A stretch of 64,000 nt of DNA. Origin: Sediminibacterium sp. Lineage in GTDB: Bacteria > Bacteroidota > Bacteroidia > B-17B0 > Aurantibacillaceae. The notes under the pieces are model-generated. The model made no database searches, had not been told where the DNA came from, and worked only from the letters and a program-made list of their open reading frames with translations. Both the position numbers and the translations under genes were made by a program. The stretch is from NCBI GenBank assembly GCA_030054095.1, contig JASGCO010000002.1, forward strand, positions 62,001-126,000, in the 5' to 3' direction. Below, in pieces: positions 1 through 64,000 of this stretch. Each line of letters opens with the position of its first letter. Position 1 is the stretch's first letter.

Positions 1-1305
1 TGGGGCGGCCCTAAATTTATAGTGGCGATTTTAATAACGACTACCATAGACTATTGGATGGCTTATCTTATGGATAAAACCGAAAAGTATAAAAAGTTAT
101 TTCTGGTTATTTCCCTTAGCATGAACCTTGGCTTATTATTCTATTTTAAATATTGTAATTTCTTTGTTGACAACATCAACACCGCTTTGGCCTGGTTCGG
201 CATCCAAGATGCGCTAGTTATTCCACACATAATTTTACCAATAGGAATTTCGTTCTACACATTTGAAAGTATTACATACCTTGTTGACATTTACCGAGGC
301 GAACATAAACCTTTGAAGCGCTTTTGGGACTACCTCCTCTATATCCTCTTCTTTCCTAAACTTATTGCCGGCCCAATTATCCGCTATCAGGAAATAGAGC
401 ATCAACTAACTAACAGATTCGATACAGATACGATTGACAATAAACTGAATGGGCTTTTCCGATTTTTTATTGGGCTGGCCAAAAAAGTACTCATAGCAAA
501 CATAATGGCGGAACAGGCCGATAAAATATTTGCACTTAGCGGATCGGAACTGGATACATTAACGGCATGGAGCGGCGCTTTATTCTACACCTTTCAGATC
601 TATTTTGATTTTTCCGGTTATTCAGACATGGCGATAGGGCTAGCGCTTCTATTTGGTTTCCGGCTCACTGAAAACTTTTCCAACCCATATACCTCATCTA
701 GCATCACCGAATTCTGGAGACGATGGCACATCACCCTAGGAAATTGGATGCGTAATTATCTTTATATCCCACTTGGCGGCAACCGGGTTAATTCAAAATA
801 CAAATTATTCTTCAATCTATGGTTTGTATTTCTATGTTCGGGATTCTGGCATGGCGCTAATTGGACATTTATTTTATGGGGTGCTTTTCACGGAATATTT
901 CTCATTTTAGATCGCTTGTTTCTATTAAATTTTTATAAACATCTACCCAAATTTATTTCCATTATCTTAACATTCATTATTGTGGTGATAGGTTGGGTTC
1001 TGTTCAGATCTGACAATTCAATAAAGGCCTTTGAATTCATCCGCACTATGTTTGAATTTAAAATAAGTAATGATTTTATCTCTTACTTTGAACCAAAGGT
1101 TATATACACGTTTGCATATGCCGCGTTCTTCTCATTTATATGGGACATCCCTTATATGAAGCAACTTCAGGATAAAATCCTGTTTGATCCTCCAGGGATA
1201 ACATTGTCTCTTTTCAAAACAATCATAGGCATCTTCATTTTTATCATTTGTATGGGCGCACTTGCCAGTAATAGTTTCAATCCTTTCATTTACTTTCGGT
1301 TCTGA
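1..1305 (+). CDS. MBOAT family O-acyltransferase (AlgI-like), 5' truncated by window edge
   Basis: A polytopic membrane O-acyltransferase of the MBOAT/AlgI family, which moves acyl (usually acetyl) groups across the inner membrane for O-acetylation of an exported polysaccharide or cell-wall glycan. The frame is open from base 1 with no stop, so the first roughly 40 residues of a typical 470-residue protein are missing; the GTG at 22 is unlikely to be the start. Seen: many hydrophobic helices, the family motif RRWHITLGNW with His at codon 243, and the second His in FWHGANWTF at codon 284, the usual catalytic position. The next gene starts inside this stop codon (TGATG), so the two are translationally coupled. 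The family is clear; the substrate cannot be told from sequence. Confidence 0.93.
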   Translation, partial: WGGPKFIVAILITTTIDYWMAYLMDKTEKYKKLFLVISLSMNLGLLFYFKYCNFFVDNINTALAWFGIQDALVIPHIILPIGISFYTFESITYLVDIYRGEHKPLKRFWDYLLYILFFPKLIAGPIIRYQEIEHQLTNRFDTDTIDNKLNGLFRFFIGLAKKVLIANIMAEQADKIFALSGSELDTLTAWSGALFYTFQIYFDFSGYSDMAIGLALLFGFRLTENFSNPYTSSSITEFWRRWHITLGNWMRNYLYIPLGGNRVNSKYKLFFNLWFVFLCSGFWHGANWTFILWGAFHGIFLILDRLFLLNFYKHLPKFISIILTFIIVVIGWVLFRSDNSIKAFEFIRTMFEFKISNDFISYFEPKVIYTFAYAAFFSFIWDIPYMKQLQDKILFDPPGITLSLFKTIIGIFIFIICMGALASNSFNPFIYFRF

Positions 1306-2429
1306 TGAATATTTTTAAAAAAATAGTCTTTGCCTTAAGCCTTATTGCCTTATCGTTACCGGCTGTAGAAACATTCGTTAAATTTTTTAAAACCAACAAG
1401 TTACAAGGAGCTTATTTTCCAAAAAACAAGCCTATGTTTTCCGATTCAGCATGGCTCAGTAATTCATATCAAAAACAAGCTGAGGAATATCTGACAGATA
1501 CTTTTGGCTTCAGAAATACTTTGATAAGACTATATAACCAGATTGATTATGATCTATATAAAAAACTACACGCTTATGATATTGTCGTTGGAAAGGGCAA
1601 TAGTTTGCAAGCTACCACTCATTATGATGCCTATCTCGGAAAATTAGATATTCCTCATTACAATTTTGACAGTTTAACTTTTAAATTTAAAAGGCTTCAG
1701 GACACACTACAAAAACTAAATAAATTTCTTTTTTTTGTTATAGCACCAAGCAAAGGATGTTATGCTTTAGACAAAGCTCCATATTGGTATAATACAAAAA
1801 AGAAAAACAAGTCGTTTTATAAAGAACTGACGGAACGATTTACAAATAAAAACATTAACTATTTAGATTTTAACTACTTATTCAAAAACAATAAAAACAA
1901 AAAACTCTTTACTGATTATGGAGTGCATTGGGCCAGATTTTCGGTTGTAAAGGCGTACGATACATTACTACGCTTTATAGAGCACAAATCCTGTTACAAA
2001 AACCTCCCTATTCTGAAAGAGTATTCTGAAAAAACCACGCGAACCCCTCACCAAAACGATATAGATTTAACTACTTCTTTAAATTTACTTAAACCATTCC
2101 GATATAAAAAACGTTTTACTGAATGTAATTTTCTATTTGAAAAGAGAAACGAACAGAAAGTAAATTTGATGATCATTTCAGATAGCTTTTATTGGTTACT
2201 AAATAGTTACGGACTAGCTGAAAACACTATGAATGAAGTCTCCTTTTTTTACTATTATACTACAGTATATAAAAATACATCCGTTAACAATATATCTCAA
2301 ATCAACTTAAAGAATGAGATTGATAATTCTAACGTCATTTTTATTATGGCTACTCTTACTAATCTTGATAAACCCGGTTGGGGTTTTATAGATAGCGCAT
2401 ACCAGATCTATTTCAAAAATAACTGGTAA
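1305..2429 (+). CDS. AlgX/AlgJ-like SGNH acetyltransferase partner (DHHW-type)
   Basis: Probable periplasmic or membrane-anchored SGNH-fold O-acetyltransferase that takes acetyl from the MBOAT partner and places it on a glycan. The 374-residue protein has an N-terminal hydrophobic anchor (residues 5-25). It carries two motifs of the AlgX/AlgJ family: Asp204...His208-Trp209 in TDYGVHW, and the nucleophile-type Ser294 in ISDSFYW. The Asp-His spacing is longer than the classical DxHW. It overlaps the MBOAT stop by one base (TGATG), the usual arrangement for these pairs. It is richer in Lys, Asn and Tyr than its neighbours. Catalytic assignment is inference from motifs; substrate unknown. Confidence 0.75.
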   Translation: MNIFKKIVFALSLIALSLPAVETFVKFFKTNKLQGAYFPKNKPMFSDSAWLSNSYQKQAEEYLTDTFGFRNTLIRLYNQIDYDLYKKLHAYDIVVGKGNSLQATTHYDAYLGKLDIPHYNFDSLTFKFKRLQDTLQKLNKFLFFVIAPSKGCYALDKAPYWYNTKKKNKSFYKELTERFTNKNINYLDFNYLFKNNKNKKLFTDYGVHWARFSVVKAYDTLLRFIEHKSCYKNLPILKEYSEKTTRTPHQNDIDLTTSLNLLKPFRYKKRFTECNFLFEKRNEQKVNLMIISDSFYWLLNSYGLAENTMNEVSFFYYYTTVYKNTSVNNISQINLKNEIDNSNVIFIMATLTNLDKPGWGFIDSAYQIYFKNNW

Positions 2430-2501
2430 CTTCAAGTACGTTGTTCTTTACAGAGACAGTTTTAACATCAGTTTAATACATAAATCAAAAGCATATCTCT
2501 T

Positions 2502-2509
2502 TACTTTTG
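2502..2509 (+). promoter_or_regulatory. Bacteroidota -7 promoter element
   Basis: TACTTTTG matches the TAnnTTTG element. Its last base is 14 bases before the ATG at 2524, giving a leader of about 10 bases. No convincing -33 TTG is seen. It supports the ATG at 2524 as the start of the secreted protein and separate transcription from the O-acetylation pair. Confidence 0.5.
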
Positions 2510-2523
2510 TATTACATTTCATA

Positions 2524-3894
2524 ATGAAAAGAATCACTTATACAATGTCATATTTCAAATACATAATTCTATACCTTTCAATCATTTATTCCGCTTCAGT
2601 TTTCTCACAATCCGCATGGAACTGTATGAATTCGGGCATGCCAGCTAATGCGTTTGTTGTTGGATTTGAATATTACAAAAATGCGCTCTATGCTTATACT
2701 TTTCCGAATAGCACACTATATAAACTAACCGCCAGTACTAACTGGCAGGCTGTCTATCCGGTTCCGTTGTCCAATGGCATTCACCGGGTCAGAGTTATAG
2801 ATACAACGCTTTACGTAGCCAGCTATGCGGCAGCTTTACAGCAATATGTTTATTACCTCCAAAACAACACCTGGCAACAGATGGGTAATGCGTTTAAAAA
2901 TAGCGGGGCCTCTCAGCCCCCCAATCTGTACGATATCATTTCGTATAATAATGAGATTTACGTTTGCGGAGAATTTAACAGAGTTGGAACAGATACAGTA
3001 TCAGGTATTGCTAAATGGAACGGCATAAAATGGGTCCCATTAGGACAGGGACTTAGCGGAAAAATGGCGCCCAATACTGCCTTTTTATACCCTCACAACA
3101 TGGTTGTTTACCAAAACAAGCTTCACGTTATTGGCAACTTTATCAAAGCTGGTGGAATAACAGTAAATGGCATTGCTGCCTGGGATGGAACAAGCTGGTC
3201 GTCTCTAGGCAACGGTTTTAACACTATAGGGTATGGCCTATGCGAATATAACGGCGAATTATATAGCGGAGGTGAATTTACTCAGGCAGGTGGGACTACG
3301 GTAAGCACAATGGCTAAGTGGAACGGACAAACGTGGATACATCCCGGATTAGATTTACAATACGTCAACTCGCCGGGGAACACTCCGTTCGTGCACACTA
3401 TGGAAAAAATCAATACGACATTATACATTGGCGGCGGATTTAATAAAGTCGTAAAAAACGGAATAACGTATTCCTGCGGGAGTATTCTTTCCTTTAATGG
3501 TGCTACCATTGATACCATGCTTGGAGGCGTTAACAAATACGTTGAAGGTATTGTCGCCATCCAAAACAATATACTTATCGGAGGTAACTTCAACATGGTT
3601 AACAATTCTACTTGCCAGAGCGTTAGTTCGTATGCTGATGTATCAGGCATCAAAGAACATTATTCAGTTGCCCCGCGTTGCCTTGTTTCTACATTTTGCC
3701 GTGATCATGTTACTTTAACCGGAGCTACTTCGGGGCTAACGTATGTATTAACCGATTTATCCGGGAAAGAAATGCAATATGGTGAAGTCAGCACTACTAT
3801 TCCTTTTACATATTTATATGACGGGTGTTATATTCTCTTTTTAAAAGAAAGAGGCATCACTGTTCAACGAAATAAAATTATAGTACAACATTAA
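2524..3894 (+). CDS. Secreted beta-propeller-like repeat protein with T9SS-type C-terminal domain
   Basis: Predicted exported protein, 456 residues, with a signal peptide (Lys/Arg start, hydrophobic core, cut near VFSQS at about residue 30). The middle holds at least three copies of a roughly 60-residue unit built on GEF..aGg..v..iAkWnG..W..lG, like delta-60/Kelch-type propeller repeats. The last 80 residues resemble a type A T9SS sorting domain, with a GKEMQYG strand and a KIIVQH end. Such proteins are normally carried over the outer membrane by the T9SS, whose channel gene sprA lies at 27,702. An alternative start is the ATG at 2548. The stop codon lies at the base of the following terminator. 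Biological role unknown. Confidence 0.82.
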   Translation: MKRITYTMSYFKYIILYLSIIYSASVFSQSAWNCMNSGMPANAFVVGFEYYKNALYAYTFPNSTLYKLTASTNWQAVYPVPLSNGIHRVRVIDTTLYVASYAAALQQYVYYLQNNTWQQMGNAFKNSGASQPPNLYDIISYNNEIYVCGEFNRVGTDTVSGIAKWNGIKWVPLGQGLSGKMAPNTAFLYPHNMVVYQNKLHVIGNFIKAGGITVNGIAAWDGTSWSSLGNGFNTIGYGLCEYNGELYSGGEFTQAGGTTVSTMAKWNGQTWIHPGLDLQYVNSPGNTPFVHTMEKINTTLYIGGGFNKVVKNGITYSCGSILSFNGATIDTMLGGVNKYVEGIVAIQNNILIGGNFNMVNNSTCQSVSSYADVSGIKEHYSVAPRCLVSTFCRDHVTLTGATSGLTYVLTDLSGKEMQYGEVSTTIPFTYLYDGCYILFLKERGITVQRNKIIVQH

Positions 3895-3927
3895 AAAGCC
3901 CTGTTCCACTAATGAAACAGGGCTTTT
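3894..3927. terminator. Bidirectional rho-independent terminator
   Basis: Perfect 12-bp inverted repeat AAAAGCCCTGTT / AACAGGGCTTTT with a 10-base loop. It ends in a T-run on both strands and sits between convergent genes (the secreted protein and ftsZ). It begins on the last base of the upstream stop codon. Confidence 0.9.
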
Positions 3928-3950
3928 GAGGTAACATTACAGATAGCTTT

Positions 3951-5555
3951 TTAATCTACATTATCGTGCAGAAACGAGTTATTTGGGCGTATCTCGATTT
4001 TTTTATCATCTGATTCGCTGAGTGTATAGCGTGATACATTGGATTCTGTGCTTGGATTTTTACTTTCAAGCGAAATGTTCTTACGTGCAAAAGCGGTTGT
4101 TTTTTCCAATTCCGCTAATCCTTCAGGGCTCTTCATCTTCAGGGTAATTTCCTTCAGTTTACGGATACGTTCCTGAGCCAGACGAATCTGTTCTTCACGC
4201 GATACTGCCTCATTCGCATCTTCTACAACAGGTGTTGAGGTATTCTGAACAGAAATAACATCAGGTGCTGAACTCTCTTCCTTTTTATTCACTGGTTCAT
4301 CAAACGATTGAACGGTGGTAATTGTAAATTCTACATTAACCGGCGTATCATTAGCAACAGGTGTATTTACTTCATTTAACGGCTCCTGTTTTAAAACAGG
4401 CTGCTCGGATAAAACAACATTGTGTTTAGCCTCAGGTGCATCCTGCGTTTCATTCTTAACATATACAAAAGGTTCAGCTTTCTGTATCTCGTCAATAATA
4501 TTTGTTTGTTTTACTTCCGGCTTAACTTCTTCCCTCTTCTCATCAAGACTTACCACCTTACGTTCTTTAAACGCTGGTGCTTCATACCCACTGTTACGGC
4601 TATTGAATCCGGTGGCAATAATAGTGACACTTACGCTATCTCCCAAACTGGCATCTGTGCCATACCCTGTAATTAATTCGGCTGTTCCGCCCGATGCTTC
4701 CTGAATATAATCTGTTATCTCACCAAACTCATCCATGTCAATATCATCGCTACCACTCATAATATTGAGTAATACATGACGGGCACCAGTAATATCGTTA
4801 TCGTTTAGCAATGGTGAATTCAATGCCTGCTCAACAGCGCGTAAAGCACGTCGTTCACCGCTGGCCATTGCACTTCCCATAATAGCTACTCCGCTATCCT
4901 TCATTACAGTTTTCACATCATTAAAATCCACATTAATGTGCATGTGTAAACTAATGATTTCGGCTATGCTTTTTGCTGCACTGCTCAGTACATCATCCGC
5001 ATGTGCAAACGCTTCACTCATTTTCAGGTTACCGTAAATTTCACGAAGTTTATCGTTACCTATTACCAATAAGGTGTCAACGTATTTCTTCATTTCCTCC
5101 AGACCTGCCTCGGCCTGAACACGGCGTTTTTTGCCTTCAAAAGCAAACGGTATAGTAACGATACCAACGGTCAGAATTCCCAATTCACGGGCAACACTGG
5201 CAATTACCGGAGCGGCTCCCGTTCCGGTTCCCCCTCCTAACCCAGCTGTTATAAACACCATTTGGGTATTATCACTCAGATAACGTTTTATTTCATCAAG
5301 ACTCTCCAACGCTGAATCGCGACCAACATCGGGAATGGATCCTGCACCCAAACCCTTGGTCAGTGCTCCACCCAATTGAATTTTATATGGTACAGGGCTC
5401 TTTTCAAGTGCCTGTTTATCGGTATTGCAGATCACGAAATCAACACCTTTGATTCCTAAACGGAACATGTAGTTAACGGCGTTACTTCCGCCGCCACCTA
5501 CGCCAATCACTTTAATGATTGAGCCTTCTTCTTGAGGTAATTCGAATTGCATCAT
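3951..5555 (-). CDS. ftsZ: Cell division protein FtsZ
   Basis: Tubulin-like GTPase that polymerises at midcell into the Z-ring and recruits the divisome. The 534-residue protein has the GTP-binding G-box GGGTGTG at 107-113, an N-terminal GGGGSN nucleotide loop at 20-25 and the T7 synergy loop NVDFND near 208-213. The globular part ends near 320. It is followed by a long charged, probably disordered linker and a C-terminal tail ending [10 protein letters not shown], which differs from the proteobacterial FtsA/ZipA-binding peptide but fits Bacteroidota FtsZ as I recall them. Two ATGs in tandem (5555 and 5552) make the exact start ambiguous by one codon. It is the last gene of the dcw cluster, 39 bases after ftsA. 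Confidence 0.98.
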
Positions 5556-5594
5556 GATTTTTATTTTTGTGTTGTTCGGTTTTTATTTTTTTAA

Positions 5595-6962
5595 TTATTC
5601 AATATCATCACTCATCCAGTCCTTTGCACGTGTAATAAGCGTATCAAAAAAACTACCTATTTTTTTCTGTGAATGATTACTTACTTCTTTTTCCTTTTTC
5701 TTTTCTTTTGCGGGTTCCGTAGTACTTACAACAACATCTTCCTCTACTTTAATACTATTGGAGGTGGCACTCATACGACGCATATCACGTTCGTACTTCT
5801 CGATTCCCTTCATAACCAATCCAATACCTGTAGCGTACAACGGATTCTTAAGCTCATCGTCACTTGTTGCCAAATGTTCATTTGGTGTGCCAATACGACA
5901 GTCCATACCAATATTCAACATTACCAACTGAGGCAAATGCTTTAACATAGCGCCCCCTCCGGTTATTACAATACCAGCCGATAATTTTTTCTCGTAACCA
6001 CTGTTTTTAATCTCAAACAAAACAAATTCGAGAATTTCCTCCATACGGGCCTGAATAATCTGCGCCAGAAATTTTACAGAAATCTCTTTATGAGGGCGCC
6101 CACGCAAACCAGGTATGGAAATAATCTCATTCTCCTGATTTTCCTGAGCCAGAGCAGAACCAAAACGTAATTTCAACTGTTCCGCTTGTGTTTTAATGAT
6201 ACCACAACCTTCCTTGATGTCTTCAGTAATAATATTTCCCCCAAAAGGAATAACTGCCGTATGGCGGATAATGTTATCATAGAAAATGGCTACATCTGTT
6301 GTACCACCACCTATATCTACCAATACTACACCTGCCTCTTTCTCATCATCACTCAAAACCGCATCGGCACTGGCTAATGGTTCCAAATGCAAATCCACTG
6401 TTTCAAGTCCGGATCGGCTCACACATTTGAATATGTTTTTTACTGAACCTACCTGCCCTGTAATGATATGAAAATTTCCTTCCAGACGAATACCCGCATG
6501 CCCGATTGGATTTTTAATACCGCTTTCGTTATCTATAATATACTCCTGCGGAATGACATGAATAATCTCTTCTCCCGGACTCATCACCAAACGGTGCATA
6601 TTATCAATTAACTGATCTATATCTCTTTGAGATACTTCATCATCCAGAGATTGACGGGTAATCATACCTCTGTGCTGCATACTTTTAATATGTTGACCAG
6701 CAATTCCTACAATTACTTCCCCTATATCTACATTTGCCTTATCGGATGCAATAGCCATCGCTGTTTTAATAGAGGCTACCGTTTGTTCAATATTAGCAAC
6801 TACCCCCCGGTGTACACCTAAAGATTCGGTGCGGCCAATACCCAATATTTCCACTTTCCCAAATTCATTACGGCGCCCTACTATGGCGGCAATCTTAGTG
6901 GTTCCAATATCCAGTCCTACTACCAGATCAGAAGCTAAACTATGTTTTGCGTTATTATCCAT
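5595..6962 (-). CDS. ftsA: Cell division protein FtsA
   Basis: Actin-like ATPase that ties FtsZ filaments to the inner membrane and recruits later divisome proteins. The 455-residue protein shows the phosphate-1 loop GLDIGTTKIA near residue 16, the SHS2 (1C) subdomain, and phosphate-2 DIGGGTTDVA near 217. A C-terminal amphipathic helix (KIGSFFDTLITRAKDWM) would serve as the membrane anchor. A charged Lys/Glu stretch separates the helix from the core. It is five bases from ftsQ and 39 from ftsZ, the conserved ftsQAZ order. Confidence 0.98.
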   Translation of the reverse strand: MDNNAKHSLASDLVVGLDIGTTKIAAIVGRRNEFGKVEILGIGRTESLGVHRGVVANIEQTVASIKTAMAIASDKANVDIGEVIVGIAGQHIKSMQHRGMITRQSLDDEVSQRDIDQLIDNMHRLVMSPGEEIIHVIPQEYIIDNESGIKNPIGHAGIRLEGNFHIITGQVGSVKNIFKCVSRSGLETVDLHLEPLASADAVLSDDEKEAGVVLVDIGGGTTDVAIFYDNIIRHTAVIPFGGNIITEDIKEGCGIIKTQAEQLKLRFGSALAQENQENEIISIPGLRGRPHKEISVKFLAQIIQARMEEILEFVLFEIKNSGYEKKLSAGIVITGGGAMLKHLPQLVMLNIGMDCRIGTPNEHLATSDDELKNPLYATGIGLVMKGIEKYERDMRRMSATSNSIKVEEDVVVSTTEPAKEKKKEKEVSNHSQKKIGSFFDTLITRAKDWMSDDIE

Positions 6963-6967
6963 ACACT

Positions 6968-7801
6968 TTATTTTTTTGCCTTGCTACCCGAAAGGCTTGT
7001 GCACACTACTAAATTCTTATATTTTAAATTTAACACCGAGTACTTACTCCAGTTGTTGGTCTTACTAAGCCCCTGTTTATAGAACAACTTCAGTTTATTA
7101 AGTTTTTCATCCAGATTTTCAGTATCACCCAACACTATCCGATGATTCCCAATTGCCGGAAACAACTCTAACTCCTTATCCTTATTGACAAATACCTGAT
7201 GAATCATTTGCGCAAGTAAGGTATCTCCATTAATCTTCTCCGTCACCTCCAGAACATCATCTAATAAAGACACTTCACGAAATACCTGATGCGCTTTTAT
7301 TTCATCCACTGTCATCGTATAGCGGGAGGCATACGATTCATTAATATTTCCACTAGCAATAAGTACACGCGCTGTATAATTATCACTTAATGGCATCAAC
7401 TTATGTTGACGATCTATATAATAACTCTCTCCTGTGTTCGTAACCACTCTTACAATTGGAACCCGAGGTGTTACTTTTACAGATACCTCGCCATTCATGC
7501 TACTATTTACCTCCGCATTTTCAATAGCCGGATGGGCGTTTAAGGCCTTTTCCAGTTTATATAAATCAATTTTATTAAGCGGGGTATTCAGAATTTCATC
7601 GTTCCGTTCTTTAAAATAGCCCTTTACACCGCTTTCATCTATAAACTGGTTATCTGATCCTGCCTCTACTGTAACATTTAACTGTTTAACCCTTACAGCC
7701 TTCTGCTCTTTGCTTACAAACGCCAACGAAACAGTAAGACCGGAAAGCGCAGACACCCAGGCCAGTACAATTAAAATGCGTTTATAATTTATTTTTTTCA
7801 C
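6968..7801 (-). CDS. ftsQ: Cell division protein FtsQ
   Basis: Bitopic divisome scaffold. The 277 residues comprise a short basic cytoplasmic tail, one membrane helix (about residues 8-28) and a periplasmic part with a POTRA-like region (about 38-115, including the APAIENAEV-type segment HPAIENAEVNS) followed by the FtsQ beta domain. FtsQ links early FtsA/FtsZ to FtsL and FtsI/FtsW. Sequence conservation is low, as usual for the family, and its position between murC and ftsA decides the call. It is 2 bases after murC and 5 before ftsA. Confidence 0.93.
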   Translation of the reverse strand: MKKINYKRILIVLAWVSALSGLTVSLAFVSKEQKAVRVKQLNVTVEAGSDNQFIDESGVKGYFKERNDEILNTPLNKIDLYKLEKALNAHPAIENAEVNSSMNGEVSVKVTPRVPIVRVVTNTGESYYIDRQHKLMPLSDNYTARVLIASGNINESYASRYTMTVDEIKAHQVFREVSLLDDVLEVTEKINGDTLLAQMIHQVFVNKDKELELFPAIGNHRIVLGDTENLDEKLNKLKLFYKQGLSKTNNWSKYSVLNLKYKNLVVCTSLSGSKAKK

Positions 7802-7803
7802 GG

Positions 7804-9189
7804 TTAAGCGTTAATCAGTTTTTCTAATGGTGAAACCAGTGTATCTATATCCCCTGCTCCCATTGTCAACAACAATTCCGGTGTATGGTCAGACACATAA
7901 TTCAACACCTCTTGTTTACTTAAAACCTGCTTATTGGCAAGTTTCATTTTACCTAATAACCAATCGGAAGTTATACCCTCTATTGGTTTTTCTCTTGCCG
8001 GATATATTTCCAACAAAATACACACATCTAATTCATCCAGAGCCTCTGCAAACGTATCCGCAAAATCACGGGTTCTGCTAAAAAGATGCGGTTGAAAAAT
8101 CCCTGTAAGTGTTTTCTCCGGATACAACTTTCGAACAGATTGTATGCAGGCCTTTAGTTCTTCGGGATGATGCGCGTAATCGTCTATGTACACATAGCGA
8201 TCGGTTTTTACCCGGTAATCAAATCGGCGTTTCACTCCTGTAAAAGAACGTAAGGCGGCTTTTATCTGCTCACCTTTTACACCAAGCTGCTGCGTTATGC
8301 ACACGGCAGCAATAGCATTTTCAATATTATGTATGCCCGGCAAACCGTTCACCACACCATGTACCGGCTCTATCGGGCTTTTAATATTGTAGGTAAACTG
8401 CTCGTTTTCTATTGCTATAGAATCGGCACAGTATTCCGTATTTAAATTTAGCGAGTAGATCAGGCGTTTATTGGTGAGTGCCAATTCATTATCAACATTT
8501 TTTTTAACAATCAGTGTACCTTCGGGTTTTACTCTTTCAGAGAACATAAAATAACTCTCTTTTACTGCGCTCTGATCGCCATATATATCGAGGTGATCGG
8601 CATCTACGCTGGTAATTAGAGCAATGTAAGGACTAAGCGTAAGAAACGAACGATCGTACTCATCTGCCTCAACTACCACAAACGCATCCGGATCATTTGG
8701 ATTTCCTAACAATAAGTTTGTATTGTAATTTTTAGAAATTCCACCCATAAAGGCGTAGCAGTTAATTCCCGCGCTCTTTAGAATATGCGTTACCAGTGTT
8801 GTTGTGGTTGTTTTACCATGCGTTCCGGCAATAGCGATGGTTTTATATGCCGCTGTAATAGCGCCCAGTACCTGAGAACGTTTCTGCAAAATGTACTCTG
8901 ACGCAGATACCAAATAAAGGTACTCCGTGTGTTCTTTAGGAATAGCTGGCGTATAAACCACCAATACCTCTTCGGGCTTAAACCGTTGCAATAACTCCTT
9001 TAAACGACTGACATCCTCATTAAAATAACAGACAATGCCTTCTTCCTGAAGTTGACCGGTAAGAGCTGTAGCGGTCTTATCGTAGCCACACACTTCTTTG
9101 CCATGATGTTTAAAAAATCTGGCTAAGGCACTCATACCGATACCACCAATGCCCAGAAAATAATATAATTTGTAATTCAGAATTGTCAT
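7804..9189 (-). CDS. murC: UDP-N-acetylmuramate--L-alanine ligase MurC
   Basis: Cytoplasmic ATP-dependent ligase that adds L-alanine to UDP-MurNAc, the first amino acid of the peptidoglycan stem peptide. The 461-residue protein has the N-terminal UDP-binding glycine motif FLGIGGIGMS (about 12-21), the ATP-binding loop AGTHGKTTTT and the Mur signature Asn/His segments. The start ATG overlaps the murG stop as ATGA. Full family length with no anomalies. Confidence 0.98.
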   Translation of the reverse strand: MTILNYKLYYFLGIGGIGMSALARFFKHHGKEVCGYDKTATALTGQLQEEGIVCYFNEDVSRLKELLQRFKPEEVLVVYTPAIPKEHTEYLYLVSASEYILQKRSQVLGAITAAYKTIAIAGTHGKTTTTTLVTHILKSAGINCYAFMGGISKNYNTNLLLGNPNDPDAFVVVEADEYDRSFLTLSPYIALITSVDADHLDIYGDQSAVKESYFMFSERVKPEGTLIVKKNVDNELALTNKRLIYSLNLNTEYCADSIAIENEQFTYNIKSPIEPVHGVVNGLPGIHNIENAIAAVCITQQLGVKGEQIKAALRSFTGVKRRFDYRVKTDRYVYIDDYAHHPEELKACIQSVRKLYPEKTLTGIFQPHLFSRTRDFADTFAEALDELDVCILLEIYPAREKPIEGITSDWLLGKMKLANKQVLSKQEVLNYVSDHTPELLLTMGAGDIDTLVSPLEKLINA

Positions 9190-10298
9190 ACCCCCGTATA
9201 ATTTGCCAGCTTTAACACTTCGTTTGCTATTATGTTGGCGGAATCAGGATAAGCCAATAAACGGATATTTGCCCGTAACTTAGCCAAGCTCGCCTCATCT
9301 CTCACCAGACGGATGGCTTCCGCAACTAGTTTTTCAGACGCTTCTGTATCTTTTATCAGCAAGGTAGCTGCCTTGTTCACCAGCGCCATCGCATTTTTTG
9401 TTTGATGATCTTCCGCTACATTCGGAGATGGTACCAGAATACAAGCCTTATGGCTATTGCATAACTCTGTTACCGAACTGGCTCCCGCTCTGGATATAAC
9501 CAGATCGGCAGCTGCGTAAGCCATATCCATTCGTTGTATAAACGCGGAAGCCTTCAGTAATTCGCTATTCTGTTGCTGAACCTGAAGTATTGCTCTATCC
9601 GTATATCCTTTCCCTGTTTGCCATATCAACTGAATACCTGCTTCTTTAAACTTATCCAGTCCACTTCCAATAGCCTCATTAATAGTGCGCGCACCAAGAC
9701 TACCGCCGATAACCAGTATCGTTTTTAAATCTTCCCTTAATCCAAAAAACCGCATTGCCTCGCCCCGTTTCCCTTCTAATCCCTGAATATCCTGGCGCAC
9801 CGGATTACCAGTTAATAGTATTTTCTCTTTTGGGAAAAAAACGTCCATTCCTTCGTAGCCGACACAAATACGATTAACTTTCTTTGCCAGTAATTTATTG
9901 GTAATACCCGCGTACCCATTCTGCTCCTGAATAAGTGTAGGTATATTCATGGCTGTTGCCGCCTTCAAAACCGGCCCGCTTGCATAGCCACCTGTACCTA
10001 CTACCACATGGGGTTTAAACGCCTTTATAATACGACGCGTTTGCAGTAAACTTTTTATAATGAGAAACGGCAGTTTCAGATTTTCCAATGTAAACTTACG
10101 TTGCAATCCTGCAATGGGTACACCAATTATTTTATACCCTGCTGCCGGCACTTTCTCCATTTCCATTCGCCCTAAAGCGCCTACAAAAAGGAATTCGGCA
10201 TGGGGCACCAGTTGCTTTATTTCATTAGCAATGGCAATTGCCGGAAAAATATGTCCACCGGTGCCTCCACCGCTTAATATGATTCGTAAAGGTTTCAC
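9186..10298 (-). CDS. murG: UDP-GlcNAc--lipid I GlcNAc transferase MurG
   Basis: Membrane-associated GT-B glycosyltransferase that converts lipid I to lipid II. The 370-residue protein has the N-terminal glycine loop SGGGTGGHIFPAIA (about 9-22), a second GTGGYASGP loop near 101-109, and the UDP-GlcNAc-binding RAGASSVTEL motif near 274-283. It overlaps murC by four bases (ATGA) and follows ftsW by 11 bases, so flippase-side and precursor steps are translated together. Confidence 0.98.
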   Translation of the reverse strand: MKPLRIILSGGGTGGHIFPAIAIANEIKQLVPHAEFLFVGALGRMEMEKVPAAGYKIIGVPIAGLQRKFTLENLKLPFLIIKSLLQTRRIIKAFKPHVVVGTGGYASGPVLKAATAMNIPTLIQEQNGYAGITNKLLAKKVNRICVGYEGMDVFFPKEKILLTGNPVRQDIQGLEGKRGEAMRFFGLREDLKTILVIGGSLGARTINEAIGSGLDKFKEAGIQLIWQTGKGYTDRAILQVQQQNSELLKASAFIQRMDMAYAAADLVISRAGASSVTELCNSHKACILVPSPNVAEDHQTKNAMALVNKAATLLIKDTEASEKLVAEAIRLVRDEASLAKLRANIRLLAYPDSANIIANEVLKLANYTGV

Positions 10299-10309
10299 GT
10301 TCTATGCGA

Positions 10310-11458
10310 TTAAATTGTTTCCAGCTTTTCTGCTGTAGTATCTTCGTTACTTTTACTTACACTCAGGATAATGCCCATGGCCGCCATTGTAAACCAGATA
10401 GAGGTTCCACCCATACTTACCAGAGGAAGTGGCTGACCCGTTACCGGAAATAAATTTACTGCTACCGCCATATTAATCAACGCCTGAAATACCAGACTAA
10501 ATGATAAACCGATGGCGATAAATCCGCCAAATGTTTTATCTGTATCTCTAAGGATGCGGATCCCCCGGAAAAGCAAAACCATATACAGGAATAACATAAT
10601 GACACCAGTTAACAATCCATATTCCTCAATAATGATGGCATAAATAAAATCGGAAGAAGCCTGAGGCAGAAACGCTCGCTGTGTACTATTACCAGGTCCT
10701 TTTCCAATAACCCCACCATTTGCTACCGCTATTTTTGCCTGATCGCTTTGATAATTTGTTTTGGTATCACCACTGATAAAATTTTCGATACGGGCTTTCC
10801 AGGTTCTTCCGCGCGGAATCGCATCTGGAAAATTAAGTACGACCACTGTCAGCAAAATAGCAAACCCTACGCAGGCACCTATAATGTAAAGCATAAACTT
10901 CATCCGTACCCTGCCTATGAACATTAAACACAAACAGTTTACAAATAACAGAGCGGCAGTAGAAAAGTTAGCCGGTAAAATCAACGCACATATTAATCCA
11001 ATAGGTACAAGCAGTAATTTTACTACACCTTTAAATTCCTGAAGTGCATCCTGCTTAACCGTCAAAACCCTTGCCACGTAAAGCAACAGCATTATTTTAG
11101 CGATATCTGACGATTGAAACGTTAATCCTATACCCGGAATTTCAATCCAACGGCTAGCCTCACCGGCACTTACCCCACGCAATAATGTATAAAGCAATAA
11201 CGGAACCGAAAGAATAAATCCTATTTGCGCTACTTTGGCAAATACCGTGTATTTTATTTTATGAAACACATAAGCTATACCAAAACCCAGAACAATAATG
11301 ACAAAGTGTTTTATTAAATAATACTCGGAATTTCCCTGTTTGAATTTATGAGCAAGTGTTACCACTGCACTATAAACTACTAACACCGACAAAAGTGAAA
11401 GCAGCATCATTATAGCCCATATAACCTTATCTCCTTTTAAATATGCAAATAGTTTCAT
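10310..11458 (-). CDS. ftsW: Lipid II polymerase FtsW (SEDS family)
   Basis: SEDS-family peptidoglycan glycosyltransferase that works with FtsI at the septum. The 382-residue protein has about ten membrane helices and the C-terminal SEDS signature (FPVTGQPLPLVSMGGTS). It could also be labelled RodA-like, but the dcw context between the MurD-like ORF and murG makes FtsW the fitting call. It ends in a short charged cytoplasmic tail. Confidence 0.96.
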   Translation of the reverse strand: MKLFAYLKGDKVIWAIMMLLSLLSVLVVYSAVVTLAHKFKQGNSEYYLIKHFVIIVLGFGIAYVFHKIKYTVFAKVAQIGFILSVPLLLYTLLRGVSAGEASRWIEIPGIGLTFQSSDIAKIMLLLYVARVLTVKQDALQEFKGVVKLLLVPIGLICALILPANFSTAALLFVNCLCLMFIGRVRMKFMLYIIGACVGFAILLTVVVLNFPDAIPRGRTWKARIENFISGDTKTNYQSDQAKIAVANGGVIGKGPGNSTQRAFLPQASSDFIYAIIIEEYGLLTGVIMLFLYMVLLFRGIRILRDTDKTFGGFIAIGLSFSLVFQALINMAVAVNLFPVTGQPLPLVSMGGTSIWFTMAAMGIILSVSKSNEDTTAEKLETI

Positions 11459-11469
11459 TCGCTGGTATC

Positions 11470-11940
11470 CTATAATTGATTAACAAGCTCTACAAAACGG
11501 TTTCCCCGGTTTTTATAATTATCAAATGCTTCGTAACTGGGGCAAGCTGGTGAAAAAAGTACTACATCTCCATTAATCGCTACCATATTGCTTAATTCCA
11601 CCGCTTCTTTTATCGAATGCGCGCTGGTAATAAGACAGTTCTGATTCCGCATAACATTAAAAAGACGCTCCTTTTCTTTTCCCATATAGATAACCGCCTT
11701 TACTTTCTCCAGTTCCGCATTCAGCAAAAATCCATAATCTACCGTGCGGTCTTCGCCACCAATCAACAAAACAATTTTTGCCTGTAAGGTATTAATGGCA
11801 TTTACTGTTGACTTTATAGTAATGGAACGGGAATCATTTATATAAGCAACCCCCTTAAGTTCCGCCACCCATTCCATCTGGTGCGTAAACTCCGTAATAA
11901 CGGCAGGTTCTAATTCTTTATGTAAAACAGACCGGTTCAT
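11470..11940 (-). CDS. Stand-alone MurD C-terminal-domain paralogue
   Basis: A 156-residue protein matching only the C-terminal (glutamate-ligase) domain of the neighbouring MurD, aligned over about 135 residues with roughly one third identity by eye. Family landmarks are recognisable. MurD FINDSKATN becomes YINDSRSIT, GGQDKGND becomes GGEDRTVD, and SPACASFDLFQNYEDRG becomes SPACPSYEAFDNYKNRG. Both lysines in the first two motifs are arginine here, and the HRLE motif is HQME. There is no UMP-binding or ATPase domain, so it cannot act as a complete ligase. Its ATG comes one base after the murD stop, and ftsW follows 11 bases after its own stop, so it is embedded in the operon. I infer a conserved pseudoenzyme or MurD partner rather than decay. 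Function unknown. Confidence 0.88.
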   Translation of the reverse strand: MNRSVLHKELEPAVITEFTHQMEWVAELKGVAYINDSRSITIKSTVNAINTLQAKIVLLIGGEDRTVDYGFLLNAELEKVKAVIYMGKEKERLFNVMRNQNCLITSAHSIKEAVELSNMVAINGDVVLFSPACPSYEAFDNYKNRGNRFVELVNQL

Positions 11941-11941
11941 T

Positions 11942-13288
11942 TTATAATGCTCTTACAGATGCTTTAAACTGCATACCACGGTCTTCATAATTCTGGAACA
12001 GATCGAAACTGGCACAAGCCGGAGATAAGAGTACCACATCTCCCTTTTTACCTAGCTTGTACGAAGCTGCTACAGCGTCAGCCGCAGTGTCTGTTTCCAC
12101 GATCGTTTCAACAACTCCGCTAAAAGCGTTAATGATTTTCTTATTGTCTTTACCAAGACATACAATAGCCTTTACTTTGGCCTTCACTAAATCAATCAGT
12201 TCATTGTAATCATTTCCTTTGTCCTGTCCACCACAAATCCAAACTACAGGTTTTTGCATACTTTCCAGTGCATACCATGCCGAATTAACATTGGTTGCTT
12301 TGGAATCATTAATAAATTCGATTCCGTTGATAGAGGCCACAAATTCCAGGCGGTGCTCTACACCCTGAAAATCCTGAAGGCTTTCACGGATCGCTTCTTT
12401 GCGTACATCTACGATACGCGCGGCCATTGCTGCGGCCATACTGTTGTAAACATTATGTTTACCTTGCAGTGCTAATTGTTCAATTGTCATAATTAAGGGT
12501 TCTTGCTCTGGTTTATAATTAAGGGTTAACTGGTTAGAATTTAAAAACGCGCCATTACCTTCAATTGGTTGATTGATGCTGAATGGAATCAGCGTGGTAT
12601 TAATAGCACGGGATGATATATAGTTACGTATAACCTCATCATCTGCACAATACACAAAGTGGTTAGTTTTGGTTTGATTCTGCAGAATACGGAACTTAGA
12701 AGCCACGTAGTTTTCAAATTTATAATCATAACGATCCAGATGATCGGGTGTTATATTCAGTAACACAGCCACATCTGCTCTGAATTGAAACATGCCGTCT
12801 AACTGAAAACTGCTCAACTCAAGTACATAATAATCGTATTGTTCTGTAGCCACCTGATAAGCAAAGCTTTTACCAACATTACCAGCTAATCCGACATTAT
12901 ACCCCGCATTTTTAAGAATATGATAGGTTAACAGGGTTGTTGTTGTTTTACCATTTGAGCCGGTAATACAAATAGTTTTGGCATTTGTATATCGCCCCGC
13001 AAACTCTATCTCACTAATCACCGGAATATCTCGTTCTCTCAGTTTTACAACCAATTCCGCCTTATCGGGTATACCTGGACTTTTGACAACTTCTGTCGCA
13101 TTCAGAATCTTATCCTCAGAGTGTTGCAACTCCTCAAAAAGAATACCATGCTTCTCCAGCATGGACTTGTAGTTTTCCTTTATAGCACCTCTATCGCTTA
13201 CAAAGACGTCATAGCCCTTCTGTTGAGCGAGTATTGCACTGCCCACACCGCTTTCGCCACTTCCCAATATGACCATACGCTTATTCAT
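11942..13288 (-). CDS. murD: UDP-MurNAc-L-Ala--D-glutamate ligase MurD
   Basis: Cytoplasmic ATP-dependent ligase that adds D-glutamate to UDP-MurNAc-L-Ala. The 448-residue protein is complete. It has the N-terminal UDP-binding glycine loop LGSGESGVGSA, the ATP loop ITGSNGKTTTT, the central LSSFQLD and NITPDHLDRY motifs, and an intact C-terminal domain with NDSKATN, GGQDKGND and SPACASFDLFQNYEDRG. Its start overlaps the mraY stop by one base (TAATG). The gene directly downstream duplicates only its last domain. Confidence 0.98.
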   Translation of the reverse strand: MNKRMVILGSGESGVGSAILAQQKGYDVFVSDRGAIKENYKSMLEKHGILFEELQHSEDKILNATEVVKSPGIPDKAELVVKLRERDIPVISEIEFAGRYTNAKTICITGSNGKTTTTLLTYHILKNAGYNVGLAGNVGKSFAYQVATEQYDYYVLELSSFQLDGMFQFRADVAVLLNITPDHLDRYDYKFENYVASKFRILQNQTKTNHFVYCADDEVIRNYISSRAINTTLIPFSINQPIEGNGAFLNSNQLTLNYKPEQEPLIMTIEQLALQGKHNVYNSMAAAMAARIVDVRKEAIRESLQDFQGVEHRLEFVASINGIEFINDSKATNVNSAWYALESMQKPVVWICGGQDKGNDYNELIDLVKAKVKAIVCLGKDNKKIINAFSGVVETIVETDTAADAVAASYKLGKKGDVVLLSPACASFDLFQNYEDRGMQFKASVRAL

Positions 13289-14553
13289 TACCTGAGCTTC
13301 AGTGTTACAAATGTTAATACCGCCAGCATGATGCCAATGATTAAAAAGCGCATCACTATTTTTGATTCATGAAAACCTGATTTTTGATAATGGTGATGAA
13401 GCGGTGCCATTTTAAACAAACGGTTATTTTGCGCGTACTCCAATCCACGGCGCTTCTTCTGATATTTAAAATAATATACCTGCATAATCACCGATAGATT
13501 CTCCACAAGAAATACACCACATAAAATCGGAATCAGTAATTCTTTACGGATGGCGATAGCAAATACCGCAATGATACCGCCTATGGCCAAACTTCCCGTA
13601 TCACCCATAAACACCTGAGCTGGGAATGAATTGTACCATAAAAATCCGATACAGGCTCCAATGAAAGCAGCAATAAATACCACCAGTTCGCCCGTATGCG
13701 GTATGTACATAATGTTAAGATAATCGGCAAACACCATATTACCACTTACATACGCGAAGATGCCCAGAACAACACCTATTATGGCACTTGTACCGGCTGC
13801 CAACCCATCAATACCATCCGTAATATTGGCGCCATTTGAAACCGCTGCTACCACAATAATAACCATGGGGATAAAAATTAACCAACCGTATTTCATGCAA
13901 TCGTCACAGGCCCATGAGATAAATTTGGCGTAATCTAATTCATTGTTCTTTACAAACGGAATGGTTGTTTTAAGTGTCTTAACCGGATTTTCCGCATACT
14001 TAGGAATTTTCAAATCGGTTTGCTGATTAGGGTTATTAATTGCCCAACTTGTTTTGGCGTTCGAATCTAACCGTTCTTTAATTACCACATCCGGATGCCA
14101 GTAAAGTACACAACCAACAATTAAACCAATACCAACCTGACCGATAATTTTAAACTTTCCCTGTAAACCTTCTTTATTCTTTTTAAACACTTTTATATAA
14201 TCGTCCAGAAATCCTAGGCCACCTAACCAAATGGTAGAAATCACCATCAGAATGATATAAACGTTTAGCACCTTAGAAAACAATAAAGTTGGTATGAGAA
14301 TAGCGGCAATTATTATTAAACCGCCCATTGTAGGCGTTCCCGCTTTTTTGGTTTGTCCTTCCAGTCCCAGTTCGCGAATGGTTTCACCAATTTGCTTACG
14401 GCGTATAAACTCGATGATGCGTTTACCGTAAACCATGGAAATGAGAAGCGACACAATCAGTGCCAGCGCCGCACGGAACGAAATATACTGAAACGCTCCG
14501 GCTCCGGGTATATTGAATAAACGATCGAGATATGTAATTAAATAATACAACAT
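13288..14553 (-). CDS. mraY: Phospho-MurNAc-pentapeptide translocase MraY
   Basis: Polytopic enzyme that moves phospho-MurNAc-pentapeptide onto undecaprenyl phosphate to make lipid I. The 421-residue protein has the signatures [25 protein letters not shown] and FMGDTGSLA, plus the C-terminal HHHYQ motif. It is about 60 residues longer than the E. coli enzyme because of a polar insertion (about residues 155-225) in the first half, a feature I associate with Bacteroidota MraY. It overlaps murD by one base and lies 3 bases after murE. Confidence 0.98.
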
Positions 14554-14556
14554 AAT

Positions 14557-16020
14557 TTATATACCCAGTGTCTGAAAGGTTTCTTTTAAAATTTCGAAAT
14601 CATCGAACGGATGTTTTATCCCTTTAATCTCCTGGTACTTTTCGTGCCCTTTACCCGCAATAAGAATAATATCACCCTTTGCTGCTAAGGCACAAGCCGT
14701 TTTAATTGCTTCACGGCGATCGCTGATCCGTAAGGTCTTTTTCATATCTGCAGGCGATATGCCTTTTTGCATCTGGTTTAGAATTTCTTCCGGATCCTCA
14801 CTACGCGGATTGTCAGACGTAAGAACAACCCGGTTACTGTATTCGCAGGCAATAGCCGCCATTACCGGACGCTTTGCCGCATCGCGATCACCGCCACACC
14901 CTACCAGTGTTATTACCTGTTCGTTACCGTTACGTATATCTTTAATCGTATCCAGCACATTTTTTAAAGCATCCGGAGTATGCGCGTAATCCACAATACC
15001 GATGATCCCATTTGGTGATTTAAGGTATTGAAAACGTCCTTCTACAGAATTAAGATTGCTTAACGCTGTCAGTACATTCGTTTTATCCTGTTTCAGTAAA
15101 ATGGCCGCAGCATAAACTGCCAGAACATTGTAAGCGTTAAACGTTCCGATGAGCTTCACCCATAATTCCTGATTATCAATATTCAGTAATAGTCCGTTTA
15201 AATGATTTTCAATGATCCGGCATTTAAAATCGGCTACTCCTTGTAAACTGTAGGTGTGACGTTGTGCTTTTGTATTCTGCAACATGATCATTCCATTTCG
15301 GTCATCGCGGTTTACAACCGCAAAAGCACCTGTTGGTAAAGCATCAAAAAAGCCTTTTTTCGCTTTTATGTATTCATCAAAGGTATTATGATAATCCAAA
15401 TGATCGTGTGTGATATTCGAAAAAATAGCCCCTGTGAATTGCAATCCGGCGATACGATGTTGCGCCACCGCATGAGAACTTACTTCCATAAACGCGTACT
15501 CACATCCTAATTCCACCATCTTAGCTAACAACTCGTTAAGCGCCAAGGCGTCTGGTGTTGTATGCGTAGAAGGGATTACCGTATTGTTTATTTTATTCTG
15601 AACGGTTGACAGTAAACCCACAGAATATCCCAAAGAACGAAATAGATTAAACAATAAGGTAACAGTGGTTGTTTTTCCATTAGTTCCGGTTATTCCTACC
15701 AATTTTAATTTTGAAGAAGGATTGTCGTAAAAGTTACACGCCATTAAACCTAATGCATACGCTGTATCACTTACTTTTACATACGTTACCAGTTCATTCT
15801 TTTGTTCCGGCATGTCTTCGCAAACAATGGTATTGGCCCCCGCCTCGATGGCTTTTTCTATGAATGCATGTCCATCTACGGTTGTGCCACGGGTAGCTAC
15901 AAATACGCTGTCTTTTTTCACTTTACGTGAATCAAACGCAACGGCAGACACTGCCATGTGCGTGCTTCCAACCACCTCTTCGAGGCGAACTTTGTATAAT
16001 ATGTCGCTTAATAATTTCAT
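14557..16020 (-). CDS. murE: UDP-MurNAc-tripeptide synthetase MurE (meso-DAP type)
   Basis: ATP-dependent ligase adding the third stem-peptide residue. The 487-residue protein has the ATP loop GITGTNGKTTT and, in the C-terminal domain, the DNPR motif (TSDNPRSEDP) that marks meso-diaminopimelate specificity in MurE, as opposed to lysine. This points to DAP-type peptidoglycan. The start abuts the ftsI stop with no intervening base. Confidence 0.98.
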   Translation of the reverse strand: MKLLSDILYKVRLEEVVGSTHMAVSAVAFDSRKVKKDSVFVATRGTTVDGHAFIEKAIEAGANTIVCEDMPEQKNELVTYVKVSDTAYALGLMACNFYDNPSSKLKLVGITGTNGKTTTVTLLFNLFRSLGYSVGLLSTVQNKINNTVIPSTHTTPDALALNELLAKMVELGCEYAFMEVSSHAVAQHRIAGLQFTGAIFSNITHDHLDYHNTFDEYIKAKKGFFDALPTGAFAVVNRDDRNGMIMLQNTKAQRHTYSLQGVADFKCRIIENHLNGLLLNIDNQELWVKLIGTFNAYNVLAVYAAAILLKQDKTNVLTALSNLNSVEGRFQYLKSPNGIIGIVDYAHTPDALKNVLDTIKDIRNGNEQVITLVGCGGDRDAAKRPVMAAIACEYSNRVVLTSDNPRSEDPEEILNQMQKGISPADMKKTLRISDRREAIKTACALAAKGDIILIAGKGHEKYQEIKGIKHPFDDFEILKETFQTLGI

Positions 16021-18150
16021 TTACGAACTAAGCACTAATTCTATTTTTTCTCCTTTTGTAAACTTTTGCCCGGCTTCCTTGCTTTGTTTTTTCACCGACC
16101 CAAATCCCTGTATCTTTACATGCAGTCCATAATTTTCGAGTAAATACAAAGCGTCTTTAGCCGACATGCCTAATACATTTGGCATTACGCGCTTGCCTAA
16201 TTGTTCTTCTATTTTATGTTCCGTTAGCATTACCCGTGAACTATCGTTGCTCATCCGGCTCATATATTTTTCAGATGATGCAGGTACTTTTGCAGGAATA
16301 GCCAATTGTTCTGTAAGGTATCCCAACTCGCTGCCTTTGGTTTTGATGACATCCGGTGCTTGTGTCAGAAAATCTTTCTGATTGTTTAAAGGCTGTATAA
16401 AATCCAATCCTCCTGAATACACTTTTTCTGCAATCTCCTTAAACACCGGTCCTGAAACCAATCCACCGTAATAATCCCCTTTGGTTGGATTATTAATTAT
16501 CACAATACACGTATAAAGCGGGTTGTCTGCCGGGAAATACCCCACAAAAGAAGCCTGATAGGTTACATTTCCCTGCGACTTGTAATCGCCATTTTTCGCT
16601 ATCTGCGCGGTTCCGGTTTTACCACCAACGCGAAACGCGGTGATGTTTAAGCCTTTACCACTGCCATTCTTCACTACTCCTTCCATCATTTGTTTGGCTT
16701 TAGCGATGGTAGAGGGTTTTACAATTTTAGCGGCGATTACTTCAGGTTCAAATCTCTTTACTAAAGCGCCATTACGCCGAATTTCCTTAACAAACATGGG
16801 CTTTACCATTGTCCCATTATTGGCAATGGCATTATAAAGCGTGAGCGTGTGCAATGGCGTAACCATGCTTTCGTATCCGATACTTAACCAGGGTAGCGTT
16901 GTGCCGTACCAGTCTTTATCCTTAGGGCGTTTAATGCGTCCCGATCCTTCTCCTGGAATCGCCAGTCCCAGTTTACCATTCAAATGAAAACTGATCAGTT
17001 TGTCTGTAAACTGTCGTGGATTTTTAGAAAAGTACTTGGTAACAATTTTACTTACACCCACATTAGAAGACGTTTCAAATGCCTGTTGCACTGTAATTAC
17101 GGGTGTTTTAGGCGGATGCGCGTCACGCATACGACGATCGTAATACATACACTCACCATTACCTACCTGTATTTTTTCATCGAGGCTTACATCGTACTCA
17201 TCAAACGCTGTTAACAAGGAGGCCAACTTAAATGTAGATCCTGGTTCTGTCGGATAACCCAAAGCATAGTTCAGGTTTTCGGTGTAATTGGTAGAATCGC
17301 CACCTTTAGCCCGTGTAAGATTGGCTATGGCTTTAATTTGTCCGGTCTTCACTTCCATCAGCACCGCGCAACCATGTGAGGCCTGATTTTTAACCAGTGC
17401 TTTCAACAACGCGTGTTCCGCCACATCTTGTATGTTTATATCAATACTGGTGTACAAATCGCTTCCATCCTTAGGTTCCACTTCGTTCTCATCATTAATT
17501 GGACGCCACACATCTCCTGCAATTTTTTGCATCAGACGCTTACCACTTACACCCATTAACGTACTATCAAATGCACCTTCGAGTCCTACCGGTTTTACAC
17601 CCTGACGCGCCATACCAATAGTACGGGCAGCCAGCATCTGAAACGGACGTTCGCGCCGGTTGGTTTGCAGAGTTACTAATCCACCACGGCGGCCTTTACG
17701 AAGTATCGGAAATGTTTTTAGTGTTTGAAGATTTTTATGCGACACATTACGTTGAAGCACAATGTAACGGTCTTTTTCTCTTCGGGCTTTTACCAGCATT
17801 TTCTTATACTCGCCCGGGCTTCTATCATGAAATAAACGGCTCAACAGAAAAGACAAGGAATCTTTGTTCTCTTTAAAGAGCTTATCATCTATACTTGGGG
17901 CACAAATATCCACTCCCACTTCGTAGTACGGTAAACTGGTTGCTAATAAAGAACCATTGGCATCAAAAATATTACCGCGTACCGCTTCAATTTCAAATAC
18001 TTTGGTGGTATATGTTTCTGCCTTGTTACGCCACTCATCGCCCTGCACAAACTGAATAACACAGATGCGGTATAAAATAGCGAACGCGAAAACGCACATA
18101 AAAATGTACACCAGATACGTACGGGATAATATGTCTTTTTTATTTTCCAC
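16021..18150 (-). CDS. ftsI: Septal transpeptidase FtsI/PBP3 with C-terminal PASTA domain
   Basis: Class B penicillin-binding protein that cross-links septal peptidoglycan together with FtsW. The 709-residue protein has one N-terminal membrane helix (about 13-34), a pedestal domain, and a transpeptidase domain with the catalytic STFK at 305-308, SSN at 361-363 and KTGT at 511-514. A single PASTA domain occupies about 655-709. PASTA tails are best known from Gram-positive PBPs and kinases, but they also occur on Bacteroidota septal PBPs. It is coupled to ftsL-like (2 bases) and murE (0 bases). Confidence 0.97.
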   Translation of the reverse strand: MENKKDILSRTYLVYIFMCVFAFAILYRICVIQFVQGDEWRNKAETYTTKVFEIEAVRGNIFDANGSLLATSLPYYEVGVDICAPSIDDKLFKENKDSLSFLLSRLFHDRSPGEYKKMLVKARREKDRYIVLQRNVSHKNLQTLKTFPILRKGRRGGLVTLQTNRRERPFQMLAARTIGMARQGVKPVGLEGAFDSTLMGVSGKRLMQKIAGDVWRPINDENEVEPKDGSDLYTSIDINIQDVAEHALLKALVKNQASHGCAVLMEVKTGQIKAIANLTRAKGGDSTNYTENLNYALGYPTEPGSTFKLASLLTAFDEYDVSLDEKIQVGNGECMYYDRRMRDAHPPKTPVITVQQAFETSSNVGVSKIVTKYFSKNPRQFTDKLISFHLNGKLGLAIPGEGSGRIKRPKDKDWYGTTLPWLSIGYESMVTPLHTLTLYNAIANNGTMVKPMFVKEIRRNGALVKRFEPEVIAAKIVKPSTIAKAKQMMEGVVKNGSGKGLNITAFRVGGKTGTAQIAKNGDYKSQGNVTYQASFVGYFPADNPLYTCIVIINNPTKGDYYGGLVSGPVFKEIAEKVYSGGLDFIQPLNNQKDFLTQAPDVIKTKGSELGYLTEQLAIPAKVPASSEKYMSRMSNDSSRVMLTEHKIEEQLGKRVMPNVLGMSAKDALYLLENYGLHVKIQGFGSVKKQSKEAGQKFTKGEKIELVLSS

Positions 18151-18152
18151 GT

Positions 18153-18605
18153 TTATTTTATCACTTTGTATAATTCAGTGCTATCTACTTCTATTTTCAT
18201 GGGCGGAACCACGGGCTCTTTAAGTCCGAGACTATCTACCGCCTTTGCCACTTCGCTTTGTTTGCTGGCAAACATCAGTTCACTTTTGGTAGAAATGTAT
18301 TCGGAACGCAATTCTTTAAGCTGGTTAGACACCTTATTACTTTCACGTATGGTATCATCGGCATAATACCCATAAGCGATGTAGAGTATAGCAATGAACG
18401 CGAGAAACATGATATAAGGTACTGAACGCAGTGTTTTTTCATTGGTAAGAAACGAACCGCTGAATACGGTAGAAAGTCCCTTTGCCAATACTCCTTTTTT
18501 GTATGAGCGACGTTGAGTAGGTTCCTTTACCTCCTCTTCCTGTAGGATTTCTTCCTCGGGCAATTGTTCTTCGTTTGCCGGTATTTCTCTGTATTTATTT
18601 GCCAT
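18153..18605 (-). CDS. ftsL: FtsL-like divisome membrane protein
   Basis: Small bitopic protein, 150 residues: an acidic cytoplasmic tail rich in Glu, one membrane helix (about 64-84), then a periplasmic coiled-coil heptad region (about 86-130). This topology and its position between rsmH and ftsI are those of FtsL, which pairs with FtsB and activates FtsWI. Primary sequence is poorly conserved between phyla, so the symbol rests on synteny and topology. The N-terminal tail (about 60 residues) is longer than in E. coli. Confidence 0.85.
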   Translation of the reverse strand: MANKYREIPANEEQLPEEEILQEEEVKEPTQRRSYKKGVLAKGLSTVFSGSFLTNEKTLRSVPYIMFLAFIAILYIAYGYYADDTIRESNKVSNQLKELRSEYISTKSELMFASKQSEVAKAVDSLGLKEPVVPPMKIEVDSTELYKVIK

Positions 18606-18618
18606 TGGCGAATTTTCT

Positions 18619-19530
18619 TTATAATTTTTCCGCTACTCTTAGTTTCGCGCTGCGGGCGCGTGTATTGATTTTGATCTCTTCTTCAGAAGGCAGAATGGGT
18701 TTACCTGTGAGGTTTTTAAATACCTTTTTACTGCTACCGTAAATCACATCTTTCTCTTCCTTCCCTTCCACATTTCCGGTCTTCATCAGATTTTTCACCA
18801 AGCGGTCTTCCAAACTATGATACGACATCACCACCAACCGTCCTCCTGGCTTTAAAACCTCCACACATTGCGTTAAGCATTCCTTTAAGGCTTCCATTTC
18901 CTGATTGACCTCAATACGCAGCGCCTGAAATACACGCGCCAGATATTTATGATCATCGAAACGGGGCACACAGGTTTTAATCAGTTGCTTAAATGCGTCG
19001 GTGGTATCGAATGCCTGCGATTCGCGCCCGGTGCAAATAGTCTGCGCCAGTTTTCGCGCATTCTCCACTTCGCCATATTCCTGAAACAATTTCTGCAATT
19101 GCTGCTCAGAATATTCACGGATAATTTTTTCAGCCGTCAGATTTCCCTTTTGATTCATCCGCATATCCAGACGCCCATCGTAACGTATTGAAAATCCTCT
19201 CGAGGCTTCATCGAACTGATGAGAAGAGACTCCCAGATCTCCCAATATGCCATCTACCTGAGCTACACCTTGTAAACGAAGGTAGTTTTTCAGGTACCTG
19301 AAGTTTTGAGGAATCAACGTAAACCGTTTATCGTCTGGTACATTCCGCTGTGCATCTTCATCCTGATCAAACGCGATGAGTTTTCCACTTTCACCTAACA
19401 CAGAAAGGATCGCTTTCGAATGTCCGCCACCACCAAAGGTTAAATCCACATACGCTCCATCGGGACGGATAGTAAGCTGATCAATACAATCTTGTAAAAG
19501 AACGGGTATATGATATACGGGATTACTCAT
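18619..19530 (-). CDS. rsmH: 16S rRNA m4C1402 methyltransferase RsmH (MraW)
   Basis: S-adenosylmethionine-dependent methyltransferase that modifies C1402 of 16S rRNA. The 303-residue protein has the SAM-binding motif DLTFGGGGHS, the GDLGVSSHQFD motif and the C-terminal NTRARSAKLR. I chose the ATG at 19530 (MSNPVYHIPVLL...) because it gives the family's usual N-terminus. An open frame extends upstream to 19584 inside mraZ, but those residues are not family-like. The start overlaps the mraZ stop by 8 bases, and GGAGGGG lies just upstream. Confidence 0.96.
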   Translation of the reverse strand: MSNPVYHIPVLLQDCIDQLTIRPDGAYVDLTFGGGGHSKAILSVLGESGKLIAFDQDEDAQRNVPDDKRFTLIPQNFRYLKNYLRLQGVAQVDGILGDLGVSSHQFDEASRGFSIRYDGRLDMRMNQKGNLTAEKIIREYSEQQLQKLFQEYGEVENARKLAQTICTGRESQAFDTTDAFKQLIKTCVPRFDDHKYLARVFQALRIEVNQEMEALKECLTQCVEVLKPGGRLVVMSYHSLEDRLVKNLMKTGNVEGKEEKDVIYGSSKKVFKNLTGKPILPSEEEIKINTRARSAKLRVAEKL

Positions 19531-19993
19531 CCCCTCCATCGTTAAAATCCAGATTACCGAGTACATCCTGAGCCAACTGTTCAATATCTATATCCTGATT
19601 CAGGAATTCTTCATATAGTTTCTTATCCCAGATCTCAATCACATTGTTACTCCCCAGCACTTTTATATCACTCTTCACATCCGCGTACTCGCCCAACGAT
19701 TTGGGAATCAGAATACGTCCGGTAGAATCCGGATCACAAGATGTTGCCCCACCGGTAAACTTCCGCACAAACACATCATTGGATTTTATAAGGCGATTCA
19801 GTTTACTCAACTTTTTATTGAGTTTATCCCATTCGGTTAAAGGGTACAACACCAGACATTTTTGATGAAGATTACGATTCATCACAAATCCCTTTTCAAA
19901 CAATTCACTTAACTGCTTTTTGAGGTCAATAGGAAACATGAAACGCCCTTTAGCGTCCACTTTGCAATCATATTCCCCAATTAAACTCGTCAT
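19523..19993 (-). CDS. mraZ: Transcriptional regulator MraZ
   Basis: AbrB/SpoVT-type double-domain DNA-binding protein that controls the dcw operon it heads. The 156-residue protein shows two tandem MraZ repeats: GEYDCKVDAKGRFMFP at residues 6-21 and a second DPDSTGRILIPKSL near 87-101. Rings of this protein bind phased short direct repeats, and four such repeats lie upstream at 20031-20070. The ATG at 19993 is about 20 bases downstream of a TAnnTTTG promoter element. Confidence 0.97.
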   Translation of the reverse strand: MTSLIGEYDCKVDAKGRFMFPIDLKKQLSELFEKGFVMNRNLHQKCLVLYPLTEWDKLNKKLSKLNRLIKSNDVFVRKFTGGATSCDPDSTGRILIPKSLGEYADVKSDIKVLGSNNVIEIWDKKLYEEFLNQDIDIEQLAQDVLGNLDFNDGGDE

Positions 19994-20014
19994 GCACTGA
20001 TAATGAATGTTTTA

Positions 20015-20022
20015 CAAAAATA
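20015..20022 (-). promoter_or_regulatory. -7 promoter element of the dcw operon
   Basis: On the minus strand TATTTTTG matches TAnnTTTG. Its last base is 21 bases upstream of the mraZ ATG, so the leader is about 15 bases. The -33 region falls within the MraZ-type repeats, so bound MraZ would directly affect polymerase binding. Confidence 0.6.
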
Positions 20023-20030
20023 ATTAAATT

Positions 20031-20070
20031 TTACCACTTTTTACCACTTACTACCATTTTTTACCACTTT
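20031..20070 (-). promoter_or_regulatory. MraZ operator: four phased 10-bp direct repeats
   Basis: Four contiguous decamers on the minus strand, in transcription order AAAGTGGTAA, AAAATGGTAG, TAAGTGGTAA and AAAGTGGTAA, with exact 10-base periodicity. This fits the MraZ-box pattern described in other bacteria (a G-rich core repeated every 10 bp; the mollicute form is AAAGTG followed by variable bases). The block sits directly upstream of the -7 element of mraZ. Confidence 0.8.
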
Positions 20071-20228
20071 GTTGAAAAAAGCGAAGTTATCAACAGTGTT
20101 AATTTCTTTAGTTTCGCGAAAATTGACAGTGTGTTAAGCGATAGAGTAACGATTTGACAAGGGATATAAGGTTTAAAAAGTTTCCGCTTTTTATAAAATT
20201 CAAAATAGGATATTAACAATCCACATTG

Positions 20229-20236
20229 TATTTTTG
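20229..20236 (+). promoter_or_regulatory. -7 promoter element upstream of acyltransferase gene
   Basis: TATTTTTG matches TAnnTTTG and ends 15 bases before the ATG at 20252. The TTG inside this element could be mistaken for a start codon of the gene. Confidence 0.55.
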
Positions 20237-20251
20237 ACCACTTTTAAAAGC

Positions 20252-21076
20252 ATGTCAACCGTCAAAAAATTTATTGATGTAGAGAAAGTGTTGAAAGAAA
20301 AAGCCGGCACGCTTTACAAAATTCTGCCCCGTTTTGCCATTAATTGGTTAAAACGCAAGTTGCACGAAGACGATATTAATCAGGGACTGGATTACCTGAA
20401 TCAGTTTCATGGACTGGAACATAACTCTGAAATACTTAAATACCTTGGGGTTAGCGTAAAAATAAATCATCCGGAACGGGTTCCGGCAAGTGGCGGCGTT
20501 ATTATTGCCAGTAATCATCCACTGGGAGGATTAGATGGTATGGCGCTTATCAAAGCTACTGGAAGTATTCGCCGTGATGTGCGTTTTCTGGTAAACGACA
20601 TTTTAAGAAACCTCTCTAACTTTGGGGATATTTTTGTAGGTGTAAACAAAGTAGGAAGTTCTTCGCGGGAAGCCTTGCAGAAAGTGGAAGAGGTTTACGC
20701 GTCGGAATCGGCGGTACTGGTGTTTCCGGCCGGATTGGTGTCCAGAAAGCAGGAACATGGCATTGAAGATCTGGACTGGAATAAAAGTTTTGTCAGCAAA
20801 GCCCTAAAATACAACAAGCCCATTATTCCCGTTTTTATAGAAGGCCAAAATTCAAACTTCTTTTACAATTTTGCCCGGTGGCGGAAACGCTTACGGATAA
20901 AAGGAAACATTGAGATGCTTTTTTTACCGGACGAAATGTTTAAGCAAAAAGGGAAAACAATTACCATTCATTTTGGGGAAGTTGTGCTACCTTCAGACCT
21001 TACTAAGGATAAAACACATCAAGAATGGGCTACAGAAATTAAACGAAAGGTATATGAAATGAAAAAGGGCAGATAA
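20252..21076 (+). CDS. PlsC-type 1-acyl-glycerol-3-phosphate acyltransferase family protein
   Basis: Probable membrane-associated acyltransferase of the PlsC/LPLAT superfamily, which transfers fatty acyl groups to glycerophospholipid or aminolipid precursors. The 274-residue protein (from ATG 20252) has the catalytic block NHPLGGLDG (His-x4-Asp), the acceptor motif VFPAGLVSRK (an FPEG-like variant), and PIIPVFIEGQN. An in-frame TTG at 20234 lies inside the promoter element, so ATG 20252 (MSTVKKFIDVEKV...) is preferred. It is divergent from mraZ and monocistronic, ending in its own terminator. The exact acceptor (lysophosphatidate, ornithine lipid or other) is not decided by sequence. Confidence 0.85.
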   Translation: MSTVKKFIDVEKVLKEKAGTLYKILPRFAINWLKRKLHEDDINQGLDYLNQFHGLEHNSEILKYLGVSVKINHPERVPASGGVIIASNHPLGGLDGMALIKATGSIRRDVRFLVNDILRNLSNFGDIFVGVNKVGSSSREALQKVEEVYASESAVLVFPAGLVSRKQEHGIEDLDWNKSFVSKALKYNKPIIPVFIEGQNSNFFYNFARWRKRLRIKGNIEMLFLPDEMFKQKGKTITIHFGEVVLPSDLTKDKTHQEWATEIKRKVYEMKKGR

Positions 21077-21091
21077 AAATCTGCCCTTTTT
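21062..21091 (+). terminator. Rho-independent terminator overlapping stop codon
   Basis: Perfect 13-bp stem AAAAAGGGCAGAT / ATCTGCCCTTTTT with a 4-base loop. The acyltransferase stop codon TAA (21074-21076) lies at the stem top, so termination begins inside the coding region. It may also serve the dsbD-like gene on the other strand. Confidence 0.9.
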
Positions 21092-21127
21092 CATATTTTA
21101 ATAGCTGGGTAAACCCTTGTTTACTTT

Positions 21128-23248
21128 TTATTTTATTCCCTTAAAATTTTTAACTCCATTACGTAACCACGCCGCAAATTTATCCGCATCCGTCTCCGTT
21201 CCCATTGTTCCGTTTGTTGCATTACTTTCATCATGATTCACTAGGACATATTGTGGTTGAGAACTTGAACCATACTTAGTTGACTGGAAATAAGCAAACT
21301 TATTTCCAATTGTTTCAAGTGTTCTCTGCTTACCAAACCAAAACACTTCCTTCTGTTCTTCTTTAGGTAATTCGACCTTACTATCAACATAAAGAGAAAC
21401 TATAACTACAGAATCTCTCAACAAGGAAATAACCTGAGGCTTAACCCATACAGTTGACTCCATTAATCTGCAATTCACACAAGCATTTCCAGTAAAATCA
21501 ATAAATAAAGGCTTATTAACTAATTTTGCATATTTTAAAGCGCTCTCATAGTCATTTTTAAACAACATGAGTCCATCTGGTCCAGAGATCATTTTGGACT
21601 CAAGAACTGACTGTTCTGGATTATTATTGGTTCCAGAACTTACAACTATGTTCTGCTTGTGTTGTCCTCCAAACCCTTCAGGAGATTCTGCATAATGATG
21701 CGGAGGCGGGAAAGAAGATATCAATTTTAATGGTGCGCCCCATAAACCGGGAATCAAATACATAGTAAACGACAAACTTATTGTGGCGAACAAAATTCTT
21801 CCCACTGACAAATGTTTACTTTCTGTATCATGGGAAGTTCTAAATATACCTAACAAGTATAATGTCATCATTCCAAATATTGCTATCCATAATGTAACAA
21901 ACACTTCCCTTGTTATAAATCCCCATTCATTTACATTATCAGCATTAGCCAAAAACTTAACAGCTAAAGCCAATTCAATAAATGCCACAGTAACCTTAAA
22001 GGTATTCATCCATCCCCCTGACTTAGGCAAGGAATTCAACATTGAAGGAAAAAAAGCAAACAACATAAATGGCAAGGCAATTCCTGTTCCAAAACCAGTA
22101 AAACCAGCTAATGGACAAATATAACTTCCGCCTTCAGCCAGAGTCGCCAGTAATGTACCTAAAAACCCGGCGGTACAAGAAAACGAAATAACAACCAAGG
22201 TTGCTGCCATAAAAAAAATGCCAAGCACCCCTCCCTTATCCGCCTTTTGATCAAGCTTATTTCCCCAAGAACTTGGTAAAGTTATTTCAAAAAGACCAAA
22301 AAATGACAACGCAAATACAATAAATAACAAAAAGAAAAATAAATTTAACCATGTATTTGTAGCTATATTACTTAGTGCATCAGGCCCAAAAGCTATAGTT
22401 ATAAGCATGGTTGGAATTACAAAAGTAATTACTATAAAAAAACCGTATAACAATGAATTTTTTATTCCCGTGGCTCGGCTTTTACTTCGCTTAATAAAAA
22501 AAGAAACCGTTAGAGGAATTAAGGAATATATACAAGGCATTAGTACTGCTCCCAAACCTGCTAAAAGACCTAGTAAAAACTTTGAAAATGGATGACAATC
22601 CCCATCATCTGAAGCTGTCTGCGAGGCTTCAATAGTTTGAACAACTTTATCCTTCGAAGTATCGACAATCGGTTTTTTCTCAAGAGATATGTTTTTACTA
22701 TTTGCAGCAGTAAGAATTGCTTGTGTATCACATACACATGTATTTGATGAATCTCCAGCAGTATTTACTACTTCTGATAAATTATTCTTTGCGCAACTTG
22801 CATTTCCTTTTACTTTTAACTCAAAATTATCAGCAGGTGGAAAAATACATTTTTCTTCTGTACATGCCTGAAACTCGTATTTACCGCTTATTTTAACTTC
22901 CTTATCAGTTAGTAATTTTACCCTTTGTGTAAAGGTTGCTTCTTTGCTAAAGTACTCCACATTCATTTCAAATACTTTATCAAACTCCTTAACAGGCTTA
23001 GATTGTTTCACTTTGCCTACCAATTCGTAGTCAGGGCTTTTTTTAAAGGTAAAAACCGTTGGGTTAGGACCATCTGTTGTTTTATTTAAAGAATAGATGT
23101 GCCAGGGAGCTTCTATTGTTGCTTTAAAGATTAAATCACACTCGCAGTCGTTAACCATTTTTGAAGAAAAGCTCCATGATACAGGATTTTCCTGAGCCCG
23201 TAAACAAACCGTTAAAAACGATAAAAAGAAGAATACCAGTTTTTTCAT
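21128..23248 (-). CDS. Thiol:disulfide interchange protein DsbD-like
   Basis: Transmembrane reductase that passes electrons from cytoplasmic thioredoxin to periplasmic proteins. The 706-residue protein has a signal peptide (to about 19) and a DsbD-alpha-like domain (about 20-150) with cysteines in ACTEEKCIFPP. A Cys-containing linker follows, then a membrane core of about eight or nine helices (about 220-515) with the paired cysteines in LMPCIYSLIPLTV and SFSCTAGFLG. A C-terminal thioredoxin-like gamma domain carries CVNC at 590-593. All three relay centres are present. About 60 bases upstream lies a separate protein that repeats the alpha domain. Confidence 0.93.
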   Translation of the reverse strand: MKKLVFFFLSFLTVCLRAQENPVSWSFSSKMVNDCECDLIFKATIEAPWHIYSLNKTTDGPNPTVFTFKKSPDYELVGKVKQSKPVKEFDKVFEMNVEYFSKEATFTQRVKLLTDKEVKISGKYEFQACTEEKCIFPPADNFELKVKGNASCAKNNLSEVVNTAGDSSNTCVCDTQAILTAANSKNISLEKKPIVDTSKDKVVQTIEASQTASDDGDCHPFSKFLLGLLAGLGAVLMPCIYSLIPLTVSFFIKRSKSRATGIKNSLLYGFFIVITFVIPTMLITIAFGPDALSNIATNTWLNLFFFLLFIVFALSFFGLFEITLPSSWGNKLDQKADKGGVLGIFFMAATLVVISFSCTAGFLGTLLATLAEGGSYICPLAGFTGFGTGIALPFMLFAFFPSMLNSLPKSGGWMNTFKVTVAFIELALAVKFLANADNVNEWGFITREVFVTLWIAIFGMMTLYLLGIFRTSHDTESKHLSVGRILFATISLSFTMYLIPGLWGAPLKLISSFPPPHHYAESPEGFGGQHKQNIVVSSGTNNNPEQSVLESKMISGPDGLMLFKNDYESALKYAKLVNKPLFIDFTGNACVNCRLMESTVWVKPQVISLLRDSVVIVSLYVDSKVELPKEEQKEVFWFGKQRTLETIGNKFAYFQSTKYGSSSQPQYVLVNHDESNATNGTMGTETDADKFAAWLRNGVKNFKGIK

Positions 23249-23308
23249 AGTAATTATTAAAACGATTTAAAAGAAAGGGTAAAATTACATTTTTTTATAT
23301 AACAAGCC

Positions 23309-23767
23309 TTATTTCACCTGAATTTCTAAAATTTCTGTTTTAGGTGGCAAACACATAACATCGTTACAGGCCATGTACTCTACTTTCGCACTCAGTTTAA
23401 AAGGCTGGTTATTTGTTCGTTTTATTTTTTGCTTAAAAACCGCCTTATCTGTAAAAACAAGTATTTTGGCTTCAAACGCTTTGACGTATTCTTCATGAGC
23501 ATCGCTTTCAATAGTTTTCCCCTCGAGTGAATACGATTTATCCGGAGTATATGCAAAAGACGTGGGGATTGGGCCGGCATCAGTAGGTCGCTGGGAGTAG
23601 GTGTGCCAGTTTTTTTCAATTTCGGCAGTTATCTGTACTTCACCCTCTACTCCGGAAACCGGGACATATACAGCGTGCCACCTTACAGGATTATTCGTTT
23701 GCATCTGTGCCTTAGTAGTCCAACTGAACAGTAAACAAACATAAAATAGTAAGAATCTGCTTTTCAT
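23309..23767 (-). CDS. Secreted DsbD-alpha-domain-like protein
   Basis: 152-residue exported protein: signal peptide to about residue 20, then a single DsbD N-terminal (alpha)-like domain. It parallels the start of the downstream DsbD: NPVRWHAVY against NPVSWSFSS, NWHTYSQ against PWHIYSL, and CNDVMCLPPK against CTEEKCIFPP, keeping the two redox cysteines. It probably accepts electrons from the DsbD core or delivers them to a particular substrate. It is co-directional with the dsbD gene, 60 bases away, and looks like a domain duplication. Function is inferred. Confidence 0.8.
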   Translation of the reverse strand: MKSRFLLFYVCLLFSWTTKAQMQTNNPVRWHAVYVPVSGVEGEVQITAEIEKNWHTYSQRPTDAGPIPTSFAYTPDKSYSLEGKTIESDAHEEYVKAFEAKILVFTDKAVFKQKIKRTNNQPFKLSAKVEYMACNDVMCLPPKTEILEIQVK

Positions 23768-23948
23768 ATAATGCGTTTAGATTCTAAATATCCTGCTTTT
23801 ACCTGAAAAGCCATTAAGCGTAACATAAATTAACTTTTATAAAATACAAATGTTAATTCGTAATAGTCATATAAAATATAAGAAACAGGCTACTTCAAAC
23901 AATACCATGTGCATTCAGGAAAACGTCAATGAGTGATTTAAGCAGACT
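23768..23948. other. Non-coding gap between wecB and the DsbD-alpha-like gene
   Basis: 181 AT-rich bases on the minus strand. I find no supported ORF, tRNA or strong hairpin here. Confidence 0.5.
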
Positions 23949-25097
23949 TTATGACAAATGCTTCACCAACTCACCGCAAATAAATTCTGCGGCCTTCCCG
24001 TCTCCATAAAACAATGGGAATTTTAAATCGCTGGCGTGATACAATTTTTCAAAAGCAGCGTTTATTCTAAGTTCATCCGCATCTGTGACAATGGCGGCAC
24101 CACATTCGACCAACTCTACCCATTCGGTTTCGGGGCGTAGAATAACACAGGGCTTTTCAAAATAAAACGCTTCTTTTTGTACACCGCCACTGTCCGTCAT
24201 CACTAAACGGCAATGCTTCTCCAGCGCAATCATCTCCAAAAAACTAGCGGGGGGCATCAGTTTAAAATATGTATTAGACTGCAGTAAGGCATAGTTTTCT
24301 TTTGAAAGATTAACTGATAAAAGTTTGTGCGTACGTGGATGTAAAGGCAAGGCCACGTCTATCTGGTAACGCGTGCTAATGGTATTTAAACTTCTGAAAA
24401 GCGTATTTAACCGGTCAGGTTCGTCCGTGTTGTTATTACGGTGTATCGTTGCCAGAATGTACTTGCCCTTCTCTAAATGATATCGTTCCAGTATATTGGT
24501 CTTTTGGTCAGCCACATCACTAAAGAACAAACTGTTATCGTACATTACATCACCACTGTGGTAAATCCGGGGATTATCGGCTGTATAAGGGGGTATGGTT
24601 TCTGTTTTAAACCCTTCGTTTACAAGGTTTTTATATCCCGTTGAAGTGGGTGAAAACAAGAAAGTACTGACATGATCACACATTATCCGGTTAACTTCTT
24701 CGGGCATACTCTTATTAAATGAACGCAATCCAGCTTCAATATGTACTACCGGAATATGAATCTTGGATGCTGCAATACTACCTGCCAGCGTTGAATTAGT
24801 ATCTCCGTACAGCACAATTGCTGTGGGTTGTTCTTTAAGCAGAATTTCCTCTATCCCTGTTATCATTCCCGCCGTTTGTTTTCCGTGTGAGCCACTACCT
24901 ATGTTGAGGTTATACGAGGGTACCGGAATTCCCAATTCATCGAAGAAAACCTGGCTCATGTTTTCGTCGTAATGTTGTCCTGTATGAACAATAACTTCAG
25001 TTATCGTATCTGAAAAATGCGTCCGGATGGCTCTGCTTAATGCAGCCGCTTTAATAATCTGAGGACGGGCGCCAATAATAGTAACCAGTTTTATCAT
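23949..25097 (-). CDS. wecB: UDP-N-acetylglucosamine 2-epimerase (non-hydrolysing)
   Basis: Converts UDP-GlcNAc to UDP-ManNAc for surface polysaccharide synthesis. The 382-residue protein shows the conserved GARPQIIKAA start, HTGQHYDENMS, GDTNSTLAG, HIEAGLRSFNK and TDSGGVQKEA segments of the family. It stands alone: no wecC or glycosyltransferase gene is adjacent, so the polysaccharide it serves is encoded elsewhere. Two TAnnTTTG elements precede the ATG. Confidence 0.93.
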   Translation of the reverse strand: MIKLVTIIGARPQIIKAAALSRAIRTHFSDTITEVIVHTGQHYDENMSQVFFDELGIPVPSYNLNIGSGSHGKQTAGMITGIEEILLKEQPTAIVLYGDTNSTLAGSIAASKIHIPVVHIEAGLRSFNKSMPEEVNRIMCDHVSTFLFSPTSTGYKNLVNEGFKTETIPPYTADNPRIYHSGDVMYDNSLFFSDVADQKTNILERYHLEKGKYILATIHRNNNTDEPDRLNTLFRSLNTISTRYQIDVALPLHPRTHKLLSVNLSKENYALLQSNTYFKLMPPASFLEMIALEKHCRLVMTDSGGVQKEAFYFEKPCVILRPETEWVELVECGAAIVTDADELRINAAFEKLYHASDLKFPLFYGDGKAAEFICGELVKHLS

Positions 25098-25102
25098 TGC
25101 GG

Positions 25103-25118
25103 CAAAAATACAAAATTA
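25103..25118 (-). promoter_or_regulatory. Tandem -7 elements upstream of the epimerase gene
   Basis: On the minus strand TAATTTTG (25118-25111) and TATTTTTG (25110-25103) abut. Both fit TAnnTTTG. The first would give a leader of about 10 bases; the second would make the mRNA nearly leaderless. Confidence 0.5.
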
Positions 25119-25132
25119 GACTTCACCTTGCA

Positions 25133-25810
25133 TTATATCCAGCCATTATCGGCAAAACTGAAATAGTTGCCGTCTCCAATAATTAAGTGATCAAGGATAC
25201 GAATATCAAAAAGGGCAGCAGCTTTTTTAATATTGGCCGTTATTATTTTATCTTGTTCGCTGGGCTGAAGATTTCCACTGGGATGATTATGGGCAAGCAT
25301 TAACCCGGTTGCACGGTATTCAAGGGCTAGCTTCATTACTATTCGGGTATCCATAATTGTACCAGTGGCGCCTCCCTTGCTCAGGTGTTTAAGACAAATA
25401 ACCCGGTTAGCACGATTGAGGAAGAGTACCCAGAATTCTTCGTGAGGAAGATCTGAAAGTTTTGCATTGAACACATCAAAAGCCTGGGTACTGCATTTAA
25501 TTTGCGCAGTGGGATGCGCCAATGTATTAAGACGCCTGCGCCCAAGTTCAAAGGCCGCGCTGATATTGATTGCCTTTACCTTACCGATACCCTTGTATTT
25601 TTTTAATTCATTTATGCTTAACTTAGCTACCTTGTTAATGTCTCCGTGGTTTTCTGATAGCATACGTTGCGCCAGTTGCAAAGAGTTTTCGTGGCGACTG
25701 CCCGATCCTAATAAAATAGCCAGAAGTTCTGCATCACTGAGATGTAATTGCCCTGAATTAAGAAGTTTTTCACGCGGACGGTCATCCAAAGAGAGTGCTT
25801 TGATTGTCAT
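25133..25810 (-). CDS. radC: RadC family protein (UPF0758, JAB/MPN domain)
   Basis: JAB1/MPN-type putative metalloprotein; despite its name, a role in DNA repair is unproven. The 225-residue protein has an N-terminal helix-hairpin-helix-like region (KYKGIGKVKAINI), then the JAMM zinc motif HNHPSG...S..D in LAHNHPSGNLQPSEQD. The open frame extends to a TTG at 25858, but that TTG is the -33 box of the promoter, so the ATG at 25810 (MTIKALSLDDRPREKL) is the start. It is divergent from the MFS gene. Confidence 0.92.
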   Translation of the reverse strand: MTIKALSLDDRPREKLLNSGQLHLSDAELLAILLGSGSRHENSLQLAQRMLSENHGDINKVAKLSINELKKYKGIGKVKAINISAAFELGRRRLNTLAHPTAQIKCSTQAFDVFNAKLSDLPHEEFWVLFLNRANRVICLKHLSKGGATGTIMDTRIVMKLALEYRATGLMLAHNHPSGNLQPSEQDKIITANIKKAAALFDIRILDHLIIGDGNYFSFADNGWI

Positions 25811-25827
25811 GTTGGTGTGTTTTAACC

Positions 25828-25858
25828 CAAATATACAACTTTGTAAAGCCCTTGTCAA
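25828..25858 (-). promoter_or_regulatory. Full Bacteroidota promoter of radC
   Basis: Minus strand: TTG (25858-25856), 20 bases, then TATATTTG (25835-25828). Both elements fit the consensus TTG-N17-23-TAnnTTTG. The predicted leader is about 13 bases. Confidence 0.7.
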
Positions 25859-25879
25859 TCCCTTTTTAATAACTTTCGT

Positions 25880-27151
25880 ATGCGTATCTTCAAAACTGAA
25901 TCGCTTAGTGTATTAAGCATTGCTTCTTTCAGGTCGTTTATTATGGCCCGGTTCTTTCTGACACTTGCCGTTCAAATGCAGTTTGCTACCATTTATCTTC
26001 AGGTTTATTACGAATATACAAGTAACGAGTTGTACACCGGGTTGATTGGTCTTTCTGAAGCCATTCCTTTTATCTTTATGTCCTTTTTCAGTGGTCATTT
26101 TTCCGATACCAAAGACAGGCGTAAGCTCATTATCCTTTGTATTCTGATCCTTACCGTTGGTGCGATTTTCCTGTTCCTGAACAGCTGGTCAGCTACCGCC
26201 CTGTTTAAATCCTTAGGTTTAACGGCTCTTTTTGGCAGTGTGGTGGTATTTGGGATTGTAAGGGCGTTTTTAAGTGCTACCACACATCCATTTATGAGTC
26301 AGTTGGTGCCACGTCATCTGTACACGCATTCTACAACATGGAACAGTACAGTTTGGCATCTGGGCGCTATTCTTGGCCCGGTTCTTTCAGGTTTACTATA
26401 TGGTTACGGAAACGGAAAACATGCCGAATGGTGTCATGGCCTTAATGGTATCTTTTTCCTGATTGCAGCGTTCCTGATTATCCGGATTCCGGGTGTGCCA
26501 AAACAAGTTAAACAAGTTTCGGAGTCTATATGGGAGAGTACGCAGGTGGGGCTTAGGTTTGTATTTACTAATAAATTGATATTAAGCGCCCTGTCTCTGG
26601 ACTTGTTTGCAGTGCTGTTTGGCGGTGTGGTTGCAATCATTCCGGCGTTTACAGATAAGATACTGCATCTTGGTCCAGAAGCTTATGGTTTGCTAAGAAC
26701 GGCGCCCGCTATTGGTGCTGTTTGCATGGCAGGCATCATGTTCATTAAACCGCCGCGTCAAAAGGCGGGAATGGCTCTTCTGTTTTCTGTTGCCCTCTTT
26801 GGCGCATTTACTATATTATTCGCCTTTACCGAAAACTACTGGCTGGCCTTTACCTGCTTACTTTTGACAGGTGCTTTTGACAACGTGAGTGTTATTGTAA
26901 GACACAGTATTATGCAGTTGGCCACACCTGACCATATGCGGGGCCGTGTAAGCGCGGTAAACGGCATTTTTATCGGGTCAAGCAATGAAATAGGAGCTTT
27001 TGAGAGTGGTTTTGCTGCCCGCTTAATGGGACTTATTCCATCCATTGTATTTGGTGGGTGTATGACGATAAGTGTGGTAGGAATTGTTTCTCTCCTTAAC
27101 CCCAGATTAAAAACACTGAATCTTCGTACACTTGAAAATCAAAAAATCTAA
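25880..27151 (+). CDS. MFS transporter (MFS_3/EntS-like)
   Basis: Twelve-helix major facilitator superfamily protein, 423 residues, with the loop 2-3 signature GHFSDTKDRRKL (about 75-86) typical of drug and siderophore exporters of the EntS/MFS_3 type. The first 20 residues are polar and the first helix begins near 18. Substrate is not predictable from sequence. The upstream TAACTTTC is one mismatch from a -7 element and lies directly against the ATG. It is convergent with gcvH. Confidence 0.88.
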   Translation: MRIFKTESLSVLSIASFRSFIMARFFLTLAVQMQFATIYLQVYYEYTSNELYTGLIGLSEAIPFIFMSFFSGHFSDTKDRRKLIILCILILTVGAIFLFLNSWSATALFKSLGLTALFGSVVVFGIVRAFLSATTHPFMSQLVPRHLYTHSTTWNSTVWHLGAILGPVLSGLLYGYGNGKHAEWCHGLNGIFFLIAAFLIIRIPGVPKQVKQVSESIWESTQVGLRFVFTNKLILSALSLDLFAVLFGGVVAIIPAFTDKILHLGPEAYGLLRTAPAIGAVCMAGIMFIKPPRQKAGMALLFSVALFGAFTILFAFTENYWLAFTCLLLTGAFDNVSVIVRHSIMQLATPDHMRGRVSAVNGIFIGSSNEIGAFESGFAARLMGLIPSIVFGGCMTISVVGIVSLLNPRLKTLNLRTLENQKI

Positions 27152-27203
27152 ACCACCGTTTCAAAGGGGTGTGTGATAACAGAAAGGAAAAATCAAAAAT
27201 AGC

Positions 27204-27236
27204 AAAGGGCTATCTCCACAAGGAAATAGCCCTTTT
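27204..27236. terminator. Bidirectional terminator between MFS gene and gcvH
   Basis: Stem AAAGGGCTAT / ATAGCCCTTT (10 bp) with a 12-base loop and a following T-run, between convergent genes. Confidence 0.85.
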
Positions 27237-27256
27237 AATGTCCGTGAACTGGCTTA

Positions 27257-27637
27257 TCAGGCGCCTATCAACTGCTTATAAGCATCTGCAGATAACAGTT
27301 CGCTTAATTGTGCAGCATCGCTGATTTTAATTTTAATCATCCAGCCTTTTCCATAAGGATCTGAGTTGACACTCTCAGGTGCGCTATCGATATCTTTGTT
27401 TACCTCCAGAACCTCTCCGGTTACCGGCATAAACAAATCACTTACTGTTTTAACCGCTTCTACTGTACCAAAAACAGCTTCCTTCTCTACAGTTTCGCCT
27501 ACGGTATTTACATCTACATAAACAATATCGCCCAGTTCGCGCTGTGCAAAATCAGTAATACCGATTGTTGCGGTATCGCCTTCTACTCTAACCCACTCGT
27601 GGTCTTTTGTATACTTTAAATCTGCTGGAAAATTCAT
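27257..27637 (-). CDS. gcvH: Glycine cleavage system H protein
   Basis: Lipoyl carrier protein that shuttles the aminomethyl group between the P, T and L proteins of glycine cleavage. The 126-residue protein has the lipoylation motif [13 protein letters not shown] with the modified Lys in VEAVK and the start YTKDHEWV typical of GcvH. It follows sprA's position in the conserved Bacteroidota order but has its own TAnnTTTG promoter at 27657. The other gcv genes are not in the window. Confidence 0.97.
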
Positions 27638-27656
27638 AATCTTAAAATTTGAGCTA

Positions 27657-27664
27657 CAAATGTA
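27657..27664 (-). promoter_or_regulatory. -7 promoter element of gcvH
   Basis: TACATTTG on the minus strand ends 19 bases before the gcvH ATG and fits TAnnTTTG. No clear -33 TTG. Confidence 0.5.
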
Positions 27665-27701
27665 ATCTATTTTACGAACCTGTTTTTACATTTTTTGAAC
27701 T

Positions 27702-30700
27702 TTATTGGAAATTGATCCGCAAACTAAATCCTCCTGTGGCATTAGATGTTGGGAAAGATGCTGTTGTCTGAGGTTTATTTCTGATCCAGTCATAAAACAA
27801 CCGTATGTTTATATTTTGGGTAATATTGTAATCTGCGCTTGATCGTAAGGTAATAATGTCTGTTCCACCGGTAGGTGTACTGAATTCCTTCACGATGTTA
27901 CGGATAATACTCAAATTCCGGCGGTAACTAACATCTACTTTTATATTCAGATCGCTTTCCAGCGGTTTACCAAATATTTTAAACTTATTCATTTTCAAAC
28001 GTGGATAACGGTAACCCAAGCCAACAATATACTCCTGTCCTTTCGTCTCAATAATTTGCGGACCGGTTATATTCAATGTAATAGTTTTATCTCTCCGCAT
28101 TTCCGCATTGGCCTGCCAGCCGGTTTTTACAAACTGAAAATCAAATTTAAGGAGCGGTGAAAACGCTTCGGTTATTGTTACCGCATTAATGCTGTAATAC
28201 GGCACAAATATGTCATTATTTTGAACACCATTGATAACCAGTGCCGAATTAGGAGCACGGTTAACCTGCCCACCGGCACGATCACCAAAGAGAAGATTGT
28301 TTGAGAATCCACCTATATTATAGGTGCTGCGGTATCCATGCCGTATGGTTATACTCCGGAATGTTTTTTGAAGGGCTTTGATTTTACCTAAACCATCCCA
28401 GCTGATTGTCCAGTTAGGCATAGGAAAAGCAGGGAATGGATTTTTTGTACTATAGCCTTTAATTCGGCGACCTGTATAGGTATCATAAAACGTGCCAATG
28501 ATTACATCCTGCTGGTTAACGGAATAGCCGTCAATAAACGCTTTTCCGTTAACATCTTTCAACTCGCCTCTGGAATTAGGATTAGCAGATGCCAATTCAC
28601 GCGCGTAATCGAAACGACGCGATAGGAATTCGGTAAACAGGGCCGACTCTGCCCCCGTTCCCCGATCGGTAAACGACTTAAAGAATGAAAACGTGGTGAT
28701 ATTGAAATTTCCACTTTCCACAGGGCTTACCCCAAAATCGAATCGTTTATTGATGGTATCGTAAAGCATATATTCACTCAGACTTTTCGATTTTGTAAGA
28801 TTTCCATTTAGTTCTATCCGCAAACTACCATGTGGCTCTATGCTGGATCGGTAAGTAAGATTATTATTATATGTTTCTGTATATGGTGAGGTTTGGGTTG
28901 GCACGCGGGCCAGCCAACCGTTTTGAGCCGATCGCTGGCGGATGTTTTCATCGTGTAAGCCGGTAGTAAACAGAAAACCAGGCGCCATATTTTGCCGGAA
29001 ATCCATACCACCATATTGCGAGGTAGGTTTAAAATTTGGTAAAGCCTGCCCATTGGTTTGTTGCCAGGTGATGGAAACATTCTTAATCATCATAATCCCT
29101 TTGGCAATAAACGCCGCAATATCTTTGAATGATTCGTTCTTTTTAGGGTTAGTGCTATCCGTTAACGAGATACTGGATTTAGCGGCTTCCCTACTTACTT
29201 TACCACTTTTCTGCTGCCCTGAATTTACCCGTTTAAAATATGGGATTTTATTATACAACGTCAGCATATTAAAGTTAGCCGTAATATTATGACTATTGGT
29301 GTTCTGTATGGTATTTCCTATGGAATCGGCAGCGGCAAACGGACGACGCATCCAGGAATACGTTCCTCCGAAGCGGTACGTAAGCGTTGCAAAATCCAAT
29401 ACCGGTATTTTATTAATAGGGACGTTGTAATTAAGGTTCATGCTTTGGCGGTACGCAATGTTTGTTCCACCTTTCATCAGGTTATCAATTACAGAATCAC
29501 GCTGAGGCTCATAATTTTTGTCAACACGTCCAAATGGTTCCAGCACCCTTCCTTCATTATTGGCAGAATAATCGTACTTAAGATTCTTCGTGAGATCCCA
29601 ACGCAGATTATAATTGCGGTTAATGAGGAACTGTTTATTAAACTGGGCAAATGTAAGATCATTCACATTGCTGTAAAAGCTGGTTATATCACGGTTCTTT
29701 AACTCACTGAAATTGCGTGTTACATCTATCCCGGCACCAAAGCTATTAGGTAATAACTGTAAGTTGGCTTCTTTAACCAGAGTCATCCACTTATTATTCA
29801 GCAATTTTGATTTGGACTTGGCAAAAGGTTTAAATACCGGTGGCTTTTGAATATTAAACTGATAGGTAATATTTCCTCTGTATTGTTTATTGACACTATT
29901 CTCTATATTAACATTACGACGGTACATTTCATTATACGCATAGGTTACCGAGAAATTACTAACATCCCAAGGCATTGGCTTTGCCTTTTTCCGTTTTAAT
30001 CCGTCAATCCGCACATTGGTCAGATTAATCCCTTTCCGTTCAGTAAAATCGAGTCCATCGTTAATGATTTTACTTTTGATTTCATCGGAAATGTCATCCG
30101 ATTTCTTCACATCATTCATTCTTTGATCCGGATCTAAGGGGTTAAAGAAGGGGGTAATACGTGTTTGACCGTAGTTATAATAGACTGGAAGCGTTACTTT
30201 CCATTTTTGCGGGAAAAATTTACCGGCATTCAGATTGGTACTCAAATCCCAGTTAAACTGCGTTTCCTTACTTCTTTCATTAATCTTTTTCTCCACGCTT
30301 CCAAAAAACGGGGTACTGTATGTTCCGGCTAATGACACCTGCCCCAAATCAGCCAACTTAGCCTGCATCTGAGCGGTTGCAGCCCAGCCACCCTGATTAT
30401 TAAAATCTGTGAGGCGCAATTCATTAACCCAGACCTCGGCACAATGCGCCAAGCGTCCTTCGTCTTTAGGATTACGGATCCCCACCATGATCCCTTTTAC
30501 AGTTCCAAGATTAGGATTACCAACTACTGTAATCTTATAGCCTCCCGAAAAATTTTGCGTATAAGGTGTTGAAAGTGTATTCAGATTGGTAAAATAGCCA
30601 TACCGGGCATTACGGTTGGCTTTGGCCGAACTAAGATCTGAAAACTTAATATCAATTTCATTTGCTGGCGGCCATACCTGATTACGGCCATCATCACTGT

Positions 30701-33700
30701 TAGGATCGTAGGTTCCCTTTGGAGTTAACTGTAACGGAATCTCATACTCGTAATAGTTATTATTATAATCGCTTCCTACACGTACAAATACCGTAAGGTC
30801 ACCATTGTTTAACGGAATACCGCCCAATTGCTCACCGTGGACAAACATACGGATGTGTTCGAACATGCGGGTATCGAGTTCCATATTTTTAAAAATGGCG
30901 CGGCTGTCTCCATCTTTTAAATTACACACACGCATTTGCAATGCCTGCTCATTCAGTAATACCAGATTGGTGGTTTGAACATTTTGTTGTTGTTGTATGC
31001 CTGGTGGAATCACATAGTTAACGGGCGATTTACTGGAGTTTTCCTGAACACTTACAGCAGATACGTCAAAGCTGGTGCCGTCGTCATCTCCTTTAATATA
31101 TTCTCCGGGTTTGGTTAAATCAAACTGATAACGGCGCCAATCGCTCCGTACCAATTCAAAACGCGCTAACCGCAAAACTACCGGGCGACTAAAGCCTCTC
31201 ATATACACACGCATGAAACGAATGGAGTTGAATCCTTCGATATCGCCAATGGCACTTTCAAACTGATTAACCGGCACTTTAAACTGATACCATTTTACAG
31301 TTTTATTTATCCCGTCAATATTAGCCGTACCATCAAACGCGTCAACCAGATAATTGGTTCCTACCATTCCGGGCTTAATGTCCTGAGGTGTAATTTTAAT
31401 GCGGTATTGATAATAATTTTCTGTTTCACTCAGGGTATTATCCCTGTTTAAGTCTTCAATATTAGGAATAGTAGTAGCCACTGTAGGATAATTACCACTG
31501 TTTCCTAATGCCTTGTACTGATCTTCAGTAGGTGAGTTCCCTTGCGTATTATTATAAAGCCGGTAACGATCCAGTGTTTTCAATTGAGCGTTATCATAAT
31601 CGTCGCCCCTAAAAAAATGATAATCATCGGATGAAGGGTCGTTTAATAAATCCTGTACTGCTTTGGCCCCGCCATTAATTCCCGGAAACTGATTAACATC
31701 GTTAAGTATTTTCTGGAAAGCGGCCCTTTCAGCATCATTATCCATACCATCGTAGCCCACATCCTGTTTAGGGCGATCATTATTATCGGTACTAAACGCG
31801 TTGGCAATAGGCGGCAATGAAGGACTAATACCAACCAACGTTGTATCGTTCTGAAGTCCTTGCGTGATGGCACTTAATCCCCGTAAGCCATTTTCATAGG
31901 ACATTTTTCCATCCTTTATAACATCTTCGCTAACGTTACCCAGATTAATAAAAAGATCTCCACTTGGTAAACGGTTCTTATCAAATGCTGTATCGGTAGC
32001 AACATCGTAATCTTCATTATACGGATCCATCATCCAGAATTGGATGTATTCTATGTTGGCTGCCTGAAAATCATTTGTTTCCAAACGACGCATAATTCCA
32101 CCCCAGCGCGCTTGTGGATTCTTTAATAAGCCATTGGCATCCATACCTGCAGAATAGGCTGATGGCAGCACATCATAATTGTACGGTCCGCGTTGTGTTG
32201 GGTAATACGCCAGATCCAGAACCGGTAAAATATTCGGTTGTCCGTTCGGATTCCCTTTGCCCGGGAATAACTCCGTTTCAAGTACCTGACGCCAAAGATT
32301 ATTTGAAAAAATATTTTTATCGTAATACGATGGTGTTGTTCCTGACTGGCTACGGGTAAACATGGGGTCAATGGTGTACCAGTTTAAACGGGCGCGGTTA
32401 TTATTAGTAGAAACGGTGTTGGTTCCGGCTGCTTCGGGGAAAAGTGAGGGTTGCCCCTGAGGAATACTGGATAAAAACCAGGAGTTAGGATTACGCACAT
32501 CAATCAACGAAATAGAGCCTTCAAAATCATCAATGTATGAGTTTCCATCCCTACCTATCGCTTTGGCATTTCCAGGAAATAATTTGGCAAACTCACCCCG
32601 CGTGGTAATGCTGCTCATTTCTTTTGTGCTGATGAGTGGTAATTTATCAATCCAACGGGTCAGGAAAGGTAGTTCTGTTTTGTAGGTATAATCTATCCCG
32701 GCAATAATATTACTAACCGGTTCATCACCGATATTCACTTTTTGCGTAATAGGGCGTTCATTGTAACGCATAAAGGTTCCACCGAGTGTTAAATCGCGGT
32801 TTACTTTAAAATCGAAACGGTTGGCAATTAAACTTTTTTGCTGAATATTAAACAGTGAATTGCTTTCGACCGAAACTTTGATTTGTGAACCGGAATTCAA
32901 AATCCCTTCATTAATGATTTTTACACGTCCCAACGTATAATCAACCGTGTAATCTGTGTTCTCTGTCAAGGTAACACCATTGGCTGATACTACCACCGCT
33001 CCCTGAGGAATATTTAAGGCGTTCAGGGTAATTTCGGAACCCGAAGCAGAACGGTAACTTCCTTTAATCTTATACCTTGATTTTTCGGTAATGAACGAAG
33101 CCGCCACTTTGGTTGAGTCGTATAACTCCTGAAAAATATATTTATTAGCTGTAGGGAAGTCGTTGTTTTGATCGAACTTAGACTTTAATCCTGATCCAAA
33201 AGGTTCTACCATTGGCAGGTAAATCCTTCCATTCAAAGGATTAATGGTGTAATCCTTCAGAAAATCAAAAACCCCATCCGAGAAACGGTCTCCATTTACA
33301 CTTAGCTTATCACAATTTAAAACTCTTATTAATTGCAATCCGTTTACCGAACCATAAGGCAAATAGGGAATATCTACCCCGGTTTCAATATTGTTATAAT
33401 AAATGTCCAGTTTAAAATCCTGCGCATTCAGGTTATAAGCACCCAGGGTATAAACGTTTTTCATCATCAGGTCCCAGGTAGAATAACGGGTACTTACTAA
33501 CGAGCCTTTGAGTAACTTAACAACCAAGGCCTTTGTGTTATCGGGAAACTGATCGGAGAATTCACCTACCTGATAGGTTTTGCCACCAAAAGTATATTGA
33601 AATGAAACTGCCAATACCTGATCGTTGTTTATGGCCTGATTTAAGGAAATATAACCCAAACGTGGGTTTATGGTAAATTCGTTGGCATTTAACCGACGGG

Positions 33701-35135
33701 CATTACTGATAACATCAAAGTCGCGTGCCTGAAGCATGTAATCTTTAGATACATTGGCTATATTCTGTGCATATTGTGTAGATGCTAATGTGCCTTTCAC
33801 CTTGCTCCCATCTCTCTGAGCTGTAACTGTGATTAACCCGTTCACAGAGTTAGTTAAAATACTGTACAGGTTATTAGCGCCATTGGATGGAAAAACGCCA
33901 GCGCTATCTACCAAGGCATACTGACTTGGGATAACATTATTTTGAGGTAATTGAAGGGACTTCAGAGTGTGTGTTGAATCTTCCCCTAAATCGGAAAAAG
34001 CCGCAACGTTACGGGTTTGCTCCTGATTTCCGGTTTGGTTCAATACATATACCTCTACGCGCGTAATAACAACGGGCGAATTAATAACCGGAAGAGATGC
34101 CATCCATGTATCGTAATTATCACGGAAGTAGTGTGATAAAAAGTAGTGCTTATTAGCTTCGTAATTTTCTGCGTTTACCGAAAACTGTTGGGTTTGAGCT
34201 CCGCCCTGTACATTTACCTCCTGTTTTTTACCGCGTTGCTGCGACAAAACAGTGGTCATTCGTAAACGTCCAAATTGCAACTCCGTTTTAACACCAAATA
34301 AACTTTGGCTACCGGTAATAAGCGTACTGTTCAGTGGCAAAGTAACGTTACCGGCTTCTATTTTTTTGATGATTTCATCTTCGTAGCCAGTGTAATCCAT
34401 CTTCACCTGATTTTCCCAGTCGAAAGAAGCTTCGGTATTGTAATTCGTTGTGATTTTCAGTTTGTCCCCAATTTTACCAATCAGATTTAACTGAATCCGC
34501 ATATTAAAATCGAAATTGGTAACCTTTTGCTGACGTTGAGGAATAGCGGGATTCAGTGTTTTATTCCGGTTTAATCCAAAAATGAGTTCAGCTGTTCCCG
34601 TCGGGCGAATATCCACCGTGTTTCCACCAAATATCCGGTCAAATAGTTCACTGTTTACCTGTAATTTAGGCACCAATCCTTTTTTAGGCCGGTTATTCAA
34701 ATCATCAGCTGCTACTTTAGTCCGCCAGTAATCATGTACCGATTTGTTAAACATGTAATCGCGGTACTCTTTCAGTGACAGATAGGTTTCCGGACGATAA
34801 TCCATATCACCTATTTTTTGTTTCACATCATACGTTCCGTTTTCCGCGTTATATTCCGTAGTTGTTTTAATGTTAGACGGATCCTGTAAATAGAGTTTAT
34901 TATCCGGATTATATTGGGGGGGCTTCCCGTTATTATCTTTAAAATCGTAAGGCAGCGTAACCGGTTCCTTTACTTCGGGTGTATCGGGTGGTAATTCTCT
35001 GGGCGCTTCCAGCAATTCATACCGGTACGTTTCTCCATCAGCGCGTTCTTTGTCGCCACTTTTCAGCATTAATCCGGTTAATCCCGCTGTTACAGTTCCA
35101 ACAAGTACTACATTTATAAGTGCTCCGATTTTCAC
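27702..35135 (-). CDS. sprA: T9SS translocon / cell surface protein SprA
   Basis: Giant outer-membrane beta-barrel that forms the conduit of the type IX secretion system (and gliding motility apparatus where present). At 2,477 residues it matches the family size of about 2,400. It has an N-terminal hydrophobic signal or anchor and a proline-rich stretch. Long runs of alternating barrel strands and plug-like inserts follow, and the protein ends on an aromatic outer-membrane terminus (FSLRINFQ). The neighbours maeB-ruvA upstream and gcvH downstream reproduce the order known around sprA in flavobacteria. A run of seven C residues lies near codon 71. Numerous open frames on the opposite strand look like shadows. 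Confidence 0.97.
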   Translation of the reverse strand: MKIGALINVVLVGTVTAGLTGLMLKSGDKERADGETYRYELLEAPRELPPDTPEVKEPVTLPYDFKDNNGKPPQYNPDNKLYLQDPSNIKTTTEYNAENGTYDVKQKIGDMDYRPETYLSLKEYRDYMFNKSVHDYWRTKVAADDLNNRPKKGLVPKLQVNSELFDRIFGGNTVDIRPTGTAELIFGLNRNKTLNPAIPQRQQKVTNFDFNMRIQLNLIGKIGDKLKITTNYNTEASFDWENQVKMDYTGYEDEIIKKIEAGNVTLPLNSTLITGSQSLFGVKTELQFGRLRMTTVLSQQRGKKQEVNVQGGAQTQQFSVNAENYEANKHYFLSHYFRDNYDTWMASLPVINSPVVITRVEVYVLNQTGNQEQTRNVAAFSDLGEDSTHTLKSLQLPQNNVIPSQYALVDSAGVFPSNGANNLYSILTNSVNGLITVTAQRDGSKVKGTLASTQYAQNIANVSKDYMLQARDFDVISNARRLNANEFTINPRLGYISLNQAINNDQVLAVSFQYTFGGKTYQVGEFSDQFPDNTKALVVKLLKGSLVSTRYSTWDLMMKNVYTLGAYNLNAQDFKLDIYYNNIETGVDIPYLPYGSVNGLQLIRVLNCDKLSVNGDRFSDGVFDFLKDYTINPLNGRIYLPMVEPFGSGLKSKFDQNNDFPTANKYIFQELYDSTKVAASFITEKSRYKIKGSYRSASGSEITLNALNIPQGAVVVSANGVTLTENTDYTVDYTLGRVKIINEGILNSGSQIKVSVESNSLFNIQQKSLIANRFDFKVNRDLTLGGTFMRYNERPITQKVNIGDEPVSNIIAGIDYTYKTELPFLTRWIDKLPLISTKEMSSITTRGEFAKLFPGNAKAIGRDGNSYIDDFEGSISLIDVRNPNSWFLSSIPQGQPSLFPEAAGTNTVSTNNNRARLNWYTIDPMFTRSQSGTTPSYYDKNIFSNNLWRQVLETELFPGKGNPNGQPNILPVLDLAYYPTQRGPYNYDVLPSAYSAGMDANGLLKNPQARWGGIMRRLETNDFQAANIEYIQFWMMDPYNEDYDVATDTAFDKNRLPSGDLFINLGNVSEDVIKDGKMSYENGLRGLSAITQGLQNDTTLVGISPSLPPIANAFSTDNNDRPKQDVGYDGMDNDAERAAFQKILNDVNQFPGINGGAKAVQDLLNDPSSDDYHFFRGDDYDNAQLKTLDRYRLYNNTQGNSPTEDQYKALGNSGNYPTVATTIPNIEDLNRDNTLSETENYYQYRIKITPQDIKPGMVGTNYLVDAFDGTANIDGINKTVKWYQFKVPVNQFESAIGDIEGFNSIRFMRVYMRGFSRPVVLRLARFELVRSDWRRYQFDLTKPGEYIKGDDDGTSFDVSAVSVQENSSKSPVNYVIPPGIQQQQNVQTTNLVLLNEQALQMRVCNLKDGDSRAIFKNMELDTRMFEHIRMFVHGEQLGGIPLNNGDLTVFVRVGSDYNNNYYEYEIPLQLTPKGTYDPNSDDGRNQVWPPANEIDIKFSDLSSAKANRNARYGYFTNLNTLSTPYTQNFSGGYKITVVGNPNLGTVKGIMVGIRNPKDEGRLAHCAEVWVNELRLTDFNNQGGWAATAQMQAKLADLGQVSLAGTYSTPFFGSVEKKINERSKETQFNWDLSTNLNAGKFFPQKWKVTLPVYYNYGQTRITPFFNPLDPDQRMNDVKKSDDISDEIKSKIINDGLDFTERKGINLTNVRIDGLKRKKAKPMPWDVSNFSVTYAYNEMYRRNVNIENSVNKQYRGNITYQFNIQKPPVFKPFAKSKSKLLNNKWMTLVKEANLQLLPNSFGAGIDVTRNFSELKNRDITSFYSNVNDLTFAQFNKQFLINRNYNLRWDLTKNLKYDYSANNEGRVLEPFGRVDKNYEPQRDSVIDNLMKGGTNIAYRQSMNLNYNVPINKIPVLDFATLTYRFGGTYSWMRRPFAAADSIGNTIQNTNSHNITANFNMLTLYNKIPYFKRVNSGQQKSGKVSREAAKSSISLTDSTNPKKNESFKDIAAFIAKGIMMIKNVSITWQQTNGQALPNFKPTSQYGGMDFRQNMAPGFLFTTGLHDENIRQRSAQNGWLARVPTQTSPYTETYNNNLTYRSSIEPHGSLRIELNGNLTKSKSLSEYMLYDTINKRFDFGVSPVESGNFNITTFSFFKSFTDRGTGAESALFTEFLSRRFDYARELASANPNSRGELKDVNGKAFIDGYSVNQQDVIIGTFYDTYTGRRIKGYSTKNPFPAFPMPNWTISWDGLGKIKALQKTFRSITIRHGYRSTYNIGGFSNNLLFGDRAGGQVNRAPNSALVINGVQNNDIFVPYYSINAVTITEAFSPLLKFDFQFVKTGWQANAEMRRDKTITLNITGPQIIETKGQEYIVGLGYRYPRLKMNKFKIFGKPLESDLNIKVDVSYRRNLSIIRNIVKEFSTPTGGTDIITLRSSADYNITQNINIRLFYDWIRNKPQTTASFPTSNATGGFSLRINFQ

Positions 35136-35149
35136 GTTTTACTAATATC

Positions 35150-35749
35150 TTAAAAATTCTTTAATGCAGCTTTTATTAATTCATCCACTTTAGTGGTAGC
35201 AACCCCCTGTTGTTTTATAGCCTTCTCTATCGCCTTTTCAGCAGCAACTTTCGGGAAGCCCAACGTGATTAAAGCCAATAACGCCTCGTCTTTATTTTTA
35301 TTGTATGATGGCGTTATGATACTGGAAATGCCTCCTTCGTGACGCCCTAGTTTGCCTTTCAGATCAACTACAATACGCTGCGCTGTTTTTTCTCCGATTC
35401 CTTTAACACTTTTAAGCGCGGCTACATTTGCCGTATTAACCGCTCCCGCAATTTCAGAAGCACTCATACTACTTAACATTAACAAAGCACTGGCTCCCCC
35501 CACTCCACTCACACTGATTAGTTTACGAAATAGTTCCAGTTCTTCCTCGTCAGCAAAGCCATAGTATTTGGGATTATCATCACGGACATACACGCTCTCC
35601 ACAAAAAGCTGGGCTTCTGTTTGTTCCTGTAACTTTGTATATGTATTCAGGGAAATCAGCAACCCATAACCGATGCCATGGCTTTCGAGTACAATGTGTG
35701 CCGGCTGGCGACTGGTGATATGCCCTTTTATATAATGTATCAGCGACAT
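35150..35749 (-). CDS. ruvA: Holliday junction branch migration protein RuvA
   Basis: DNA-binding subunit that, with RuvB, drives branch migration of Holliday junctions. The 199-residue protein (from ATG 35749) has an N-terminal OB fold starting SLIHYIKGHI, two helix-hairpin-helix motifs (SVSGVGGASALLML and SVKGIGEKTAQRIV), and a C-terminal RuvB-binding domain. The frame extends to 35776 inside maeB, but the MSLIHY start is family-like and 4 bases from the maeB stop. ruvB is not in the window. Confidence 0.96.
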   Translation of the reverse strand: MSLIHYIKGHITSRQPAHIVLESHGIGYGLLISLNTYTKLQEQTEAQLFVESVYVRDDNPKYYGFADEEELELFRKLISVSGVGGASALLMLSSMSASEIAGAVNTANVAALKSVKGIGEKTAQRIVVDLKGKLGRHEGGISSIITPSYNKNKDEALLALITLGFPKVAAEKAIEKAIKQQGVATTKVDELIKAALKNF

Positions 35750-35753
35750 GGTA

Positions 35754-38021
35754 TTACTTCTTATTCTGCGCGTCAACTACCGCAATAATTATCATGTTCA
35801 CTATTTCACGAACACTACTACCCAATTGCAATACATGCACGGGCTTATTCAATCCGATTAATACAGGACCAATAGCTTCTGCGCCACCTAATTCCTGCAT
35901 TAATTTGTAAGCAATGTTTCCGGCTGCCAGATTCGGGAAAATAAATGTATTCACATCCTTATCTACCAGCGTACTGAATGGAAATTGTTCTTTTAATAAA
36001 CTATTATTGATTGCAAAATTGGCTTGTATATCACCATCCACTATAAGGCCCGGATAGTTATTATGGAGTATGCGAACCGCTTCACTTACTTTATCCGGCA
36101 CTTCACCACCGCTTGAACCAAAATTACTGTAACTCAACATCGCGATACGCGGCGTAATGTTAAATTGTTTTACCGCATTAGCTGTTAAAACTGCAATGTC
36201 CGCCAGTTCCTGCGAAGTAGGATCCGCATTCATGGTTGTATCAGCAAAAAAATACGGTCCTTTTTTGGTCATCATCATGTAAAGGCCCGCCACTCTGGAC
36301 ACGCCTGCCTGCACACCTATTACTTCCAATGCCGGTTTTATCGGTTGACCGTACTTACGGGTTAAACCACTAATCATCGCATCCGCCAAACCCGTTTCCA
36401 CCATCATGGCGCCGAAATAGTTACGTTCCCGCATTTGCTTACGGGCATCATACTGTGTGAGTCCGCGTCGCTGACGCTTTTTCCACAAAATATCGCCAAA
36501 TTCATTACGACTGCTTTCTTCTTCAATCAGCGGATCAATAATAGTCATATCCGACAGGTCAATATGATTTTCTGCGGCAATGGAATTTATTTTTTCACGA
36601 TTACCTAATAAGATTGGCTTCGCAATACCTTCATCACGCACTACCTGTGCCGCTTTCAGGATTTTATATGTATCCGCTTCTGCAAATACCACACGTTTGG
36701 GATTACTCTTGGCCTTATTGGCCAGACTCCGCATCAGTTTATTGTCTTTACCCAGACGGTTTTCCAGTTCCGCCTTATAAGCGTCCCAATCTGCTATTTT
36801 TCGCTGCGCAATGCCGCTATCTATCGCAGCCTTGGCAACCGCCGCCGACACCTCTGATATCAGGCGGTTATCAATTGGTTTAGGAATAATATAATCGGGG
36901 CCAAAACTAAGATTCTTTGAGCCATACGCCAGATTTACATAATCTGGAACATCCTGCTTGGCTAATTCCGCTATGGCTTTGGTGGCCGCCAGTTTCATGG
37001 CTTCATTTATTCCGGTAGCCCTCACATCCATTGCGCCTCTGAAAATAAACGGGAAACCGAGCACATTATTTACCTGATTAGGATGGTCACTACGGCCAGT
37101 AGCAACAATAATATCCGGACGAGAAGCAATCGCCTCTTCGTAGGAAATTTCAGGTGTTGGATTAGCTAACGCGAATACAATACAATTTTTTGCCATACCC
37201 TTCACCATGTCCTGATTCAGGATATTACCTTTTGACAATCCTACAAATACATCGGCACCTTTCATCCCCTCTTCCAGCGAAGCTATTTCTGTACGGTCAC
37301 TTGCAAAGAATTGTTTATACTGATCCAGATCGGTACGGTTTTTATGAATCAGGCCTTTGCTATCGAACATTAAAATGTTTTCTTTTTTAACACCAACAGC
37401 AATATACATTTTGGCGCAAGAAATAGCCGATGCCCCCGCTCCATTGATTACTAAACGTACCTCATCCAGTTTTTTACCAGATAACTCCACAGCGTTAATT
37501 AATCCGGCAGCTGAGATAATAGCGGTTCCGTGCTGATCATCATGCATTAACGGAATATTCAGTTCTTCCTTTAACCGGCGCTCTATCTCGAAACACTCCG
37601 GCGCTTTAATATCTTCCAGATTTATACCGCCAAATGTAGGAGCGATGTTCTTTACCGTTTTTACAAATTCATCAATATCCTTGGTATCAATTTCAATATC
37701 AAATACATCAATGTCTGCAAAAATTTTAAACAACAATCCTTTTCCTTCCATCACCGGTTTAGAAGCCAAAGCTCCTATGTCTCCCAATCCAAGAACCGCT
37801 GTTCCGTTAGATATTACGGCCACCAGATTGCCCTTGGCGGTATATTTGTAAACATCTTCCGGATTCTTCTCTATTTCTAAGCAAGGTTCCGCTACTCCCG
37901 GAGAATAAGCCAGTGTTAAATCGCGCTGCGTACTGTATGGTTTGGTTGGTATAACTTCAATTTTTCCCGGACGCCCCTGAGCATGGTAATCCAATGCGTC
38001 TTCTCTTCGAAATTTCGCCAT
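35754..38021 (-). CDS. maeB: NADP-dependent malic enzyme fused to phosphotransacetylase-like domain
   Basis: Oxidative decarboxylation of malate to pyruvate with NADPH. The 755-residue protein has an N-terminal malic enzyme (about 1-420) with AYSPGVAEPCLEI, HDDQHGTAIIS and the Rossmann segment VINGAGASAISCAKM. A C-terminal Pta-like domain (about 430-750) has lost transacetylase function in studied MaeB enzymes and acts in acetyl-CoA regulation and oligomerisation. It is the first gene of the maeB-ruvA-sprA string. Confidence 0.95.
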   Translation of the reverse strand: MAKFRREDALDYHAQGRPGKIEVIPTKPYSTQRDLTLAYSPGVAEPCLEIEKNPEDVYKYTAKGNLVAVISNGTAVLGLGDIGALASKPVMEGKGLLFKIFADIDVFDIEIDTKDIDEFVKTVKNIAPTFGGINLEDIKAPECFEIERRLKEELNIPLMHDDQHGTAIISAAGLINAVELSGKKLDEVRLVINGAGASAISCAKMYIAVGVKKENILMFDSKGLIHKNRTDLDQYKQFFASDRTEIASLEEGMKGADVFVGLSKGNILNQDMVKGMAKNCIVFALANPTPEISYEEAIASRPDIIVATGRSDHPNQVNNVLGFPFIFRGAMDVRATGINEAMKLAATKAIAELAKQDVPDYVNLAYGSKNLSFGPDYIIPKPIDNRLISEVSAAVAKAAIDSGIAQRKIADWDAYKAELENRLGKDNKLMRSLANKAKSNPKRVVFAEADTYKILKAAQVVRDEGIAKPILLGNREKINSIAAENHIDLSDMTIIDPLIEEESSRNEFGDILWKKRQRRGLTQYDARKQMRERNYFGAMMVETGLADAMISGLTRKYGQPIKPALEVIGVQAGVSRVAGLYMMMTKKGPYFFADTTMNADPTSQELADIAVLTANAVKQFNITPRIAMLSYSNFGSSGGEVPDKVSEAVRILHNNYPGLIVDGDIQANFAINNSLLKEQFPFSTLVDKDVNTFIFPNLAAGNIAYKLMQELGGAEAIGPVLIGLNKPVHVLQLGSSVREIVNMIIIAVVDAQNKK

Positions 38022-38143
38022 AATTTGTTTTTAAAGGATAGCGAAAGTACAAAAAATAAATGGTTTAAGATAATATTTGATTGAAGTTAAACGACTGATA
38101 ATCAACAAAATAATTTACACAATATTTTACCTTTTTCTACGTT

Positions 38144-39022
38144 TTAAATTCTTTTATCTAACCCCCACAACAACTTATTACGAAGTGTTTCAAAAAAATG
38201 CTGCCCTTCTAGATTAATCAGATTAAATCGGAAATCGGCTTTTTTAATCCGGATTTCGGAATGACTGGGAATTTGAGCGCTTCTTGAATCAAGACTGATA
38301 TTAATGGTTTCGGAACGCCCGCTTACTTTAAAACCAATCTCTTTATTGTTGGAAATGATAATTGGCCGAACGTTAAGATTATGTGGTGCAATAGGAGTAA
38401 TGACAAAATTGTCAGAATCAGGAACCATAATGGGACCGCCACAACTCAAGCTATACGCTGTAGAGCCTGTAGGTGTAGAGATGATTAACCCATCCGCAAA
38501 GTAAGAATTGAGAAACACGTTATCTACGTAGGTATCAATGTGAATCATGGCTGAGGAATCTTTTTTATGAATCGTAAATTCATTCAGTGCATAATTTACG
38601 TCGTTAAACCCAGCAGCGCATCCTTGTAATTCTATCAACTCCCGTTTGTCCAATGTAAACTTTTCCCTTAGCAGTAAAGACATAGCTTTACTTAGATCAT
38701 TTTTATTAACAGAAGCCAGAAATCCTAAGCGTCCGGTATTAACACCTAACACCGGAATACCCGACTTACGCACCAAGGCAAGAGTCTCAAGCAACGTACC
38801 ATCTCCGCCTAACGAGATAAGGTAATAGGCTTTGGCAATCAGTTCTTCTGAGGTGGTGAATGTATCAAGTTGAAGATCAAAACCCGTATTGGCTTTCAGG
38901 TAATCGTAAAAGGGTTTAAAAAGTATCACTTCCACTTTTTCGCGGGTGAGCATCTGGCAAATCTCCTGAACATATTCGGGAAGATTATCTTTTGTTGAAC
39001 GTGCGTATAACGCAATAATCAT
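38144..39022 (-). CDS. nadK: NAD kinase
   Basis: Phosphorylates NAD to NADP. The 292-residue protein carries the diacylglycerol-kinase-like GGDGTLLET motif (about residue 73), the NTGRLGFLA segment, and STPTGSTAYSLSCGGP, which are diagnostic of NadK. It is divergent from uppS. The 143-base gap between them holds the uppS promoter. No recognisable -7 element is seen for nadK itself. Confidence 0.97.
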   Translation of the reverse strand: MIIALYARSTKDNLPEYVQEICQMLTREKVEVILFKPFYDYLKANTGFDLQLDTFTTSEELIAKAYYLISLGGDGTLLETLALVRKSGIPVLGVNTGRLGFLASVNKNDLSKAMSLLLREKFTLDKRELIELQGCAAGFNDVNYALNEFTIHKKDSSAMIHIDTYVDNVFLNSYFADGLIISTPTGSTAYSLSCGGPIMVPDSDNFVITPIAPHNLNVRPIIISNNKEIGFKVSGRSETINISLDSRSAQIPSHSEIRIKKADFRFNLINLEGQHFFETLRNKLLWGLDKRI

Positions 39023-39145
39023 GGCTCTGTTCCGTTAATCGTGATTTTAAGGCAACTTAGATCGCATAGTTTACTGAACAGGGATCTGTGTTTCCTAAAA
39101 AACCATAAAAGTAAACATAATTTAATGGAAATACGGTCATTTTAC

Positions 39146-39153
39146 TATTTTTG
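39146..39153 (+). promoter_or_regulatory. -7 promoter element of the uppS-bamA operon
   Basis: TATTTTTG fits TAnnTTTG and ends 13 bases before the uppS ATG, giving a leader of about 9 bases. Confidence 0.55.
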
Positions 39154-39165
39154 TGAGCCCTTAAC

Positions 39166-39921
39166 ATGGATTTAAAATCACATATTGACCCCTTAAATAT
39201 ACCAAAGCACGTTGCCATTATTATGGATGGAAACGGGCGTTGGGCAAAAAAACAGGGAGAAGACCGCATCTTTGGTCATTACGAAGGCGTTAACTCCGTC
39301 AGGGAAATTGTGGAAGCCTGTGGCGAAATTGGTGTGAAATTTTTAACCTTATACGCCTTTAGTACCGAAAACTGGAACCGGCCTAAGGAAGAGGTGGACG
39401 CGTTAATGGAGCTATTGGTAAATACCATTGCCATGGAAACACCTAATCTTAATAAAAAAGGTGTTAAACTAAAAGTAATAGGCGACACGGATAGTTTACC
39501 CGCCGGTTGCCAGAATGAATTACAGGAATCCATTACTGCCACAAAAGATAACGATAGGGTTACATTAATTCTGGCATTAAGTTATTCCAGTAAATGGGAA
39601 ATTACCAATGCGGTAAAACAAATTGCCCGGCAGGTAGCCGAAGGTAAATTAGACCCTAAAGACATACAATCCAAACATATTGAAGCGAATCTGTGTACCT
39701 GTGAATGGCCTGATCCGGAACTGATGATCCGTACCAGCGGCGAACATCGTATCAGTAACTTTTTACTATGGCAGTTAGCGTATGCCGAATTTTACTTCAC
39801 CGACACCTTATGGCCTGAATTCAGAAAACAGGATTTCTTTAAAGCCATTCTGTCTTATCAAAAACGCGAGCGCCGGTTTGGACAAACCAGCGAACAGCTT
39901 AGCACCAGTTCACATTCATGA
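39166..39921 (+). CDS. uppS: Isoprenyl transferase / undecaprenyl diphosphate synthase
   Basis: cis-Prenyltransferase making the C55 lipid carrier used by MraY/MurG and polysaccharide pathways. The 251-residue protein has the catalytic start HVAIIMDGNGRWAKKQG (Asp in MDGNGRW), the YAFSTENWNRP motif, and the C-terminal DLMIRTSGE-type motif PELMIRTSGEHRISNFLLWQ. The stop overlaps the bamA start by four bases (ATGA), tying lipid-carrier supply to outer-membrane assembly. Confidence 0.97.
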   Translation: MDLKSHIDPLNIPKHVAIIMDGNGRWAKKQGEDRIFGHYEGVNSVREIVEACGEIGVKFLTLYAFSTENWNRPKEEVDALMELLVNTIAMETPNLNKKGVKLKVIGDTDSLPAGCQNELQESITATKDNDRVTLILALSYSSKWEITNAVKQIARQVAEGKLDPKDIQSKHIEANLCTCEWPDPELMIRTSGEHRISNFLLWQLAYAEFYFTDTLWPEFRKQDFFKAILSYQKRERRFGQTSEQLSTSSHS

Positions 39922-42500
39922 AACCTATTTTTTGCCTGATACTTTTGTTAACCGGACTAAAACCGTTACTGGCGCAATCCGATTCTCTGGATTTTTCGAA
40001 GCCTGTACAATACAAAATAGGTGGTATCAGCGTGATTGGTTCCGATGAGTCGCCGAATGGAACAAGTGCTATTGATAAAAACGCACTTATTCTCATTTCC
40101 GGGTTATCGGTTGGAGATAAAATATCCATTCCTGGCGATAAAATAAGTGATGCTATTAAAACCCTCTGGAAACAGGGGTTATTCGAAAGTATAGAAATTC
40201 AGAAAGAAAAAATAATTGGCGACGCTATTTTTCTGGTAATTAAGGTAGCAGAAAGGCCGCGTTTATCGGGCTTTTCATTTAAAGGCGTACGTAAGGGAGA
40301 GGCCGACGACATCCGCGGTAAAATTCGTTTGATTCGCGAAAAAGTGGTGACAGATTATACCTTAGGAAGTGTCAAAAATACCGTTAGCGATTATTTTAAA
40401 GACAAGGGATTCTTCTTTGCCAAAGTAAACATTGAAAAGACAGTTGATAAAGATACCAAAACACCACACGTTAAATTACTGATTAACGTTGACCGCGGGA
40501 AAAAAGTAAAAATAAAGGATGTTGTTATTAATGGTAACACCGTCATCAAAGACTGGAAACTGCGTATGAAACTGAAAGACAGTAAACCATTGCGTTGGTA
40601 TAATCCTTTCAATAGCGGCAAATACCTTGAAGACAATCTGGAAAAAGATTTGCCCGCCATTGTGGCCAAGTACAATGCTAAAGGATACCGTGATGCCCGC
40701 ATTGTAAAAGACACGGTCATATTTGTGAGCAACAAACGTGTTGTGATTAATGTGGATATTGAAGAAGGACGTAAATATTATTTTGGGAATTTTAAATGGT
40801 ACGGCAACACCAAATACCGGAACGGGCAACTTGATACCATTTTAAATATTAAACGAGGCGAGGTATTTGATCAGAGTAAACTTGATCAAAAGCTATTTAT
40901 GAATCCTAACGGTTTCGATATTTCGAGCCTTTACATGGATGATGGCTACCTGTTTTTTCAGGTTCAACCACAGGAAAGCAGTATCAACAACGATACCATT
41001 AATTTCGATATCATGATGTATGAAGGGAAACAAGCCCTTATCAACAAAGTGAGCGTTAAAGGAAACGATAAAACAAACGACCACGTTATTTTCCGTGAAA
41101 TCCGCACACGGCCCGGTCAGTTATTCCGCCGCAGCGATATTATCCGTACACAAAGGGAATTGGCACAGCTTGGCTTTTTTGACCCTGAAAAACTGAACGT
41201 AAATCCTAAACCCAATCCTGCGGACGGCACGGTTGATATCGAATACATTGTTGAAGAAAAACCAAGCGATCAGGTAGAGTTAAGTGGTGGATGGGGTGGC
41301 CGCAACAATGTAGCCGGACAAAATAGCCTTGGTATTATTGGCACTTTGGGTGTTACCTTCAATAACTTTTCGGCCCGTAATTTCTTCAAAAAAGAATCAT
41401 GGCGGCCCCTTCCCAGCGGTGATGGGCAACGTTTAAGTGTACGTGCGCAAACCAATGGCATTTATTACCAGTCGTATAACTTTTCTTTTACTGAACCATG
41501 GTTGGGCGGCAAAAAACCAAATTCATTAACCTTCAGTGCCTTTCATTCCCTGTTTAACCCTTCAGGTAAAAGTAAATACATCCGTACCAGTGACGGTAAA
41601 GTACGGAATCCGGAACGTTCGAGCATGAGTATTATTGGTACTTCGTTAGGTTTAGGTCGCCGTTTAAAATGGCCGGATGATTACTTTAGTATGTTTAACA
41701 CCATTAACTACAACTATTATGATCTGACGAACTACAATGCCTTTATTTTCAGCAATGGTTACGCCAACGATATTAACTTTAATACCACATTTAGCAGAAG
41801 TAGCGTAGATGCGCCTATTTATCCAAAAAGCGGATCCAACTTTTCGCTGCTGGCTCAGTTAACTCCGCCCTACTCATTGTTTAACAATAAAGACTATTCA
41901 ACTTCACCGGCAAACGAACGCTATAAGTTTATCGAATACCAGAAGTATAAATTAACCGCCGAATGGTTTACGCAACTTACCAATAAGCGTGCGGCGGAAG
42001 GTAAAGAAGCCCGCAATCTTGTATTACGCACAAAAGTAGGTTATGGCTTTTTAGGCTGGTATAACCGTAAAGTAGGTGTATCTCCGTTTGAACGGTTTTA
42101 CGTAGGTGGTAGCGGGATGAGTGGTTTCCAGAATTTTGTGGCTCGTGAAATTATTGCCTTAAGGGGTTACGATGAAGGAACACTTTCTTCTGCGCAGGGG
42201 GATCCGATTTGTGCTCGCTATACTATGGAATTACGTTATCCTATTACCTTAAATCCACAAGCTACTATTTTTGTGTTGGGGTTTGCTGAAGCCGGAAATT
42301 CCTGGTCAACCTACAAATCTTTTAACCCCTTTCAGGTTAAACGCAGTGCTGGTTTCGGGCTAAGAGTATTCTTGCCTATGTTTGGCCTTTTAGGTATAGA
42401 TTACGGATGGGGCTTTGATAACATTCCCGGAAATCCAAATACAGGGAATGGCAAAGGTCAGTTCCATTTTACCATTGGCCAGCAATTGGGCGAGTTATAG
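39918..42500 (+). CDS. bamA: Outer membrane protein assembly factor BamA
   Basis: Omp85-family insertase that folds beta-barrel proteins into the outer membrane. The 860-residue protein has a signal peptide (to about 20), about five POTRA domains (about 30-440) and a 16-strand barrel. The barrel contains the lid-loop motif RGYDEG (a VRGY variant of the Omp85 signature). The C-terminal beta-signal reads GQFHFTIGQQ but continues LGEL rather than ending on an aromatic residue. It sits between uppS and two Skp-like chaperone genes, the usual Bacteroidota arrangement. Confidence 0.97.
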   Translation: MKPIFCLILLLTGLKPLLAQSDSLDFSKPVQYKIGGISVIGSDESPNGTSAIDKNALILISGLSVGDKISIPGDKISDAIKTLWKQGLFESIEIQKEKIIGDAIFLVIKVAERPRLSGFSFKGVRKGEADDIRGKIRLIREKVVTDYTLGSVKNTVSDYFKDKGFFFAKVNIEKTVDKDTKTPHVKLLINVDRGKKVKIKDVVINGNTVIKDWKLRMKLKDSKPLRWYNPFNSGKYLEDNLEKDLPAIVAKYNAKGYRDARIVKDTVIFVSNKRVVINVDIEEGRKYYFGNFKWYGNTKYRNGQLDTILNIKRGEVFDQSKLDQKLFMNPNGFDISSLYMDDGYLFFQVQPQESSINNDTINFDIMMYEGKQALINKVSVKGNDKTNDHVIFREIRTRPGQLFRRSDIIRTQRELAQLGFFDPEKLNVNPKPNPADGTVDIEYIVEEKPSDQVELSGGWGGRNNVAGQNSLGIIGTLGVTFNNFSARNFFKKESWRPLPSGDGQRLSVRAQTNGIYYQSYNFSFTEPWLGGKKPNSLTFSAFHSLFNPSGKSKYIRTSDGKVRNPERSSMSIIGTSLGLGRRLKWPDDYFSMFNTINYNYYDLTNYNAFIFSNGYANDINFNTTFSRSSVDAPIYPKSGSNFSLLAQLTPPYSLFNNKDYSTSPANERYKFIEYQKYKLTAEWFTQLTNKRAAEGKEARNLVLRTKVGYGFLGWYNRKVGVSPFERFYVGGSGMSGFQNFVAREIIALRGYDEGTLSSAQGDPICARYTMELRYPITLNPQATIFVLGFAEAGNSWSTYKSFNPFQVKRSAGFGLRVFLPMFGLLGIDYGWGFDNIPGNPNTGNGKGQFHFTIGQQLGEL

Positions 42501-42568
42501 AGAAAAAATGTTAATTGAACATTTATACGTATATTGGCACGTTTTATGATTAGTATTAAAACAGAGAT

Positions 42569-43093
42569 ATGATGAAAAGAATTATTGTAATCATTACTTT
42601 ATTTATGAGCTTTATAGGATCAAAAGCTCAGCAAGGTCCTAAAGTGGGTTATGTAGATACAGATTACATACTTAGTAATATACCTGAATATAAAGCCGCA
42701 CAAAAAGAATTGGACAAAATTAGTGTGGACTGGCAAAAAGAAGTGGAAGCTAAATATAGCGAGATTGACAAACTTTATAAATCGTATCAGGCGGATGCTA
42801 TTCTTTTGACAGACGAAATGAAGAAGAAACGTGAAAACGAAATCATTAATAAGGAAAAAGAAGCGAAAGAACTTCAGAAGCAACGTTTTGGTGTGGACGG
42901 TGATTTGTTTAAGAAACGTCAGGAGTTGGTAAAACCAATTCAGGACAAAGTGTTTAGTGCCATAAAAGCCGTAGCTGAAAAAAGCGGGCTTGGTATGATT
43001 TTAGATAAAAGCGGCCAAGTTGCCATTTTATATGCCAATTCCAAATATGACAAAAGTGACGATGTTTTAGTATATCTGGGATACAAGAAATAA
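42569..43093 (+). CDS. OmpH/Skp family periplasmic chaperone (first copy)
   Basis: Periplasmic holdase for unfolded outer-membrane proteins on their way to BamA. The 174-residue protein has a signal peptide (to about 20, GSKAQ), a GYVDTDYILSNIPEY start typical of Skp/OmpH, a long charged alpha-helical arm (about 45-125) and a C-terminal body. Two tandem ATGs (42569, 42572) leave one codon of uncertainty. It lies 68 bases after bamA and 41 before the second copy. Confidence 0.93.
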   Translation: MMKRIIVIITLFMSFIGSKAQQGPKVGYVDTDYILSNIPEYKAAQKELDKISVDWQKEVEAKYSEIDKLYKSYQADAILLTDEMKKKRENEIINKEKEAKELQKQRFGVDGDLFKKRQELVKPIQDKVFSAIKAVAEKSGLGMILDKSGQVAILYANSKYDKSDDVLVYLGYKK

Positions 43094-43134
43094 TATCAGA
43101 ATTAACCATAAAAGTAAAACCTACGACGAATACA

Positions 43135-43731
43135 ATGAAAAAAGTGATTAAAAAAATGGCCCTTGTGGCCCTAACAATTGGATGTTTAAGTGTTGCTAAT
43201 GCTCAAAAAATTGCACATATCAGCCTGGATTCTTTGGTAAACCTGATGCCGGAAACAAAAACGGCTAAAGATCTTGCTCAAAATTATCTTAAAGATCTGG
43301 AAAAAACAGTAAGCACTATGAGTTCAGAATACGAAACAAAATTAAACGCTTACCAGCAGGACGCAGCTACCATGAGTGATCTGGTACGTAAAACCAAAGA
43401 AGAAGAGTTAATTGGCATGCAAAAACGTATTGAAGATTTCAGAATGCAGGCCCAGCAAGACTATCAACGTAAATCGGCTGAGTTAACCGCTCCGATTATG
43501 GACAAAGCTAAAAAAGGAATTGAGGCCGTTGCCAAAGAAGGTGGTTATAAATATGTTTTAGATACAAGCGCGGGTAACGTGTTATACAGCGAGCCTTCGG
43601 AAGATATCCTGATGCAGGTTAAGAAAAAACTGGATGCTATGCCAGCCGCTGCTATTCCGGGAGCTAACGGAACAACCGGTGGTGTAAAACCTCCTAAAGG
43701 TGGTACTGCTCCTGCACCAAAAGGAAAGTAA
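43135..43731 (+). CDS. OmpH/Skp family periplasmic chaperone (second copy)
   Basis: Second Skp-like chaperone, 198 residues: signal peptide to about 23 (VANAQ), IAHISLDSLVNLMPETK start, helical arms (about 45-135), and C-terminal DTSAGNVLYSEPSEDIL. Unlike the first copy it ends with a low-complexity Gly/Pro/Lys tail (about 175-198). The two copies probably serve different clients or form mixed trimers, which is inference. A strong terminator follows. Confidence 0.92.
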   Translation: MKKVIKKMALVALTIGCLSVANAQKIAHISLDSLVNLMPETKTAKDLAQNYLKDLEKTVSTMSSEYETKLNAYQQDAATMSDLVRKTKEEELIGMQKRIEDFRMQAQQDYQRKSAELTAPIMDKAKKGIEAVAKEGGYKYVLDTSAGNVLYSEPSEDILMQVKKKLDAMPAAAIPGANGTTGGVKPPKGGTAPAPKGK

Positions 43732-43749
43732 TTATTACAAAAAGCTGAT

Positions 43750-43779
43750 AAAAGTCTTATGGCCTGCCATAAGACTTTT
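43750..43779 (+). terminator. Rho-independent terminator of the uppS-bamA-skp operon
   Basis: Perfect 14-bp inverted repeat AAAAGTCTTATGGC / GCCATAAGACTTTT with a minimal loop, followed by further T-rich sequence. Confidence 0.9.
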
Positions 43780-43839
43780 ATATTTTTATATAACTGAACT
43801 TTTTCTATATAGCATTGTTATTATTAAAATGTTCTTCTG

Positions 43840-44730
43840 ATGCCAGCAAAGTACTCCATTAAAGACCTTGAACGCTTATCAGGAATTAAAGCGCACACTC
43901 TTCGCATCTGGGAGCAGCGCTATTCCATTTTAAGACCCGAACGCTCACAAACAAATATTAGGTATTACAATAACAGAGACCTTAAACGTATCCTTAACAT
44001 TTCGTTACTGAATAATAATGGGTATAAAATATCAAAAATAGCGTGCCTTAAAGACGAAGATATAATCAGGGAGGCTGAAAAATTACTGAATAATTACAGC
44101 AAAGAAAGTGATCAGATTGAAAATCTGGTATTATGTCTGATGGATTTTAACGAAGAACGCTTTGATAAAACTATCAGTAATTCGATATTACACTTCGGGT
44201 TTGAAAATACAATGGAAAAAATTGTATTTCCATTTATGAAACAAATGGGAAATATGTGGCAGGTTGGCATGATTAACCCCGTGCAGGAACATTTTCTTTC
44301 TAACCTGATCCGGCAAAAACTAATTGCCGGTATTGATCGGTTACTTCCGGGCCAAAATGCTTCACCCAAAAACTGCGTATTGTTTTTACCGAATGGCGAA
44401 CTTCATGAGTTAGGTCTGCTTTATATTAATTTCATACTAAAGCAAAAAGGTCATAAATGCATCTATCTTGGCCAAAGTGTTCCATTGGAAGATCTTTCTA
44501 AAATAGCGAGTGTCACTAAACCAGACTACTGCATTGGTATAATTACATCCCGTTTACCAGATATTAGCCTGAACGACTATCTGTCAAATCTGTCTGCAAC
44601 ACTTCCTAAAACTAAATTTTTACTAAGTGGTAGAATGTTCTTTGATGAAACAGAGCCCTATAAATTACCCAATAACATAAGTATGTTCGACGATTTTGTC
44701 GCTTTCAAAAAACAAATTCCCGGATTGTAA
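43840..44730 (+). CDS. MerR-family regulator with CarH/LitR-like cobalamin-binding domain
   Basis: Transcription factor with a MerR winged-helix DNA-binding domain (about 5-72; YSIKDLERLSGIKAHTLRIW) joined to a B12-binding-like module. It carries both motifs known from the B12 photoreceptor CarH: Trp140-x9-Glu150-His151 in the four-helix cap, and Glu187-x-His189-x-x-Gly192, the lower-ligand motif of the Rossmann part. In CarH the adenosylcobalamin-bound tetramer represses carotenoid genes in the dark and light breaks it. Whether this protein binds cobalamin is not shown. No carotenoid or photolyase gene is next to it. It sits alone between the skp terminator and ribBA. Confidence 0.85.
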   Translation: MPAKYSIKDLERLSGIKAHTLRIWEQRYSILRPERSQTNIRYYNNRDLKRILNISLLNNNGYKISKIACLKDEDIIREAEKLLNNYSKESDQIENLVLCLMDFNEERFDKTISNSILHFGFENTMEKIVFPFMKQMGNMWQVGMINPVQEHFLSNLIRQKLIAGIDRLLPGQNASPKNCVLFLPNGELHELGLLYINFILKQKGHKCIYLGQSVPLEDLSKIASVTKPDYCIGIITSRLPDISLNDYLSNLSATLPKTKFLLSGRMFFDETEPYKLPNNISMFDDFVAFKKQIPGL

Positions 44731-44849
44731 ATACTATTGAAACTATTTAATAAAGACCAGACTGATGCTGGTTTATTGATATAGGTTTAACTTTTAGACA
44801 AACAAGTAGAAAAAGTAATCTACTTTTATATACTTCTAAAATGCGCGCA

Positions 44850-46055
44850 TTAAAAACTATGTCCCATCTTATCCCGCTTTGTTTGCAGATACTTTTCATT
44901 ATGTGGATTTGCCTCAATAACAATTGGGATATTTTCCACAATTTCAAGACCATATCCTATAAGACCAGCACGCTTTCGCGGATTATTTGTCATTAATTTA
45001 ATTTTAGTGACCCCAAGATCTCTCAGTATTTGTGCACCAACGCCATAATCACGTTCATCCATTTTAAATCCCAGCTGCAAATTGGCATCTACAGTATCCA
45101 GGCCATTCTCCTGAAGTTTATATGCTTTCAACTTGTTTAGTAACCCTATTCCTCTTCCTTCCTGGTTCATGTAAACAATCACACCCTTCCCCTCTTTTTC
45201 AACCATTTCCATAGCAGCATGCAACTGTGGGCCACAATCGCAACGGCAGCTTCCAAAGATATCACCTGTTACACAACTGGAATGCACTCGCACCAAAACC
45301 GGCTCATCTTTTTCCCAGCTACCTTTTATCAAGGCCATGTGTTCCTGACCAGTGGTTTTAACCCGGTATGCTGCCAGACTAAACTGTCCATAAGTAGTAG
45401 GCATATGCACTTCTACCTCACGCTCCACAATACTTTCCTTACTCAAACGGTAAGTAATCAGATCTTTAATAGTTATTATTTTCAGATCGAAACGTTTAGC
45501 TATCTTTACCAGATCAGGCAATCGGGCCATTGTTCCATCCTCATTCATAATTTCAACCAATGCGCCACACGGATCAAATCCGGCTAACCTGGCAAGATCA
45601 ATTGTGGCTTCCGTATGTCCGGTACGCCTCAGCACTCCGCCTTCCTTAGCTTTCAAAGGGAAAATATGTCCCGGGCGTCCGAAGTCGCTTGCCTTTTTCG
45701 AGGGATCTATCAACGCCTTAACGGTTTTGCTACGATCTGAAGCTGATATTCCGGTTGTACAACCATAACCTAGCAAATCAATGGAAACAGTAAACGCTGT
45801 TTCATGTAAAGAAGTGTTTGCCGGAACCATCATATCAAGTTGCAATTCCCTTGCCTTCGACTCGGTAACCGCTGCACAAATGAGACCCCGCCCATGTGTA
45901 GCCATAAAATTGATAACCTCCGGCGTTACATTAGCAGCCGCTGTTATAAAATCGCCCTCATTTTCTCGGTCCTCATCATCCACCACTATCACTACCTTAC
46001 CCTCTTTAATATCCCGCAGGGCTTCTTCAATTGTATGTAATTGGAATTCACTCAT
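44850..46055 (-). CDS. ribBA: Bifunctional DHBP synthase / GTP cyclohydrolase II RibBA
   Basis: Supplies both precursors of riboflavin. The 401-residue protein has an N-terminal RibB domain (about 1-205) with [21 protein letters not shown] and TGISASDRS. The C-terminal RibA domain (about 206-401) has the zinc cysteines in [15 protein letters not shown] and the GTP-site NQEGRGIGL. The frame extends to a GTG at 46064, but that lies on the promoter element, so ATG 46055 ([12 protein letters not shown]) is chosen. I see no FMN riboswitch upstream. Confidence 0.97.
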
Positions 46056-46063
46056 AAGCGGCA

Positions 46064-46071
46064 CAAAGGTA
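46064..46071 (-). promoter_or_regulatory. -7 promoter element of ribBA
   Basis: TACCTTTG on the minus strand fits TAnnTTTG and ends 9 bases before the ATG, so the message would be nearly leaderless. Confidence 0.5.
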
Positions 46072-46322
46072 CTGCAAAAAGATAGATATTCTATAAAAAA
46101 TAGTGCTCCCGTTTTTGCATTTGGGGCTATTTCGACATTACATCAGTTGACAGGTACTTTGACAATGGTTTCTATTACATTTTAATACGTTATGCTATTG
46201 TCCTACAGATCATGTTATACTTTGCTCTGTTTGTTAGAACTCCGTTCATTATGCTAAACAGGTTCACCTCTTTTCTATAAAAAAATGTACTTATTTTGCA
46301 GGTGCAATCTGCCACCTGAAAA
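46072..46322. other. Intergenic region between ribBA and the Nudix gene
   Basis: About 250 bases. No ORF, riboswitch or tRNA is supported. Just before the Nudix ATG a short hairpin (CAGGTG / CACCTG, 46299-46318) would cover the ribosome-docking region; its significance is uncertain. Confidence 0.45.
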
Positions 46323-46949
46323 ATGGATTTAAAACGTCGTCTTGATCATTTACGAACTGCCCCATTACCCGGAGAAGAAGCGCAATGGAGAATGGCACAC
46401 ATAAGCCGCGAAAAAGTCAGGCAGGAAGATTTTAACAATCGTAATGCCAGACAAAGCGCTGTAATGGTATTATTTTGTACAGATGAGGAGGGAAAACACT
46501 TTATTCCGTTAACCCAACGGTTTGAATACGCTGGCGCCCACAGTAATCAAATCAGCCTTCCGGGTGGAAAATTTGAAATCAATGATGAAAGCCTAAGTCA
46601 CACCGCAATCCGTGAATGCCGTGAAGAAATTGGCGTTAAACACGACATAGAACTGGTAGCGCCGTTAAGCCCTTTATATATTCCGGTCAGTAATTTTGTT
46701 GTACAACCTTATGTTGGACTTTACGCACAGCAACCGCCTGATTTTTTGCCGCAAGCCAGTGAGGTAAAACGCATTTTAAAATTTTACCTTGATGATCTCG
46801 AAGATGATTCACAGGACAAAATAACATTGGTGGAACCCATACCTGGCTATAAATTGAAAACCCCCTACTTTGATGTAGAGGGTCATATTGTTTGGGGAGC
46901 AACAGCTATGATTTTAAGTGAACTTAAAGCTGCGCTCAAAAGCCAATAA
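46323..46949 (+). CDS. Nudix hydrolase, CoA pyrophosphatase type
   Basis: Likely cleaves the diphosphate of coenzyme A or related compounds (CoA to 4'-phosphopantetheine and 3',5'-ADP). The 208-residue protein has the Nudix helix with AIRECREEIGV (about residues 96-106), preceded by LTQRFEYAGAHSNQISLPGG, which resembles the UPF0035/CoA signature (L-T-x-R ... H-x-x-Q-I-x-x-P-G-G). No signal peptide. It is convergent with the next gene, only 2 bases between stops. The CoA specificity is inferred from the extra motif. Confidence 0.88.
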   Translation: MDLKRRLDHLRTAPLPGEEAQWRMAHISREKVRQEDFNNRNARQSAVMVLFCTDEEGKHFIPLTQRFEYAGAHSNQISLPGGKFEINDESLSHTAIRECREEIGVKHDIELVAPLSPLYIPVSNFVVQPYVGLYAQQPPDFLPQASEVKRILKFYLDDLEDDSQDKITLVEPIPGYKLKTPYFDVEGHIVWGATAMILSELKAALKSQ

Positions 46950-46951
46950 TT

Positions 46952-47743
46952 TTACTTTTTGTCAAATTCGGTTACAACGTTATCAAAACAGAGGTAAAAC
47001 TTTCCCTTTCTCAGGTTTTCAATCTTAATTTCGTTACCAAATCCCTTCTTTACAATGATGCCATACGCATCATACACTTCATAAGCCGTTTCACCTGAAA
47101 ATTGCAAACCTTTACCATCTTTGGATATTGTGTAGCCTGGTTTTTCCTTAGAAGAAGCTGCTGTTACCGCGTTGGAATACTTAGGAAATGTACCTGTTCC
47201 TATTTGTTTCACGCGATATTTGTTTTCTCCGCTATGCATGCTTACCTGAAACGTATAGTCATGATTTTCCGGCGTACCAACACCATTTACTTCGCCTACA
47301 GGAACCCATTTGTTCCACTTATACTGTTCTATTATAAAAGGTATTGAACCTGCTTCGTTTTTGGTTGTCCAACGCAATTGTCCGTTATCGGCTACCACCA
47401 TTGACACAATTTCAAATGTAGGCTTAGGTTTTAAATCCTCCGGGTTTAACACTTTAGGCATACATCCCTCTTTATGTGCTATTTCTATCAGAACTTTATC
47501 ACCGAATTTCAAGTGCAAAGACCCCAAATCAATTTCAAAAGCACTGGAGTTTGTCTCATCAGTCGTGATGCGGCCATTAACTTTAATTTCCTGAGCACAA
47601 AAACCTACTCCGCTATTCCCAAAGAAATTCTGAACAAATAAATTTTTGTTCTGATATTTCCCTTCAATAACTAAAGTGGCTGCACCCAAATTATATCCCA
47701 ACACTATGGTTAAAAAAAATGTTAGAATCTTTTTCATATTCAT
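46952..47743 (-). CDS. Secreted protein of unknown function
   Basis: 263 residues with a signal peptide (two possible ATGs, residues 1 and 3; cut near LGAAT at about 22). The body is beta-rich. A segment around 110-190 (FEIVSMVVADNGQLRW...YRVKQIG) resembles a fibronectin-type III fold. The last 65 residues (YEVYDAYGIIVKKG...LRKGKFYLCF) resemble a degenerate T9SS sorting domain. I do not recognise the family. A T9SS cargo or periplasmic role is possible. Confidence 0.6.
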   Translation of the reverse strand: MNMKKILTFFLTIVLGYNLGAATLVIEGKYQNKNLFVQNFFGNSGVGFCAQEIKVNGRITTDETNSSAFEIDLGSLHLKFGDKVLIEIAHKEGCMPKVLNPEDLKPKPTFEIVSMVVADNGQLRWTTKNEAGSIPFIIEQYKWNKWVPVGEVNGVGTPENHDYTFQVSMHSGENKYRVKQIGTGTFPKYSNAVTAASSKEKPGYTISKDGKGLQFSGETAYEVYDAYGIIVKKGFGNEIKIENLRKGKFYLCFDNVVTEFDKK

Positions 47744-47780
47744 TAAATTTACTACGAAAATACGTTTTTTATCGATGAAA

Positions 47781-47972
47781 TTAAAAAAATTTCTTCATTT
47801 TAACAATCAGAAACAAAACAGTCATGAACAAAACTACCCCCGCAAACACCAAATACGTTTTTTTATAATGAATTTTGCGGGTATTTATCTCCTTTCTGTA
47901 ACTGTAAATCAGGCCAATTACAAAAATCAGCAAGAAACAAAGTGTAAAAATAAGGCGCCCCGTTGTGAACAT
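47781..47972 (-). CDS. Small two-helix membrane protein
   Basis: A 63-residue protein starting MFTTGRLIFTLCFLL, with two membrane helices (about 7-25 and 42-59) separated by a short basic loop (YSYRKEINTRKIHYKK). A longer open frame to 48050 exists but would run over the promoter. The ATG at 47972 lies 18 bases after a TAnnTTTG element. Small two-helix proteins of this look are familiar in Bacteroidota, but no function is known to me. Confidence 0.7.
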   Translation of the reverse strand: MFTTGRLIFTLCFLLIFVIGLIYSYRKEINTRKIHYKKTYLVFAGVVLFMTVLFLIVKMKKFF

Positions 47973-47989
47973 AACAACTATTTTAGGAA

Positions 47990-48005
47990 CAAAGTTATAC
48001 TTTTG
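47990..48005. promoter_or_regulatory. Back-to-back divergent -7 elements
   Basis: Minus strand TAACTTTG (47997-47990) and plus strand TACTTTTG (47998-48005) abut to form a near palindrome. Each fits TAnnTTTG. They point to the small membrane protein and to the WG-repeat gene respectively, and two polymerases could not occupy the site together. Confidence 0.55.
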
Positions 48006-48037
48006 CCGGCAGAATTTATCGGTTTTACACATATTTA

Positions 48038-50083
48038 TTGATTCTGGCATTTATTCCGCTTTCAAAAGCAGGAAAACTGGAAAAAGCGTACACTGCCTTA
48101 TCCGTTTACGATTATTTTAAAGCAAAAAAACTATTCACCTCACTGATAAAAAAACAAAATGCAGCGGCAGCTTATGGTCTTGCCATTATTTACAGGCGAC
48201 AAGATAACCCATTCCATAACATAGATAGCGCCGTTAAATATGGTGCTTTGGCAAAGCTATTTTCCGCGCGTCAAAAAAACAGTTTTGTGTTTAAGCACTT
48301 TAAAGTTGACAGTCAAAGCATTCAAACCTTCTGTGATAGTATTGCGCAAACCATACTTAAAAAACTTGAGCATTGCGGAAATCCGGAACTATTTGAAAAT
48401 TTTCTCAGACACAATACTCATGTTCAACCCCAACTGCGCGAAATTGCCTTCAAATTGAGAGATGATGCTGTAACCAATAGCATTGTACGCTTACATCATA
48501 GTGATTCTACCCTATCGTACTTATTTCAATATCCTCAACATTACGCTATTCAGGATTTGCGGCGCATGCACGAACAACAGGTTTACGAAGAACAAACCGG
48601 CCCTCAGACAGAAGCCGCATTTCTTAATTACCTGAACCGTTATCCTCAAAGCAGTTTCAGGGCAAAGGCAGAAGAACATCTATTTAACCTTTACCGCACC
48701 GAAAAAGACAAATCCGGACTCGCGGGTTTTTTGGCCGCGTTTCCTCAGTCGCAACAGGCGCCGGAAGCATGGAAGCTTTTATTTTCCCTATCCGTGAAAG
48801 CTTATACCAATCAGGAACTGCAGGAGTTTCTGAGTACTTATCCTGCATTTCCATACAAATCAGACATCCTGAAAGAAATGGAACTCAACAATTACACCTT
48901 GATTCCCTTTGATATGGATGGCTTACAAGGTTATCTTGATTCTACGTCCCGGATTATCATTCCTGCCACTTACGACAAAGTTAACCTGTTTACAGAAGGT
49001 CTAGCCTTAGTAAATAAAGGAGATTCCGTATTTTTTATTAATAAAGAAAATACCAATGTGTTTAACCGCTTTTTTTCAGATGCCTATGAGTTTAATAGCG
49101 GAGCGGCTCCTGTTATGGAGAATGGAAAATGGTACCTTATTAACCGTCAGGGACAAGCCATAAGTCAGACGTATGATGAAATATCGGGATTAAGCAATGG
49201 CATTTACGTTGTTAAACAAAACAATCTGTATGGCGCATTAGATAAGTATGCGCACGTAATTCTCCAACCCCGCTACTCCAAAATTGGCGATTTCAAAAAC
49301 GAAATGGCTTACTTCGAGGAGAATGGTTTGTTTGGATTTATGGATAAAAACGGGAATATAACGAAACCCTATTACCAATGGATTTCCGATTTTAATGAAT
49401 ACGGCATTGCCATTGTACAAAAAAACGGTAGTTATGGTCTTACAGATAACCTCAATCATCTTATCCTTCCCACCGAATTTAACCAAATCGTATATGCTGG
49501 TAAAAATAGTTTTATTGTGATAAAAAACAACAAATACGGTTATTACAGCGGAACAGGCTGTTTTTTATCGGAGGTGATTTACGATTTTAAAAAAGAAAAA
49601 AATGCCGACTACTATACCAATGGGTATGTATTCCGGCTTATTAAACAAGACGAACAGGCCTTTATGGACAGTAATGGACGGATCAGCATTGATTTTGGCG
49701 TTTATGACGATCTTTCGTTTGCTCATGATGGCTTAATCAGAGTAAAGCGTAAAAACAAATACGGTTTTGTTAACCGTAAACTGACGCTCATTGTTCCTTA
49801 TAAATATGATATAGCCAGTGATTTCAAAGATAGCATTGCCATTGCAAAACGTAAGGACAAGACCTGCCTGCTTAACGTTAACGGAGAAGAAATTCATACT
49901 ACTTCAGGAGAAATCCGTTACCTCTCAAAAGGATATTATGAACAAATTACAGATGGAACCATAGAACTTCTGGATGCTTCAGGAAAAGTGCTGGTTCGTG
50001 ATATCCGTAAAACAGAAGTAGCTTCTTCGGGTCATTTGTTGCTTTATCTTAAAGATGCCTCTGTAAAAGTACTTAAACCCTGA
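48038..50083 (+). CDS. WG-repeat protein with probable signal peptide and TTG start
   Basis: 681 residues. A short hydrophobic N-terminus (ILAFIPLSKA) looks like a signal peptide. A helical TPR-like region follows (about 15-280, including AAAAYGLAIIYRRQ). The C-terminal half has about six to eight WG-type repeats (about 290-640; elements such as YGALDKYAHVILQPRYSKI and YGFVNRKLTLIVPYKYD). No in-frame ATG lies between the upstream stop at 47984 and residue 90 or later, so a TTG at 48038 is the likely start, 33 bases after the -7 element. WG repeats form solenoids, usually on surface or binding proteins. Ligand unknown. Confidence 0.82.
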   Translation: MILAFIPLSKAGKLEKAYTALSVYDYFKAKKLFTSLIKKQNAAAAYGLAIIYRRQDNPFHNIDSAVKYGALAKLFSARQKNSFVFKHFKVDSQSIQTFCDSIAQTILKKLEHCGNPELFENFLRHNTHVQPQLREIAFKLRDDAVTNSIVRLHHSDSTLSYLFQYPQHYAIQDLRRMHEQQVYEEQTGPQTEAAFLNYLNRYPQSSFRAKAEEHLFNLYRTEKDKSGLAGFLAAFPQSQQAPEAWKLLFSLSVKAYTNQELQEFLSTYPAFPYKSDILKEMELNNYTLIPFDMDGLQGYLDSTSRIIIPATYDKVNLFTEGLALVNKGDSVFFINKENTNVFNRFFSDAYEFNSGAAPVMENGKWYLINRQGQAISQTYDEISGLSNGIYVVKQNNLYGALDKYAHVILQPRYSKIGDFKNEMAYFEENGLFGFMDKNGNITKPYYQWISDFNEYGIAIVQKNGSYGLTDNLNHLILPTEFNQIVYAGKNSFIVIKNNKYGYYSGTGCFLSEVIYDFKKEKNADYYTNGYVFRLIKQDEQAFMDSNGRISIDFGVYDDLSFAHDGLIRVKRKNKYGFVNRKLTLIVPYKYDIASDFKDSIAIAKRKDKTCLLNVNGEEIHTTSGEIRYLSKGYYEQITDGTIELLDASGKVLVRDIRKTEVASSGHLLLYLKDASVKVLKP

Positions 50084-50186
50084 ATACTTCCGTTTTGATT
50101 AAACCCGTTAAATTTCCGGGACAAAAATTGGCGCATCGCGTTTTTTTCTGTTAACTTCACACATCTTTTTAACATCAAAGTGTTTT

Positions 50187-51263
50187 ATGGCAAAAGTGCA
50201 TAATTTTAGCGCAGGACCTGGTATATTACCAGCCGAAGTATTAAAACAGGCCTCTGAAGCTTGTATTAATTTTGATAACCTTAATCTTTCCCTTCTCGAA
50301 ATTTCGCACCGTAGTAAAAACTACGTAGCCGTTATGGACGAAGCCCGTCAATTGGTTAAAGATCTGTTTGAGGTAGGGGATGAATACGAAGTGGTTTATC
50401 TCGGTGGCGGTGCCAGTCTTCAGTTTGCAATGGTTCCTTATAACCTGTTAAGTGAAAATGGTTTTGCGGCGTACGTTAATACGGGAGTGTGGGCCAGCAA
50501 GGCCATTAAAGAAGCTAAAATTCTGGGAAATGTAAAAGTGATCGCTTCCTCTGAAGATAAAAAATTCTCTTATATTCCTAAAGGATATGACATTCCCGCT
50601 GACGCGGATTACTTTCACTGCACATCTAATAACACCATTTATGGTACACAAATGAAGAGCTTTCCGAAAAGTCCGGTACCAATGGTTTGCGACATGAGCA
50701 GCGACTTATTCAGCCGACGTGTAGATGCCAAACAGTTTGATCTGATTTATGCTGGTGCCCAAAAAAATATGGGTCCCGCCGGAAGCACAATGATCATGAT
50801 TAAAAAAAGCCTGTTAGGTAAACAGACCCGCAAAATGTTATCTATGCTGGATTATCAGGTACACATCAAAGGAGAAAGTATGTACAATACACCGCCTGTA
50901 TTTCCGGTGTACGTAAGCATGCTTACATTACGCTGGCTCAAACAAAACGGTGGTATCAGCTGGATAGAATCTATCAATCAGCAAAAAGCGGATTTATTGT
51001 ATAGTGAAATTGACCGTAACTCCTGCTTTACCGGAACGGTTGAAAAAGAAGACCGCAGCAACATGAATGTTTGCTTCCTTCCAACCAAACCGGAATACGA
51101 AGAATTGTTCGATAAGATGGCTAAAGAAAACAATTTAAGCGGATTAAAAGGACATCGTGATGTTGGCGGATACCGTGCCTCTTTATACAATGCCTTACCA
51201 TTGGAAAGTGTGCAGGTATTAGTGGACGTTATGAAAGCTTTCGAATCTAAATACGCAGGTTAA
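50187..51263 (+). CDS. serC: Phosphoserine aminotransferase
   Basis: PLP enzyme of serine synthesis: 3-phosphohydroxypyruvate plus glutamate to phosphoserine (and a related step of PLP synthesis). The 358-residue protein has the start HNFSAGPGILP, the Schiff-base lysine in YAGAQKNMGPAGS, and LEISHRSKNY. It heads a tight operon; serA follows after 11 bases. Confidence 0.97.
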   Translation: MAKVHNFSAGPGILPAEVLKQASEACINFDNLNLSLLEISHRSKNYVAVMDEARQLVKDLFEVGDEYEVVYLGGGASLQFAMVPYNLLSENGFAAYVNTGVWASKAIKEAKILGNVKVIASSEDKKFSYIPKGYDIPADADYFHCTSNNTIYGTQMKSFPKSPVPMVCDMSSDLFSRRVDAKQFDLIYAGAQKNMGPAGSTMIMIKKSLLGKQTRKMLSMLDYQVHIKGESMYNTPPVFPVYVSMLTLRWLKQNGGISWIESINQQKADLLYSEIDRNSCFTGTVEKEDRSNMNVCFLPTKPEYEELFDKMAKENNLSGLKGHRDVGGYRASLYNALPLESVQVLVDVMKAFESKYAG

Positions 51264-51274
51264 TTATACATAAA

Positions 51275-52231
51275 ATGAGTAAAAAAATATTAGCCAACGA
51301 TGGCATTGATGAAGTAGGTAAAGCCATGCTGGAAAAAGCGGGTTTTAATGTGGTAACCGATAAGGTAGCGCAGGAAAAACTGATCGCCGAAATTAATGAT
51401 AAAGGCTATGAAGCATTAACAGTTCGTAGTGCAACCAAAGTAAGAAAAGACGTGATAGATGCCTGTCCCGGATTAAAAGTCATAGCCCGTGGTGGTGTAG
51501 GAATGGACAATATTGATGTAGAATATGCCCGTTCAAAAAACATACAGGTTATTAATACTCCTGCCGCATCCAGTAATTCAGTGGCAGAATTGGTATTTGC
51601 ACACCTGTTTACCGCTGTGCGCTTTCTGTACGACAGTAACCGTCAAATGCCTGAAAACGGGCACGACAAATTTGATGACTTAAAGAAAAAATATGCCAAA
51701 GGCATTGAACTCCGCGGTAAAACCATCGGTATTGTTGGCTTTGGCCGGATTGGTCAATACGTTGCTAAGATGGCATTAGGCTTAGGCATGAAAGTGTTAG
51801 CTTTTGATCCGTTTGTGAGTGAAGCATATATTGAACTGGAAATTGATGGTGTACCGCAAAAACCGGTTGTTACCATTAAAACTATAGGGCTGGATAAAGT
51901 GATCCAGAACAGTGATTTTATTACCTTTCATGTTCCCGGTGGAAAATTAATTTCCCGTCATGAAATTGCCTCCATGAAAAAAGGAGTGATTATTGTTAAT
52001 GCCGCCCGTGGCGGTGTAATTGACGAAGACGATTTACTGGAAGCTCTTAACAGCGGACAAATAGCGCATGCCTGCCTCGACGTATTTGAAAACGAACCTC
52101 GTCCAAGTCTGGCTATTTTAAATCATCCGCGTATTTCGTTAACTCCTCACATAGGAGCTGCCACCAACGAAGCGCAGGAGCGTATAGGTGTAGAATTAGC
52201 CGAAAAACTGATAGATGCTTTAACCTCCTGA
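51275..52231 (+). CDS. serA: D-3-phosphoglycerate dehydrogenase (short form)
   Basis: NAD-dependent oxidation of 3-phosphoglycerate, the first step of serine synthesis. The 318-residue protein has the Rossmann motif GIVGFGRIGQYVAK, the catalytic Arg in VNAARGGVIDE, and His in SLTPHIGAATNEA. The C-terminal ACT regulatory domain is absent, so feedback control by serine through ACT is not expected. It lies 11 bases after serC and 12 before the DUF1015 gene. Confidence 0.95.
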   Translation: MSKKILANDGIDEVGKAMLEKAGFNVVTDKVAQEKLIAEINDKGYEALTVRSATKVRKDVIDACPGLKVIARGGVGMDNIDVEYARSKNIQVINTPAASSNSVAELVFAHLFTAVRFLYDSNRQMPENGHDKFDDLKKKYAKGIELRGKTIGIVGFGRIGQYVAKMALGLGMKVLAFDPFVSEAYIELEIDGVPQKPVVTIKTIGLDKVIQNSDFITFHVPGGKLISRHEIASMKKGVIIVNAARGGVIDEDDLLEALNSGQIAHACLDVFENEPRPSLAILNHPRISLTPHIGAATNEAQERIGVELAEKLIDALTS

Positions 52232-52243
52232 TTCTTATAAGCC

Positions 52244-53491
52244 ATGGCTACCGTTATTCCATTTAAAGCTATACGTCCGGAACGCGACAAGGTTCATTTG
52301 GTAGCATCGCGTTCGGTAGATGGCTACAACACATCGGAACTTAAAGACAAACTGGCGGGTAATCCGTATTCCTTCCTGCACGTCATTAATCCCGATTTTG
52401 AAGATGGGATAAAAACCAAACCCGGTTCACGTGAAAGGCTTCACAAAATTAAAAAGCGGTTTAAGTCCTTTATAAACGAAAAGGTTTTTCTGCGTGATGA
52501 AAAACCCTGTTATTATCTTTACAGACAGGTAAAACAAGATAATATCTATATTGGCATTATTGGCTGTACCAGTATAGATGATTACCTGAATGGAACTATC
52601 AAGATACACGAACAAACACTAACACAGCGAGAAGAAAAACTAAAAGATTACCTTGAGGTGTGCGAGTTTAACGCTGAACCTGTTCTATTTTGTTATCCGA
52701 ATGACACTGAAATTGACGCGCTTTGCGCCGATGTTCTTACATACCATCCTGATTATGATTTTACTACTACTGATAAAGTAAGACATAGTGTTTGGGTAAT
52801 TGACAAAAGTAAATCCATCAAACTGCTACAGGAACGCTTCGCCGGCATCCCCTCTATTTACATTGCTGACGGCCATCACCGTTCTGCGTCCTCCGCCCTT
52901 TTAGGACGTTTAAAACGTAGTAAACAAAAGAACTTTTCCGGTAAAGAAGCCTTTAATTATTATCTGGGAGTGTTTTTTCCGGAAAATCAGTTACGAATTT
53001 ACGATTACAATCGCATTATTAAAGATCTTGGAAACATCACAACGGATGCTCTTCTCGAAAAAATAAAAGACAAATTTGAAGTCAGCGAAATTAACGCTGA
53101 AATTTTTAAACCCGGCAAAAAACATGAACTGTCAATGTATGCTGCCGGTAAATGGTATTCTCTTATTGCTAAAGAGGGTGTTTATAAAAGTGACGATCCC
53201 GTAGGCAGTCTTGATGCCAGTATCCTTACTAATTACATTTTATCCCCATTACTGGGCATACACGATTTAAAAATTGATAAGCGGGTAGGCTTTATTTCTG
53301 GTATCAAAGGACCAGAAGCACTTAAAGCAGCGGTAGATAATGGGAAAGCTGAAATAGCCTTTGGGTTGTTTCCGGTTACCATGGAACACCTTAAGTGGAT
53401 TGCCGACTCCAATAACATCATGCCACCAAAAAGCACCTGGGTTGAACCCAAGATGCGAAGTGGCTTGCTCATCTATAGCCTGGAAGACTGA
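52244..53491 (+). CDS. DUF1015 family protein
   Basis: 415-residue cytoplasmic protein of the DUF1015 family, recognisable by PFKAIRPERDKVHLVASR at the start, the IYIADGHHRSASSALL signature (about 205-219) and the C-terminal MPPKSTWVEPKMRSGLL. Its place right after serC-serA is a recurring Bacteroidota arrangement, which suggests a job in serine metabolism. The biochemical activity is unknown to me. The stop overlaps the next start (TGATG). Confidence 0.88.
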   Translation: MATVIPFKAIRPERDKVHLVASRSVDGYNTSELKDKLAGNPYSFLHVINPDFEDGIKTKPGSRERLHKIKKRFKSFINEKVFLRDEKPCYYLYRQVKQDNIYIGIIGCTSIDDYLNGTIKIHEQTLTQREEKLKDYLEVCEFNAEPVLFCYPNDTEIDALCADVLTYHPDYDFTTTDKVRHSVWVIDKSKSIKLLQERFAGIPSIYIADGHHRSASSALLGRLKRSKQKNFSGKEAFNYYLGVFFPENQLRIYDYNRIIKDLGNITTDALLEKIKDKFEVSEINAEIFKPGKKHELSMYAAGKWYSLIAKEGVYKSDDPVGSLDASILTNYILSPLLGIHDLKIDKRVGFISGIKGPEALKAAVDNGKAEIAFGLFPVTMEHLKWIADSNNIMPPKSTWVEPKMRSGLLIYSLED

Positions 53492-54390
53492 TGGAATTAC
53501 GGCTGCTGAAACACGCGGAGATAGACCAGGAAAAATGGGACAATGCCATTTTAAATTCCGATTTCCCCTGCGTATTTGCAGGCAGTAACTACCTTAATGC
53601 GGTATGTCCGGCATGGAATGCTTTGGTATATGATGATTACAAGGCCATTATGCCATTAACAGAAAATAAAAAATATGGCATACGGTATTTGTATCAGCCG
53701 CATTTTACACCTCAGTTAGGTGTGTTTATGGCCAAACGCGATGTAGCTATTGAAGAACTGTTTATAGCAAAAGTATCAGAACTTTACAGATACATAGACA
53801 TCGAATGCCACCATCGGCATCAATCACATTGCTTTAACAACACTAAAACCAAAGTAACCTATGTGCTTGAACCAGCATCGGCCGAACATTTAAATCAGAA
53901 TAGCAAACGTAATATTAAGAAGACTACCGGGTCAGGTATTACCGTCAAAATTCTGAACAGAGATCAGGCTTTACATTGGTCAGGTAAAATCCTCCATCCT
54001 TTTTTAAAACATACGTTAGGATTAAAACCATCTGCGGTAAAGCAATTTTACACTTTAGAAGAACACCTTCAGAAAAACGGATTACTTTATACCTTTGCCG
54101 CCATGCATTCTGATGAGATACCGGTTGCACTTGCCCATTTTGTGTGTAACGGAAAACATGCCGTTTACCTGAAAGGAGCACAAACAGACAAACATGCATC
54201 CAGTGGCAGCATGCACTTAGTGATGTACGAAGCATTGAAATACTTCAAAAACACCTGTCAGTGGTTCGATTTCGGGGGCGGACAAATTGCATCCATTGCA
54301 CAGTTTTATAAAGGTTTTGGAGCAGTGCCTCAAACTTACTTTTCCCTGAAAGAAAACCAATTGCCTTATCCTTTAAAATGGTTCCGGTAA
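53491..54390 (+). CDS. GNAT/FemAB-like acyl- or aminoacyl-transferase
   Basis: 299 residues without signal peptide. The C-terminal half (about 160-299) has a GNAT/FemAB-like pattern, ending with FDFGGGQIASIAQFYKGFGA, which resembles the acetyl-CoA or aminoacyl-tRNA binding region. Translation is coupled to the DUF1015 gene (one-base overlap). The deacetylase-like gene starts two bases after its stop. The pair may act on a cell-surface glycan or peptide, but the substrate is not known. Confidence 0.65.
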   Translation: MELRLLKHAEIDQEKWDNAILNSDFPCVFAGSNYLNAVCPAWNALVYDDYKAIMPLTENKKYGIRYLYQPHFTPQLGVFMAKRDVAIEELFIAKVSELYRYIDIECHHRHQSHCFNNTKTKVTYVLEPASAEHLNQNSKRNIKKTTGSGITVKILNRDQALHWSGKILHPFLKHTLGLKPSAVKQFYTLEEHLQKNGLLYTFAAMHSDEIPVALAHFVCNGKHAVYLKGAQTDKHASSGSMHLVMYEALKYFKNTCQWFDFGGGQIASIAQFYKGFGAVPQTYFSLKENQLPYPLKWFR

Positions 54391-54391
54391 A

Positions 54392-55201
54392 ATGAAAGTT
54401 ATAGTATCGCACGACATAGATCATATTACTGTTTGGGAACATTTGTTTAAAGATACCATTATCCCAAAATTCATGGCAAGAATGCACATTGAATTATTTA
54501 ATGGAAAAATCGGCATTAACGAATACACCCTCCGGTGGGCCGATTTTTTTAAAAACAAATGGCAGAACATTGATGAACTCATTACCTTTAATAATATTCA
54601 CAAAGTACCTTCCAGTTTCTTTATAGCTGTTAGTAACGGCGTTGGCCTTAGCTACAGTAACGAGTCGGCTTTGGTTTGGATTAACCAGATGAAAAAACGC
54701 AACTGTGAAATAGGCATACATGGGATCGCGTTCGATAATAAAGCAGAAATAGAAAAAGAACTTAACACATTTCTGAGTCTCAGCGGTCAGAAACAATGCG
54801 GCATCCGCATGCATTATGTTCGCAACAACGAAAACACATTCCGTTACTTTGATGAAGCCGGATACTGTTATGATAGTACAGAAAACAGCTTCAAAAATCC
54901 TTATAAAATAGGAAATATGTGGGAGTTTCCGTTCCAGATAATGGATGGATGGGTAATTGAGGAAGGGCAACGCTGGCAAACCCGAACACTGGAACAAGCT
55001 AAAGACACTACTAAAAAATTAATTGATCGTGCGCATACTGAAAACCTGAACTACCTCGGGATTGACTTCCACGACCGCTACTTTTCTCACTCTTTTAAAA
55101 CATGGGTAGAATGGTACATGTGGACAATAAACTACTGCAGCAATCAGGGTCTTGAGTTTGTCAATTTCACTCAAGCGATCCAAGAACTGGAAACTCCATA
55201 A
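54392..55201 (+). CDS. Polysaccharide deacetylase-like protein
   Basis: 269 residues with NodB/CE4-like features: the first motif SHDIDH (about residues 5-10) and EIGIHG (about 106-111), matching motifs 1 and 2 that bind the metal. There is no signal peptide, so a cytoplasmic substrate such as a nucleotide-sugar- or lipid-linked glycan intermediate is likelier than exported polymer. It is the last gene of the serC operon; no obvious terminator separates it from the convergent CAP gene. Activity is inferred from motifs only. Confidence 0.7.
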   Translation: MKVIVSHDIDHITVWEHLFKDTIIPKFMARMHIELFNGKIGINEYTLRWADFFKNKWQNIDELITFNNIHKVPSSFFIAVSNGVGLSYSNESALVWINQMKKRNCEIGIHGIAFDNKAEIEKELNTFLSLSGQKQCGIRMHYVRNNENTFRYFDEAGYCYDSTENSFKNPYKIGNMWEFPFQIMDGWVIEEGQRWQTRTLEQAKDTTKKLIDRAHTENLNYLGIDFHDRYFSHSFKTWVEWYMWTINYCSNQGLEFVNFTQAIQELETP

Positions 55202-55250
55202 TTTAGCACATAGATCGGGTATAGTTTGACTAAACGAAAACATTCGCGCA

Positions 55251-57923
55251 TCAGGGCTTTCCTTTTTTTGCTTCATTCTCCGCCCCATCATCGTTCGGGC
55301 GTTTTGCATAATTGAGGTACCCGGAACATTTTCCACAATAAAAATTCCGGAACGTTTCATAATCAAAAGCCTGAAAACTGACATTACAGGGGCCTACAAA
55401 CATGGGACACCATGCCTCTTTTCCGATGATATCATATACTTCGGCCAAAAATGCGTAATAGTCCGTATCATGCGTCTCTTCATAATTTCTGTAAAGTGTC
55501 TTCGCCAATATTTTTAATCCCTCGGGGTTATTTTTCCGGTCACGGAATTCCGGTCCGAGCAATTGCACTACCCAATCGGCCATCGAATGGTACAAATAAA
55601 ACGCGCCTAGTTTATTCAGATCTTCGGTAGAAAGTTGTTGCTTATCAAAATAAGACTTTATTCCTAAGAGTGCATTCCAGCAAACAGGCTGCTCCTTTTC
55701 CGGCAATTCATTTATGGGTAATCGTGCCAGAGCAAACCAGAAATTCAATCCTATCTTATCCGCTAATACTTTCTGTTCATTCGTTTCAGCAAACAACTTC
55801 AACTCTGCCACGTAGGCATCCTTGCGGTCATCGCTGATACTCACTCCCATATCCTTGCCATAACGTTGTATCAGGTTCAGCATGTTATAATTCACAAAAA
55901 ACGAACGGGCCTCATTATTATAAAGCGTAACCAACTCCTCATAAATTTCACGGGCCCAGTCCTTATTATTTTCCTGAATGCCTGATAACTGTATTTTGTA
56001 CTTAAGACGGTCTTCGTTGTATTCATTGTATTGTCTGGCATTTCCAATTTCGAATTTTGCAAAAAACCGCGGCTTAATAACTCCGGATGTAATTTTATTA
56101 TAAGCTACCTCCATAAAAAAGGTGAGCGAATCTAATAAGATTAACAGACTATCCCGCTTCTCTTTCGACTGCATAGAACCTATTGTCAGCTTTAGTTTTT
56201 GGGTCTTGCCGGCCAGATACGATTCAATATTCCGGTCTGATATTACCTCTTTGGCATGTACCCTTACTTTTGCTATTCTTTGCGGGGCAAGAAATTTTTC
56301 TATTTTTTTCTGCAACAAGGTGTCGGTCAGTGCCTGCTTAATCTGATCATCCGGCTTACTTTTAAACAGTTCCAATTCTCTGTTCTTCTCAATCTGCTTC
56401 CGGAACAACGTCCAGTTTTCTTCCGAAGAAATAATCCGGTGAACCTTATTTTTTTGTGCGGAACAAATAACAGCAGCCAGATTATCCGCTCGCTTCTTTT
56501 GTAAAACATGATTCAGATCCGCGTTGCCTTCCACCGAAGAAAAAGCCTTAATCTCAATAGTATCCGCGGTAAACTTTTCACTCATGACAGAATCCATAAT
56601 AGGTTTCACATCCGCCATCTTAAATTCCGTCTTATTCTTTTGAAATGGCACCATAAACTCAATGCTCCTGAAATCGCTCTCTACCTCTGATTGATTAGAC
56701 AACGTATCGTGGTAAAACGGTAATTCATAAAACTTTTCCAGTGTATCGCCACAAACCGATGAAAAATGCATGATCTTGCAAACACGGCGTTTTTGGATTA
56801 TAGCCAGATTCACTTCAAAATAAGATGCCTGATCTTTAGGAATTTTACCGAGTTTCAGCATGTACTTTTTCACTTTGCCGGCATGTATCTTTTGCTGAAT
56901 TAATTTCCGCTTTTTTCCGCCAGGCTTAAACCCTTTTAATGCTTTCCGTTTGTAAACAGGTTTTAACAGTTTGCCATTAAAAATACATTGTCCGTTACGT
57001 CGCGAAGGCATTGTATAGTACTCCGGATTACCACAATCGAAAGGATCATAATCCACTATCTCAGCCGCAAATCCGTCCCGTCTGCGTTTTAATAAATCCA
57101 GAACCGGTTGCGGGTCGTAGGACACCAGATAAATAGCATTGCCCTTGTACTCAATATGCGTCTGACCAAACCGGAAACTCCTATCCGCCTTAAAACAACG
57201 TTCACACTTCGAGGAATCTTTAAATGAGCGGAGTTTATACGCATGTCTTTTGCCATGTGGCGTATGCGCTACACTCTCGAAACTTTTAATAACCGGCGGT
57301 GAGATCATCCCAGCGTAATCAAAAAACCGTTTGTTTTCTACAAACTCATACTTAAACAATACTCTGGCAAATTTCTGAACGGCATAAATCCTCCCGGTTT
57401 TAACATCGGGCCATATAGCTACACCAGTTATGTTATAATCAGGAGTAATAATGTTTTTATAATGACCGGGAGAGTTTACCCATGCTGTAACAAAATCCTG
57501 AGCGGTTTCCGCATAAGTTGTATTGGTATAAACTTTGTTTTTTTTATCTTTTATCGGAACATTAACCGAGGTATATGCCACATTTTCACCTACCAGATAA
57601 TTAACAGCGCCAAAAAAATCAGCTCGTTTTTGCGGTGTTTCCGTCTTGGGATATTCCCGTTCGATGTGACTCAACTCGCCTTTTTTACACAGATAATCCG
57701 CGTGAAATTTAGCCGCAACAAATAATATAGAATCACTATACAAGGGCTTTAGCTGATGTTGTAAGCGCACTTCATCAATTTTCACTTTGATAAGATGCTC
57801 GAGATATTTTTGATTAAATGAATGAACAGATAATTTATCATCCGGGTTCTGAGCAACACCAAAAAGTATGCTGATCCAAAAAAATCCAATAGTAAAAAAG
57901 ACTTTTAAATAACGTAAAACCAT
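55251..57923 (-). CDS. CAP (SCP/PR-1) domain protein fused to OmpA-like domain and Cys-rich tail
   Basis: 890-residue exported protein. Seen in order: a signal peptide (to about 24, FGVAQ), a CAP domain (about 35-200) with GENVAYTSV and AWVNSPGHYKNI, then a Cys-containing middle. Next comes an OmpA-like peptidoglycan-binding fold (about 440-520; IKAFSSVEGNADLN...KKRADNLAAVI), followed by a long helical region. The end is Cys-rich (WCPMFVGPC, CGKCSGY). The frame extends to a TTG at 57932 on the promoter, so ATG 57923 (MVLRYLKVFFTIGFF) is chosen. A cell-wall-tethered CAP protein is the reasonable reading; what the CAP domain does is unknown. Confidence 0.8.
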   Translation of the reverse strand: MVLRYLKVFFTIGFFWISILFGVAQNPDDKLSVHSFNQKYLEHLIKVKIDEVRLQHQLKPLYSDSILFVAAKFHADYLCKKGELSHIEREYPKTETPQKRADFFGAVNYLVGENVAYTSVNVPIKDKKNKVYTNTTYAETAQDFVTAWVNSPGHYKNIITPDYNITGVAIWPDVKTGRIYAVQKFARVLFKYEFVENKRFFDYAGMISPPVIKSFESVAHTPHGKRHAYKLRSFKDSSKCERCFKADRSFRFGQTHIEYKGNAIYLVSYDPQPVLDLLKRRRDGFAAEIVDYDPFDCGNPEYYTMPSRRNGQCIFNGKLLKPVYKRKALKGFKPGGKKRKLIQQKIHAGKVKKYMLKLGKIPKDQASYFEVNLAIIQKRRVCKIMHFSSVCGDTLEKFYELPFYHDTLSNQSEVESDFRSIEFMVPFQKNKTEFKMADVKPIMDSVMSEKFTADTIEIKAFSSVEGNADLNHVLQKKRADNLAAVICSAQKNKVHRIISSEENWTLFRKQIEKNRELELFKSKPDDQIKQALTDTLLQKKIEKFLAPQRIAKVRVHAKEVISDRNIESYLAGKTQKLKLTIGSMQSKEKRDSLLILLDSLTFFMEVAYNKITSGVIKPRFFAKFEIGNARQYNEYNEDRLKYKIQLSGIQENNKDWAREIYEELVTLYNNEARSFFVNYNMLNLIQRYGKDMGVSISDDRKDAYVAELKLFAETNEQKVLADKIGLNFWFALARLPINELPEKEQPVCWNALLGIKSYFDKQQLSTEDLNKLGAFYLYHSMADWVVQLLGPEFRDRKNNPEGLKILAKTLYRNYEETHDTDYYAFLAEVYDIIGKEAWCPMFVGPCNVSFQAFDYETFRNFYCGKCSGYLNYAKRPNDDGAENEAKKGKP

Positions 57924-57929
57924 ACACTT

Positions 57930-57937
57930 CAAAGATA
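57930..57937 (-). promoter_or_regulatory. -7 promoter element of the CAP-OmpA gene
   Basis: TATCTTTG on the minus strand fits TAnnTTTG, with only six bases between it and the ATG, so the mRNA would be nearly leaderless. Confidence 0.5.
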
Positions 57938-58046
57938 AAACATTTGCAGGTCTGAGAGACCGCTCATGCTAATATGCTCTCGCTTTCACCTATTTTAACA
58001 GGTTACTTTTCCTGTATTCGATAATAAACTAAAAAACAAAAACTTT

Positions 58047-59630
58047 ATGAAATCATTTAATTCGTTCTTAGCGACAAGTCTCTCTGTCGTTCTCCTGTCC
58101 TGTGGTGTCAACCGGAGAGATGCAGGAAATAAAGAAGCGTTGATGCAGGATGCTATAACACTTCCCACTGACCTTCCCCCTTCTTCTGCCGAAAACACGG
58201 AAACCTTCTCAAAAACAACTGAACAAACCTTTCACAACACACGCGTTCATCCGTATTCAACGTTTGGTTTAGATGTGGACAATGCTTCTTACAGCATCAT
58301 GCGACGGATGTTACTTCAGGGAACGCTCCCTCCCACTGAATCTGTTCGTATCGAAGAATGGGTCAATTATTTTTCCTACAAATACCCTCAGCCAAACCCG
58401 CCTGATCCCTTTAGCGTAAACACGGAACTATCGGACTGCCCCTGGAATCCTGACCATAAACTCTTTCACATAGGTTTAAAAGGCAAAGAAATTCCTGCTG
58501 CGGACAAAAAACCATCGCACCTTGTATTTCTTATTGATGTCAGCGGCTCTATGAACGACAGGGATAAACTCCCGCTTTTAAAAAAGGCATTTGAATTACT
58601 CCTCCCCCAACTAAACCCCTCTGATAAAGTGTCTATGGTTGTGTACGCAGGAGCCGCTGGCCTTATACTTGATGCGGAAGACGGAGACAATACCGCTGCC
58701 ATTACCGAAGCCATTAATAATCTTCAGGCCGGAGGTTCAACCGCTGGGGGAGAAGGTATTGAACTGGCTTACCGGCTGGCAGAACGGCACTTTATTAAAA
58801 ATGGGAATAACCGTGTGATATTAGCAACAGATGGCGATTTTAACGTGGGTGTTTCCAGCGAACAAGAACTGGAAACACTGATCATTTCCAAAAAGGAAAA
58901 AGGAATTTATCTGACTGTACTCGGGTTTGGAAGCGGCAACATTAAAGACAACAAGATGGAATTACTGGCCGATAAAGGCAACGGCAATTACTACTACATA
59001 GATAACATGACGGAAGCGCGTAAGGTACTATTTGATCAATTTGGCGGCACCTTTCATACCATTGCTAAAGATATAAAGTTCCAGATTGAATTTAATCCAC
59101 ATTTTGTAAAGGAATACCGTTTAATCGGATACGATAATCGCGTTTTAAATGCGGAAGACTTTAACAATGACAAAAAAGATGCGGGGGAAATGGGATCGGG
59201 ACATACCGTTACCGCGCTTTATGAGATTGTACCAGCTGCCAGTACTAAACAAAACACCAATACCGATCTGCCAAAATACACATCAGATGTAAAAGGAGAA
59301 AGTAACATTCTGGAATTAGCCACGGTTAAACTACGCTACAAAGATCCCGGCCGGAAAGACACGCTCTCGAAACTTATCAACCATCCGGTAATTGCCAGCT
59401 ACCTGCCGCCCAACCAATGCAGTCGTAACTTTAAGCTCAGCGCCGCTGTATGCCAGTTTGGTCTGCTTATGTCAAACAGCCAGTTTAAGGCACAATCTAA
59501 CTTCAAAACTGTTCTTGATTTGTTATCACAGATAAGAGAAGAAGATGAAGAAGGTTATGTATCTGAATTCTATCAACTGGTAAAAACCGCGGAATTACTT
59601 CAGCGGAATGCAGATAAAAACAAACCCTGA
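58047..59630 (+). CDS. YfbK-type von Willebrand factor A lipoprotein
   Basis: 527-residue predicted lipoprotein: signal with lipobox LLSCG (Cys at about residue 19). A YfbK-type N-terminal domain (about 65-120, VHPYSTFGLDVDNASYS) follows. The vWA domain (about 140-330) carries the MIDAS motif DVSGSMNDRDKL and a second acidic site in ATDGDFNVG. A C-terminal conserved domain (about 360-510) completes the family architecture. vWA domains bind proteins through a metal ion. The role of YfbK-like proteins is not established. Confidence 0.88.
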   Translation: MKSFNSFLATSLSVVLLSCGVNRRDAGNKEALMQDAITLPTDLPPSSAENTETFSKTTEQTFHNTRVHPYSTFGLDVDNASYSIMRRMLLQGTLPPTESVRIEEWVNYFSYKYPQPNPPDPFSVNTELSDCPWNPDHKLFHIGLKGKEIPAADKKPSHLVFLIDVSGSMNDRDKLPLLKKAFELLLPQLNPSDKVSMVVYAGAAGLILDAEDGDNTAAITEAINNLQAGGSTAGGEGIELAYRLAERHFIKNGNNRVILATDGDFNVGVSSEQELETLIISKKEKGIYLTVLGFGSGNIKDNKMELLADKGNGNYYYIDNMTEARKVLFDQFGGTFHTIAKDIKFQIEFNPHFVKEYRLIGYDNRVLNAEDFNNDKKDAGEMGSGHTVTALYEIVPAASTKQNTNTDLPKYTSDVKGESNILELATVKLRYKDPGRKDTLSKLINHPVIASYLPPNQCSRNFKLSAAVCQFGLLMSNSQFKAQSNFKTVLDLLSQIREEDEEGYVSEFYQLVKTAELLQRNADKNKP

Positions 59631-59643
59631 CAAACAAAACAGA

Positions 59644-59680
59644 AAAGATCTGACTACAGCTAAAAGGTGGTCAGATCTTT
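59644..59680. terminator. Terminator between vWA and GH25-like genes
   Basis: Inverted repeat AAAGATCTGAC / GTCAGATCTTT (11 bp) with a 15-base loop, between convergent genes. Confidence 0.7.
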
Positions 59681-59734
59681 AATCTGACGGTGTGCAGAAA
59701 TTATATTGAATTGCAGAAACTAAAAACCAACGCT

Positions 59735-60472
59735 TTACTTCCTCCAAAAGACTTCCAGTGCTGCGCTGTCACCATGAAATACATTCACACCAATATCATT
59801 TCGTGTACCGGGTACATTATACTTACACGCGCCTGTTTCCTTGCAATTAACAGCAGAACTGAACAGCCAAACACTTACACCAGACCACACCTGTTTTTCC
59901 ATAGGCAATAATTTAGGTACATATAGCACATACCAAAGCGGGCATTTTGCAAACACCGAATTTGAATCGTACTTAGCGCTGATCTCCTGAAACATCCTAC
60001 TATCTATACTTAGCCATGGATAACGTCCGGTTTTTTTGTAAACGTACTTAATAAACTGTTCCGCTAACTCAATCCGCATAGATACACCCGCTCCTGCACG
60101 TTCAATAACCAAAGCCATAGGAGCCTTGCTCTTGCCAACCTGCTTCAGGTACGTTTCTGCCTGCTTACTAACATCCTCATTTGTTCCAACATGATACGAG
60201 CCAAAATTCAGTTTATGCTTATGGCACCATTCCTTGCGTTCTTTAAACGATTCATCCGCCTTTATTCCGCAACTTGCCGCATGTATCAATCCAAATAATC
60301 GCTTATCGTGCTGTAAGGAATCGAAATGCAGTCTCGAAGATTGGTTAGCACTGATAATAACCGGAAACTGATCGTTATTCCAGGGCTCAAAACTGAACGC
60401 GTCAATTTGTGCGCTTGCAAAACAAGACATCAAAAAAAAAGCGATAAGATTTAAAAATTGTCTGTTTATCAT
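59735..60472 (-). CDS. GH25-like secreted protein with degenerate active site
   Basis: 245 residues with a signal peptide (MINRQFLNLIAFFLMSCFASAQ region, cut near 22). The rest follows the glycoside hydrolase 25 (lysozyme) pattern: FGLIHAASCGIKADESF, then GSYHVGTNEDVSKQAETYL and KAPMALVIERAG. The usual acidic pair is not clean: the strand normally reading LDxE is LVIE, and an N-terminal catalytic Asp is not evident. It may bind muropeptides or have lost activity. The frame to TTG 60478 lies on the promoter, so ATG 60472 is the start. Confidence 0.65.
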   Translation of the reverse strand: MINRQFLNLIAFFLMSCFASAQIDAFSFEPWNNDQFPVIISANQSSRLHFDSLQHDKRLFGLIHAASCGIKADESFKERKEWCHKHKLNFGSYHVGTNEDVSKQAETYLKQVGKSKAPMALVIERAGAGVSMRIELAEQFIKYVYKKTGRYPWLSIDSRMFQEISAKYDSNSVFAKCPLWYVLYVPKLLPMEKQVWSGVSVWLFSSAVNCKETGACKYNVPGTRNDIGVNVFHGDSAALEVFWRK

Positions 60473-60475
60473 ATT

Positions 60476-60483
60476 CAAATTTA
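60476..60483 (-). promoter_or_regulatory. -7 element overlapping a leaderless start
   Basis: TAAATTTG on the minus strand fits TAnnTTTG, with three bases between it and the GH25-like ATG. Transcription would begin at or next to the start codon. Confidence 0.5.
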
Positions 60484-60677
60484 TAGATTCTTAATCATTC
60501 CCGTAATATACCTTCCGGACAGTTACCACTTACTTTCTCTGTTAAAAATTCAGCCTGATCTTTACTACTAATTTAAACTTATGACATAAAACAGTATCAA
60601 TTCAAAGCATTGTATATTCCAGTTTTAAGCGTTACAAAAGTATTTTACACTTATCCCCTAATTACATATTGTTTAAT

Positions 60678-60708
60678 TTGTCCGACTAAAGTGAAGCCCT
60701 TATCTTTA
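60678..60708 (+). promoter_or_regulatory. Promoter of thiL
   Basis: TTG (60678-60680), 20 bases, then TATCTTTA (60701-60708): one mismatch in the -7 box with an ideal spacing. Only four bases separate it from the ATG, again nearly leaderless. No TPP riboswitch is seen. Confidence 0.55.
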
Positions 60709-60712
60709 CCGT

Positions 60713-61753
60713 ATGGATTTCGATAACTCATCACGCACAGATCTGGCCAGTTTAGGAGAATTTGGTTTGATAAACCATTTATCACAACATTTTGAAATCA
60801 CCCAAAGCAGTACGATTAAAGGCGCGGGCGATGACGCCGCTGTGATTGACAATGGCGCTCTTCAAACGGTTGTTTCTACCGATATGCTTTTGGAAGGTGT
60901 ACATTTCGATTTGAGTTACGTACCTCTGAAACACCTTGGCTACAAATCGGTAATGGTGAACCTGAGTGATATTTGTGCTATGAATGCTACGCCACGCCAG
61001 ATTGTAGTTGGTCTGGGATTAAGTAATCGCTTTGGCTTAGAGGCTATTGAAGAGCTTTATCAGGGAATGTTACTGGCTTGTAAAAAATACGGGGTGGATC
61101 TGGTTGGAGGCGATACTGCCAGCAGTCGCAGCGGTCTCGTTATTTCTATTACCGCAATAGGCTCAGCAAAAAAAGAAGATATTGTTTACCGCTCCGGTGC
61201 CAAAGAAGGCGATCTGCTTTGTGTAAGCGGCGATTTAGGTGGCGCTTATATGGGATTGCAAATTCTGGAACGTGAAAAAGCGGTTTTTAAAGAAAATCCT
61301 AACTTACAGCCAGACCTGGAAGGTAAAGACTATATTCTTGAACGTCAGTTAAAACCGGAAGCGCGTAAAGATATTGTAGAGTTGTTCAAAAAACTTGACC
61401 TTACTCCAAATGCCATGATTGACATTAGTGACGGACTTGCTTCTGAAATTATTCACATTTGCGAGCAGTCACAGGTTGGTGTGGATTTGTATGAAGAGAA
61501 AATACCAATTGATCCCTTAACTTACGATACCGCACGGGAATTTAACCTTGATCCAACCGTATGTGCACTTAACGGGGGAGAAGATTACGAACTCCTGTTT
61601 ACTATTCCCCTATCTGCGCACGATAAGATAAAAAATCTTCCCGACTTCAGTATTATAGGGCATATTACACCTGCTTCGAAAGGCCGGAATCTGATCACAA
61701 AATCAGGAACCGTTCATCCGTTAAAAGCACAAGGCTGGAACCATCTGAACTAA
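60713..61753 (+). CDS. thiL: Thiamine-monophosphate kinase
   Basis: ATP-dependent phosphorylation of thiamine monophosphate to the active cofactor thiamine diphosphate. The 346-residue protein starts with GEFGLINHLSQHF and has GAGDDAAVID, STDMLLEGVHFD, VGGDTASSRSGLVIS, DISDGLASEI and LNGGEDYELLFT, all ThiL landmarks. Monocistronic, with its own promoter. Confidence 0.96.
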   Translation: MDFDNSSRTDLASLGEFGLINHLSQHFEITQSSTIKGAGDDAAVIDNGALQTVVSTDMLLEGVHFDLSYVPLKHLGYKSVMVNLSDICAMNATPRQIVVGLGLSNRFGLEAIEELYQGMLLACKKYGVDLVGGDTASSRSGLVISITAIGSAKKEDIVYRSGAKEGDLLCVSGDLGGAYMGLQILEREKAVFKENPNLQPDLEGKDYILERQLKPEARKDIVELFKKLDLTPNAMIDISDGLASEIIHICEQSQVGVDLYEEKIPIDPLTYDTAREFNLDPTVCALNGGEDYELLFTIPLSAHDKIKNLPDFSIIGHITPASKGRNLITKSGTVHPLKAQGWNHLN

Positions 61754-61948
61754 TCGTTTTACGCTTATAGCCCTTTTACTTACCCATTCGTATTGTTTAC
61801 TCAATGCGAAAAAATTACCTCGTTGTGCCAGTCGGCTTAATAAGCGATTACCATCACTCCGTAAAACGTCAGAATTTTATTTATTGTTCGTTTTAAGTTT
61901 GTAACAGAATTTAAAATCGAAATGAACACTTCACAAAATACACCCCTT
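61754..61948. other. Gap between thiL and the adhesin gene
   Basis: 195 bases with a -7 element (61894) near the right end. No supported terminator or ORF is seen. Confidence 0.45.
61894..61901 (+). promoter_or_regulatory. -7 promoter element of the adhesin gene
   Basis: TAAGTTTG fits TAnnTTTG. An ATG at 61922 is 20 bases downstream and the preferred ATG at 61949 is 47 bases downstream. Confidence 0.45.
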
Positions 61949-64000
61949 ATGAAATCACTTCTTAACCCATGGATGTGTTTACTGTTTGTAGTAAGCATCC
62001 TGTTTCCAAAACATGGATATGCCTGCCACGGGCAACCACTACAAAATTTTAATCTCATTGTAGGCGCTACCGGCGTTACCATTAATGCCAACTCCGATCC
62101 TGCTACCTGTGGCTGCGGTCCTTACTGGATGCAGGCACAACTATCATGCTCGCCTGTATTTAATAATGCTCCGCTTCCGGCATGCCTTGTAAATACATTA
62201 GCTTTCTGGAATCAGGCTGGCATCAATCAATATATTAGTTTTCCATATTTCAATTCCCTGTTAAATGTGCCTAATTACAATCAAGCTGCTAACTGGCCCG
62301 ATAATTGCGCAGCAGAGGCCTATCATCCTATAAATATTCCATTTGCCAATCTTTGTCCGGGTAAAGTGTACTATATCCGCGTGCGTGAAATGGTTACCAA
62401 TCCACCATGGGGTGGTGGCCCTGGTACACCATTTCCTTCTTTTGGTGCCTGGACCACTGTGCAATCATTTACTGTTCCCGGGACTCCCGTAAGCGCAACC
62501 GGATCTTTAACCATGAATCTGACGGCTGCACCGCAAAACATTTTCTGCGGTGGTGGCACCCAGTTAACCGCCAATCTTACAGGTTCCTGCTCAACCTGTC
62601 GCGAGAACTTTCCTTCGTGCGAGGCAACAGCCACTGTCATTCCAACTTATAGCTGGGCAGCTTCTAATCCGGTTTTCCCCGGCGCCGTAGCCACCGCAAC
62701 AACACTTACCAATACCATTAATGTGCCTTCTTTAACCGCCTCTACGTCTTTCTCTGTGTGGCTAATTAACACCATTAATAACGGGTCAACCACAACTGTT
62801 TTTGCTCCTCCTGCATGTATTTATACCTATAGTTATGTTACAGCACCCGTTAACAGTGTCTACAATCAGGTTATGAATGTTTGCTTTCCTACTGGCTCCT
62901 GCTGTCCCATTTTTCAGCCCGGAACAACCAATGTTAATGTATTTCTAAATATACCAGTGGCCAACATCAACAGTACGCCTAACACCTGTATGAGCAGCCC
63001 GAACTTTACATTTACCGATGGAGCTTTTACACCTGGTTTAAATTACACCTGGAATTTTGGCGATGGCAATAATGGCGCAGGGCACCCTGCTGCGCATACC
63101 TATACGGCTCCAGGAATATACACTGTAACTCTTACCAAATCGGGAGGCGCGGCCTGTGTACCAGCCATTCAATCATTAACAGTACAAGTGTATCCCATGC
63201 CCTCGAGTACCCTTACCGTTAACTCTCCTGTTTGCGTAGGCGGTACCATTAGTTTCACCAACACCGTTACAAGTACTGATACGTATAGTTGGTCCGGTCC
63301 CAACGGTTTTTCCTCCACGCTTCAGAGCCCTGTTATTACCAACGCTACACCAGCTATGGCTGGAACTTACAGCTGTGTCGTTTCCAACTCTTTTGGTTGC
63401 AGTAGCAGCAGCAGCATTTCTGTAAGCATCTATCAGGCTACCGTACAAGCCAGTAGCAATAGCCCCATTTGTCAGGGCAGCGCACTTCAACTATCGGTTA
63501 CACCAGGAGGAGGGAATTACGTCTGGTCGGGGTCTGGTAATTTTTCTTCTGGTCAGCAGCTTCCGGTTATCCAGAATGCAAACGCTCCTAACTCTGGTAT
63601 TTACACTGTTAATGCCATTCTGCCAGGCAACTGCATAGCGACAAGTACTACCGCTGTGGTAATTAATACAACGGCGGTGAGCGCCTCTAATAATGGTCCT
63701 ATTTGTTCAAATGGCAACTTACAATTAAGTGCTTCCGGAATAGGAACATTTGTATGGTATGGCCCTAATGGTTTTACGTCTAATCAGCAGAATCCGGTTT
63801 TGAACAGTCCGGGTCCGCAAGCAAGCGGCATTTATACGGTTGTAATTACAAGCCCTCAGGGTTGTACCTTATCCGCCACTACAAATGCAACGGTAAAAGC
63901 CCCTAAACAATTATATCCTAAAGCTACTTCAGAAATCTGTGAAGGCGGAACCATTTATTTAGAAGCGCTTGAGGGTGATGCCGTAAGCTATTTATGGACT
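61949..64000 (+). CDS. Large secreted PKD/Ig-like adhesin, 3' truncated by window edge
   Basis: 684 visible residues with no stop before the right edge. A signal peptide (MKSLLNPWMCLLFVVSILFP..., cut after HGYA near 25) follows the ATG at 61949; an ATG at 61922 adds nine polar residues and is less likely. A Cys-rich N-terminal domain (about 26-345) has many CxC and CxxC patterns. A PKD domain (about 350-420) carries WNFGDGNNGAGHPAAHTYT. At least three Ig-like repeats follow, each built like YSWSGPNGFSS...MAGTYSCVVSN. This is the build of T9SS-exported surface proteins, whose sorting domain would be at the unseen C-terminus. Adhesion is inferred. Confidence 0.85.
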   Translation, partial: MKSLLNPWMCLLFVVSILFPKHGYACHGQPLQNFNLIVGATGVTINANSDPATCGCGPYWMQAQLSCSPVFNNAPLPACLVNTLAFWNQAGINQYISFPYFNSLLNVPNYNQAANWPDNCAAEAYHPINIPFANLCPGKVYYIRVREMVTNPPWGGGPGTPFPSFGAWTTVQSFTVPGTPVSATGSLTMNLTAAPQNIFCGGGTQLTANLTGSCSTCRENFPSCEATATVIPTYSWAASNPVFPGAVATATTLTNTINVPSLTASTSFSVWLINTINNGSTTTVFAPPACIYTYSYVTAPVNSVYNQVMNVCFPTGSCCPIFQPGTTNVNVFLNIPVANINSTPNTCMSSPNFTFTDGAFTPGLNYTWNFGDGNNGAGHPAAHTYTAPGIYTVTLTKSGGAACVPAIQSLTVQVYPMPSSTLTVNSPVCVGGTISFTNTVTSTDTYSWSGPNGFSSTLQSPVITNATPAMAGTYSCVVSNSFGCSSSSSISVSIYQATVQASSNSPICQGSALQLSVTPGGGNYVWSGSGNFSSGQQLPVIQNANAPNSGIYTVNAILPGNCIATSTTAVVINTTAVSASNNGPICSNGNLQLSASGIGTFVWYGPNGFTSNQQNPVLNSPGPQASGIYTVVITSPQGCTLSATTNATVKAPKQLYPKATSEICEGGTIYLEALEGDAVSYLWT

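Follow-up and report, generated by a model that had tools for sequence, protein, structure and literature searches.

Why should a dcw operon with a complete murD also carry, between that gene and ftsW, an ORF for nothing but a MurD C-terminal domain (CTD)? The dcw operon is among the best-studied bacterial gene clusters, and one of its products, MurD, is a drug target; if the cluster has an additional component that is under selection and apparently undescribed, much of the Bacteroidia would control or assemble the Mur pathway differently. The locus lies in a window of 64,000 nucleotides from Sediminibacterium sp. (the whole stretch of DNA that was analysed), and X is used below as a working name for the 156-aa ORF at 11470-11940 and its homologues. 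No published description of a stand-alone MurD-CTD family was found by keyword in the open-access literature on MurD paralogues and duplications, pseudoenzymes and Mur complexes.

The lone CTD and its operon

The features of the window on which the analysis centres are as follows.

11470..11940, minus strand: X, a stand-alone MurD CTD of 156 aa (ORF, translation, murD profile, AlphaFold, homologues)
11942..13288, minus strand: murD, complete, 448 aa, all CTD ligand residues present (ORF, murD profile)
10310..11458, minus strand: ftsW, 382 aa, immediately downstream of X (ORF; named from operon order and cross-matching of loci)
3951..19993, minus strand: the dcw operon surrounding X (ORFs; names by order, size, dcw knowledge and 80 matched loci)

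The gene order in the window is mraZ, rsmH, ftsL-like, ftsI, murE, mraY, murD, X, ftsW, murG, murC, ftsQ, ftsA and ftsZ, all names except that of murD being based on the order and sizes of the genes and on matches between loci. X is separated from murD by 1 base and from ftsW by 11 bases, spacings that had been given in the initial annotation and were reproduced, as was the 156-aa ORF itself, whose strand had been left unstated and is the minus strand. The landmark motifs claimed for the protein are present, in the form of NDSRSIT, GGEDRTVDY and SPACPSYEAFDNY, and its co-linearity with the CTD of the adjacent MurD is borne out by a gap-free alignment with 48 of 137 positions identical (35%, E 2e-27). 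The adjacent MurD is complete, with every motif in place.

Against the NCBIfam murD model, X covers positions 303-440 of 441 (E 8e-35, 120.7 bits for a cut-off of 212) and nothing upstream of position 303, in agreement with the earlier statement that the UMP-binding and ATPase domains are absent. E. coli MurD aligns to X over residues 296-435, and the match to Pfam Mur_ligase_C (PF02875) reaches 29.9 bits, just over the cut-off of 28.4. The AlphaFold model of X (mean pLDDT 88, pTM 0.83) is ordered from about residue 20, with residues 1-16 predicted to be disordered and residues 20-156 to form the MurD CTD; its best matches among solved structures are all MurD, with a TM of about 0.8 to the MurD CTD. 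Membership in another protein family is ruled out, since MurD was returned by every search. X has the CTD of MurD and none of its other domains: it belongs to the PF02875 CTD fold by both profile and structure, and it falls outside the MurD ligases in having the CTD alone (156 aa) in place of three domains, and Q, D, R, I, R and S at the six ligand positions discussed below. As a lone CTD ORF between an intact murD and ftsW, it has the defining arrangement of the proposed stand-alone family.

Distribution, descent and selection

Homologues of X were recovered from 19 families, nearly always between murD and ftsW. In the GTDB family of the window, X lies between these two genes in 22 of 87 genomes, being present in 19 of 20 genomes of genus g10, in the one genome of genus g5 and in 2 of 40 of the window's own genus. 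The genomes surveyed are mostly metagenome assemblies, and many of the carriers are uncultured. Of 395 genomes drawn evenly from the Bacteroidia, about 74 (roughly a fifth), from 19 of 78 families, carry X, a count compiled from several searches, with six more genomes having a second match of unlisted coordinates. In family f12, X is present in all ten genomes. Outside the class, no stand-alone copy was found in a 148-genome draw of the phylum (about 110 genomes from other classes), the sole extra match being partial and at a contig start, and the loci fetched from other phyla contain a full MurD and no X. The order ftsI-murE-mraY-murD-X-ftsW-murG-murC-ftsQ-ftsA is kept in nearly all loci, with median gaps of about 13 and 16 bases between X and its two neighbours (105 locus records, certain genomes being entered twice); X-less relatives within the window's family have 5-156 bases between murD and ftsW. 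An intact MurD always accompanies X.

Individual loci show other arrangements. The dcw cluster of G127 (L193, L194) is broken, with murD at one locus and X-ftsW at another; two small ORFs of unknown function lie between X and ftsW in G290 (L206:4581-5307, minus strand); and two divergent tandem X copies lie between murD and ftsW in G408 (L218:5564-6641, plus strand). X is not followed by ftsW in G380, and G457 has a second X copy outside dcw. MraY and MurD share one 862-aa frame in G262 (L162:6517-9105, minus strand), which may be a genuine fusion or may stem from an error in sequencing, and MurC appears as two ORFs in three genomes (L038/L221, L186/L062, L226), through a real split or a frameshift error. 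G374 (L220:5264-7894, minus strand) has an 876-aa ORF with a MurD-like part, the usual dcw surroundings being absent. Natural X fusions naming a partner were not found among the recovered loci; among X ORFs of more than about 200 aa, most overlap murD at its end, and a start called too far upstream probably accounts for the additional residues.

Resolution is poor in the CTD tree (136 sequences, 139 columns), although the X sequences cluster in it, and the window X groups with other X with a support of 98 (31 rows). A single X clade was not rejected (p-AU 0.74), the constrained tree scoring higher, in a test on 139 columns that resolve poorly and from which the G380 and L209 copies had been removed beforehand. 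The G380 X and the non-dcw copy L209 are placed elsewhere in the CTD tree; the former (L211:5260-5862, minus strand) adjoins murD, pairs with its own MurD with a support of 99 and looks like a second, independent origin of a stand-alone CTD. With one or two exceptions, the X sequences are compatible with one ancient origin followed by losses, and the tree suggests that X may have arisen when part of murD was duplicated early in the history of the Bacteroidia, with repeated loss thereafter. In a MurD and FtsW tree of the window's family, the two X carriers are nested in their genus among X-less relatives, which implies that X was lost repeatedly (at least two losses) or re-entered. Horizontal gain in the window's genome is an unneeded assumption, as the relationships among X fit vertical descent with losses.

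In close pairs with unsaturated synonymous change, omega is 0.01-0.17 for X and, comparably, 0.02-0.15 for MurD, the only computable pair without a low value for X being a more distant one (0.52 for X and 0.19 for MurD). Between the window and the X carrier nearest to it, dS is saturated and hence gives no omega; the two share 72% identity in X and 88% in MurD. In most families, MurD evolves more slowly than X. The recovered copies contain no stop or frameshift. X is under purifying selection. It is very improbable that X is a neutral or decaying duplicate of the 3' end of murD surviving by chance, a reading with which its patchiness in some genera (such as that of the window) and its fast evolution in most families would agree, but which is opposed by the intact frames across many families and deep time, by the low omega and by the occurrence of X throughout f12 and in nearly all of g10. 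Decay as such was rejected on the low omega together with this breadth.

Ligand residues and the putative role of X

Residue numbers are those of E. coli MurD, transferred by counting along the HMMER alignment. R302, D317 and K319 are taken here to be ATP or ligand residues of MurD. K348, T321, S415 and F422 are ligand contacts in MurD, with K348 contacting the ligand carboxylates (PMC3527612). The two Lys-to-Arg replacements that had drawn attention to the window X are real, R38 corresponding to K319 and R65 to K348, and the equivalents of T321 and R302 are Ile and Gln; the double replacement, however, holds for this genome and one close relative and not family-wide, where it is the loss of K348 that recurs. 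The K319 position carries Lys in the sister genus, and Met, Ala or Ile in other families. Retention across X is 51% for R302, 84% for D317, 67% for K319, 75% for T321, 18% for K348 (lost in 82%) and 88% for S415, and these six ligand residues are retained less than other MurD-invariant positions (Mann-Whitney p 0.0019, which is indicative as the sequences are related). Every X has H301, E304 and N316, and most have S318, S415 and the F422-equivalent (mostly Tyr). The set of residues lost varies by family. At least one of the six is missing from 75 of 85 X proteins; the MurDs beside X have all six in 76 of 77 cases, and the one that differs, in G374, is unlikely to be an ordinary MurD. The term retained pseudoenzyme, used in the initial annotation, is apt for a protein that is old and widespread, has kept its operon place and fold residues under purifying selection, and has lost ligand residues preferentially.

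Family f12 has all six ligand residues in the X of its ten genomes (L163, L166-L168, L170, L174, L177, L179-L181). Relative to the mean of four other dcw proteins, the f12 rates are 0.47x for X, 1.64x for MurD and 1.5x for FtsW, X being the slowest dcw product tested, with MurD and FtsW much faster than in other families.

The roles of the CTD and of the central, ATP-binding domain in MurD are described in PMC3527612, and a lone CTD does not ligate because the central domain is absent; with the pocket residues usually lost in addition, what is known of Mur ligases at present rules out ligation by X alone. X is a selected pseudo-domain and not an enzyme, and it probably assists or regulates. 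It would be produced along with MurD and FtsW and act by protein contact as a non-catalytic partner, the likeliest form being a decoy CTD or an accessory subunit bound to MurD (or to a Mur/FtsW assembly), and could tune or position the D-Glu-adding step. That X constitutes an old, undescribed MurD-CTD family of the Bacteroidia which serves as such a partner of MurD or of the Mur/FtsW assembly is put forward tentatively, with somewhat less than even confidence. The broader proposition, that much of the class may regulate or organise peptidoglycan precursor synthesis through a MurD-derived dcw pseudo-domain made with MurD and FtsW, comes just short of an even chance; if true, it would add a control layer at the D-Glu step that is not known in model bacteria.

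Attempts to identify the partner point in no single direction, and the two computational tests favour none of the roles suggested in the initial annotation (modulation of MurD, a link from MurD to MurG/FtsW, sensing of UDP-MurNAc-Ala-Glu) over the others. An AlphaFold model of a joined MurD-X chain from the relative L038 (17-row alignment), for which Gly was put in place of the murD stop in relatives with both genes in frame, gave a pTM of 0.61 and no confident placement. Mirror-tree analysis of co-evolution singled out no partner of X and gave no specific tie between X and MurD (partial r 0.06 without f12, negative with it); without f12, the sole remaining tie is to the fast-evolving FtsQ and is not trusted. 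The apparent avoidance of MurD and FtsW by X in the first mirror-tree run was an f12 effect, gone once this family was left out. In G127, the position of X-ftsW apart from murD fits a partner on the FtsW side at least as well as MurD. X is absent from most relatives in the window's genus, so its role must be one that can be dispensed with or filled in another way, and the natural pairs with and without X inside one genus are usable for testing.

Other roles can be envisaged for a selected CTD. X may be a scaffold or adaptor that connects the Mur enzymes of the cytoplasm with the steps at the membrane (FtsW, MurG, MraY) and leaves MurD unregulated, since it adjoins ftsW in nearly all loci and was relocated together with ftsW, away from murD, in G127; assembly of Mur enzymes on MurG in Bordetella pertussis (PMC6420597) points the same way. 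Adjacency to ftsW is, however, adjacency to murD too in all but one genome, the relocation in G127 is one event and co-evolution gave no partner, and this role appears somewhat unlikely. A ligand sensor, whose altered CTD pocket would bind an amino acid, a nucleotide or UDP-MurNAc-peptide and report the state of the pathway, would account for the presence of N316 in all X and of S318, S415 and the F422-equivalent in most, and for the complete set of six in f12, but is quite improbable given that the carboxylate contact K348 (PMC3527612) is so often lost, that the lost set differs between families, and that X has neither a central or N-terminal domain for a nucleotide or UDP sugar nor an output domain. 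Very little credence is given to X as a helper that replaces the MurD CTD in trans and creates a second, possibly different, form of the ligase: the f12 X, with all six residues and slower evolution than the f12 MurD, would suit such a role, whereas in most X proteins one or more of the required residues are missing and MurD always retains its own intact CTD.

Comparison with known systems

X, read as a non-catalytic partner derived from MurD, is closest to MurD itself (TIGR01087 / Pfam PF02875), with which it shares the fold, an alignment across the entire domain and the same dcw operon. It differs from MurD in having no N-terminal and central domains, in the absence of K348, R302 or other ligand residues from most members, in the score of the window X below the murD equivalog cut-off, and in being always extra to a full MurD. 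The lipid II isoglutaminyl synthase MurT/GatD likewise pairs a Mur-ligase-like protein with a partner, and its CTD is a weak structural match to X; MurT is catalytic and retains the ATPase domain, whereas X is a lone CTD nearest to MurD. The MurD-like enzyme of an alternative peptidoglycan pathway is reportedly full-length and catalytic. It resembles X in being a MurD relative beyond the standard pathway (PMC8788868). X differs from it in having no catalytic domain. HisZ, which acts with HisG, is a pseudoenzyme regulator encoded alongside the pathway from which it descends; it has no sequence relation to X, for which regulation is a proposal only, and the likeness is a works-like analogy, that of a dead paralogue kept beside active machinery.
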